DNA from: Flavobacteriaceae bacterium
Lineage (GTDB): Bacteria; Bacteroidota; Bacteroidia; Flavobacteriales; Flavobacteriaceae
Direction: 5' to 3'
Length of the DNA: 43,982 nt
NCBI GenBank assembly: GCA_018608425.1
Contig: JABAZL010000189.1
Location: 1 to 43,982 of the forward strand
Shown: positions 1 to 43,982 of the stretch, piece after piece
Layout of the letters: each line of letters opens with the position of its first letter
Position numbering within the stretch: the stretch's first letter is position 1
Program-made: the position numbers and the translations under genes
Notes under the pieces: generated by a model
The model's database searches: none
The model's input: only the letters and a program-made list of their open reading frames with translations
Told to the model about the DNA's origin: nothing

Positions 1-2
1 AT

Positions 3-86
3 CAGTATAAAAAAGCGCAATCCATAATTGAAATTATGGCAACTGAATTTAAAATCCTTGGAGAATATCCAAACAATAAGATATGA
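3..86 (+). CDS. pheA: C-terminal end of prephenate dehydratase (partial, runs off left edge)
   Basis: Frame 3 reads QYKKAQSIIEIMATEFKILGEYPNNKI*. The stop overlaps the ATG of the next gene (ATGA). The following genes are aromatic amino acid biosynthesis genes, and the LGEY ending fits PheA/ACT C-termini. Confidence 0.65.
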   Translation, partial: QYKKAQSIIEIMATEFKILGEYPNNKI

Positions 87-1237
87 GTACATCAACAGCA
101 CAACGCCTTGAAAGCGTAAAAGAATATTACTTCTCAAAGAAACTTAGAGAGGTAGCGGCTTTAATTAAGGCTGGAAATCCGATTCTTAATATGGGAATTG
201 GAAGTCCAGACTTACCGCCAGATCCGTCTGTACTCGATGCTATGCAGCAGAGTCTGTCGGATTCTAAAGCCCATATGTATCAAAGTTATCAGGGGTTGCC
301 CGAATTGCGTGAAGCCATCGCATCTTTTTATCAATTACACTATGATGTAACCTTAAACCCTGCCAACGAAATACTTCCTTTGATGGGTTCTAAAGAAGGG
401 ATCATGCATATTTCTATGGCATTTTTGGATAAGGGAGATCAAGTGTTAATTCCCAATCCGGGATACCCTACCTACAGCTCCGTTACCCAGTTACTTGAAG
501 CAGAAGCTGTATTCTACGATCTTAAAGAAACGAATAATTGGCAACCCGATTTTGAAGCGCTAGATCAATTGGATACGAGTCGCATCAAAATCATGTGGTT
601 GAATTATCCGCATATGCCAACAGGCGCACAAGTTGACACGAATACCTTTAAACGTTTAATCACTTGGGCTAAAAAGAATGACGTTTTATTGATCAATGAC
701 AATCCGTATAGCTTTATACTCAACGATGCTCCGCAGAGTCTGATGAGTCAGCCTGGAGCAATGGAAGTTGCCATGGAACTGAACTCTTTGAGTAAGGCTT
801 TTAACTTAGCAGGATGGAGAGTGGGTATGCTTTCCGGGAATACAGAACACATCAATGCTGTACTCAAGGTGAAAAGTAATATGGATTCTGGTATGTTTTA
901 TGGAATCCAAAAAGGAGCTATAGCCGCTTTACAATTAGAAACCTCTTGGTTTGATGAGCTCAATAAAGTATATGCAGAACGCAGAACAGCCATGATTGAA
1001 TTGGCAACACTTATGGGGAGCACTTTCGATCCAAAAAGTGTAGGGATGTTTCTGTGGGCGAAGTTGAATGACCCTTCAATTAAGTCAGAAGAATTTATTG
1101 ATACTATCCTCAAAGAACACCATATCTTCATTACCCCAGGTACTATTTTTGGAAGCCAAGGAGAAGGATATATTCGCTTTTCACTGTGCGTAAAAGTAGA
1201 ACAAATTCAAACCGCAATTAATCGACTGAAATCATGA
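83..1237 (+). CDS. PLP-dependent class I/II aminotransferase, probably aromatic/prephenate-linked
   Basis: 384 aa ORF. PLP lysine motif NSLSKAFNLAGWRVG and NYPHMPTGA motif. Lies between pheA and tyrA. Confidence 0.9.
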   Translation: MSTSTAQRLESVKEYYFSKKLREVAALIKAGNPILNMGIGSPDLPPDPSVLDAMQQSLSDSKAHMYQSYQGLPELREAIASFYQLHYDVTLNPANEILPLMGSKEGIMHISMAFLDKGDQVLIPNPGYPTYSSVTQLLEAEAVFYDLKETNNWQPDFEALDQLDTSRIKIMWLNYPHMPTGAQVDTNTFKRLITWAKKNDVLLINDNPYSFILNDAPQSLMSQPGAMEVAMELNSLSKAFNLAGWRVGMLSGNTEHINAVLKVKSNMDSGMFYGIQKGAIAALQLETSWFDELNKVYAERRTAMIELATLMGSTFDPKSVGMFLWAKLNDPSIKSEEFIDTILKEHHIFITPGTIFGSQGEGYIRFSLCVKVEQIQTAINRLKS

Positions 1238-2088
1238 AAATCTATGTAATTGGAATCGGTTTGATCGGTGGATCTATGGTTTTAGATCTAAAGGATACTC
1301 TGCAAGGTGTTGAAATTATTGGTGTAGATTCCAATAAGACACATCTTGACCAAGCGTTGCAGATTGGAATTATTGACCGTATTGGTTCTTTAGAAACGAT
1401 AAAGGAAGCTGATCGGGTTATTTTAAGTATCCCTGTGAAAGAGTCAATGCAACTTTTACCAGAACTTTTAGATCAGCTACATGCTGATGCATTGCTTTGG
1501 GATGTAGGGTCGACCAAAGAACAACTGTGCAAACTCCTTGCGAGTCATCCCAAACGCGATCAGTTTTTAGCTGCCCATCCAATTGCTGGAACTGAATTTT
1601 CGGGACCACAAGCGGCACATAAAGGTCTTTTTCAAGGGAAGCCACAGATTTTATGTGAATCCAATAAAACCCGTCCAGACCTGTTGTTGTGGGCAAAACA
1701 AACCTTTCGTCAGATGGGAATGTACTTGCGTTTTATGGAAGCAGAAGCGCACGACAAGCACATGGCTTACGTTTCTCATTTATCACACATCAGCTCTTTT
1801 ATGTTAGGAAAAACTGTTCTTGAGAAAGAAGAGGATGAGAATAATATCTTTGACCTCGCGGGAAGTGGATTTGAGTCTACCGTTCGTTTGGCAAAAAGCT
1901 CTCCGGCAATGTGGACACCTATTTTTGAGCAAAATAAAGATAATGTGGTAGAAACTCTAGACGCATACATACAGAATTTGGAACACTTTAAAAGCCTCCT
2001 TGTTAAGGATGACTACAGCGCTTTGTTTCAAGAGATGAAGAACACGAATCAATTAACATCAATATTAAACGGAATCAGTAAAAAATAA
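1234..2088 (+). CDS. tyrA: Prephenate dehydrogenase
   Basis: N-terminal Rossmann GIGLIGGS; HPIAGTEFSGP and HDKHMAYVSHLSH motifs. Overlaps the upstream stop by 4 nt. Confidence 0.93.
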   Translation: MKIYVIGIGLIGGSMVLDLKDTLQGVEIIGVDSNKTHLDQALQIGIIDRIGSLETIKEADRVILSIPVKESMQLLPELLDQLHADALLWDVGSTKEQLCKLLASHPKRDQFLAAHPIAGTEFSGPQAAHKGLFQGKPQILCESNKTRPDLLLWAKQTFRQMGMYLRFMEAEAHDKHMAYVSHLSHISSFMLGKTVLEKEEDENNIFDLAGSGFESTVRLAKSSPAMWTPIFEQNKDNVVETLDAYIQNLEHFKSLLVKDDYSALFQEMKNTNQLTSILNGISKK

Positions 2089-2098
2089 ATCAAACAAA

Positions 2099-3181
2099 AT
2101 GGAAAATAAACCTCAGATGAGAGAATGGCTTAACGACTTCGGTCTCTCTCACCCTCTTGTAATCGGTGGACCTTGTAGTGCCGAAACAGAAGAACAAGTA
2201 TTAAAAATTGCACACGAACTCAAAGATACCGACGTTACGGTTCTTCGTGCTGGAATTTGGAAACCAAGAACTCGTCCCGGAATGTTCGAAGGGGTAGGAG
2301 CGATTGGGTTGAAATGGTTGCAAAAAGCAAAAGCAGAAACAGGCTTATTAACTGCTACCGAAGTTGCAAATGCAGTCCATGTTAAACTCGCTTTAGAACA
2401 CGATGTGGATATCCTTTGGATTGGTGCTCGTTCTACTGTAAGCCCTTTTATCATGCAAGAAATTGCTGATGCACTTGAAGGAACAGATAAAATCGTTTTA
2501 GTCAAAAACCCTGTAAATCCAGATTTGGCTTTATGGCTAGGAGGTGTTGAGCGTTTGTATACTGCAAACATCAAAAAACTAGGCTTGATTCACAGAGGTT
2601 TTTCTTCATACGAGAAATCAAAATATAGAAATAATCCGGAATGGCAAATCGCAGTTGAGGCACAAAACAAATTTCCAGACCTTCCTATGATCTGTGATCC
2701 TTCGCACATTGCAGGTAAAAGAGACTTGATTTTTGACATTTGTCAAACGGCACTCGATTTAAATTTCGATGGACTTATGGTTGAGTCGCACTGGGATCCA
2801 GACAATGCATGGAGTGATGCTGCACAGCAGGTAACACCAACTGTTTTAGTTCAAATCATGAAAGATCTTAAGATCAGAAAAGAGAGTAATGAAGAAGAGG
2901 CGTATACAACCGCATTGAATACTTTACGTGCACAAATTGATATTGCGGATCAAACAATCCTCGATACCCTTGGAAAACGAATGAAAGTAGCTGAAGATAT
3001 CGGAACATTGAAAAAATCTAAAAACGTTGCTGTTTTACAGAACAAGCGTTGGAATGAGATTTTAGGTAAAATGATTCTAGAAGGGCAAGATCGTAATTTG
3101 TCAGAAGAATTTATCCTTAAGATTTTTAAAGCAATTCATCAAGAATCGATCAATCACCAAGAAGAGGTTGTAAATAAATAA
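2099..3181 (+). CDS. aroF: Bifunctional 3-deoxy-7-phosphoheptulonate synthase / chorismate mutase
   Basis: GGPCSAET, AGIWKPRTRPGMFEG, CDPSHIAGKR (DAHP synthase), then a C-terminal AroQ-like helical domain (LRAQIDIADQTILDTLGKRMKVAEDIG). Confidence 0.93.
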   Translation: MENKPQMREWLNDFGLSHPLVIGGPCSAETEEQVLKIAHELKDTDVTVLRAGIWKPRTRPGMFEGVGAIGLKWLQKAKAETGLLTATEVANAVHVKLALEHDVDILWIGARSTVSPFIMQEIADALEGTDKIVLVKNPVNPDLALWLGGVERLYTANIKKLGLIHRGFSSYEKSKYRNNPEWQIAVEAQNKFPDLPMICDPSHIAGKRDLIFDICQTALDLNFDGLMVESHWDPDNAWSDAAQQVTPTVLVQIMKDLKIRKESNEEEAYTTALNTLRAQIDIADQTILDTLGKRMKVAEDIGTLKKSKNVAVLQNKRWNEILGKMILEGQDRNLSEEFILKIFKAIHQESINHQEEVVNK

Positions 3182-3196
3182 CCCATTTTACTTCAC

Positions 3197-3224
3197 AAAA
3201 AAACCGGCAATTGCCGGTTTTTTT
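3197..3224. terminator. Bidirectional rho-independent terminator between convergent operons
   Basis: Perfect 28-bp palindrome AAAAAAACCGGCAATTGCCGGTTTTTTT between convergent aroF and aspC. Confidence 0.9.
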
Positions 3225-3245
3225 ATTTTATAAAAGACTGAAAAA

Positions 3246-4430
3246 CTATCCAAGAGCTTTTGCAATTCGTGCAACAGCTTCTTTTATGTTATCTTCAGAT
3301 GCAGCGTATGAAATCCGAATACAAGCATCGTTTCCAAAAGCTTCACCTGTTACAGTAGCAACATGGGCTTTCTCCAATAAGAAGAGAGCAAAGTCACTAG
3401 CGTTATTGATAAGCGTTCCATCTATTGTTTTTCCAAAGTAAAACGAAACATCAGGGAATACATAAAATGCACCCTCTGGACGATTCAATTTAAAGCCTTC
3501 AATTTGTTCTAATAAACCAATGATGAGGTCTCTTCGTGTATTGAATTCATCAACCATGTACTGAATTCTACTTACAGGTTCCAAAAGTGCAGTAATTGTA
3601 GCACGTTGTGCAATACAATTTGCACCACTTGTAATCTGACCTTGCATTTTATTACAGGCTTTAGCAATCCATTCGGCTGCACCAATATATCCAATTCTCC
3701 ATCCAGTCATGGCAAATGCTTTAGCCACGCCATTTACGGTAATCGTACGGTCGTATAATTCTGGAATACGAGCGATGCTGAAATGTGCAGTACCATAATT
3801 GATATGCTCATAGATTTCATCAGATAAAATATAGATGTCAGGGTGCTTCTCTAATACTTTTCCGAGGGCTCTATATTCTGCTTCTGTGTATATAGTTCCA
3901 CTTGGGTTGTTTGGCGAATTGAACATAATCAATTTCGTCTTGGGTGTAATTGCAGCTTCCAATTGCTCTGGAGTAATCTTGAAATCCGTTTCTATAGAAG
4001 ATGGGATGATGATTGACTTAGCTTCTGCTAAGGTTGCAATTGCAGAGTAGCTTACCCAATATGGAGCTGGAAGTAATACTTCATCTCCCGGATTAAGCAA
4101 TACCATGCATAAGTTCGCAATCGATTGTTTTGCTCCCGTAGAAACAACAATTTGAGAAGGCTTGTAATCCAGTTGATTGTCGTGCTCAAATTTCGTGCAA
4201 ATAGCTTCTTTCAAATCTGCGTATCCATCTACAGGAGAATAGGAGTTGTAGTTGTCTTTTACAGCTTGTATTGCAGCGTCTTTTATGTATTCGGGCGTGT
4301 TGAAGTCAGGTTCTCCAAGACTTAGACCAATAATGTCTACGCCCTTGTTTTTTAGCTCGCGAGCTTTTGCTGCCATTGCCAAAGTGGCCGAAACAGGCAG
4401 GCTGTTTATTCTATCCGATAATGCATCCAT
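3246..4430 (-). CDS. aspC: Aspartate aminotransferase (PLP-dependent class I)
   Basis: LSLGEPDFNTPEYI, NSPNNPSGTIY, NGVAKAFAMTGWRIGY motifs. Confidence 0.93.
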   Translation of the reverse strand: MDALSDRINSLPVSATLAMAAKARELKNKGVDIIGLSLGEPDFNTPEYIKDAAIQAVKDNYNSYSPVDGYADLKEAICTKFEHDNQLDYKPSQIVVSTGAKQSIANLCMVLLNPGDEVLLPAPYWVSYSAIATLAEAKSIIIPSSIETDFKITPEQLEAAITPKTKLIMFNSPNNPSGTIYTEAEYRALGKVLEKHPDIYILSDEIYEHINYGTAHFSIARIPELYDRTITVNGVAKAFAMTGWRIGYIGAAEWIAKACNKMQGQITSGANCIAQRATITALLEPVSRIQYMVDEFNTRRDLIIGLLEQIEGFKLNRPEGAFYVFPDVSFYFGKTIDGTLINNASDFALFLLEKAHVATVTGEAFGNDACIRISYAASEDNIKEAVARIAKALG

Positions 4431-4442
4431 AAAGTAACAAGT

Positions 4443-5543
4443 TTAAACAGGTTGTACACCCATTTGTTTTAAAAATCTAAAGTGCGAAAATAAGGCACTT
4501 CTAGTAGTTTTATACTCGTTATAGGGTAAATTAAATTCTTTTGCAGTTTTCTTAACAATTTTAGCAATATCTGTGTAATGTACATGGCTAATATGCGGAA
4601 AAATGTGATGTTCGATCTGATGATTCAATCCACCAGTAAACCAGTTCATGAATTTGTTTTTGGTAGAAAAGTTAACCGTAGTTAGCAACTGATGAATTGC
4701 CCAAGTGTTTTTCATTGTCCCAGTTTCTTTATCTGGTAGAGGCATTTGAGCATCTTCAATGATATGGGCCAATTGAAATACAAGACTTAAAATAAGACCA
4801 GCAACATAATGCATTGCAAAAAAGCCAATCAAAATTTTCCACCAAGCCATTTCAAGAAAAAGCATGGGTACTACGATCCAGATGGATGCATATAAAACTT
4901 TGGTGAAAATCAAAATAACCCATTGACGTATAGGTTGTAACGCTTTGCGATAGGTGATTTTACGTTTTAGAAATCGGTATGTTTGTTGGAAATCGGTGCT
5001 AATCGCCCAGTTGATGGTCAATAAACCATAGAGAAGTACAGAGTATAAATGCTGAAACTTGTGTATTGGCAACCATTTGCTATGCTTCGAAAAACGGATA
5101 ATACGTCCCGCTTCAAGATCTTCATCATGCCCATGAATATTAGTGTAGGTATGGTGAAGAATGTTGTGCTGTACTTTCCAGTTGTGCACGTTACCTGCTA
5201 AAATATAGATACTGGATCCCATTAATTTATTGATCCATGGAATTTTGGAAAATGATCCATGATTACCATCGTGCATTACATTCATCCCAACTCCTGCTAT
5301 TCCAACTCCCATTGCTAGGGCAAAAAGAAGCTTAATCCAGGCGTTAAATTCAGTGAATAGAATTAAGAAATAAGGCGCGACAACCAAAGCGAGCATGAAA
5401 ATTGTTTTAATATACAGCTTCCAATTCCCTGTTTTTGGTGTATTTATGTTTTTAAAGTGCTCATTTACACGTTTATTAAGTGTGATGAAAAACTTTTTTG
5501 GATCTTTTCTAGAAAACCTTAGAGGCGCATTTTCATTCGACAT
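4443..5543 (-). CDS. Membrane fatty acid desaturase (acyl-CoA/acyl-lipid desaturase)
   Basis: Three His boxes HDGNHGS, HNILHHTYTN, HQIEHHIFPHISH; hydrophobic membrane segments; no cytochrome b5 domain. Confidence 0.92.
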   Translation of the reverse strand: MSNENAPLRFSRKDPKKFFITLNKRVNEHFKNINTPKTGNWKLYIKTIFMLALVVAPYFLILFTEFNAWIKLLFALAMGVGIAGVGMNVMHDGNHGSFSKIPWINKLMGSSIYILAGNVHNWKVQHNILHHTYTNIHGHDEDLEAGRIIRFSKHSKWLPIHKFQHLYSVLLYGLLTINWAISTDFQQTYRFLKRKITYRKALQPIRQWVILIFTKVLYASIWIVVPMLFLEMAWWKILIGFFAMHYVAGLILSLVFQLAHIIEDAQMPLPDKETGTMKNTWAIHQLLTTVNFSTKNKFMNWFTGGLNHQIEHHIFPHISHVHYTDIAKIVKKTAKEFNLPYNEYKTTRSALFSHFRFLKQMGVQPV

Positions 5544-5583
5544 ACTAAATAGATTATTTGTGGTTTATTCGTTTAACTAGTTA

Positions 5584-5591
5584 TATTTTTG
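5584..5591 (+). promoter_or_regulatory. Bacteroidetes-type -7 box (TATTTTTG) for rsmG
   Basis: TAnnTTTG match 14 nt upstream of the inferred TTG start at 5606; TTTG at 5557-5560 upstream. Confidence 0.45.
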
Positions 5592-5605
5592 CTAAAATTT
5601 ATATT

Positions 5606-6223
5606 TTGAATATAGTAGAACATTATTTCCCAGATCTTTCTCTTCGTAAAAAGAAGCAATTTACACAATTGGAGTCACTTTATGGAGAGTGGAACGAAAA
5701 AATTAACGTCATATCTCGGAAAGACATTGCAGAACTGTATGAAAGACACGTACTTCACTCCATAAGCATTGCTCGTCTAATTGAATTTGCTCCAGGAACA
5801 CAAATTCTTGACGTCGGTACTGGTGGTGGTTTTCCTGGGATTCCTTTGGCCATACTCTTTCCTCAGGTCGATTTCTTTCTGATTGACAGTACTGGAAAGA
5901 AAATAAAAGTAGTACAAGAAATTAGTCAGGCTCTTGATTTACGAAATGTAGAAGCACGTCATCAACGCGCACAAGATTTTAAACGCCCTGTTGATTTTGT
6001 TGTTAGCAGAGCAGTTACTCGAATGGATGTTTTTGTTCCTTGGATAAAAAAGAATATTGCAAAAAAAAGCAAACATAATTTACCAAATGGTATTCTTTAT
6101 CTCAAGGGTGGAGATTTAAATGAAGAGCTCAAAGGATTTCCTAAAGCCAAAACATTTCCCTTGTCTGATTTCTTTGAAGAAGAATTTTTTGAAACTAAAA
6201 AAATTGTCCATTTGCCGTTATAG
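5606..6223 (+). CDS. rsmG: 16S rRNA (guanine527-N7)-methyltransferase RsmG
   Basis: ILDVGTGGGFPGIPLAI SAM motif; NVISRKDI and LHSISIAR typical of RsmG/GidB. The start is placed at in-frame TTG 5606 because the tracked start (5558) lies upstream of the promoter box. Confidence 0.9.
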   Translation: MNIVEHYFPDLSLRKKKQFTQLESLYGEWNEKINVISRKDIAELYERHVLHSISIARLIEFAPGTQILDVGTGGGFPGIPLAILFPQVDFFLIDSTGKKIKVVQEISQALDLRNVEARHQRAQDFKRPVDFVVSRAVTRMDVFVPWIKKNIAKKSKHNLPNGILYLKGGDLNEELKGFPKAKTFPLSDFFEEEFFETKKIVHLPL

Positions 6224-6232
6224 GCAATGAAT

Positions 6233-6619
6233 TTAGTTTAACGAGAATGGGGTGTCGAGCTGAAATACGGGTACTTCTACTTCAAACTCTTTTGCAGAAC
6301 TGTGGTTGATCATCGTGTAAAACCCTTTCATCGCTCCTGTGGGAGAAGTTAAAATACAACCCGATTCGTATTGAACCACTTGACCTGATTTCATTATTGG
6401 TTTTTTACCTACAACACCGGGTCCATTAACGATTTGAGTGGGCTTGCTACTTTCCATTATCTTCCAATGCCGTTTGATGAGTTGAACTACATCCTTGCTC
6501 TGGTTTTCTATGGTAATCAAATAACGAAAGGCATAATTTGGGGTGCTGTTTTTTAGAAAACTGCCCTCATAGCGTGTTTCAACTGAAACACGAATCCCTT
6601 TGGTTACTTGCTGAATCAT
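6233..6619 (-). CDS. apaG: Co2+/Mg2+ efflux protein ApaG
   Basis: 128 aa; YLITIENQSKDVVQLIKRHWKI, VNGPGVVGKKPIMKSGQVVQYESGC, GAMKGFYTM are ApaG hallmarks. Confidence 0.95.
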   Translation of the reverse strand: MIQQVTKGIRVSVETRYEGSFLKNSTPNYAFRYLITIENQSKDVVQLIKRHWKIMESSKPTQIVNGPGVVGKKPIMKSGQVVQYESGCILTSPTGAMKGFYTMINHSSAKEFEVEVPVFQLDTPFSLN

Positions 6620-6675
6620 TTGCTCTTAATTTTATAAGATTCAATTGCAATATAATCATAATTAACAAAATAGAT

Positions 6676-7929
6676 TTAATTTTCTATTTCAAAGGATGAA
6701 AGTGTTCTTGTCGCAATCAATGCATCGTGTTGACTTCCAATAAGTCGTGTGTATATCAATATGATGTACTGATTTTCAGTAGCAGCGTGGGAACCACTTA
6801 CATTGTTTTTATCCAATCCTTCCTCAGATTTCCAAATGTATTTGTAGTTATAGAATCCTTGTTTCAAAAGTAGAGTTCCCTCATAAACTTCATAACTAGG
6901 GTTGTACGTTAGCTTGTATTGATCTTTCAATTCGTAATTAGAAAACTTGCCGTAAATATATATTTCTTCTTCTTTGAGGGTGTATTGCTTGGCTAAGCTA
7001 AAGTATACCTGAGTATAGTCTGCCTCAATAGCAGAGTCTTGACCTTGAACTGTGTTGATAGCAAAATCTCCGTTGATGTCAGGATTGTAAGTGTAAGGAT
7101 AGTTTTTTCGTTCGGCATCAGTAAACAAATAGGTTTGGTAAACATCTTCTTGTTCCACATGACTGATACTAGGATTTACCACCCGACTATCTTTAGTGTC
7201 GAAATAAAAAAACTCATTTCCACCTTCGAATTGTAAGGGTAGGTCATACCGATAATGTAATTCTTGCCCAATGACGTATTGGGGTTTCGAAATTGTTTTG
7301 ATAGCATCCCATTGCTCGTTTTGAAGAAGTACGATATTCAAATCGCTGTTTGGATTTCGAAGGTTAAAACCAACTGGGTTTAGAGAAAATTGTACCGTTT
7401 GATGGGAGGAATATTGCGCGAGCTCTCTACTTCGAAAAACGCCTCCTTCGATCGAAGCTAAATTTTCATGAATCAAAAACTTGCGTCTAAACATCAACTC
7501 ATCCGAGCTGTCGTAAATCGAAACCATATAATTACCCGAGTGTTTGAATTGCGTATTTTCGTTAGGAAGGGTCAATTCGTAGTGGGTGTAGCGCTGTAAA
7601 GTTCCGTAAGAACTTCGATAATTCGAAATGCGTTGGTCATCAAAACCTTTTAAATATTCGTTTTTAAATAAGTTGGATGGTGTCCAATCGTGATTAAAGT
7701 ATTCAATACGGTAATAATAGTCGTTTTCTTCTGCCAAAAGATCATCAAATTCAAGTACAAATGATTCTCCTTTTTGAACTAATGGGAACTGATGCTTTCC
7801 TTCGATTGCTTTAAAAGAAATACTTTTAAGAAATGGCGCGTTGGTAATTTCGTTTAAGGCTTGACTATAGCCAGAAAAGAGCACGAATAGGGTTGTTAAA
7901 AGAGGTAAAAATGTCCTTAGGGCTTCCAT
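6676..7929 (-). CDS. DUF5103 protein, type IX secretion system plug protein family
   Basis: Signal peptide, then a DUF5103-like sequence (EENDYYYRIEYFNHDWTPSNLFKNEYLKGFDDQRI; SLAKQYTLKEEEIYIYGKFSNYEL; GFYNYKYIW). Start moved to MEALRTF. Confidence 0.85.
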   Translation of the reverse strand: MEALRTFLPLLTTLFVLFSGYSQALNEITNAPFLKSISFKAIEGKHQFPLVQKGESFVLEFDDLLAEENDYYYRIEYFNHDWTPSNLFKNEYLKGFDDQRISNYRSSYGTLQRYTHYELTLPNENTQFKHSGNYMVSIYDSSDELMFRRKFLIHENLASIEGGVFRSRELAQYSSHQTVQFSLNPVGFNLRNPNSDLNIVLLQNEQWDAIKTISKPQYVIGQELHYRYDLPLQFEGGNEFFYFDTKDSRVVNPSISHVEQEDVYQTYLFTDAERKNYPYTYNPDINGDFAINTVQGQDSAIEADYTQVYFSLAKQYTLKEEEIYIYGKFSNYELKDQYKLTYNPSYEVYEGTLLLKQGFYNYKYIWKSEEGLDKNNVSGSHAATENQYIILIYTRLIGSQHDALIATRTLSSFEIEN

Positions 7930-7933
7930 CTCA

Positions 7934-7941
7934 CAAAGATA
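7934..7941 (-). promoter_or_regulatory. -7 box TATCTTTG for the DUF5103/plug gene
   Basis: Exact TAnnTTTG on the minus strand, only 4 nt upstream of the ATG at 7929. Confidence 0.4.
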
Positions 7942-8066
7942 CAACATCTCGATTAATTTCTATATTCATAAAAGTAACAACCAAGAAGGTTAAACAAGTT
8001 GTTTAGAATGAGTATAAATAAAATGAATTACTTATAAATCCACTTTTAGTAGATGGTTTTAATTAG

Positions 8067-8074
8067 TAAATTTG
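8067..8074 (+). promoter_or_regulatory. -7 box TAAATTTG for the nqr operon
   Basis: TAnnTTTG match 30 nt upstream of the nqrA start. Confidence 0.5.
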
Positions 8075-8104
8075 CATGATTTTTAGAATTTAATAATTCA
8101 ATTC

Positions 8105-9460
8105 ATGTCCAAAGACATCCATATCCGTAAAGGGTCAAACCTAAACCTCGAGGGTGAAGCAAACAAGATTCTGGTTGATATACCTGTTTCAAAGACTTTT
8201 GCTTTAAATCCCGATGATTTTTTCAACATCACACCGAAGTTGATCGTTAAAGAAGGAGATTCTGTTAAAAAAGGATCGCCACTATTTTTTTCAAAACACA
8301 ACCCACGAATTCATTTTGTTTCTCCAGTTTCAGGAGAAGTGACTGCAATTGTTCGAGGTGCAAAACGTAAAATTCTTCAAGTAATTGTTACTTCTGATGA
8401 ATTGAACGAAGCTGTAACGCATGAAGTTCCCAATTTTGAGTCACTTGATGCAGAGGCAATCAAAGAAATTATACTAAAAAGTGGTAGCTGGCCGTTCATC
8501 AAACAACGACCCTACAACACGGTAGCACAGCCAGAAGATACTCCTAAATCTATTTTCATATCGACCTATGCTACTGCTCCTTTAGATGTTGACTTTAACT
8601 TTTTGTTGAAAAACAACAAAGACGATTTTCAAAGAGGGGTTTCAATATTGAGCAAATTAACAACAGGTAATGTAAACCTTTCGGCCGACGAGTCGTTTAA
8701 AGGATTTTTTGACAGCATACAAGATGCTAATATAATAGGTGTTTCTGGACCACACCCTTCGGGGAATGTAGGTGTACAGATTCATAACGTGGATCCAATC
8801 AACTATGGCGAAAAAGTATGGGTAGTTAACCCAGAAGATGTAGTTAATATTGGATTGCTTTTTTCAACGGGTCAATTTTCTGCACAGCGAACGGTTGCAG
8901 TTGTTGGTTCGTCTGTCAATAAACCACAGTATTACAAAGCAACTATAGGGGCTGCTTTGCAACCTTATTTAGAAGCTTCTGCAATAAGTCTTGAAGAAGA
9001 AGTTCGTGTGATAAATGGAGATGTACTAAGTGGTTCAATTTCTTCAGAAGAAGGCTATGTTGGTTTTTATAACAATGTAGTATCTGTTATTCCAGAAGGA
9101 AATCACTTCCGAATGTTTGGATGGCTTCCTTTTGTAGATAACCATGTGCCTAGTATTTCTAGAACATCATTTTCGTGGTTGTTTGGATCTAAGAAATCTA
9201 AAGTTACTACAAACCTTAACGGAGAAGAGCGTGCACTAGTTGTTACTGGGGAAATGGAGAAAGTATTCCCAATGAATATTTTTCCAATGCAGTTGATTAA
9301 GGCCTGTTTGGTCGAAGATATAGAACGTATGGAAGCTCTAGGAATTTACGAAGTAGTTCCTGAAGATTTCGGCTTGATAGATTATGCTTCTACTTCAAAA
9401 ATTGAAGCACAAGATATCATCAAGAAAGGAATTGAGTTAATGATTAAAGAAGTAGGATAA
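8105..9460 (+). CDS. nqrA: Na+-translocating NADH:quinone reductase subunit A
   Basis: First gene of a six-gene nqr cluster; NqrA-type sequence (GSWPFIKQRPYNTVAQPEDTPKSIFIS; GPHPSGNVGVQIHNVDPIN). Confidence 0.95.
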   Translation: MSKDIHIRKGSNLNLEGEANKILVDIPVSKTFALNPDDFFNITPKLIVKEGDSVKKGSPLFFSKHNPRIHFVSPVSGEVTAIVRGAKRKILQVIVTSDELNEAVTHEVPNFESLDAEAIKEIILKSGSWPFIKQRPYNTVAQPEDTPKSIFISTYATAPLDVDFNFLLKNNKDDFQRGVSILSKLTTGNVNLSADESFKGFFDSIQDANIIGVSGPHPSGNVGVQIHNVDPINYGEKVWVVNPEDVVNIGLLFSTGQFSAQRTVAVVGSSVNKPQYYKATIGAALQPYLEASAISLEEEVRVINGDVLSGSISSEEGYVGFYNNVVSVIPEGNHFRMFGWLPFVDNHVPSISRTSFSWLFGSKKSKVTTNLNGEERALVVTGEMEKVFPMNIFPMQLIKACLVEDIERMEALGIYEVVPEDFGLIDYASTSKIEAQDIIKKGIELMIKEVG

Positions 9461-9471
9461 AAACAAAACGT

Positions 9472-10629
9472 ATGAGTTTTTTAAGAAACAAAATTGATCA
9501 AATAAAAAAGCCTTTTGCTAAAGGCGAAAAGTGGGAAAAATTTGCTCCGGCTGTTAACGCATTTGACACTTTTTTATTTGTGCCAAATCACACCACACAC
9601 AAAGGAGCTCACATTCGTGATGCTGTAGATTTAAAGCGAACGATGGTAACCGTAATCATAGCACTTTTACCTGCCTTGATTTATGGAATATACAATACAG
9701 GGTATCAATATTTCATCCAAACTGGAGAAGCGTTCACTTTCTTAGACGCTTTCATCCACGGTTCATGGAAAATTGTTCCTATGATTATCGTGTCATATGT
9801 AGTCGGATTAACCATTGAATTTATTTTTGCGATCTACAGAGGCCACGAAGTAAATGAGGGGTACTTGGTTACTGGACTTTTAATTCCAATGATTATGCCA
9901 GTTGATATTCCCTTATGGATGGTCGGAATTTCTACTGCCTTTGCAGTATTGATTGCAAAAGAAGCTTTTGGTGGAACTGGGATGAATATTTTGAATCCTG
10001 CGCTTACCGCTCGTGCCTTTGCCTTTTTTGCTTATCCTACCTATATGTCAGGAAACAAAGTATGGGTTTCAGAAGCATCGAACGTAGATGCTATTTCTGG
10101 AGAAACAATTTTAGGGTCACTAGCAGCGGGTAACGATGTAAGTTATTCAATGCTCGAAATGTTCCAAGGATCTATACCCGGTTCGATTGCAGAGACATCT
10201 GCTTTGTGGATTGCGGTTGGAGCACTTATTTTGATATATACTGGTGTTGGTAGCTGGCGTATTATTGTTGGAGGAATTTTAGGAGCTGCAGTAATGGGCT
10301 TCTTGTTTAACCTTTGGGGTGCAAATGCGCTTATGAGTTTTTCTTGGATGAACCACTTAGTAGTTGGAGGTTTTGCTTTCGGTATTGTCTTTATGGCAAC
10401 TGATCCAGTATCTGCTGCACAAACCAATAAAGGAAAATGGATTTATGGAATTTTGGTTGGAATCTTCTGCATTCTGATTCGAGTATTCAACCCAGCATAC
10501 CCAGAAGGTGTGATGCTTGCAATTCTTTTAATGAATGTGTTTGCACCAACAATTGATCATTATGTAGTTGAAGCGAATATTTCTAAACGTAAAAAACGTT
10601 GGGCATCAACTCAACTAAAAACAGCTTAA
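9472..10629 (+). CDS. nqrB: Na+-translocating NADH:quinone reductase subunit B
   Basis: Multi-TM RnfD/NqrB family; FGGTGMNILNPALTARAF; SWMNHLVVGGFAFGIVFMATDPVSAAQT. Confidence 0.96.
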   Translation: MSFLRNKIDQIKKPFAKGEKWEKFAPAVNAFDTFLFVPNHTTHKGAHIRDAVDLKRTMVTVIIALLPALIYGIYNTGYQYFIQTGEAFTFLDAFIHGSWKIVPMIIVSYVVGLTIEFIFAIYRGHEVNEGYLVTGLLIPMIMPVDIPLWMVGISTAFAVLIAKEAFGGTGMNILNPALTARAFAFFAYPTYMSGNKVWVSEASNVDAISGETILGSLAAGNDVSYSMLEMFQGSIPGSIAETSALWIAVGALILIYTGVGSWRIIVGGILGAAVMGFLFNLWGANALMSFSWMNHLVVGGFAFGIVFMATDPVSAAQTNKGKWIYGILVGIFCILIRVFNPAYPEGVMLAILLMNVFAPTIDHYVVEANISKRKKRWASTQLKTA

Positions 10630-10631
10630 TT

Positions 10632-11426
10632 ATGAATAGAGATAGTAATTCTTATACCTTTCTTTTTGCAGCGATAATGGTTTTTGTAGTAGCCTCTTCT
10701 TTGGCTTTTACTGCTACCTCACTCAAAAGCAAGCAAGACGAAAATGTTCGTAAAGAACAAATGCAAAATATCCTGTCCACTATTGGAATCGAAAGCGATC
10801 GTGATGGTGCAGAAAAATTGTACAACGAATATGTAACCCAACAATTGGCACTTACTCTTGAAGGTGTGTCCGATGATGAGGTGAATGCATTTAAAATTCA
10901 ATTGGGTACTGAAGTAAAAAAGCCAATTGAACAACAACGTTTTCCTTTATATGTTGCGGAAGTTAAAGCAGAAACTTTTTACATCGTTCCCTTACGTGGA
11001 TCGGGCTTATGGGATGCAATTTGGGGGTATATCGCTCTTGAAAGTGATATGAGAACCATCAAAGGAGCTGTATTTGATCACAAAGGCGAAACTGCTGGTT
11101 TAGGAGCAGAAATTACGCAACAGTGGTTTCAAGATCGTTTTGTAGGTGAAAAAATAACCGATACTAATGGAACCCTTGTTGGTATTGCAGTTTCTAAAAC
11201 GAACAATGATCCGTTAGGAAACGACAAAGAGGACCACGAAGTAGACGCAATTTCTGGGGCTACCATCACGGGTGATGGTGTAACCGATATGATTTCTGAA
11301 CGCTTAGCACATTATACTCCTTACTTCAAACGTTCGGCTACTAAATCAGTAGAAGAAATTATAGAAGAAACTTCTACAGAAGAAGTACCAACAGAGGAAG
11401 CCCAAACTATTGCTTACCAAAATTAA
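10632..11426 (+). CDS. nqrC: Na+-translocating NADH:quinone reductase subunit C
   Basis: N-terminal TM; FMN-binding domain with DAISGATITGDGV flavinylation motif. Start adjusted to ATG 10632. Confidence 0.95.
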   Translation: MNRDSNSYTFLFAAIMVFVVASSLAFTATSLKSKQDENVRKEQMQNILSTIGIESDRDGAEKLYNEYVTQQLALTLEGVSDDEVNAFKIQLGTEVKKPIEQQRFPLYVAEVKAETFYIVPLRGSGLWDAIWGYIALESDMRTIKGAVFDHKGETAGLGAEITQQWFQDRFVGEKITDTNGTLVGIAVSKTNNDPLGNDKEDHEVDAISGATITGDGVTDMISERLAHYTPYFKRSATKSVEEIIEETSTEEVPTEEAQTIAYQN

Positions 11427-11430
11427 GATC

Positions 11431-12123
11431 ATGAAGCAAAAAAACACCCCGGTACAAAAACCAAGTTTATTCTTTGTCAATAAAGATAAAGAAGCCTTGT
11501 TTTCGAAAAAGAACAGAGCTTTACTTTCAGATCCTATGGATGACAACAACCCGATAACCGTTCAGGTTTTAGGAATTTGTTCTGCACTAGCGATCACAGT
11601 TCAGCTTAAGCCAGCCATCGTAATGAGTATTTCTGTTTTAGTTGTTATGGCAGCTTCAAACGTAATCATTTCCTTATTGCGTAATTTGATTCCCAATCGT
11701 ATTCGAATCATTGTACAACTTGTAGTTGTAGCTGCAATGGTTGTTTTGGTAGATCAGGTTCTAAAAGCTTTTGCTTACGATGTATATAAAGAATTATCGA
11801 TTTTCATCGGTCTGATTATAACGAACTGTATTGTTATGGGACGACTAGAGGCGTTTGCCTTGGCAAATACACCATGGAAATCCTTTTTAGATGGAATTGG
11901 AAATGCAGCTGGATATGGATTCATCCTTATTGTTGTTGCTTTTTTTAGAGAATTGTTAGGTTCAGGAAAATTATTTGGTTACCAAGTTGTTCCCGATGCA
12001 TTATATGCAATGGGATATGAAAACAATGGACTGATGCTCTTATCGCCAATGGCATTGATTACAGTTGGACTCTTTATCTGGGTTCAACGTTCTAGAAACC
12101 GTAAACTCATTGAAAAAAACTAA
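11431..12123 (+). CDS. nqrD: Na+-translocating NADH:quinone reductase subunit D
   Basis: RnfE/NqrD-type membrane protein; TNCIVMGRLEAFALANTPWKSFLDGIGNAAGYGF. Start at ATG 11431. Confidence 0.95.
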   Translation: MKQKNTPVQKPSLFFVNKDKEALFSKKNRALLSDPMDDNNPITVQVLGICSALAITVQLKPAIVMSISVLVVMAASNVIISLLRNLIPNRIRIIVQLVVVAAMVVLVDQVLKAFAYDVYKELSIFIGLIITNCIVMGRLEAFALANTPWKSFLDGIGNAAGYGFILIVVAFFRELLGSGKLFGYQVVPDALYAMGYENNGLMLLSPMALITVGLFIWVQRSRNRKLIEKN

Positions 12124-12126
12124 GCT

Positions 12127-12744
12127 ATGGAAGCATACATTAATTTATTTGTAAAAAGTATTTTCATTGAAAATATGATTTTCGCCTACTTCTTAGGAAT
12201 GTGTTCCTATTTAGCGGTATCAAAAACAGTGAAAACAGCAGTTGGTTTAGGCTTTGCCGTTATTTTCGTTCTTGCAATTACGGTTCCAATTAACTTTTTG
12301 TTGGATACCTATTTGCTTAAACCGGGCGCATTAGCATGGTTGGGTGCAGATTATGCATCAATCGATTTAAGTTTTTTAAGTTTCATCATGTTCATTGCAG
12401 TTATTGCTTCGATGGTACAATTGGTTGAGATGATTGTAGAGAAATTTGCTCCAGCACTTTACGGTGCATTGGGAATCTTTTTACCCTTGATCGCAGTAAA
12501 CTGCGCCATCTTAGGGGGGTCGCTTTTTATGCAACAAAAAGATTTTGGCGGTGTACTAGAATCAGGTGTATACGGATTAGGTTCAGGGATTGGATGGTTT
12601 TTAGCGATCATAGCGATTGCAGCTATCCGAGAAAAAATAACCTATTCCAATGTTCCTGCTCCTCTTAAAGGATTGGGCATAACGTTTATCATCACAGGAT
12701 TGATGGCAATTGGGTTTATGAGTTTTATGGGTATTAAATTATAA
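12127..12744 (+). CDS. nqrE: Na+-translocating NADH:quinone reductase subunit E
   Basis: NqrE/RnfA membrane protein; [28 protein letters not shown] motifs. Confidence 0.96.
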
Positions 12745-12753
12745 TTTCTACGT

Positions 12754-14049
12754 ATGGATTATACTATTATTTTAGCGAGTGTTGTTGTTTTCTTACTAAT
12801 CATTTTTATGTTAGTAGGTATGTTGTTGGGGGCTAAAGCCAAATTAATGCCTTCTGGGCCTGTAGCCTTGATGATTAATGGCCAAGACAATATTGAAGTT
12901 TCTTCGGGAAGTACCTTATTAACTACTCTTGGGAATAACAAAATATTTCTTCCTTCTGCTTGTGGAGGTGGAGGAACTTGTATTCAATGTAAATGTCAAA
13001 TTACCGAAGGTGGAGGAGAGATCTTACCTACCGAAAAGCCTCACTTTTCTCGTAAAGAAATTGCAGACGGATGGCGTTTAGGATGTCAGGTAAAAGTTAA
13101 AGAAAACATGGTGATTCAAGTACCTGAAGAGGTGTTTGGAATTAAAAAATGGGAAGCTACCGTACTCCGTAACTGGAATGTTGCTTCGTTTATTAAAGAA
13201 TTTGTTGTTGAGATTCCAGAAGAAATGGATTACAAAGCAGGAGGGTATATTCAAATTGAAATACCGGAATGTGAGGTGAGTTATTCTGACATTGATATTA
13301 CAGCCCACCCAGAGGAACACCCTGGAGAACCAGATAAATTTAAAATGGAATGGGATAATTTCAACCTTTGGTCGTTGAATATGAAAAATCCGGAGTCAGT
13401 TGAGCGTGCTTATTCAATGGCCTCTTTCCCTGCCGAAGGTAGAGAAGTGATGTTGAATGTTCGTATTGCATCTCCACCATGGGATCGTGCTAAAAACGGA
13501 TGGATGGATGTAAATCCTGGAATAGCTTCTTCTTATATTTTTGCTCAGAAACCAGGCGATAAAGTTACAATCTCTGGACCTTTTGGAGAATTTTTCATCA
13601 ACCCTTCTGAATCTGAAATGCTTTATGTTGGTGGTGGTGCTGGTATGGCTCCGATGCGTTCACACTTATACGAATTATTTAGAACCCTCAAAACTGGACG
13701 TATTGTTACGTTTTGGTACGGTGGACGTTCTAAAAGAGAATTATTTTACCTAGAGCATTTCCGAGCGCTAGAGCGAGATTTTCCTAATTTCAAATTTTAT
13801 GTAGCCTTGTCCGAACCTTCTGAAGAAGATAACTGGTCAGTCAAAGATGGTTTAGATGGAGAAGGAGATGGTTTCAAAGGTTTTGTGCACCAAGTAGTAA
13901 TTGATAATTATTTATCAAAACACGATGCGCCAGAAGATATTGAAGTTTACTTCTGTGGACCACCATTAATGAATCAGGCTGTAGAACGTATGGCTGATGA
14001 TTACGGTATACCACCCGAAAATGTTCGTTTCGACGATTTCGGAGGATAA
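12754..14049 (+). CDS. nqrF: Na+-translocating NADH:quinone reductase subunit F
   Basis: 2Fe-2S motif CGGGGTCIQCKC; FAD/NAD reductase RAYSMASFP, YVGGGAGMAPMRSH, CGPPLMNQAV. Confidence 0.96.
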   Translation: MDYTIILASVVVFLLIIFMLVGMLLGAKAKLMPSGPVALMINGQDNIEVSSGSTLLTTLGNNKIFLPSACGGGGTCIQCKCQITEGGGEILPTEKPHFSRKEIADGWRLGCQVKVKENMVIQVPEEVFGIKKWEATVLRNWNVASFIKEFVVEIPEEMDYKAGGYIQIEIPECEVSYSDIDITAHPEEHPGEPDKFKMEWDNFNLWSLNMKNPESVERAYSMASFPAEGREVMLNVRIASPPWDRAKNGWMDVNPGIASSYIFAQKPGDKVTISGPFGEFFINPSESEMLYVGGGAGMAPMRSHLYELFRTLKTGRIVTFWYGGRSKRELFYLEHFRALERDFPNFKFYVALSEPSEEDNWSVKDGLDGEGDGFKGFVHQVVIDNYLSKHDAPEDIEVYFCGPPLMNQAVERMADDYGIPPENVRFDDFGG

Positions 14050-14060
14050 TATTTAAATAT

Positions 14061-14089
14061 AAAGGTGGCTCTTATGAGCCACCTTTTTT
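14061..14089 (+). terminator. Rho-independent terminator after nqrF
   Basis: 11-bp stem AAAGGTGGCTC / GAGCCACCTTT with TTAT loop, followed by a T run. Confidence 0.88.
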
Positions 14090-14111
14090 GGTTTACGTCT
14101 TAATGTTAAAT

Positions 14112-14492
14112 ATGAGCATGACTATGAAGATAATTAAAGAACAAGAGCTACACAACCTTGCAATGGAAGTTGTTGGTAAACGTATGGAAGAGGATGGTTT
14201 TGAATTTATGACTGTTAATTCTGAGTTACAAAAGGATCCTCAATTCGTGTGTCTAAAAGATAAAAAATTACATTTTGTAATTGTACGTGCTATTTCTTAT
14301 CCCAATAACCCATTGGATTATGATAAAGTACTCATGGAAACAGTTCGCTCACATGCTGAAAAATTTGATGCTAAAACGTATTACGCGGGAGTTGGATTGG
14401 CCCATGCAGATAACTATGAATTACCATTAACACCTAAAGATCCCTATGCAATTAATTTCCAAGGACTTCAGAAAATTGAACCCAATGCGTAA
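14112..14492 (+). CDS. Uncharacterised small soluble protein between nqrF and apbE
   Basis: Open frame with several possible ATGs (14103, 14112, 14118, 14124); about 120-127 aa; no TM or signal peptide. Position between nqrF and apbE suggests an Nqr link. Confidence 0.75.
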   Translation: MSMTMKIIKEQELHNLAMEVVGKRMEEDGFEFMTVNSELQKDPQFVCLKDKKLHFVIVRAISYPNNPLDYDKVLMETVRSHAEKFDAKTYYAGVGLAHADNYELPLTPKDPYAINFQGLQKIEPNA

Positions 14493-15477
14493 ACTTATTT
14501 TAATTTCCTTCTTGTTTGTCTTTGTCAATTGTTCTGACTCAAAACGTGTACAAGTACATCAAGGCTATGCTTTAGGAACTTCATATTCGATCCAATATGG
14601 ACTTATTGATACTTCTTATGATGAAGTTCAACAGGGTGTAGATTCACTGTTTACAGTCATCAATACATCCATGTCCACTTATGTTCCGACCTCAGATATT
14701 TCAAAAATCAATAAAGGTGATACTTCTATTGCTGTTGATTCTCATTTCAAGACTGTTTTTGCTAAAGCTACCTCAGTATGGAAAACCACAGATGGTTTCT
14801 TTGACCCTACGGTTGGAGCATGGGTAAATGCATATGGGTTCGGACCAGAAAAGCCTCTCAATACTCTTACGGATGAAAACAAAGCCTATCTAAGTAAAAT
14901 CACAGGCTGGAACACCATTGAGCTTACAGAACTCGGGTTTGTGAAAAAACAATATGCGGAAACTTACCTTGATTTCAATGCCCTAGCAAAAGGATATACA
15001 GTTGATGTAATAGGAGATTATTTGTCTCGACTTGGTGCTGTAAATTTTTTAGTTGAAATAGGAGGAGAGATCGTTGCGCACGGTGTTAGCCCAAAAACAG
15101 CAGCACCCTGGCGAATCGCAATTGACGATCCTAACCAACAAGAAGAACGCGATTTGATTCAAGTATTGACTCTGAAAGATGAAGCAATTGCTACATCCGG
15201 AAATTATCGCAAATCTAGAATTGATTCTGTAACTGGAGAGCGCTATGTTCATTCAATAAACCCACTAACAGGTAATGCCGTTAAATCAAATGTATTGAGT
15301 GCATCGGTTCGTGCTGCAAATTGCATGACTGCAGATGCTTACGCTACTGCACTAATGGTACTTCCTTTTGAGAAAAGTAAGGCATTGATTGAACGTTTAC
15401 CTCAAATAGAAGCCTATTGGGTAACCTCTTTCAATGACTCGATACAAGAGCATTTTTCAACAGGCTGGAAACAATAA
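14485..15477 (+). CDS. apbE: FAD:protein FMN transferase (ApbE), lipoprotein
   Basis: Lipobox (FVFVNC); ALGTSYSIQYG, FDPTVGAWVNAYGFGP, NALAKGYTVD, EIGGEIVAHG; start at MRKLILIS. Confidence 0.93.
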   Translation: MRKLILISFLFVFVNCSDSKRVQVHQGYALGTSYSIQYGLIDTSYDEVQQGVDSLFTVINTSMSTYVPTSDISKINKGDTSIAVDSHFKTVFAKATSVWKTTDGFFDPTVGAWVNAYGFGPEKPLNTLTDENKAYLSKITGWNTIELTELGFVKKQYAETYLDFNALAKGYTVDVIGDYLSRLGAVNFLVEIGGEIVAHGVSPKTAAPWRIAIDDPNQQEERDLIQVLTLKDEAIATSGNYRKSRIDSVTGERYVHSINPLTGNAVKSNVLSASVRAANCMTADAYATALMVLPFEKSKALIERLPQIEAYWVTSFNDSIQEHFSTGWKQ

Positions 15478-15478
15478 A

Positions 15479-16231
15479 TTATTTTTTTGTCACTACTGGA
15501 ATCCGTTCGGTAGGAAGTGCAAAACGTTTTATGTCTCCTTCGGTTACTTCTTTAATGTAATCCACGGGAGTTGCTTTGAATCCAGCTTTTTGTAGTCGGT
15601 TGTAGTAATCTTGCCCATAAACACGCACATGATCGTACTGCCCAAAAATACGTGTACGCTCCTGTTGATCGGTTATAGAATCATCCTCAAAAGTATTTTC
15701 TCGGTCTTCTTCTAGCGGGACTTGTAAAATAGCAGTTCCTCTAGGTTTTAAAACTCGATATAACTCTTTCATTGCTTTCAAATCATTTGGAATATGCTCC
15801 AGTACATGATTACATAGAATCAAATCATAGCTATTGTCTTCAAATGGTAGTGCACAAATATCAGCTTTTACATCGGCTAAAGGAGAGTGTAGGTCAGTTG
15901 TGGTGTAGTCCCAATGCGAAAAGGATTTAAATTTCTTGTAAAAAACCTGCTCAGGAGCTACATGTAAAACTCGAATAGAGTCTGTTAAAAAGCTAGTTTT
16001 ACGATCCAAATACAACCACAAAAGTCGGTGTCTTTCCAAAGAAAGCGTTCCCGGGCAAAGTGCATTTTGACGTAAATTTTGATACCCATAGGGTAAGAAT
16101 TTTCGATATGAACTCCCATCAATAGGGTCGGTAAATTGATTGCCTTTAAAATATAATTTAATCAAAGGTCTAAACCAAATACTCAGTTGAATCAACCAAG
16201 GTCTAGGGACTAGGTTGAGAAGCGTTTTCAT
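15479..16231 (-). CDS. Class I SAM-dependent methyltransferase
   Basis: VLHVAPE, DLHSPLADVKADICALPFEDNSYDLILCNHVLEHIPNDLKAMKELYRVLKPRG. Confidence 0.85.
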   Translation of the reverse strand: MKTLLNLVPRPWLIQLSIWFRPLIKLYFKGNQFTDPIDGSSYRKFLPYGYQNLRQNALCPGTLSLERHRLLWLYLDRKTSFLTDSIRVLHVAPEQVFYKKFKSFSHWDYTTTDLHSPLADVKADICALPFEDNSYDLILCNHVLEHIPNDLKAMKELYRVLKPRGTAILQVPLEEDRENTFEDDSITDQQERTRIFGQYDHVRVYGQDYYNRLQKAGFKATPVDYIKEVTEGDIKRFALPTERIPVVTKK

Positions 16232-17052
16232 AATATAAGAGCTTCTTTTCGGAAGGGAGCTTCTTCATGACTTGTAATGCCAAGAGCTTCGTATATGTAC
16301 TGAAACGTAGAAAGTAATTCAGGTTTTCCATCGATCAAGGCTACATCGTGTTCGAAATGAGCGCTTGGCAAACCATCTTCTGTTAAAATGGTCCAGCCAT
16401 CTTTCAGATGTTTGATGCGGTGGGTTCCTCTATTGATCATGGGTTCGATAGCCAAAACCATTCCGTCTTGAAATTTTTTCCCACGACCTCTTTTTCCATA
16501 GTTCGGAACTTCGGGCCCTTCGTGCATTGTAGTACCTAATCCGTGTCCAACCAATTCCCGAACCACGCCATAGCCTTCATTTTCGGCATGCTGTTGGATC
16601 GCATAAGCTAGGTCCCCAATGCGGTTTCCCGCTTTGAATTCAGCAATCCCTTTATACAAAGATTCTTTGGTAACCTGTAATAATTTTTCATTCTCTGGAT
16701 CGATTTCACCTACTCCAAAAGTATAGGCGTGATCTCCATAAAAACCATTTTTTAGAGAACCACAATCAATTGAAATAATGTCGCCCTCTTGCAAGGGATT
16801 TTTATTTGGAATCCCATGAACCACTTGCGCATTGGGACTCATACACAACGTATTTGGGAAATTATAAAGTCCCAAAAATCCTGGAATAGCGCCATGATCT
16901 CGAATACAAGTTTCCGCTTTGGCATCTAACTCCAAGGTGCTTACGCCGGGCTTTATTTCGCTGGCTAGCATACCCAAGGTTTTTGAAACGATCAAAGCAC
17001 TTTCACGCATCAATTCTATTTCTTCAGCATTTTTTAATACAATACTACTCAT
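16228..17052 (-). CDS. map: Type I methionine aminopeptidase
   Basis: CMSPNAQVVHGIPN, IDCGSLKNGFYGDHAYTF, GHGLGTTMHEGPEVPNYG, AIEPMIN metal-site motifs. Confidence 0.95.
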   Translation of the reverse strand: MSSIVLKNAEEIELMRESALIVSKTLGMLASEIKPGVSTLELDAKAETCIRDHGAIPGFLGLYNFPNTLCMSPNAQVVHGIPNKNPLQEGDIISIDCGSLKNGFYGDHAYTFGVGEIDPENEKLLQVTKESLYKGIAEFKAGNRIGDLAYAIQQHAENEGYGVVRELVGHGLGTTMHEGPEVPNYGKRGRGKKFQDGMVLAIEPMINRGTHRIKHLKDGWTILTEDGLPSAHFEHDVALIDGKPELLSTFQYIYEALGITSHEEAPFRKEALIL

Positions 17053-17612
17053 TCTGCATAGGCGTTTTTGTAGTCGTTCCCTTTCAATATTTCAAGCATA
17101 TCAAGCTCTAGTGTTTGAATTGGAAACTCTACAATTCGGTTCATTTCTTTACCATCTTTAGTAAAGATTAATGTTGGTACGTTGAAGAGATCAAAAGGTT
17201 TTTCTATTCCATTTGGGGTATCCTTATCTTCAGATACTGCTATAATTTCAATCGACTCAATCGGATAGCCTGCTGTCTCTAAAATTTTCATCATAGGAGA
17301 AACTTCACGTTGACTGTCTTCACACCAAGTTCCCATCAATAGTGTAATTGTGATACCTTTCAACAAAGGTTTCAAATCAGATATTGCAACGGGATTTACT
17401 TTATAGAAGTTATATTCTGTTGCGTACCAAGATGAAAATAATTTTAATTGAGGTAAATTAATTACTCCTAAAAGAATTTCTTCTCCTTCAATTGTTGTGC
17501 TTTTAAGGTCGTCTGTTATAGTTACAACAGTTTCTTTTTTAGAGGCTGGCTTTTTTGCCTCCCCGCAGTTGTATAATAAAACAGATACTAAAAGAATTAA
17601 AAGAGTTCTCAT
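17049..17612 (-). CDS. Thioredoxin-fold lipoprotein (TlpA-like)
   Basis: Lipobox LLYNC; thioredoxin-like LMGTWCEDSQREVSPMMKILE and VPTLIFTKDGKEMNRIVEFP. Confidence 0.8.
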   Translation of the reverse strand: MRTLLILLVSVLLYNCGEAKKPASKKETVVTITDDLKSTTIEGEEILLGVINLPQLKLFSSWYATEYNFYKVNPVAISDLKPLLKGITITLLMGTWCEDSQREVSPMMKILETAGYPIESIEIIAVSEDKDTPNGIEKPFDLFNVPTLIFTKDGKEMNRIVEFPIQTLELDMLEILKGNDYKNAYAE

Positions 17613-19129
17613 GCTATAAGTGATTTTTGAGTCATTGCTTCGGGTTGATTTACTCCCATAATATCGAGAATGGTGGGTGCCAAATCGCCTAATACACCTG
17701 AAGCTATTTTTTTCTTGTGGTTGTCTACCAGAATAATTGGAACAGGATTGGTGGTATGTGCCGTATTGGGACTACCATCGGGATTGATCATTGTTTCGCA
17801 GTTTCCATGATCCGCAATAACGAGGATTGCATAGTCCTGGGTTAAAGCTGCTTCGATGACCGATTGAGCACAACTGTCTACGGTTTCACATGCTTTAATT
17901 GCTGCACTTAAATCGCCAGTATGTCCAACCATATCGGGGTTGGCAAAATTAAGGCAAATGAAGTCAGCGGTTTCTTTTTGTATTTCTGGAATGATAGCAT
18001 CACGAATTTCAAAGGCACTCATTTCGGGTTGTAAATCGTAGGTAGCTACTTTTGGAGAAGGGCAAAGGATGCGTTCTTCTCCCGGAAAAGGCTCTTCGCG
18101 ACCTCCGTTAAAGAAAAAGGTAACGTGAGGATATTTTTCAGTTTCTGCAATTCGAATCTGGATTTTACCAGCGGCTGAAAGCGTTTCTCCGAGCGTGTCT
18201 TTTAAATTGTCTTTATCAAAAACGACTTGTACATTTTTGAATGAACTATCGTAATTGGTTAAGGTAACGTAATGTAAATTCAATGGGGTCATTCCTTGGG
18301 TTTCAAAAGCTTTTTGAGACAAGGCTTGTGTCAGTTCACGTCCGCGATCTGTTCTGAAATTAAAGAAGATCACAACATCATCATTTTCTAAGGGAGCAAG
18401 TGCGTTCCCGGCACTGTTTTTTGCAATTAGTGGGGCGATGAATTCATCAGTTATATCCTTATCGTAAGATTCTTGAATGGCGGTTGCAAAATCATCTACA
18501 GCTGTTCCAGTACCGCGTACAATAACATCGTATGCTTTTTGAATACGTTCCCATCGTTGATCTCGATCCATTGCGTAGTAGCGCCCAATAACAGAAGCTA
18601 TTTTTCCAGTCGTCGAAGCCATAGTAGCTTCGATGTCTTGTAGGAATTTTTTCCCTGACTTTGGATCTACATCCCGGCCATCCGTAAAGGCGTGTAAGTA
18701 TACTTCGTCCATTTTTTCATCCGCTAAAACACCAAGTAATGCTTTGATGTGATTTACGTGTGAATGAACCCCACCATCAGAAACCAATCCCATCAAGTGA
18801 ATTTTTTTGTTGTTGGTTTTGGCATATGCAATGGCTTCTTTTAAAACCACTTCATCTTTCAAGGTATTCTGTTGAACGGCTAAATTAATCTTCGCTAAAT
18901 CTTGATATACAATTCGACCTGCTCCTAAATTAACGTGCCCAACTTCACTGTTTCCCATTTGCCCTTCTGGAAGACCAACGTGTAAGCCATCGGTTCTGAG
19001 GTTGTTGTGGGAGTAGTTCGTATACAAACTATCAATAAAAGGTGTTTTTGCTTGATCAACAGCAGAGACTGAAGGATCAGGAGATTTTCCCCATCCATCA
19101 AGAATCATCAAAATAGCTTTTTGAGACAT
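17609..19129 (-). CDS. gpmI: 2,3-bisphosphoglycerate-independent phosphoglycerate mutase
   Basis: MILDGWG, GNSEVGHVNLGAGRIVYQDL, SDGGVHSH, ADHGNCE motifs. Confidence 0.97.
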   Translation of the reverse strand: MSQKAILMILDGWGKSPDPSVSAVDQAKTPFIDSLYTNYSHNNLRTDGLHVGLPEGQMGNSEVGHVNLGAGRIVYQDLAKINLAVQQNTLKDEVVLKEAIAYAKTNNKKIHLMGLVSDGGVHSHVNHIKALLGVLADEKMDEVYLHAFTDGRDVDPKSGKKFLQDIEATMASTTGKIASVIGRYYAMDRDQRWERIQKAYDVIVRGTGTAVDDFATAIQESYDKDITDEFIAPLIAKNSAGNALAPLENDDVVIFFNFRTDRGRELTQALSQKAFETQGMTPLNLHYVTLTNYDSSFKNVQVVFDKDNLKDTLGETLSAAGKIQIRIAETEKYPHVTFFFNGGREEPFPGEERILCPSPKVATYDLQPEMSAFEIRDAIIPEIQKETADFICLNFANPDMVGHTGDLSAAIKACETVDSCAQSVIEAALTQDYAILVIADHGNCETMINPDGSPNTAHTTNPVPIILVDNHKKKIASGVLGDLAPTILDIMGVNQPEAMTQKSLIA

Positions 19130-19143
19130 GAATTATTTTTTTA

Positions 19144-19151
19144 CAAAGATA
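19144..19151 (-). promoter_or_regulatory. -7 box TATCTTTG for gpmI
   Basis: Exact TAnnTTTG on the minus strand 14 nt upstream of the gpmI ATG. Confidence 0.5.
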
Positions 19152-19220
19152 GCAAATATGTCAATGAAATTGCTGCATTAAGAATTCTAACCTATCTTTA
19201 AACTTTCTAAAACGTTTTAT

Positions 19221-20153
19221 TTGAATAAAGGAATTGTTTATCGTTCAACTGGCAGTTGGTATCTTGTAAAAGATACACTAGGTGATTTTTACTCCTGCCG
19301 TATTAAGGGCAAGTTCCGAATTCAAGGAATCAAGAGTACTAACCCAATTGCAGTGGGTGATCGTGTAGATTTTGATATTATAGAAGAGGAGTCTAAACTA
19401 ATGGGAGTAATCACTGCTATTGATACTAGAGATAATTATATTGTTCGACGATCAGTCAATTTATCGAAGCAGACCCACATCATTGCATCCAATATTGATC
19501 AAGCATTCTTATTAATTACTCTCAATAATCCTCCAACATTTTTTGCATTCATCGATCGATTTTTGATCACAACAGAAGCCTATCATATCCCGGCTGTTTT
19601 ATTATTCAATAAAATGGATACTTACGGAGAAGAAGAAAAAGCGGAAATTCAATGGATGCAAAGTGTTTATGAAGCCATAGGATATACCTGCTATCAAATC
19701 TCTAGTTTTAACGAAGAAGATGTTGCGTTAATCGAGGGCCTTATGCAGAACAAATCATCGATGTTTACAGGTCACAGTGGGGTAGGGAAATCTACTCTAC
19801 TCAATGCAATTTCGCCAGGCTTGAATTTAAAAACTAAGGTAATTTCAGAGCAACATCAACAAGGACAGCATACGACCACTTATGCAGAAATGTTTGATTT
19901 AGAAGGCAATGCCAGAATTATTGATACTCCAGGCATCAAAGGTTTTGGAGTTGTGGATATGGAGCCAGAGGAATTAGGGAATTATTTCCCAGAATTTCTA
20001 AAAGTAAAACATTCCTGTAAATTCAATAATTGTCTTCATTTAGATGAACCTAAATGTGCAGTGAAGGATGGAGTAGATGATGAATCCATTCCAGCTTCTC
20101 GCTATAAAAGTTATGTTCAGCTTTTAGATGATGATACCCCGTATAGAAATTAA
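19221..20153 (+). CDS. rsgA: Ribosome small subunit-dependent GTPase A
   Basis: Circularly permuted GTPase: NKMD, GHSGVGKSTLLNAI, DTPGIKGFG; C-terminal CKFNNCLHLDEPKCAVK zinc motif. TTG start. Confidence 0.96.
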   Translation: MNKGIVYRSTGSWYLVKDTLGDFYSCRIKGKFRIQGIKSTNPIAVGDRVDFDIIEEESKLMGVITAIDTRDNYIVRRSVNLSKQTHIIASNIDQAFLLITLNNPPTFFAFIDRFLITTEAYHIPAVLLFNKMDTYGEEEKAEIQWMQSVYEAIGYTCYQISSFNEEDVALIEGLMQNKSSMFTGHSGVGKSTLLNAISPGLNLKTKVISEQHQQGQHTTTYAEMFDLEGNARIIDTPGIKGFGVVDMEPEELGNYFPEFLKVKHSCKFNNCLHLDEPKCAVKDGVDDESIPASRYKSYVQLLDDDTPYRN

Positions 20154-20174
20154 AGTTCACTTGATACCCTGACC

Positions 20175-20627
20175 ATGCGCGTAGTAATTCAACGAGTAAA
20201 AAATGCACAAGTAGCTATTGAGAACAAAACCGTTGGATCTATTGATCAGGGCTTAGTTGTTTTATTGGGTATTGAAATGGCCGACACCCTCGAGGATGTT
20301 ATTTGGACTGTAAAGAAAATCACGCAACTTCGTATTTTTTCTGACGCAGAGGATGTAATGAACCGTTCTCTTCTCGATGTTGCTGGGGAGCTGTTGTTGA
20401 TTAGTCAGTTTACACTGATGGCGGCAACTAAAAAAGGAAACCGTCCTTCTTATATCCGTGCTGCAAAACACGATCATGCCATTCCAATGTATGAGGCTTT
20501 TATTGCTGAAACTGAAAAGGTGATGGGTAAACCCATTGCAACTGGAGTTTTTGGCGCCGATATGCAAGTTTCACTTTGTAATGACGGTCCTGTAACCCTT
20601 CAATTGGATTCTAAGAATAAAGAGTAG
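20175..20627 (+). CDS. dtd: D-aminoacyl-tRNA deacylase
   Basis: MRVVIQRVKNAQVAI; LLLISQFTLMAATKKGNRPSY; NDGPVTLQLDS. Confidence 0.96.
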   Translation: MRVVIQRVKNAQVAIENKTVGSIDQGLVVLLGIEMADTLEDVIWTVKKITQLRIFSDAEDVMNRSLLDVAGELLLISQFTLMAATKKGNRPSYIRAAKHDHAIPMYEAFIAETEKVMGKPIATGVFGADMQVSLCNDGPVTLQLDSKNKE

Positions 20628-21635
20628 TTAATAGATGTTAACTTCAATTTCTAACGAAATCTTAAAATTAACAAGCACTTTTTCTTGAATCTCTTTTGCC
20701 AAAGTAAGGATTTCAATTCCACTAGCATTCCCATGATTCACTAAAACAAGAGCTTGATGCTCGTGAACTCCAGCAGCACCTCTTTTGATTCCTTTGTAGC
20801 CTAAACGATCGATGATCCATCCAGCTGGGATTTTAACTTCTGAGTCAGATATACGATAATGGGGCATTTCGGGATGCTCCTGTAAAAGGTTTTGAAACTG
20901 AATTTCAGTAACTACTGGATTCTTAAAGAAACTACCACTATTTCCTATTTTTTTAGGATCAGGAAGTTTTCGTTGCCGAATTGCTATTACAGCTTCAGCA
21001 ATGTTCTTTGGAGAAGAAACTTTGCTTCCAAGTTCCTCTTGAATTACTCCATAGTCCGTTTTTAGGATGTGATTTTTTTTTGTCAAACGAAATTGCACGG
21101 CAGTGATGACATGTTTTCCTTTTAAGGCTGTTTTGAAAATAGAATTCCGGTATCCAAAAACCGCTTCCTCAAGGTTGAACCGATGCGGAGTTGCCGTTAT
21201 GGTGTCCAAGGTTGTACAGTTTACAAAACAGTTTTTTAACTCAACTCCATAGGCTCCAATATTCTGTATGGGTGCAGTGCCAATATTTCCTGGAATCAAG
21301 GCTAAATTCTCTAATCCACCATAGCCTTGGTCTAATGTCCATAGAACAAAGTCGTGCCAATTTTCGCCAGCAGAGGCTTCAATAATTACCAGATCATCAT
21401 TCTCTTCAACAATACGAATTCCTTTTAGGTCGACGTGTATACACAATCCACTTAGGTTTTTTGTAAGGAGTAAATTACTTCCACCTCCCAAAATAAACCG
21501 TTGGCTAAAATCTTCATTTAAAAGCGCTGCACGAAGTTCTTCTGTTGTGCTTACGCTAGTGAAGTATTCACAAAAACATTCCACCCCAAAGGTGTTGTAT
21601 GCTTTTAATGATTTGTGTTGTTCGATAGTTTTCAA
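20628..21635 (-). CDS. murB: UDP-N-acetylmuramate dehydrogenase
   Basis: NTFGVE, ILGGGSNLLLT, ALIPGNIGTAPIQNIGAYGVE, GNSGSFFKNP, AGWIID motifs. Confidence 0.96.
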   Translation of the reverse strand: MKTIEQHKSLKAYNTFGVECFCEYFTSVSTTEELRAALLNEDFSQRFILGGGSNLLLTKNLSGLCIHVDLKGIRIVEENDDLVIIEASAGENWHDFVLWTLDQGYGGLENLALIPGNIGTAPIQNIGAYGVELKNCFVNCTTLDTITATPHRFNLEEAVFGYRNSIFKTALKGKHVITAVQFRLTKKNHILKTDYGVIQEELGSKVSSPKNIAEAVIAIRQRKLPDPKKIGNSGSFFKNPVVTEIQFQNLLQEHPEMPHYRISDSEVKIPAGWIIDRLGYKGIKRGAAGVHEHQALVLVNHGNASGIEILTLAKEIQEKVLVNFKISLEIEVNIY

Positions 21636-21672
21636 GCCTTATTTTAAGTAACTACAAGATAGAGAACTCAAA

Positions 21673-22878
21673 TCAATTGGAATAGGCTTGAAGCGCTTTT
21701 TCTAAGATTGATGCCGAGCGTAATAAATCTTTTTCATTGAGAACAAAGCCAATCCGAATTTGTTTTTTCCCATAACCAGGTGTAGAATAAAAACCTGCTG
21801 CAGGCGCAAACATTACCGTTTCGTTTTCATCGCTGAAATCGGTTAGTAGCCATTTAGAAAAAACCTCTGCGTCATCAACCGGTAATTCTACAATACAATA
21901 AAAAGCTCCTCTTGGATCGGATACTTTTACTCCGTCAATTTGTTCAAGAGCTGTCATTAAGATGTTCTTGCGCGCAGTGTATTCTTTTTTAACCGCTAAT
22001 AAATAACTCGCATCTGAATTGATTGCAGCCTCACTAGCTAGGAGGGAGTAGGTTGCAGGAGACAAACGTACGTGTGCAAATTTGAGAGCTGTTGCGATTA
22101 AGGCTTTATTTTTTGAAACAATACATCCTATTCGCGCACCACAAAGGCTGTAACGTTTAGAAACGGAATCGATCATTATGGCGTGATCTTTGAGCCTTTC
22201 TGATTGTAAAACAGAATAAAATTCGGTAACATCATCATGAATAAATTCACGATATACTTCATCAGCAATTAAAAAGATGTTGTGTTTGAGAGCGAGCTCA
22301 CCAAGGGCTTCAACTTCCTCTTGTTTATATAAATATCCAGTTGGGTTACATGGATTACAAATTAAAATTGCTTTAGTTTTAGTTGTGATTTTTGCTTCAA
22401 TTGATGCAATAGAAGGGAGACGAAATTGCTCTTCAAAAAGCGAGTGTACTGGGACTACTTTAATGTTTGAAGCAGCTGCAAACCCATTGTAGTTTGCATA
22501 AAAAGGTTCTGGAATTATAACCTCATCATCAACATCGCAAATACAGCTAAGCGTAAAAGAAATTGCTTCGCTGGCTCCAGCTGTAACGATGATATCCTGA
22601 GGATTAACATCGATTTTGTTTTTTGAGTAATAAGAACACAAAGACTGTCTAAAACCTAAAGTCCCTTCTGAAGGCCCATAAGCAAGTAAGTCTAGTTCAC
22701 TTTTTTGTACTGCATCAATAGCTTCTTTGGGTGATGCTACATCGGGTTGACCAATATTAAGGTGAAATACATGTGTACCCCGAGCCTTGGCTTGTACTGC
22801 AAATTGGACAAGTTTTCTTATTGGCGATTCTGGAAGATCTTTTCCTTTTCGGGATAAAGTTGGTGTTGTTGATTGCAT
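21673..22878 (-). CDS. PLP-dependent class I/II aminotransferase
   Basis: LNIGQPDVASP, CNPCNPTGYLY, DSVSKRYSLCGARIG; start moved to MQSTTPTLSRKG. Confidence 0.9.
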   Translation of the reverse strand: MQSTTPTLSRKGKDLPESPIRKLVQFAVQAKARGTHVFHLNIGQPDVASPKEAIDAVQKSELDLLAYGPSEGTLGFRQSLCSYYSKNKIDVNPQDIIVTAGASEAISFTLSCICDVDDEVIIPEPFYANYNGFAAASNIKVVPVHSLFEEQFRLPSIASIEAKITTKTKAILICNPCNPTGYLYKQEEVEALGELALKHNIFLIADEVYREFIHDDVTEFYSVLQSERLKDHAIMIDSVSKRYSLCGARIGCIVSKNKALIATALKFAHVRLSPATYSLLASEAAINSDASYLLAVKKEYTARKNILMTALEQIDGVKVSDPRGAFYCIVELPVDDAEVFSKWLLTDFSDENETVMFAPAAGFYSTPGYGKKQIRIGFVLNEKDLLRSASILEKALQAYSN

Positions 22879-23016
22879 ACACAAATATCGAAAAAAAAAC
22901 AAGGTTCTAATTGTTTGGAATGTTTTTTGTTAACTTTAATGTGTATTCTTTTTGTTTTGTATTTCATTAGTGCTAAAACATTGAAATTCAATAGATAAAC
23001 TTTAATTGCCACCCCC

Positions 23017-24351
23017 ATGAAGCAATCCCTAGTTTTTATACTCCCGTTATTTCTACTCTTTGGTATTATTCAAACTCATGCGCAATCTGATTTTCTATTT
23101 TCTGATGGAAGTAACAAACGCACTTTTTCTTTTGAATCCGTAAATAATTTGATTGTTGTTCCTGTAAAAATCAATGGAGTTACTTTCAGTTTTATTCTAG
23201 ACTCTGGAGTGAATAGGACCATTTTATTCAATAATGATTTAATTTCTGAACTTCAACTTAAGAATAAAACGAGCATCAATTTACGCGGTTTCTCAAATTC
23301 TGAATCAATAAAAGCTTTTAAAGTAGAAGCCAGTCTTCTTGAAATTGACCGCTTGAAAAGTTTTAACCATGAAATTTTATTGCTGGAAGAAGAAAATTTA
23401 AGTTTTAGCCAGCGTATGTGAACTCAGATTGATGGAATTCTAGGAGCTTCGCTTTTTAAGGACTACAAAATTACTGTGAACTACAATACAGAACGCTTGC
23501 GAATAGAGCGATCAGAAGAAAAAACAATTTCTTGCAGAAAATGTAGTGTTCTTCCCATTCGTTTTAGAAATAGTAAACCACTAGTTCGTGGGAGCGTCAC
23601 TCAAGAAAATGGAACAACAATTCAAGGCGACTTCCTGATTGATAGAGGTTCTAGTGATGCGCTTTGGCTTTTCGATCAGCATGATAAAATAGAAAAACCT
23701 GCTTCTTTTTTTCCAGACTTTTTAGGGATTGGTATCAATGGAGATGTATTTGGAGACCGGAGTAAAATTAAATCATTTCGTTTAGGAAACTTCAAGTTGA
23801 ATCAGGTAAAAGCTGCTTTTCCAGACAGTTTAGGCTCCTATAAAGTGTTGGTCGATTCAAACAGAATTGGCAGTATTGGCGGAGAGCTTCTGAAGCGCTT
23901 CAAAGTGACTTTTGATTACCCAAATAAGCAAGTTGTTTTTAAAAAGACTTCCAAAACATTCGATAAGTTTTACTATAATTTAAGCGGTATTGAACTGCAA
24001 TATAAAGGTGAAAGTTTAGTGAAAGAAAAGGTTTCTAGCTTTCAATCAAGAGATGTATCTGAAAATGAGAGTCAAAACAGAGGAATCAAGATTTATTTGT
24101 CCCAGCTATATCGGTTGCGATTTAGACCCATTATTGAAATTGCAAATCTTCGAGTGAATTCACCAGCAGCATTAGCTGGACTGAAAGAGGGGGATATTAT
24201 AACGGAAGTGAATGGAAAAAGAGTTGGTGATATTGATTTACAAGGGATAATGCATCAGTTTCAGAAAAAACCCGGTGCAAAAATAAAATTGAGAATAGTG
24301 CGGGCAGGCGTAAAATTCAATTACAAATTTATTCTTAAAGCAGTTCTATGA
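23017..24351 (+). pseudogene. Secreted retropepsin-like aspartyl protease with C-terminal PDZ domain, interrupted by an in-frame TGA at 23419-23421
   Basis: ORFs 23017-23421 and 23476-24351 are in the same frame with a single TGA between them. Signal peptide + FILDSGVNRTILF in the first half; IDGILGASLFKDYKITVNY, LIDRGSSDALWLF and a PDZ domain (SPAALAGLKEGDIITEVNGKRVGDI) in the second. Confidence 0.75.
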
Positions 24352-24735
24352 AGAGGGTTGAACTGTTCCTTTTATCTTTAGGGAAACAATTGGTGTTTCT
24401 ACAGCATTGGAATTTACGGTGATTGTTTTGCGAATTGGTCCCACTCGATTGGTGTCGTATTTAACTTGAATTTCACCTGCCTCTCCTGGAGCTATTGGTG
24501 CTTCTGGTTTTTTAGGAATAGTACATCCACAAGAAGAATATACTTTGGTTATTTCTAAGGGCATATCTCCCGAATTGATAAATGTAAATATGCGAATCCC
24601 ATCGCTCCCCTTAATGATTTCTCCATAGTCCACTACATTAGACTTGAACTCTATTTTTGGACCTGCTGTTTGTGAAAATCCATTGAAACTGAATGCAAGA
24701 AATAAACTGAAAATGGTTATTATATTTTTCATCAT
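24346..24735 (-). CDS. DUF1573 domain-containing secreted protein
   Basis: Signal peptide; VDYGEIIKGSDGIRIFTFINSGDMPLEITKVYSSCGCTIPKKPEAPIAPGEAGEIQVKYDT is typical DUF1573. Confidence 0.92.
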   Translation of the reverse strand: MMKNIITIFSLFLAFSFNGFSQTAGPKIEFKSNVVDYGEIIKGSDGIRIFTFINSGDMPLEITKVYSSCGCTIPKKPEAPIAPGEAGEIQVKYDTNRVGPIRKTITVNSNAVETPIVSLKIKGTVQPSS

Positions 24736-24809
24736 CTAAGAATTAGTTAATCTAATATACATAATTTTACTTTACTTGATAAAAGCAACACAAAAGTCAA
24801 CAGTTTCCT

Positions 24810-24839
24810 TTTGTAATCCCTTTAAGAAAATTACTTTTG
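24810..24839 (+). promoter_or_regulatory. Bacteroidetes-type promoter for valS (TTTG-N18-TACTTTTG)
   Basis: TTTG at 24810-24813 and TACTTTTG at 24832-24839, 27 nt upstream of the inferred valS ATG. Confidence 0.65.
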
Positions 24840-24866
24840 TTATTTATAACAAAAACCAGACCATTT

Positions 24867-27497
24867 ATGTCGATTTCCTCAAAATTTGAAGCCTCAACTG
24901 TCGAACAGAAATGGTATGACTATTGGCTTACTAATAAATATTTTGCTTCTAAACCAGACGATCGTCCAGCATATTCGATTGTAATTCCACCACCAAACGT
25001 GACAGGAATTCTTCATATGGGCCATATGTTGAATGTATCTTTACAAGATATTTTAATTCGTAGAGCTAGAATGCAAGGGTTTAATGCTTGTTGGGTTCCT
25101 GGAACGGATCACGCTTCAATTGCAACCGAAGCCAAAGTAGTAGCACGCCTCAAAGAACAAGGGATTGATAAAAACGATTTAACTCGAGAAGAGTTTTTGG
25201 GTCATGCTTGGGATTGGACTGAAGAATATGGTGGACTAATTTTAAAGCAATTACAAAAACTAGGCGCCTCATGCGATTGGGATAGAACCAAATTCACATT
25301 AGATGACGATATGTCAGCGTCTGTAATTCAAGTTTTTGTTGACTTATTTAACAAAGGTTTGGTGTATCGAGGATATCGAATGGTAAACTGGGATCCAGAA
25401 GCGCAAACAACTTTGTCTGATGAAGAAGTTATTTATGAAGAGAAACCTGGTTTTTTATATCATATAGCCTACGAAGTTGAAGGAGAAACGAAGCCGCTTA
25501 TTATTGCAACTACACGTCCAGAAACAATTTTTGGTGATACTGCTATTTGTATTCACCCAGAAGATGAACGTTTTCAACATTTAAAAGGAAAGAAAGTAAA
25601 AGTACCTGTAGCCAATCGCTGGATACCCATTGTTCTAGATGACTACGTCGATATGGAATTTGGTACGGGTTGCTTAAAAGTTACACCGGCACATGATATT
25701 AACGATAAGGCTATTGGCGAAAGACACAATTTAGATGTTATTGACATCTTCAATGCTGATGCTACGCTTAACACTCATGGACTTCATTATGAGTCACAAG
25801 ATCGCTTTGTAGTTCGTAAAGCCATTGCCAAAGAATTGGAAGACTTAAACGTATTAGTTAAGAAAGAAGATTATGCGCATAAGGTTGGAACTTCTGAACG
25901 TACAAAGGCTGTAATTGAACCGCGCTTGTCGGATCAGTGGTTTTTGAAGATGGAACAGTTAGCTGAACCTGCAATCAAAGCTGTTCTTGAATCGGAAGAA
26001 GTTGCATTGGTTCCTGCAAAATTTAAGAATACCTATCGTCACTGGATGGAGAATATCCGTGACTGGAATATTTCTCGTCAGTTGTGGTGGGGTCAACAAA
26101 TACCAGCTTACTATTACAGCAATAATCCAGAAGATTTTGTTGTTGCAACTACACCAGAACAAGCTCTTGAGTTAGCGCAAACCAAATCAGCTAATCCTGA
26201 TTTAAAAGCAAGTGATCTTCGTCAAGATAACGACGTATTAGATACTTGGTTCTCTTCTTGGTTGTGGCCAATTTCTGTTTTTGATGGTATTAAAAATCCA
26301 GATAACGAGGAAATAAATTATTACTATCCTACTAGAGACCTAGTAACAGGTCCCGATATTTTGTTTTTCTGGGTTGCACGAATGATTATTTCGGGATACG
26401 AATATAGAAATGAAAAGCCTTTTTCAAAAGTATATCTAACCGGCCTTGTACGTGATAAGCAAGGACGAAAAATGTCCAAGCAATTAGGAAATTCTCCAGA
26501 CGCCTTAAAACTAATCGAAGATTTTGGTGCTGATGCTGTTCGAGTAGGACTTATGTTGAGTTCTGCCGCCGGAAACGATTTGTTATTCGATGAAAGTCTA
26601 TGCCAACAAGGGAAGAATTTTTCTAATAAAATATGGAACGCTTACCGCTTGATTGAAGGTTGGGAAGTTGACGAAAACAGAAACCAATCGGTTGTAAGTA
26701 AAGAAGCCTTGCATTGGTATGCTCAAAAATTCCAGCAGTCGTTAGAGTTGATCAACGACCATTTTGATAAATACCGTATTTCTGATGCTATGATGACATC
26801 TTACAAGCTAATCTGGGATGATTTTTGCTCTTGGCTGCTAGAAGCAATTAAGCCAGCTTATGGAGATCCTATCGATGGGCAAACGTACCGAGAGGTCCGT
26901 GTTTTATTTGAAGAAAACTTAAAACTACTTCACCCGTTCATGCCTTTTCTTACTGAAGAATTGTGGCAAGATATGGAAACACGTTCTGTCGAAGAAGCAT
27001 TAATCGTAATTACGTGGCCAGAGGTTCAGACTTATGACGAAAAACTCATTAATCGTTTTGAAGAAGCTACTGGAGTAATTGGAGGAATTCGAAACTTCAG
27101 AAAAGAAAAAGAACTTGGATTCAAAGAAACTCTTGCTCTTCAGGTAATCGGTTCTACCGAAGCTATTCCCTTTGAATCGTTGGTTCATAAAATGGGACAA
27201 TTGAGTAGTGTGTCTTATGAAGAAACTATATCGGAACAAACTGGAGGTGCATTTCGTGCCAATGGTTTGGAATTCTTTATCCCACTTGAAGGGAAGATTG
27301 ATGTAGAAAAAGAACGCCTCAAATTACAAGAAGAACTGAAATATGCAAACGGTTTCTTGACGTCGGTTCAGAAGAAACTAGCGAATGAGCGTTTCGTTTC
27401 AAACGCGCCTGAACAAGTTTTGGCGAATGAACGAAAGAAGGAAGCAGATGCTTTAGAGAAAATTGAGGTAATAGAAAAAAGTTTGGCAGCTCTTTAA
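24867..27497 (+). CDS. valS: Valyl-tRNA synthetase
   Basis: PPPNVTGILHMGHMLN (HIGH), GRKMSKQLGNSPD (KMSKS), C-terminal coiled coil. Start moved to MSISSKFEAS, downstream of the promoter. Confidence 0.97.
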   Translation: MSISSKFEASTVEQKWYDYWLTNKYFASKPDDRPAYSIVIPPPNVTGILHMGHMLNVSLQDILIRRARMQGFNACWVPGTDHASIATEAKVVARLKEQGIDKNDLTREEFLGHAWDWTEEYGGLILKQLQKLGASCDWDRTKFTLDDDMSASVIQVFVDLFNKGLVYRGYRMVNWDPEAQTTLSDEEVIYEEKPGFLYHIAYEVEGETKPLIIATTRPETIFGDTAICIHPEDERFQHLKGKKVKVPVANRWIPIVLDDYVDMEFGTGCLKVTPAHDINDKAIGERHNLDVIDIFNADATLNTHGLHYESQDRFVVRKAIAKELEDLNVLVKKEDYAHKVGTSERTKAVIEPRLSDQWFLKMEQLAEPAIKAVLESEEVALVPAKFKNTYRHWMENIRDWNISRQLWWGQQIPAYYYSNNPEDFVVATTPEQALELAQTKSANPDLKASDLRQDNDVLDTWFSSWLWPISVFDGIKNPDNEEINYYYPTRDLVTGPDILFFWVARMIISGYEYRNEKPFSKVYLTGLVRDKQGRKMSKQLGNSPDALKLIEDFGADAVRVGLMLSSAAGNDLLFDESLCQQGKNFSNKIWNAYRLIEGWEVDENRNQSVVSKEALHWYAQKFQQSLELINDHFDKYRISDAMMTSYKLIWDDFCSWLLEAIKPAYGDPIDGQTYREVRVLFEENLKLLHPFMPFLTEELWQDMETRSVEEALIVITWPEVQTYDEKLINRFEEATGVIGGIRNFRKEKELGFKETLALQVIGSTEAIPFESLVHKMGQLSSVSYEETISEQTGGAFRANGLEFFIPLEGKIDVEKERLKLQEELKYANGFLTSVQKKLANERFVSNAPEQVLANERKKEADALEKIEVIEKSLAAL

Positions 27498-27504
27498 AGA
27501 ACTG

Positions 27505-28155
27505 TTATTTTTTTGCAACTACATCGACACCACCTTTTACTATTTGGTTTAGTTCGACATTGATATTGGTTCCAAGCGGGAAATAAAGATCGACTCGTGA
27601 ACCAAATTTGATGAATCCAGCATCGGTTCCTTGAATTACATCTTGACTTTCCTGTGCGTAATTTACAATTCTGCGGGCTAGAGCACCAGCAATTTGACGA
27701 TATAAGATCGCACCAAATGATTTATTTTCTAATACGATGGTTGTCCGTTCGTTTTCTTCAGATGCTTTTGGATGCCATGCCACAAGATATTTTCCTGGAT
27801 GGTACTTACTGAACAAAACTTTACCACTCATTGCATAACGAGTAACATGAACGTTTATTGGTGACATGAAAATTGAAACCATCAGACGTTGGTCTTTAAA
27901 ATATTCTTTTTCAAATACCTCTTCAATAACCACAACCTTCCCATCCACTGGAGCAATTACATGATCTGCATTGATTGGGGTATCTCTTTTAGGGTTTCTA
28001 AAGAACTGTAACACGATAATTAGTAGACCCAAGGCAAGACCCTGAAGTCCCCATTTAAGCCAAATAATATCGATAAAAAAGTCTGCTCCAAGAGCAATCC
28101 CGGCAGTAAATAAAAATGTAAAAATTATAATAAAGAAACCTTCTTTGTGGAACAT
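27505..28155 (-). CDS. psd: Phosphatidylserine decarboxylase family protein
   Basis: IAPVDGKVVVIEE, SIFMSPINVHVTRYAMSG, DAGFIKFGSRVDLYFP (self-cleavage GS). Confidence 0.93.
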   Translation of the reverse strand: MFHKEGFFIIIFTFLFTAGIALGADFFIDIIWLKWGLQGLALGLLIIVLQFFRNPKRDTPINADHVIAPVDGKVVVIEEVFEKEYFKDQRLMVSIFMSPINVHVTRYAMSGKVLFSKYHPGKYLVAWHPKASEENERTTIVLENKSFGAILYRQIAGALARRIVNYAQESQDVIQGTDAGFIKFGSRVDLYFPLGTNINVELNQIVKGGVDVVAKK

Positions 28156-28156
28156 T

Positions 28157-28948
28157 TTAAATGAGTTTTAATAATAAATAATAAAAGGGTGCTACAAAAA
28201 TCACACTATCCATACGGTCATAAAAACCGCCGTGACCGGGAATTAAACTTCCACTGTCTTTAACTTTTGCAATCCGTTTGAAATACGATTGAATAAAGTC
28301 GCCTAAAGTTGCAAGAACAGGGATCATTACAGCAAACAAAATCCATAGGTTGTTGTCAAAAATATGCAAACGACCCTCTATGAAGTAGGTAATAATTATA
28401 GTGGCTAGCATCCCACCAAAAAAACCTTCCCACGATTTTTTTGGAGATATAGCGGGTAGTAATTTGTGCTTCCCAAATTTTGACCCAAATAAATAGGCAA
28501 AAGAGTTGTTGGCCCAAATTGAAATATAGAGTAAGGCGAGTATCCATGGTTCATAGTTTAAACCTTCAAAAGCTGTTCGCGTGATGAAATAGGATGATAA
28601 AACGATATATCCAACGCTTAATATAAATTGAACAGGATAGCTGTATTTTATTTTTTTCGATATGAACAACATACCAATCAAAATCAAATTGATGGCAAGG
28701 GCAATATGAACTAAAATCCCTTCTGTGAATGCACTAACAAACCCAAGAGTTGCATAAACCGAAAGTAAAACAAGTGTGAGTATTGGAACGAAACTTTTGA
28801 AGTGAACAAGACGCTGAAATTCCCAAAGTGCAAGGCCTGAAAAAAGGAGTACAACTCCAGTTATGACATAGTGCGATAAAAAGATAGCGGCCATTAAAAC
28901 TCCAGCGTAGAGTCCTCCTGATAATGCGCGAATTTGAATATCTTTCAT
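28157..28948 (-). CDS. cdsA: Phosphatidate cytidylyltransferase
   Basis: Multi-TM; SPKKSWEGFFGG and KVKDSGSLIPGHGGFYDRMDS CDP-diglyceride synthetase signature. Confidence 0.95.
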   Translation of the reverse strand: MKDIQIRALSGGLYAGVLMAAIFLSHYVITGVVLLFSGLALWEFQRLVHFKSFVPILTLVLLSVYATLGFVSAFTEGILVHIALAINLILIGMLFISKKIKYSYPVQFILSVGYIVLSSYFITRTAFEGLNYEPWILALLYISIWANNSFAYLFGSKFGKHKLLPAISPKKSWEGFFGGMLATIIITYFIEGRLHIFDNNLWILFAVMIPVLATLGDFIQSYFKRIAKVKDSGSLIPGHGGFYDRMDSVIFVAPFYYLLLKLI

Positions 28949-29542
28949 TTAAGAATCTTCTTGAACGAGTAAATATAGGTTTTTTGTACTACTTCCATAA
29001 GAAAGGAAATCATCTTCCTTATTTGCATCAAAAGTATTGAGTGTAGTGATATTCGAGGGCAGGTCATCCTTGTATCGTGTATTGATCATTGTCATAGCTT
29101 CACTAACGTCTTCTACAAACTGAGCAGCACTTGCTAGTATAATTAGATTTTCAGGAAGTTCATCGAGCTTCAGGTTTTGTATCTGGTGGCTGCAAACTAG
29201 AATGGATCCTTTGTTTGCAATCAAATATTCACAACCTAATAACTGAGCAGTAGCCTTTTTGTTTTTTGAAACTTCAGAATTTACAGGAATGTTAAAAAAG
29301 CTATTCAAACTTTTTGAATCACTCTTTAGGTCCGCACTGCCCCAGCCGTTCTCAGCTAGTATTTGATGAAAATAGTTTCGGGTTTGTTCTACATTTTCAC
29401 TGAAAATAAATTTCCCTCCTTTTTCGGTAAATACCCGAGCAAAATGAAGTTCTTTAGGATCTTTTTTTGAAGCTAAGTACGGACTTGTGTCAGCTTTTTG
29501 CTCCTTTTTTTTTGATCCAAAAATATCACTAAAGAACCCCAC
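28949..29542 (-). CDS. LUD domain-containing protein (LutC/YkgG-like)
   Basis: GCEYLIANKGSILVCSHQIQNLKLDELPENLIILASAAQFVEDVSEAM resembles the LUD domain. Confidence 0.75.
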   Translation of the reverse strand: MGFFSDIFGSKKKEQKADTSPYLASKKDPKELHFARVFTEKGGKFIFSENVEQTRNYFHQILAENGWGSADLKSDSKSLNSFFNIPVNSEVSKNKKATAQLLGCEYLIANKGSILVCSHQIQNLKLDELPENLIILASAAQFVEDVSEAMTMINTRYKDDLPSNITTLNTFDANKEDDFLSYGSSTKNLYLLVQEDS

Positions 29543-29554
29543 AGGAAATTATGT

Positions 29555-31501
29555 TTATTCAGTTACTGTCTTCTTATCATCTTTCGCTTCTTCCTCTTTA
29601 TCAAAAGGTCTTTTTCCTAAAATAGTTAAAAGATCATCTTTGAAAAGCACTTCTTTTTCTAAAAGGCGTTCGGCTAAAGTTGTGAGTTTCTCTTTATTGT
29701 CCTCTATTAATTTGAGGGCACGATCATACTGTCCTTCAATTAAAATAGAAATTTCTCGATCAATTTTTTGAGCTGTATCTTCTGAATAAGGCTTAGAGAA
29801 ATTGTAATCCGATTGACCGCTTGAGTCATAATAGGTAATATTTCCTATGGTGTCATTTAACCCATAAACTGTTACCATGGCTTTAGCTTGGCGGGTTACT
29901 TTCTCTAAATCGCTTAGGGCTCCAGTAGAAATTTTATCAAAAACCACTTTTTCTGCAGCTCGTCCTCCAAGGGTTGCACACATTTCGTCGAGCATTTGCT
30001 CTGTACGAACAATCATGCGTTCCTCTGGCAGGTACCATGCAGCTCCTAGTGATTGTCCTCTTGGTACAATAGTTACTTTAACTAAAGGAGCAGCGTGTTC
30101 GAGTAACCAACTAACCATAGCATGACCAGCTTCGTGAAAGGCTATCGTTCTTTTTTCTCCGGGAGTTATTATTTTATTTTTCTTTTCAAGACCTCCAACT
30201 ATACGATCAACTGCATCTAAAAAGTCTTGTTTACCTACCGATTTTTTATTTTTACGAGCAGCAATTAAAGCAGCTTCGTTACATACATTGGCAATGTCTG
30301 CTCCTGAGAATCCTGGCGTTTGTTTTGATAAGAAGTCAATATCTAAAGTTTTCGTTGTTTTAAGCGGAGCAATGTGTACTGCAAAAATTTGTTTGCGTTC
30401 CCTAACATCAGGAAGATCAACATAAATTTGTCGGTCGAATCGACCAGCACGCATGAGAGCTTTATCCAATACATCTGCCCGGTTTGTTGCCGCTAAAACT
30501 ATTACATTGGTATTGGTCCCAAAACCATCCATCTCGGTCAAAAGTTGATTCAGTGTATTTTCACGTTCATCATTAGATCCAGTCATGTTGCTTTTACCAC
30601 GAGCTCTACCGATCGCATCAATTTCATCAATGAATATGATTGCTGGTGATTTTTCTTTGGCTTGCTTAAAGAGGTCACGAACACGTGATGCACCTACACC
30701 TACAAACATCTCGACAAAATCCGAACCTGATAAAGAGAAGAAAGGAACTTTCGCTTCTCCTGCTACTGCTTTTGCAAGTAATGTTTTACCTGTACCGGGT
30801 TGCCCAACGAGCAGTGCTCCTTTGGGTATTTTTCCTCCGAGGACGGTATATTTATCTGGGTTTTTTAAGAAGTCAACAATTTCTTGAATTTCTTCTTTTG
30901 CACCTTCTAAACCTGCGACATCTTTGAAAGTAGTTTTGATGTCTGTTTTTTCATCAAACAGTTTTGCTTTCGATTTCCCAATATTGAAAATCTGACTACC
31001 TCCACCAGCACCGCCGCCACCAGACATTCTGCGCATTAAGAAAATCCATACGCCAACAATGAGTAGAATAGGGAGGAAGCTTAGAAAGATATCCATCCAA
31101 CGATTCTCTATGGTAGTAAAATCATATCGGAATGTAATTCCGTTGCTTTCTGCTTTTTCTAATTTTCGTTGAAACAATTCAAGGTTTCCTACTTCAAATT
31201 GATAGTGAGGTCCTTTTATGTTTTCTTGGCCAAAAAGATTTTTGGTTTTCGTTCCTGAGTGAATCGACTTCTCTAAAGCTTTTTCAGTAAGCGAAACCTT
31301 AGCTAGATTTTTATTATAGACCACTACTTCCATAACATCTCCATCGTTGAGGAAACGTTCGAATTCTGAAATGTTGGTTTTTTTGAGCGTTTGAGAATTA
31401 CTATCTCCTAGCAAGCTAACGGCTAGTAGCCCTACAATTACAAGTCCGTAGACCCAATATGTGTTGAACTTAGGTTTTTTAGGTAGATTTTCTTTTGCCA
31501 T
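29555..31501 (-). CDS. ftsH: ATP-dependent zinc metalloprotease FtsH
   Basis: Two N-terminal TM segments; [41 protein letters not shown] zinc motif. Confidence 0.98.
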
Positions 31502-31509
31502 AATTTTAT

Positions 31510-31884
31510 TTACAGATTGGAGTCGATTAGTGTAGTTTCAGCATCTCCCCAGAGTTCTTCAATGTTGTAATGTTCTCTGGTTTCTTTTTGAAAGACATGA
31601 ACAACTACATCAACGTAGTCCATCAAAACCCATTCTGAATTATCTAATCCTTCGGTGTGAAATGGTTTTTCGTGGATTGCTTTACTTACAATTTTTTGAA
31701 TTGAGCCAACGATTGCTGACACATGTGTGTTTGAGGTTCCACTACATACTATGAAATAATCACAAACTGTGTTTTCTATTTTTCTTAAATCGAGGAGTTT
31801 TACTTCAAGACCTTTAACTTCTTCTATACCTAGTATTATCTGTGCAATTAGATTATCAGCACTATTGGAAGGTTTTATCATCAA
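31510..31884 (-). CDS. rsfS: Ribosome silencing factor
   Basis: DYFIVCSGTSNTHVSAI; EGLDNSEWVLMDYVDVVVHVFQKETREHYNIEELWGDAE. Confidence 0.96.
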   Translation of the reverse strand: MMIKPSNSADNLIAQIILGIEEVKGLEVKLLDLRKIENTVCDYFIVCSGTSNTHVSAIVGSIQKIVSKAIHEKPFHTEGLDNSEWVLMDYVDVVVHVFQKETREHYNIEELWGDAETTLIDSNL

Positions 31885-31900
31885 ATTTTTTTCTTTAATG

Positions 31901-31908
31901 CAAATTTA
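31901..31908 (-). promoter_or_regulatory. -7 box TAAATTTG for the rsfS-ftsH operon
   Basis: Exact TAnnTTTG on the minus strand, 16 nt upstream of the rsfS ATG. Confidence 0.45.
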
Positions 31909-31939
31909 TTATATTCTAGTCAGACACTAGCAAATTAGC

Positions 31940-32674
31940 ATGCCATATTTCAAAATAATCAAAATTGATGCCACCGACTCTACTAACTCCTTGCTTAGGC
32001 AACGGTATCTGGCAAATTCATGTTCTGATGGGGAAGTTTTGTGGACAACAATACAGCGACAAGGGAGAGGACAACGAAATACTGTTTGGCAATCAGAGGC
32101 TGGTAAAAACTTGACTTTCAGTATGTATAGGGAGTTTAACTTGGTTGAGGTTCATAATCCCTTTCTGCTTAGTTGCCTTGTCTCTCTTGGGATTCAAGCT
32201 GCATTAGAATCTTTAATGATTCCAAATGTTCATGTGAAATGGCCTAACGACATTATGTCAGGTGACAAAAAGGTGTGTGGTGTGTTGATCGAAAACATGT
32301 TCAAAGGCAGTTCCTTGCACGCGAGTATTATCGGAATAGGGCTTAATGTGAATCAAGCAAAATTTCAAAACTTACCCAAAGCTGCTTCGTTGTTTCAAAT
32401 TTCAGGAACAACCTTCAACTTGGAAGATGTTTTGTCAATATGCTTGGATCATATTCGTGAAAAAATGGAGCTACTGAACCGTCCTGAAGAACAAATAATA
32501 AGGTTATATGAGTCTTCTTTATATCGCATTGGAAAACCAAGTACGTTTGAGTCCGATGGTTCCTTATTCACAGGAATTATTAGAGGGGTCAACCTTCAAG
32601 GATTACTCAAGGTTCAATTGGAAGACAACCAAAGAGTTCTTTTTGATTTAAAAACAATAAAGCTTAAAAACTAA
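31940..32674 (+). CDS. birA: Biotin--[acetyl-CoA-carboxylase] ligase (no HTH domain)
   Basis: DATDSTNSLLR, QRQGRGQRNTVWQSEAGKNLTFS, VKWPNDIM, KVCGVLIEN, IGIGLNVNQ. Confidence 0.94.
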   Translation: MPYFKIIKIDATDSTNSLLRQRYLANSCSDGEVLWTTIQRQGRGQRNTVWQSEAGKNLTFSMYREFNLVEVHNPFLLSCLVSLGIQAALESLMIPNVHVKWPNDIMSGDKKVCGVLIENMFKGSSLHASIIGIGLNVNQAKFQNLPKAASLFQISGTTFNLEDVLSICLDHIREKMELLNRPEEQIIRLYESSLYRIGKPSTFESDGSLFTGIIRGVNLQGLLKVQLEDNQRVLFDLKTIKLKN

Positions 32675-33312
32675 GGTTTCCAACTGGCTGGATCCTTTCT
32701 CCAGTTTACCAATGTTTCTTGTTGCTCTTTTTCAATTGTAGCGGTTGCGGTTGCGTGCTCAATCAAATGATTATAATCACTTAGTGTATACAGTTGAACT
32801 GCAGCTTCTTTGAAATTATTTTCTGCAACTGAGAAGCCGTAAGAGAATAAGGCAATCATTCCCAACACTTCAATGCCCGCTGCTTCAATTGCAGTAACAG
32901 CATTCAGACTACTCATCCCTGTACTAATCAAATCTTCGATGACAACAACTGCCTGTCCTTCTTGAACAACGCCTTCGATTTGATTTTGACGCCCATGTTT
33001 TTTAGGCTCTGGACGCACATATACAAATGGTAAGTTCAATTTTTGAGCAACTAAAGCACCAATACCGATAGCGCCAGTTGCTACTCCAGCAATGGTTACG
33101 TCTGAACCATAAAGTGCAGTAACTTGTTGAGCAATAGCATCTGTAAGATAGTCACGGACTTTTGGAAAAGACAAAGCCAAACGGTTGTCGCAATATATTG
33201 GAGATTTCCAACCACTTGCCCAAGTGAATGGATTTTTTGGTTCCAATTTTATTGCATTAATTTGTAGTAAATGAGCTGCCGTTTCAAAGGCAATTTTTTC
33301 GTTGTAAATCAT
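32671..33312 (-). CDS. pyrE: Orotate phosphoribosyltransferase
   Basis: FTWASGWKSPIYCDNRL; VAGVATGAIGIGALVA; VVVIEDLISTGMSSLNAV PRPP motif. Start moved to MIYNEKIAF. Confidence 0.95.
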   Translation of the reverse strand: MIYNEKIAFETAAHLLQINAIKLEPKNPFTWASGWKSPIYCDNRLALSFPKVRDYLTDAIAQQVTALYGSDVTIAGVATGAIGIGALVAQKLNLPFVYVRPEPKKHGRQNQIEGVVQEGQAVVVIEDLISTGMSSLNAVTAIEAAGIEVLGMIALFSYGFSVAENNFKEAAVQLYTLSDYNHLIEHATATATIEKEQQETLVNWRKDPASWKP

Positions 33313-33318
33313 ACGCAA

Positions 33319-33912
33319 ATGTATAAAGTATTTTTCAATCAAAAACCAATTTTCTTAACAACTGAATTGGTTTCTCAAACCGATCGTACTCCTGTAATGT
33401 TTATAAAGTTTTCATCGCCTGAAAACATCGTAAAAGCGCTTAAATCTAAAAAAACCGAATGCTTGTATTTGTATCACCAAAAAGAAGATAAACTGTGGAT
33501 GCATTTTTTGAGACACTTCCCAATTGTTGAAGCTGCTGGTGGTTTGGTTCGTCATCAAGACGGTCGCTTCCTTTTTATTTATCGGAATGAAAAGTGGGAT
33601 CTTCCAAAGGGTCGGATTGAAAAAAACGAGCCCATTCGAATTGCAGCTGTTCGAGAGGTTGAAGAGGAAACGGGCGTCGATGGTTTAGAAATAGTGAAGC
33701 CTCTTATCGAAACGTTTCATGTTTTTAATCGCAATGGAAAGTATAAACTCAAAAAAACTTTTTGGTTTGAAATGAAAACAGCTTCAACAAGTACTCTAAC
33801 TCCACAGTTGGATGAAGGGATTGAACAAGCGGTTTGGGTTTTTGAAAAAGAAATCCCACAAAAGTTTGAAAACGCTTATGAAAACATCAAACAAGTATAC
33901 GGAAGTCTTTAG
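33319..33912 (+). CDS. NUDIX hydrolase
   Basis: NUDIX box GRIEKNEPIRIAAVREVEEETGV; start placed at MYKVFFNQKP. Confidence 0.9.
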   Translation: MYKVFFNQKPIFLTTELVSQTDRTPVMFIKFSSPENIVKALKSKKTECLYLYHQKEDKLWMHFLRHFPIVEAAGGLVRHQDGRFLFIYRNEKWDLPKGRIEKNEPIRIAAVREVEEETGVDGLEIVKPLIETFHVFNRNGKYKLKKTFWFEMKTASTSTLTPQLDEGIEQAVWVFEKEIPQKFENAYENIKQVYGSL

Positions 33913-34364
33913 GAGCCGGTTACAGCTTTGGGTACCAGATGATCATAATCTCCATGATTTTGAATTACCTCACGAACAATACTGCTACTTATAAAAGAAG
34001 TTTCGGTTGAAGTCAAAAGAAATACCGTTTCAATATCAGATAAACTGCGGTTGGTGTGTGCAATTGCTTTTTCAAATTCAAAATCAGCAGGGTTTCTAAG
34101 ACCACGTAAGATGAAAGATGCGTTAATACGCTCACAGAAATTCACAGTCAACCCTTCGTAGGTTTTAACGGAAACCTTGGCTTCTCCCTCAAATGTTTTT
34201 TCAATGAAACTTTTGCGTTCCTCTAGACTAAACATGTATTTTTTATTTGAATTTACTCCAATAGCAATTACAATTTCATCAAACAAGGGAAGCGCACGTT
34301 GAATGATATCAATATGGCCGTTGGTGATGGGATCAAATGAACCTGGGAAAATTGCTTTTTTCAT
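33909..34364 (-). CDS. coaD: Pantetheine-phosphate adenylyltransferase
   Basis: AIFPGSFDPITNGHIDII; RGLRNPADFEFE; SSSIVREVIQNHGD. Confidence 0.97.
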   Translation of the reverse strand: MKKAIFPGSFDPITNGHIDIIQRALPLFDEIVIAIGVNSNKKYMFSLEERKSFIEKTFEGEAKVSVKTYEGLTVNFCERINASFILRGLRNPADFEFEKAIAHTNRSLSDIETVFLLTSTETSFISSSIVREVIQNHGDYDHLVPKAVTGS

Positions 34365-34368
34365 GATA

Positions 34369-35358
34369 CTAAAGATATTCTTTTTTTCTTAGAGTTTCTG
34401 CAATGAGTTCTTCTAGGAATTCTAGTAGAGAAATACCTGCTGCTTCAAGTTGCTGGGGGATTAGGCTTTGAAGAGTCATTCCGGGAATGGTGTTTATCTC
34501 GAGTAGGTGGGGAATCCCATCTTCGAAAATAAATTCGCTGCGTGTTACACCTTCTAATCCCATTTTTTGATAAATCTTTTTGGAAAGAGTAGCAGCTGCT
34601 TCGGTCCAAGCTTCTGGAAGTTGTGCAGGTGTGATTTCTTTTGACTTTCCTTCGTACTTGGCTTCGTAATCGAAAAAGTCATTCTCACTAACGATTTCAG
34701 TTATGGGTAATACGTTGATCTTATTTTTCCATTTCAAAACTCCAACACTAATTTCGCGTCCAACAAGAGCAGCTTCAATCAATACTTGAGTATCTTCTTT
34801 AAATGCATTTTCAATAGCAGTTGGAAGTTCTTCAGCGGTGTATACTTTGGATATTCCAAAGCTGCTACCTGCTCGATTAGCTTTCACAAAACAAGGGAAT
34901 CCAACGGCTTTTTCAATGACTTCAGTACTGTAATCATCGCCTTGATCTAGGGTGTAAAAACGTGCGGTTGGTATGTTTAGGGATCGAGCAACTGCCAGGC
35001 AATCTCTTTTGTTGTAGGTCAGACCTGCGGTGTAACTAGAACAACTGCTTTGCGGAATTTGTAACAATTCGAGCATTCCCGCTAATTGCCCGTTTTCTCC
35101 TGGAGCTCCATGAATCATATTGATGACAACATCAAATATGACTTTCTCACCCTTTCTTTCAAACGAAAAGTCAGCTTTATCCAAGTTGTATTCATTTTCT
35201 GCTGCATCAGAAACGGACCAATCTGTCTTCGTAATATGTATGTAAAAGACTTCATGCTTGCTGTTTTGTAGCACATTGAAAACGGTGGCACCACTTTTTT
35301 TAGAGATATCGTGTTCTGAGGTAAATCCTCCCCAGGCAACTCCAACGACTGTATTCAT
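34369..35358 (-). CDS. ddl: D-alanine--D-alanine ligase
   Basis: GAPGENGQLAGMLELL; FVKANRAGSSFGISKV; LLEINTIPGMTLQSLIP. Confidence 0.95.
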   Translation of the reverse strand: MNTVVGVAWGGFTSEHDISKKSGATVFNVLQNSKHEVFYIHITKTDWSVSDAAENEYNLDKADFSFERKGEKVIFDVVINMIHGAPGENGQLAGMLELLQIPQSSCSSYTAGLTYNKRDCLAVARSLNIPTARFYTLDQGDDYSTEVIEKAVGFPCFVKANRAGSSFGISKVYTAEELPTAIENAFKEDTQVLIEAALVGREISVGVLKWKNKINVLPITEIVSENDFFDYEAKYEGKSKEITPAQLPEAWTEAAATLSKKIYQKMGLEGVTRSEFIFEDGIPHLLEINTIPGMTLQSLIPQQLEAAGISLLEFLEELIAETLRKKEYL

Positions 35359-35462
35359 TTGATTAGGATTATAATAGTTCTAAAATTCTTATGTAAAGGT
35401 AATTGTTTTCCATCGTTCAAAACAAGAGGGATTTATTATCTTTACGGCATATTGAAATCACA

Positions 35463-36014
35463 ATGAATTTTTTACGTTTCTTTTTTAGTAAACTCTTTGT
35501 AAAGCAATTGCTTTGGGCTGGCCTCTTAGTGGTATTGTTCATTGGGTTGTGTTTTTGGGGTTTAAACCAATATACTCAGCATGGAAAGCATACTCAAGTT
35601 CCTGATATTGAAGCACTCTCTTTAGAAACAGTTGCTTCTGTTTTGGAACAATATGAACTGCGGTATGAAGTGCTTGATTCTGCAAAATTTAACCCCAACT
35701 ACCCACCTTTTTCTGTAATAGAGCAACTCCCAACTGCTGGTTCAGACGTGAAGCAAGGCAGAAAAATCTACCTTACAGTCAACCCTTCTGGTTATCGAAA
35801 GTTGAGTGTCCCCAACGTAATACAAATCACCAAGCGTAATGCTGAAACCCGACTTACCGCTGTAGGATTTGAGCTGGGCGAAATTAGTTACCGCAACAAC
35901 ATAGGAAAGGATATGGTTCTCGAAATCCGTTATCAAGGAGATAAAATCGAGCCCGGAGTTGTCCTTCCTAAAACTTCAAAAATAGACTTAGTCTTAGGAA
36001 ATGGAAAACGATAA
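35463..36014 (+). CDS. PASTA domain-containing membrane protein
   Basis: N-terminal TM, then PASTA-type repeats (PPFSVIEQLPTAGSDVKQGRKIYLTVNP; SVPNVIQITKRNAETRLTAVGFELGEISY). Start at MNFLRFFF. Confidence 0.85.
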   Translation: MNFLRFFFSKLFVKQLLWAGLLVVLFIGLCFWGLNQYTQHGKHTQVPDIEALSLETVASVLEQYELRYEVLDSAKFNPNYPPFSVIEQLPTAGSDVKQGRKIYLTVNPSGYRKLSVPNVIQITKRNAETRLTAVGFELGEISYRNNIGKDMVLEIRYQGDKIEPGVVLPKTSKIDLVLGNGKR

Positions 36015-37038
36015 TTTAGATCCTGAATTTCAGGGAGAACAGGTGCTACACGAACACTTTTCTTTTACTGCAGATCCAGGACAAGAACCTCTTCGAGTAG
36101 ATAAATACTTGATGAATCGAGTAGAGAATGCAACTCGTAATAAAATACAAAACGCTGCTAAAGAGGGTAGTATATTTGTTAATGATGTCGTTGTTAAGTC
36201 GAGCTATAAAGTAAAAGGTGGCGATACCGTCCGTGTACTTTTCGGACATCCGCCTTATGAAAATCTATTAGTTGGTGAAGACCTTCCTATTGATGTGGTT
36301 TATGAAGACGATAGTTTAATTATCGTTAACAAAGCTGCAGGAATGGTCGTTCATCCTGGTCATGGAAACTATTCCGGTACGCTTATAAACGGCTTAATGT
36401 TTCATTTTGACAACCTGCCTCAAAACGATAAACAACGCCCCGGTCTGGTTCACCGAATTGATAAAGACACAACGGGTTTGTTGGTGGTAGCCAAAACAGA
36501 AACCGCAATGACCCACCTGTCTAAGCAATTTTTTGATAAAAGTTCAGAGCGTAAATATTTTGCTTTGGTTTGGGGTGATGTTAAAGCGGATAGTGGAACC
36601 ATAGAAGGAAACATCGGCCGTCACCCAAGAAACCGTTTGCAAATGACTGTTTTTGATGAGGATGAAGAGGTTGGAAAACCAGCAGTTACCCATTACAAAG
36701 TACTGGAGCGCTTAGGATATGTTACCTTTTTAGAATGCCAATTAGAGACTGGACGTACCCACCAAATTCGTGCTCATATGAAGCATATTGGTCATACGCT
36801 TTTCAACGATGAGCGTTATGGTGGAGATGCAATTTTAAAGGGGACTAGTTTTACGAAATACAAACAGTTTGTTGACAATTGTTTTAAACTACTTCCACGT
36901 CAAGCACTTCATGCGAAAACCTTAGGTTTTGAACATCCCGTAACTGGAAAATGGATGCAATTCGATTCTGAAATTCCAAACGACATGCGCCTAGCGTTAG
37001 AAAAATGGCGACAATACGCCGTACATAAAAATTTGTAA
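36001..37038 (+). CDS. rluD: RluA family pseudouridine synthase with S4 domain
   Basis: S4 domain (RVDKYLMNRVENATRNKIQNAAKEGSIFVNDVVVKSSYKV) and HRIDKDTTGLLVVAKT catalytic motif. Confidence 0.93.
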   Translation: MENDNLDPEFQGEQVLHEHFSFTADPGQEPLRVDKYLMNRVENATRNKIQNAAKEGSIFVNDVVVKSSYKVKGGDTVRVLFGHPPYENLLVGEDLPIDVVYEDDSLIIVNKAAGMVVHPGHGNYSGTLINGLMFHFDNLPQNDKQRPGLVHRIDKDTTGLLVVAKTETAMTHLSKQFFDKSSERKYFALVWGDVKADSGTIEGNIGRHPRNRLQMTVFDEDEEVGKPAVTHYKVLERLGYVTFLECQLETGRTHQIRAHMKHIGHTLFNDERYGGDAILKGTSFTKYKQFVDNCFKLLPRQALHAKTLGFEHPVTGKWMQFDSEIPNDMRLALEKWRQYAVHKNL

Positions 37039-37117
37039 TACGGCTATAAAAAGTTGGAATCCAATTCATTTGTAGTTTTCAATTGAACCGCTTACTTTTA
37101 AGTAAAATTGTTGGACT

Positions 37118-37879
37118 ATGAAAATGATCATTTCCCCTGCCAAATCGTTAAACTTTGAGAAGAAACTTCCGACTTCACAAACGACTCAACCTATGTTTTT
37201 ATCTGAAGCAGAACGAATCAATAAACTGTTGAAGAAAAAATCAGTTAAAGGCTTAGAGAAATTGATGGGGATTTCCGAAAACCTATCCCAGTTGAACTGG
37301 GAACGCAACCAAGCTTTTCAGCTGCCTTTTACATCAGAAAACGCACGCCCTGCGGTCTATACTTTTGATGGTGATGTGTATACTGGACTTGATGTGTATA
37401 GCCTATCTATTGATAAAATAGCAACCTTACAAGATCAGCTACGAATTCTATCGGGTTTATATGGGGTGTTAAAGCCGTTGGATTTAATGCAAGCTTATCG
37501 CTTAGAAATGGGAACTAAATTCTCAGTTGGAGTGAAGAAAAATTTGCCAGACTTTTGGAAATCGAGAGTAACCCAAACCCTAAATGATGATATGCAAGAA
37601 GACGAACTCTTGGTGAATTTAGCCAGTAATGAATATTTTGCAGCGGTCGATACCAAAACGCTTAATGCCTCCATCGTCACACCCCAGTTCAAAGATTTTA
37701 AGAATGGCAAACTCAAGATGATTTCATTCTTTGCTAAAAAAGCTCGTGGTATGATGGTTCGGTATATTCTCGATCAGGAGTGTAACACACAAGCCGATCT
37801 GTTAGGATTTAATACAGATGGTTATCAGTACAGTCAAGAGCATACTCTAAACGAAATGCAGCCTGTTTTTATTCGCTAG
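37118..37879 (+). CDS. yaaA: Peroxide stress protein YaaA (DUF328/UPF0246)
   Basis: MIISPAKSLNF; YTFDGDVYTGLD; LSGLYGVLKPLDLMQAYRLEMG; FFAKKARGMMVRYI. Confidence 0.95.
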   Translation: MKMIISPAKSLNFEKKLPTSQTTQPMFLSEAERINKLLKKKSVKGLEKLMGISENLSQLNWERNQAFQLPFTSENARPAVYTFDGDVYTGLDVYSLSIDKIATLQDQLRILSGLYGVLKPLDLMQAYRLEMGTKFSVGVKKNLPDFWKSRVTQTLNDDMQEDELLVNLASNEYFAAVDTKTLNASIVTPQFKDFKNGKLKMISFFAKKARGMMVRYILDQECNTQADLLGFNTDGYQYSQEHTLNEMQPVFIR

Positions 37880-37979
37880 GATTTTGCTCTCTTTTTTTAT
37901 TTTTTTTACGGTTTCGTTTTACACCAGAAGTGCCTAAAATAATTTTACCTCGACGCGATTTTTTATCTCCTTTTCCCAT
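37869..37979 (-). CDS. 30S ribosomal protein THX (bTHX), 36 aa, absent from the supplied ORF track
   Basis: Minus-strand reading gives MGKGDKKSRRGKIILGTSGVKRNRKKNKKREQNPSE*. The MGKGDKKxRRGKI start and extreme basicity are the Bacteroidetes THX signature. Confidence 0.88.
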   Translation of the reverse strand: MGKGDKKSRRGKIILGTSGVKRNRKKNKKREQNPSE

Positions 37980-38033
37980 AAGATGCTGATTTGGTTTAAA
38001 CTAATATATCTATTTTTAGATAAAATTCCAAAT

Positions 38034-38696
38034 ATGTGGTTCCACGAACATCCGTATCCGCCTTATATTCCTAAAAACACTACTCGCTTAATCGTTGGGA
38101 CCCTTCCGCCACCAAGATTTTCAACAGGAGCACTAAACGATCAGGATGTAGATTTTTGTTATGGCAGTAGTAGTGGGATGCTATGGAAAATATGGGATCG
38201 TTTGTACGACCTTAGCCTGGTTTTTGAAAATACAAACCACGCAATTGAGCAACGCAAAGCATTTTTGAAACGGGAGCGTTTTGGAATTTGTGATATTGTA
38301 GGTGGCGCATATCGCGATAAAATAGATGCATCGGATTTGGGAATGCAAGATGTCCAATTGCGCGATGTGCTCTCGATTTTGGAGCATCACCCAAAGGTTG
38401 ATACGCTAATCTTAACGGGAGGAAATAGTAAAAACGGTCCTGAGTATTTTTTACGCAAACTGTTGAAAAAAGCTACTATTCCATTGGAATGCATAGACGA
38501 TCAGGTTCCTCGAAAGCATCAATTTGTATGCGCTGGCAGAACAATAATATCCCACAGCCTAACCGCGCCATCTGGGACAGCAAACCGCGCGATTGGAAGT
38601 ATGCTAGCATATAAAGAAGCCAAAAAGCGCAATCCAAAATACAATACACTAGATTTTAGAGCCGAGCAGTATGGGCGTGTTTTTTTAAGCACCTGA
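38034..38696 (+). CDS. Uracil-DNA glycosylase family-like protein
   Basis: LIVGTLPPPRFS...DVDFCYGSSSGMLWKIWDRL resembles the UDG/MUG fold motif 1 region; C-terminal SHSLTAPSGTANRA. Start MWFHEHPYPP; TTTG-N17-TATTTTTA upstream (37990-38018). Confidence 0.65.
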   Translation: MWFHEHPYPPYIPKNTTRLIVGTLPPPRFSTGALNDQDVDFCYGSSSGMLWKIWDRLYDLSLVFENTNHAIEQRKAFLKRERFGICDIVGGAYRDKIDASDLGMQDVQLRDVLSILEHHPKVDTLILTGGNSKNGPEYFLRKLLKKATIPLECIDDQVPRKHQFVCAGRTIISHSLTAPSGTANRAIGSMLAYKEAKKRNPKYNTLDFRAEQYGRVFLST

Positions 38697-38814
38697 TTTT
38701 AACTTCCCAATTGGTGTGTTGCTCGAGCAAAGGGTATAGGTTTTCGAAAAAAGTTTCTTTTTCCAGTTGAAGTGGTTTGTCATGGGGTTGAGTAGAGTGG
38801 GTTGAGAGTAACTA

Positions 38815-38828
38815 GTGTGTATACACAC
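38815..38828. repeat. Perfect 14-bp palindrome GTGTGTATACACAC in intergenic region
   Basis: Reads identically on both strands; lies in the non-coding gap between the UDG-like gene and trpA. Confidence 0.85.
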
Positions 38829-39042
38829 CTTCGGTAAAACTCTTATTTGTGGATAAAGGAAGCTTGCTTCAGAATTCAATGTTCTAAAACGGCACTCAAA
38901 AAAAGCAGTACAAAGGCCAGCTTCCTAGGAACGGAAGCCCAGAAAACAGCCGAGGAGTGTTGTAGGTTAACCATGGTTTAGGAATACGATTTGGGGGGTA
39001 GTATTCAACTTAAAAATATGAAAATAAATGGAATAGGAGTTC

Positions 39043-39810
39043 TTACCGAATTCCTTTCATAAATTCGTGGATCCGATCCACGCCTTTTTCTTCTAAAAAT
39101 TTAATGAAAGCAGAACCAATGATCGCACCTTTGGAATGGGAAATTGCTGCGGTATAGGTTTCCGTATTACTGATCCCAAAACCAACTACGGTTGGTGTTT
39201 TTAGATTCATATTGGCAATGCGCTGAAAATAGTCGGTTTGTGTTGCGCCAAAGGTAGTTTTAGCACCGGTAACTGCTGCACTCGAAACCATGTAGATGAA
39301 TCCATTAGAAACTTCGTCGATATAGCGAATACGTGCGTCTGGAGTTTGTGGGGTAATCAAAAACATATTGTAGAGTCCGTGTTGGTCAAACAAGCTTTTG
39401 TAGTTTTCGTGGTACACATCTACCGGTAGATCCGGAATGATGAGTCCATCAATTCCGATTGCTTCACAACGCTTACAAAACTTTTCGATCCCGTATTGCA
39501 TCATGGGATTGAAATAGCCCATTAATACCAAAGGAATATCAATATGATCTCGGATGCTTTCGAGTTGGGTAAATAGTTTTTCCGTGGTCATGCCGTTTAT
39601 AAGCGCCTGGGTAGAGCTTTCTTGAATGGTAGGCCCGTCGGCAAGTGGATCAGAAAAAGGAAGTCCGATTTCGACCATATCTACTCCTGCAGCTTGCAGG
39701 TTTTTTAGAATCGGTACGGTGTCTTCTAGGTTGGGAAACCCAGCAGAAAAATAGATGGACAATAATTTTTTGTCTTCCTGAAATTTGAGGTCTATTCTAT
39801 TTTGTTTCAT
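39043..39810 (-). CDS. trpA: Tryptophan synthase alpha subunit
   Basis: FSAGFPNLEDTVPIL; MVEIGLPFSDPLADGPTIQESS; GFIYMVSSAAVTGAKT; VVGFGISN. Confidence 0.97.
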   Translation of the reverse strand: MKQNRIDLKFQEDKKLLSIYFSAGFPNLEDTVPILKNLQAAGVDMVEIGLPFSDPLADGPTIQESSTQALINGMTTEKLFTQLESIRDHIDIPLVLMGYFNPMMQYGIEKFCKRCEAIGIDGLIIPDLPVDVYHENYKSLFDQHGLYNMFLITPQTPDARIRYIDEVSNGFIYMVSSAAVTGAKTTFGATQTDYFQRIANMNLKTPTVVGFGISNTETYTAAISHSKGAIIGSAFIKFLEEKGVDRIHEFMKGIR

Positions 39811-39827
39811 TTTTTGTAGTCTTTTAT

Positions 39828-41009
39828 TTACAACTTAAAATAATCGATATAGGTATCTAAATCTTTGTCTCCACGTCCCGAGCAGTTAAAAACAACCACT
39901 TCATCGGGCCCGAATTTACGCACGTCCAAAGCCGCAAATGCATGCGCGGTTTCAATAGCGGGTATAATTCCTTCCATTTGTGAAAGTGTCAATCCCCAAT
40001 CCATAGCTTCTTGATCGGGAACGGAGACGAATTCGGCGCGTTCACTTCGGAATAAGTGTGCGTGCATCGGTCCTACTCCGGGGTAGTCGAGTCCGGCAGA
40101 AATGGAATAAGGTTCTGTGATTTGTCCGTCGGGGGTTTGCATCAATAAGGTTTTACTTCCGTGAATAATGCCTTCTTTTCCTAGGGCAGAGGTGGCAGCA
40201 CTAGCGCCAGAATCGATACCTTTTCCGGCAGCTTCAACCGCGATGATGTTTACACGGGTATCGTTTAGATAATGATAGTAAAGTCCAGCGGCGTTACTTC
40301 CGCCACCAACACAAGCAATTACATGGTCGGGATAGTCGCGCCCTTCGAGTTCTTGCAATTGGATTTTTACTTCCTCACTAATAACCGATTGAAAACGAGC
40401 TACCATATCCGGGTAGGGGTGTGGGCCTACTACCGAACCAATGATGTAGTGGGTATCTACCGGATTGTTGATCCAATCTCGGATGGCTTCGTTGGTAGCA
40501 TCTTTTAGAGTCTTGCTTCCCGATAGTGCAGGACGAACTTCTGCGCCTAGCATTTTCATTCGGGCTACGTTTGGCGCCTGACGTTTGATGTCGAGTTCGC
40601 CCATGTATACAATACATTCAATTCCCATTAAGGCACAAACCGTGGCCGTGGCTACACCGTGTTGTCCGGCTCCAGTTTCGGCAATGATTCGCGTTTTACC
40701 CAAACGCTTGGCTAAGAGTATTTGACCAATGGTGTTATTGACCTTATGTGCTCCCGTATGACACAAATCTTCTCGTTTGAGGTAGATTTTGGTGTTGTAT
40801 TTTTCCGATAAGCGCTTGGCAAAATACAAGGGGGTAGGCCTCCCGACATAATCTCTTAGTAAAGCGTCAAATTCTTTTTGGAACTCAGGTTCTGCTGTGA
40901 TTTTAAGATAGTTTTCTCGTAATTCAGCTACATTTGGATACAACATTTCTGGGATAAATGCTCCCCCAAAATCTCCGTAATATCCTTTTTCGTCTACATT
41001 ATAGTTCAT
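39828..41009 (-). CDS. trpB: Tryptophan synthase beta subunit
   Basis: GDFGGAFIPEML; KREDLCHTGAHKVNN; ETGAGQHGVATAT; CVGGGSNAAG. Confidence 0.98.
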   Translation of the reverse strand: MNYNVDEKGYYGDFGGAFIPEMLYPNVAELRENYLKITAEPEFQKEFDALLRDYVGRPTPLYFAKRLSEKYNTKIYLKREDLCHTGAHKVNNTIGQILLAKRLGKTRIIAETGAGQHGVATATVCALMGIECIVYMGELDIKRQAPNVARMKMLGAEVRPALSGSKTLKDATNEAIRDWINNPVDTHYIIGSVVGPHPYPDMVARFQSVISEEVKIQLQELEGRDYPDHVIACVGGGSNAAGLYYHYLNDTRVNIIAVEAAGKGIDSGASAATSALGKEGIIHGSKTLLMQTPDGQITEPYSISAGLDYPGVGPMHAHLFRSERAEFVSVPDQEAMDWGLTLSQMEGIIPAIETAHAFAALDVRKFGPDEVVVFNCSGRGDKDLDTYIDYFKL

Positions 41010-41616
41010 ACAATTCGTTTTTAAATTGTGTTAATTCATCTATTTTCTTTACTCCCGGTGTACTTTCAAATGCACTATTCACATCAATTGCGTAGAGTGG
41101 TAATTTTATTTTTTCTAATTCTCGAATGGCTTTTATGTTTTTTAATCCAATACCACCACTAAGAAAAAAAGGTTTTTGAGATGGGTATTCTTTTAACAGT
41201 TGCCAATCAAATCCATATCCATTTCCACCGGGGAGTTCCCCTTTGGTATCGAATAAGTAAAAGTCACAACTGCTTTCGTAAGGGGCTAAGATTTTGAAAT
41301 CAAATTGATCTTTGATACTGAAAGCTTTGATAACTTCTACCTTTAAAGATTGTACGTAAGTGCAGTATTCTGGAGCTTCTTTTCCGTGTAGCTGAACAGC
41401 TTGTAATTGGTGTTCTTTGATAATTGTTTCGATATAATCGATTGAGGCATCTACAAAAACACCAGTTTTTTTAATATTCTTAGAGAGGCTTGGCGTTGGT
41501 CCATCCACAAAACGAGAGGAAGGTGCCCAGAAAATAAATCCCATATAGTCTGGCGTTAAAGCTGCAAGTGCTTCAATATTTTCTGTTAGCCGCATGCCAC
41601 ATACTTTAAGCTTCAT
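40999..41616 (-). CDS. trpF: Phosphoribosylanthranilate isomerase
   Basis: MKLKVCGMR; YMGFIFWAPSSRFV; VQLHGKE; FLSGGIGLKNI. Start moved to MKLKVCGM. Confidence 0.95.
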   Translation of the reverse strand: MKLKVCGMRLTENIEALAALTPDYMGFIFWAPSSRFVDGPTPSLSKNIKKTGVFVDASIDYIETIIKEHQLQAVQLHGKEAPEYCTYVQSLKVEVIKAFSIKDQFDFKILAPYESSCDFYLFDTKGELPGGNGYGFDWQLLKEYPSQKPFFLSGGIGLKNIKAIRELEKIKLPLYAIDVNSAFESTPGVKKIDELTQFKNELYEL

Positions 41617-42397
41617 CTTCAATGGTTTTGATGAATGCAGCTGCGCTTGCACCCGGATTTTCTGTTTTCATGAAATTTTCGCCAACCAAAAATCCTTGAT
41701 AACCATAGGTTTTTAAATCGACTATTGAAGCAGCATTGCTGATCCCACTTTCCGAAATCTTTACAAAATCCAAAGGAATTTTCTCTACTAATGTTCGGCT
41801 GGTGTCGAGATCAACTTCAAAGGTTTTTAGGTTACGGTTGTTTACACCAAAAAGATCTAATGATGGCATAATCGACTTTTCTAGTTCTTCTAAATTATGT
41901 ACTTCCAATAAAACTTCTAAGCCTAAACTTTGTGCAGCTGTAGAGAGCTGTTCAATTTCTATCCGAGTCAATACCGAAGCAATTAATAAAATCACATCCG
42001 CTCCATGTGCCTTTGCTTCGATGAGTTGGTACTCGTCAACAATGAATTCTTTGCGTAACAATGGAAAATCTGTTACTGCCCGTGCAAGGGTTAAATCTTC
42101 GAGGGAGCCGCCAAAATATTTTCCATCAGTCAAAACCGACATGCCGCAAACCCCAGCAGCTTCATAACCTTGCGCAACATCGGTTACCGATAAGGAGCTG
42201 TTGATGTTTTGTTTCGAAGGTGATCGGCGTTTGTGTTCTGCAATTATTCCAGATTGACTTGATCGTAAGGCCTTCGCTAGGGAGGAAGTTGTTCGTCCAA
42301 AAAGGGGAGATGCTTCCCAATAAGAGACAGGGAAAAGTTGTTTGCGTAAAGCAACTTCTATTTTTTTGTCTGCAATTATTTTATCTAAAATAGTCAT
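41606..42397 (-). CDS. trpC: Indole-3-glycerol phosphate synthase
   Basis: IIAEHKRRSPSK; LTDGKYFGGSLEDL; LLRKEFIVDEYQL; GVNNRNLKTFEVD; SESGIS. Confidence 0.97.
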   Translation of the reverse strand: MTILDKIIADKKIEVALRKQLFPVSYWEASPLFGRTTSSLAKALRSSQSGIIAEHKRRSPSKQNINSSLSVTDVAQGYEAAGVCGMSVLTDGKYFGGSLEDLTLARAVTDFPLLRKEFIVDEYQLIEAKAHGADVILLIASVLTRIEIEQLSTAAQSLGLEVLLEVHNLEELEKSIMPSLDLFGVNNRNLKTFEVDLDTSRTLVEKIPLDFVKISESGISNAASIVDLKTYGYQGFLVGENFMKTENPGASAAAFIKTIEDEA

Positions 42398-43389
42398 TAG
42401 ATGCTTAGTTTTTGTAAGGTTGTTAAAGCGTGCAAGGCTTTGCCGCTTTCTAATGATTCTTTTGCTTTTTCAAAGCCTTCAATAGGGCTTACGTTTAAAG
42501 CTGTAGCGATTGCCATTCCGGCGTTGGCACATACAACGTTTTGTTGGGCTAGGGTTCCTTTGTTTTGAAGGACATTCATAAAAATACTGGCAGAGGAAGC
42601 CACACTCGATCCCCCAGAAATATCAGAAGCTTGAAGTAGCTGTACTCCAAAATCAGTTGGTGTCAATACCCGCTCGCTGTTTTTACTCAATGCCTTTGTA
42701 GAACCGGTTAAGGATATTTCATCATAACCTTTGAGGTCATAAAGAACGGTAACCTGTTGTTCTGTTTTTTGAAATAGGTAGTGATAGAGGCGAGCAAGCT
42801 CTAAATTGAAAACCCCGGTCAACTGATATTTCGGAAAAGACGGATTGACCAACGGACCTAGCATATTGAAAAACGTTTTTACCCCTAGATCCTTTCGAAC
42901 TGGAGCTACATTTTTCATTGCCGGATGAAAGAGAGGAGCATGTAAAATACAAATCCCAGCTTGATCCATACAGCGTTTTAAAAAATCTTCATCGTTTGAA
43001 AATCGAATGCCCAGATGCTCCAAAACATTACTCGATCCACAGCCCGAAGAAACACCATAATTCCCATGTTTTGATACATGAATTCCTGCACCAGCTGTTA
43101 CAAAAGAGGAAAGGGTAGAAATGTTGAAGGTGTCTTTTTCATCTCCTCCTGTACCACATAAATCAATTGTTTCAAATTCGCTCAGGTTAACAGCAATACA
43201 AAGTTCTAGTAAAGCTTCGCGAAAACCTTCGAGTTCTTGTAGGCTGATACTCCGCATCATGAAAACGGTCAAAAAGGAAGCAATCTGACTGCTGTTGTAT
43301 TTCCCATCTGCAATATTGACAATCATCTGTCGGGCTTCTTCTTTAGAAAGTAGCTCGTGACGAATCAAACGGTTGAGTGTGCTTTTCAT
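42397..43389 (-). CDS. trpD: Anthranilate phosphoribosyltransferase
   Basis: DLCGTGGDEKDTFNIST; VSKHGNYGVSSGCGSSNVLEHLG; FNMLGPLVNP. Confidence 0.97.
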   Translation of the reverse strand: MKSTLNRLIRHELLSKEEARQMIVNIADGKYNSSQIASFLTVFMMRSISLQELEGFREALLELCIAVNLSEFETIDLCGTGGDEKDTFNISTLSSFVTAGAGIHVSKHGNYGVSSGCGSSNVLEHLGIRFSNDEDFLKRCMDQAGICILHAPLFHPAMKNVAPVRKDLGVKTFFNMLGPLVNPSFPKYQLTGVFNLELARLYHYLFQKTEQQVTVLYDLKGYDEISLTGSTKALSKNSERVLTPTDFGVQLLQASDISGGSSVASSASIFMNVLQNKGTLAQQNVVCANAGMAIATALNVSPIEGFEKAKESLESGKALHALTTLQKLSI

Positions 43390-43392
43390 AGC

Positions 43393-43956
43393 TTATGAGT
43401 TAATCCAATTTTCAATTATTTTTTTTCCATCAGGCGTCAGTACAGATTCTGGGTGATACTGAACCGCACAAACGTTATGTGTTTTGTGTCGCAAAGACAT
43501 CAGTTGCCCTTCTTCGTCAAAAGAAGTAGCAATCAATTCATCGGGAAGTGGTGTTTGAACTACCCAAGAATGATACCGACCAACTTCAAAAGTTTTGGGA
43601 AGATCAGTGAAAAGAACATCATCTTTAACAACATTAATAGGAGTAGCAACTCCGTGATACACTTTGTCTAAGTTGATGAGCTTTGCGCCAAATACTTCTG
43701 CAATTGCTTGTTGACCTAAACAAACACCCAAGATGTTTTTAGTGGGAGCGTAGCGTTCAATAGCCGCTTTGAGTAAGCCGGATTCTTCTGGAATACCGGG
43801 TCCAGGAGAAAGTACGATATAGTCAAAAGTTTCAAGTTCGTCCAAGTCAAATTGGTCGTTTCGTTTTACGGTAACGTCGCAATGCAACTCTTCTAGGTAG
43901 TGCACCAAATTATAGGTGAACGAATCGTAATTGTCAATGAGGAAAACTCTTTTCAT
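43393..43956 (-). CDS. trpG: Anthranilate synthase component II (glutamine amidotransferase)
   Basis: LIDNYDSFTYNLVHYLEEL; LSPGPGIPEESG; GVCLGQQAIAEVFG; VQYHPESVLT. Confidence 0.96.
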   Translation of the reverse strand: MKRVFLIDNYDSFTYNLVHYLEELHCDVTVKRNDQFDLDELETFDYIVLSPGPGIPEESGLLKAAIERYAPTKNILGVCLGQQAIAEVFGAKLINLDKVYHGVATPINVVKDDVLFTDLPKTFEVGRYHSWVVQTPLPDELIATSFDEEGQLMSLRHKTHNVCAVQYHPESVLTPDGKKIIENWINS

Positions 43957-43957
43957 A

Positions 43958-43982
43958 TTAAACGTCTTCGGCTAAGGTTAAG
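43958..43982 (-). CDS. trpE: C-terminal fragment of an upstream CDS, presumably trpE (partial, runs off right edge)
   Basis: Reads LTLAEDV* on the minus strand, 1 nt upstream of the trpG start. The identity comes only from trp operon order. Confidence 0.5.

Follow-up and report, generated by a model that had tools for sequence, protein, structure and literature searches.

A single in-frame stop codon interrupts a PDZ-domain aspartyl protease gene at a locus of repeated gene loss in small-genome marine Flavobacteriaceae

The interrupted gene and its predicted product

The window analysed here is a stretch of 43,982 nucleotides (GenBank assembly GCA_018608425.1, contig JABAZL010000189.1) from the draft genome of a Flavobacteriaceae bacterium (G000; 72% complete, 190 contigs). 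Its plus strand carries, at positions 23017 to 24351, a gene of 444 codons plus stop. Homology to a protein of genome G018 identifies its product as an exported aspartyl protease made up of two lobes and a C-terminal PDZ domain. Reading from the ATG at 23017, the sole stop before the terminal codon at 24349-24351 is a TGA in the same frame at 23419-23421, codon 135 of 444, and this TGA is all that separates the open reading frames 23017-23421 and 23476-24351. The GTG at 23476 is simply the first start-type codon past the TGA, with homology continuing unbroken from 23422. Frame-aware alignment against the nearest ortholog covers all 444 codons with one stop and zero frameshifts, and the two pieces together match the single intact 444-aa protein of G018 over its full length at 91% identity, within an identical gene order. 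The first-pass annotation had proposed one gene split by a single in-frame TGA, and this continuous alignment to an intact copy bears it out; the reading as two separate genes is rejected on the continuous homology to one intact protein. The orphaned 3′ part (23422-24351, plus strand) comprises the rest of lobe 1, lobe 2 and the PDZ domain and lacks a signal peptide. A scan for sigma-70 promoters gave no score above those of shuffled sequences.

The gene is framed by neighbours, named from their sequences, that serve as locus anchors: a PLP-dependent aminotransferase-like gene upstream (21673-22902, minus strand) and, downstream, a gene for a 129-aa DUF1573-like protein (24346-24735, minus strand), the last 6 bases of which, at its 3′ end, overlap the protease stop. 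A valS-like gene (24837-27497, plus strand) forms the outer anchor.

In the intact ortholog Pfam detects PF13650 (Asp_protease_2) in two stretches, followed by PDZ_6, PDZ_2 and PDZ above cutoff, in agreement with the PDZ aspartyl protease identity originally assigned. The window copy begins with a signal-peptide-like N-terminus (residues 1-23, MKQSLVFILPLFLLFGIIQTHAQ; 23017-23085, plus strand), suggested by its sequence and by a helix at residues 2-20 of the model, and retains the lobe-1 catalytic-type motif D62-S-G (23200-23208, plus strand), in which D and G are invariant and the middle residue is S or T in 25/25 intact homologs; its PDZ domain lies at residues about 353-440 (24073-24336, plus strand). 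The AlphaFold model of the intact ortholog (mean pLDDT 84, pTM 0.80) resembles retropepsin-like and pepsin-like proteases in its predicted single-chain two-lobe fold, with Foldseek matches to 9iy9, a putative Bacteroides fragilis endopeptidase (E 1.5e-13), as well as to HIV protease in its tethered dimer form and to pepsin-like plasmepsins (both at E about 1e-11). With about 12-16% identity, however, this resemblance is at the level of fold only, and the protease described here adds a PDZ domain. The ancestral protein was thus probably a putatively active aspartic protease that was exported and combined, in one chain, two lobes and a PDZ domain. Our literature search for PDZ aspartyl proteases found only a survey of microbial PDZ proteins, which lists the aspartyl-protease members as functionally uncharacterised (PMC6411480).

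The gene has in common with this PF13650 and PDZ family the signal-peptide-like start and the two lobes followed by PDZ, and nearly all homologs carry a D-[ST]-G motif in both lobes. The window copy, in contrast, is truncated after 134 residues and, while keeping DSG in lobe 1, reads DRG in lobe 2 (23641-23649, plus strand), where codon 210 is AGA as opposed to AGT in G018 and AGC in G003. D209 and G211 are invariant in intact homologs, and position 210 is S or T in 22/25 and N, L or M in the other three; arginine at this position occurs in 0/25 intact homologs and is confined to the window copy (S210R). At the stop itself, codon 135 is GGA in the two nearest relatives, G018 and G003, and the residue is Gly in 24/25 intact homologs and Asp in the remaining one, so that the single GGA to TGA substitution proposed in the first-pass annotation, from the Gly usual at this position in related Bacteroidetes proteins, matches the homologs. 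At its 72% completeness, the window genome yielded only this one copy of the PDZ protease. This genome does encode a separate single-lobe Asp_protease_2 protein (contig C29, 3517-3807; L112, open frame of 159 aa), which does not share the arrangement of two lobes and PDZ.

Fate of the locus across the genus

The closest genomes belong to Candidatus Arcticimaribacter (NS5 marine group), which comprises small-genome seawater bacteria, with genomes of about 2 Mb reported for the genus (NS5_F, PMC9122927). We compared 19 genomes, including that of the window, with one genome per species. As far as the neighbours can be read, the locus is syntenic in 19/19, in the order aminotransferase-like gene, protease position, DUF1573-like gene and valS; the aminotransferase-like gene adjoins the locus wherever its contig sequence is present, including in all five genomes from which the protease gene has gone.

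Seven of the 19 genomes have an apparently open protease copy, seven have copies broken by differing lesions, and five have lost the gene with both neighbours kept. The open copies are those of G018, G013, G008, G002, G004, G014 (split over two contigs) and G015 (interrupted by an N gap). What looked like a large deletion in G015 proved to be a gap of Ns in the assembly, and the copy is classed as open; likewise, stops in valS of G002 and G014 were dismissed as lesions, lying upstream of the true start. In the open G015 copy (L038, contig C78) lobe 2 reads D-T-S in place of D-[ST]-G; this copy may be failing too, or the lobe-2 motif may be under weaker constraint there, since the frame that carries DTS is open.

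The broken copies span a wide range of decay. The window copy has one TGA, that of G010 one frameshift, and that of G005 (L003, contig C12, 31278-32609, minus strand) a single TAG at codon 126 together with S63L in the lobe-1 motif, at a position that is Ser or Thr in 25/25 intact homologs. G003 has a 75-codon deletion and two frameshifts, G007 two stops and three frameshifts, G016 six stops and five frameshifts, and G001 only a short remnant. Among the gene-free genomes, G012 (L061, contig C6) keeps a fossil of 19 C-terminal codons (IKLGVLRNGIKHKYKFTLK) between the aminotransferase-like and DUF1573-like genes, and in G006, G009, G011 and G017 only 85-109 bp remain between the neighbours. Non-coding sequence upstream of the former gene is still alignable in G012 and partly in G009; the locus of the latter (L094) lies on a single contig (C1) of 2,034,069 bases. 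As a separate observation, two genes that are intact in the window (9472-10629 and 35403-36014) have homologs on contig C91 of G003 that are each split into two ORFs (L105, 14970-16108, and L104, 1258-1829); these splits are either real lesions or draft-assembly errors.

In a tree built from 11 flanking genes, the intact G018 is sister to the window genome, with the broken G003 next, and broken copies are interspersed among intact ones. G005, G016 and the G007/G001 pair have no common lesion that fits the tree. A frameshift near codon 205 in both G007 and G016 was considered as an ancestral lesion and rejected, as the local sequences differ and G005, the sister of G016, lacks it. On the assumption that the gene was never regained, about 10 losses are needed, and at least 6 are still required when the single-lesion copies (G000, G005, G010) are set aside and weak nodes (60-62%) are allowed for. 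Both this genus-wide loss and the additional change, at codon 210, go beyond the first-pass annotation.

Origin and age of the stop codon

Between the window copy and G018, dS is 0.64 and dN 0.041, giving a dN/dS of 0.064, and downstream of the stop the ratio is 0.055. On the window branch the region downstream of the stop has accumulated 43 synonymous and 8 replacement changes, where about 155 replacements would be expected under neutrality; the best fit puts the unconstrained share of this branch at zero, and at roughly 2.4% at most. Because dN/dS after the stop is as low as over the comparison as a whole, the stop is very young, or else an error or a segregating allele. We looked for relaxed constraint after the stop and saw none; such relaxation is expected only in older pseudogenes, and its absence is no evidence for decay and is not counted as support for it.

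We consider it likely that the window copy is a pseudogene created by a very recent nonsense mutation of ordinary mechanism, in which GGA for Gly135 became TGA, in a gene that is dispensable in this small-genome genus. Of the four options originally offered for the TGA this one fits best, given the intact sister copy at 91% identity, the Gly at the site and the repeated loss in the genus. Since relatives have broken or deleted the gene many separate times, this stop most probably marks the latest stage of an ordinary process of gene loss.

A sequencing or consensus error, with the real population carrying an intact gene, is an unlikely alternative. The lesion is a single base in a draft of 190 contigs, and the stop is flanked by strongly constrained sequence, as it would be in the case of an error. 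Against this, comparison with G003 and G018 revealed no further broken genes in the window, and the sole casualty among about 45 genes is one that relatives have lost repeatedly; a random hit on it is improbable because it makes up about 3% of the window. The copy also carries the radical, non-stop change S210R in a catalytic-type motif, and this second window-only change, from DSG to DRG, disfavours an isolated sequencing error, with the caution that the DTS of the open G015 copy may point to weaker constraint on this motif. G005, whose copy also has just one stop, likewise has a damaged motif (S63L).

Polymorphism within the species, by which the stop segregates, the assembly happened to capture the stop allele and pseudogene status is not fixed, appears improbable to us on the present sampling of one genome per species. 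The very recent age of the stop would suit a segregating loss allele, but such an allele is compatible with a loss in progress and invokes no different mechanism. A functional TGA, whether read through or recoded to give the full-length protein or dividing the gene into pieces that act as separate proteins, is highly improbable in spite of the conservation of both pieces. Stops in relatives lie elsewhere, with none at codon 135, and the frameshifts, deletions and other stops of relatives are not explicable by readthrough; measured against relatives, all other long ORFs in the window are intact under the ordinary code; a near-invariant Gly is lost at the stop; and the downstream piece is missing both a signal peptide and half of lobe 1. 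Readthrough, raised in the first-pass annotation, gained no positive evidence, and the window copy also has DRG in place of DSG. The phase-off allele suggested there is rejected: a single base has been substituted, the site has no repeat tract, and the pattern in the genus is one of progressive erosion and not of switching.

If the nonsense mutation is real, ribosomes would halt at codon 135 and yield a secreted half-lobe whose fold lacks the DGILG part, the downstream frame would not be exported, and no proteolysis would be left. The remnant would be expected to be deleted in time, as in five relatives.

Gene shedding in pelagic flavobacteria

The underlying cause is probably that the small-genome, free-living NS5 lineage no longer needs the protease. 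In our sample of the family most genomes clearly carry an ortholog, but among those listed outside the genus the gene is absent from 19/25 genomes of ≤2.3 Mb versus 25/221 larger ones (Fisher p = 1.2e-11, a value that is indicative only, as the genomes are phylogenetically non-independent and presence was sorted by hand on E-value from a listing). This pattern of absence fits general dispensability in reduced genomes. An unlikely reading is that loss is convergent and perhaps selected, the protease being disadvantageous or redundant in pelagic flavobacteria, with independent small-genome lineages across the family repeatedly inactivating it; on this reading, the changes to catalytic-type motifs in G005 (S63L) and in the window (S210R) would hint that the activity itself is selected against.

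The case resembles genome reduction and streamlining as known from small-genome marine bacteria, in that the gene is intact in relatives with larger genomes and erodes at a fixed locus in stages from one stop to full deletion, although here the process was followed in one gene. A single stop codon is in itself ordinary. The value of this locus lies in its syntenic record, across 19 species, of every stage of gene death, from intact through one stop, several lesions and a short fossil to clean deletion. With family-wide loss that tracks genome size, this uncharacterised protease family offers a tractable test case for gene shedding in pelagic flavobacteria.
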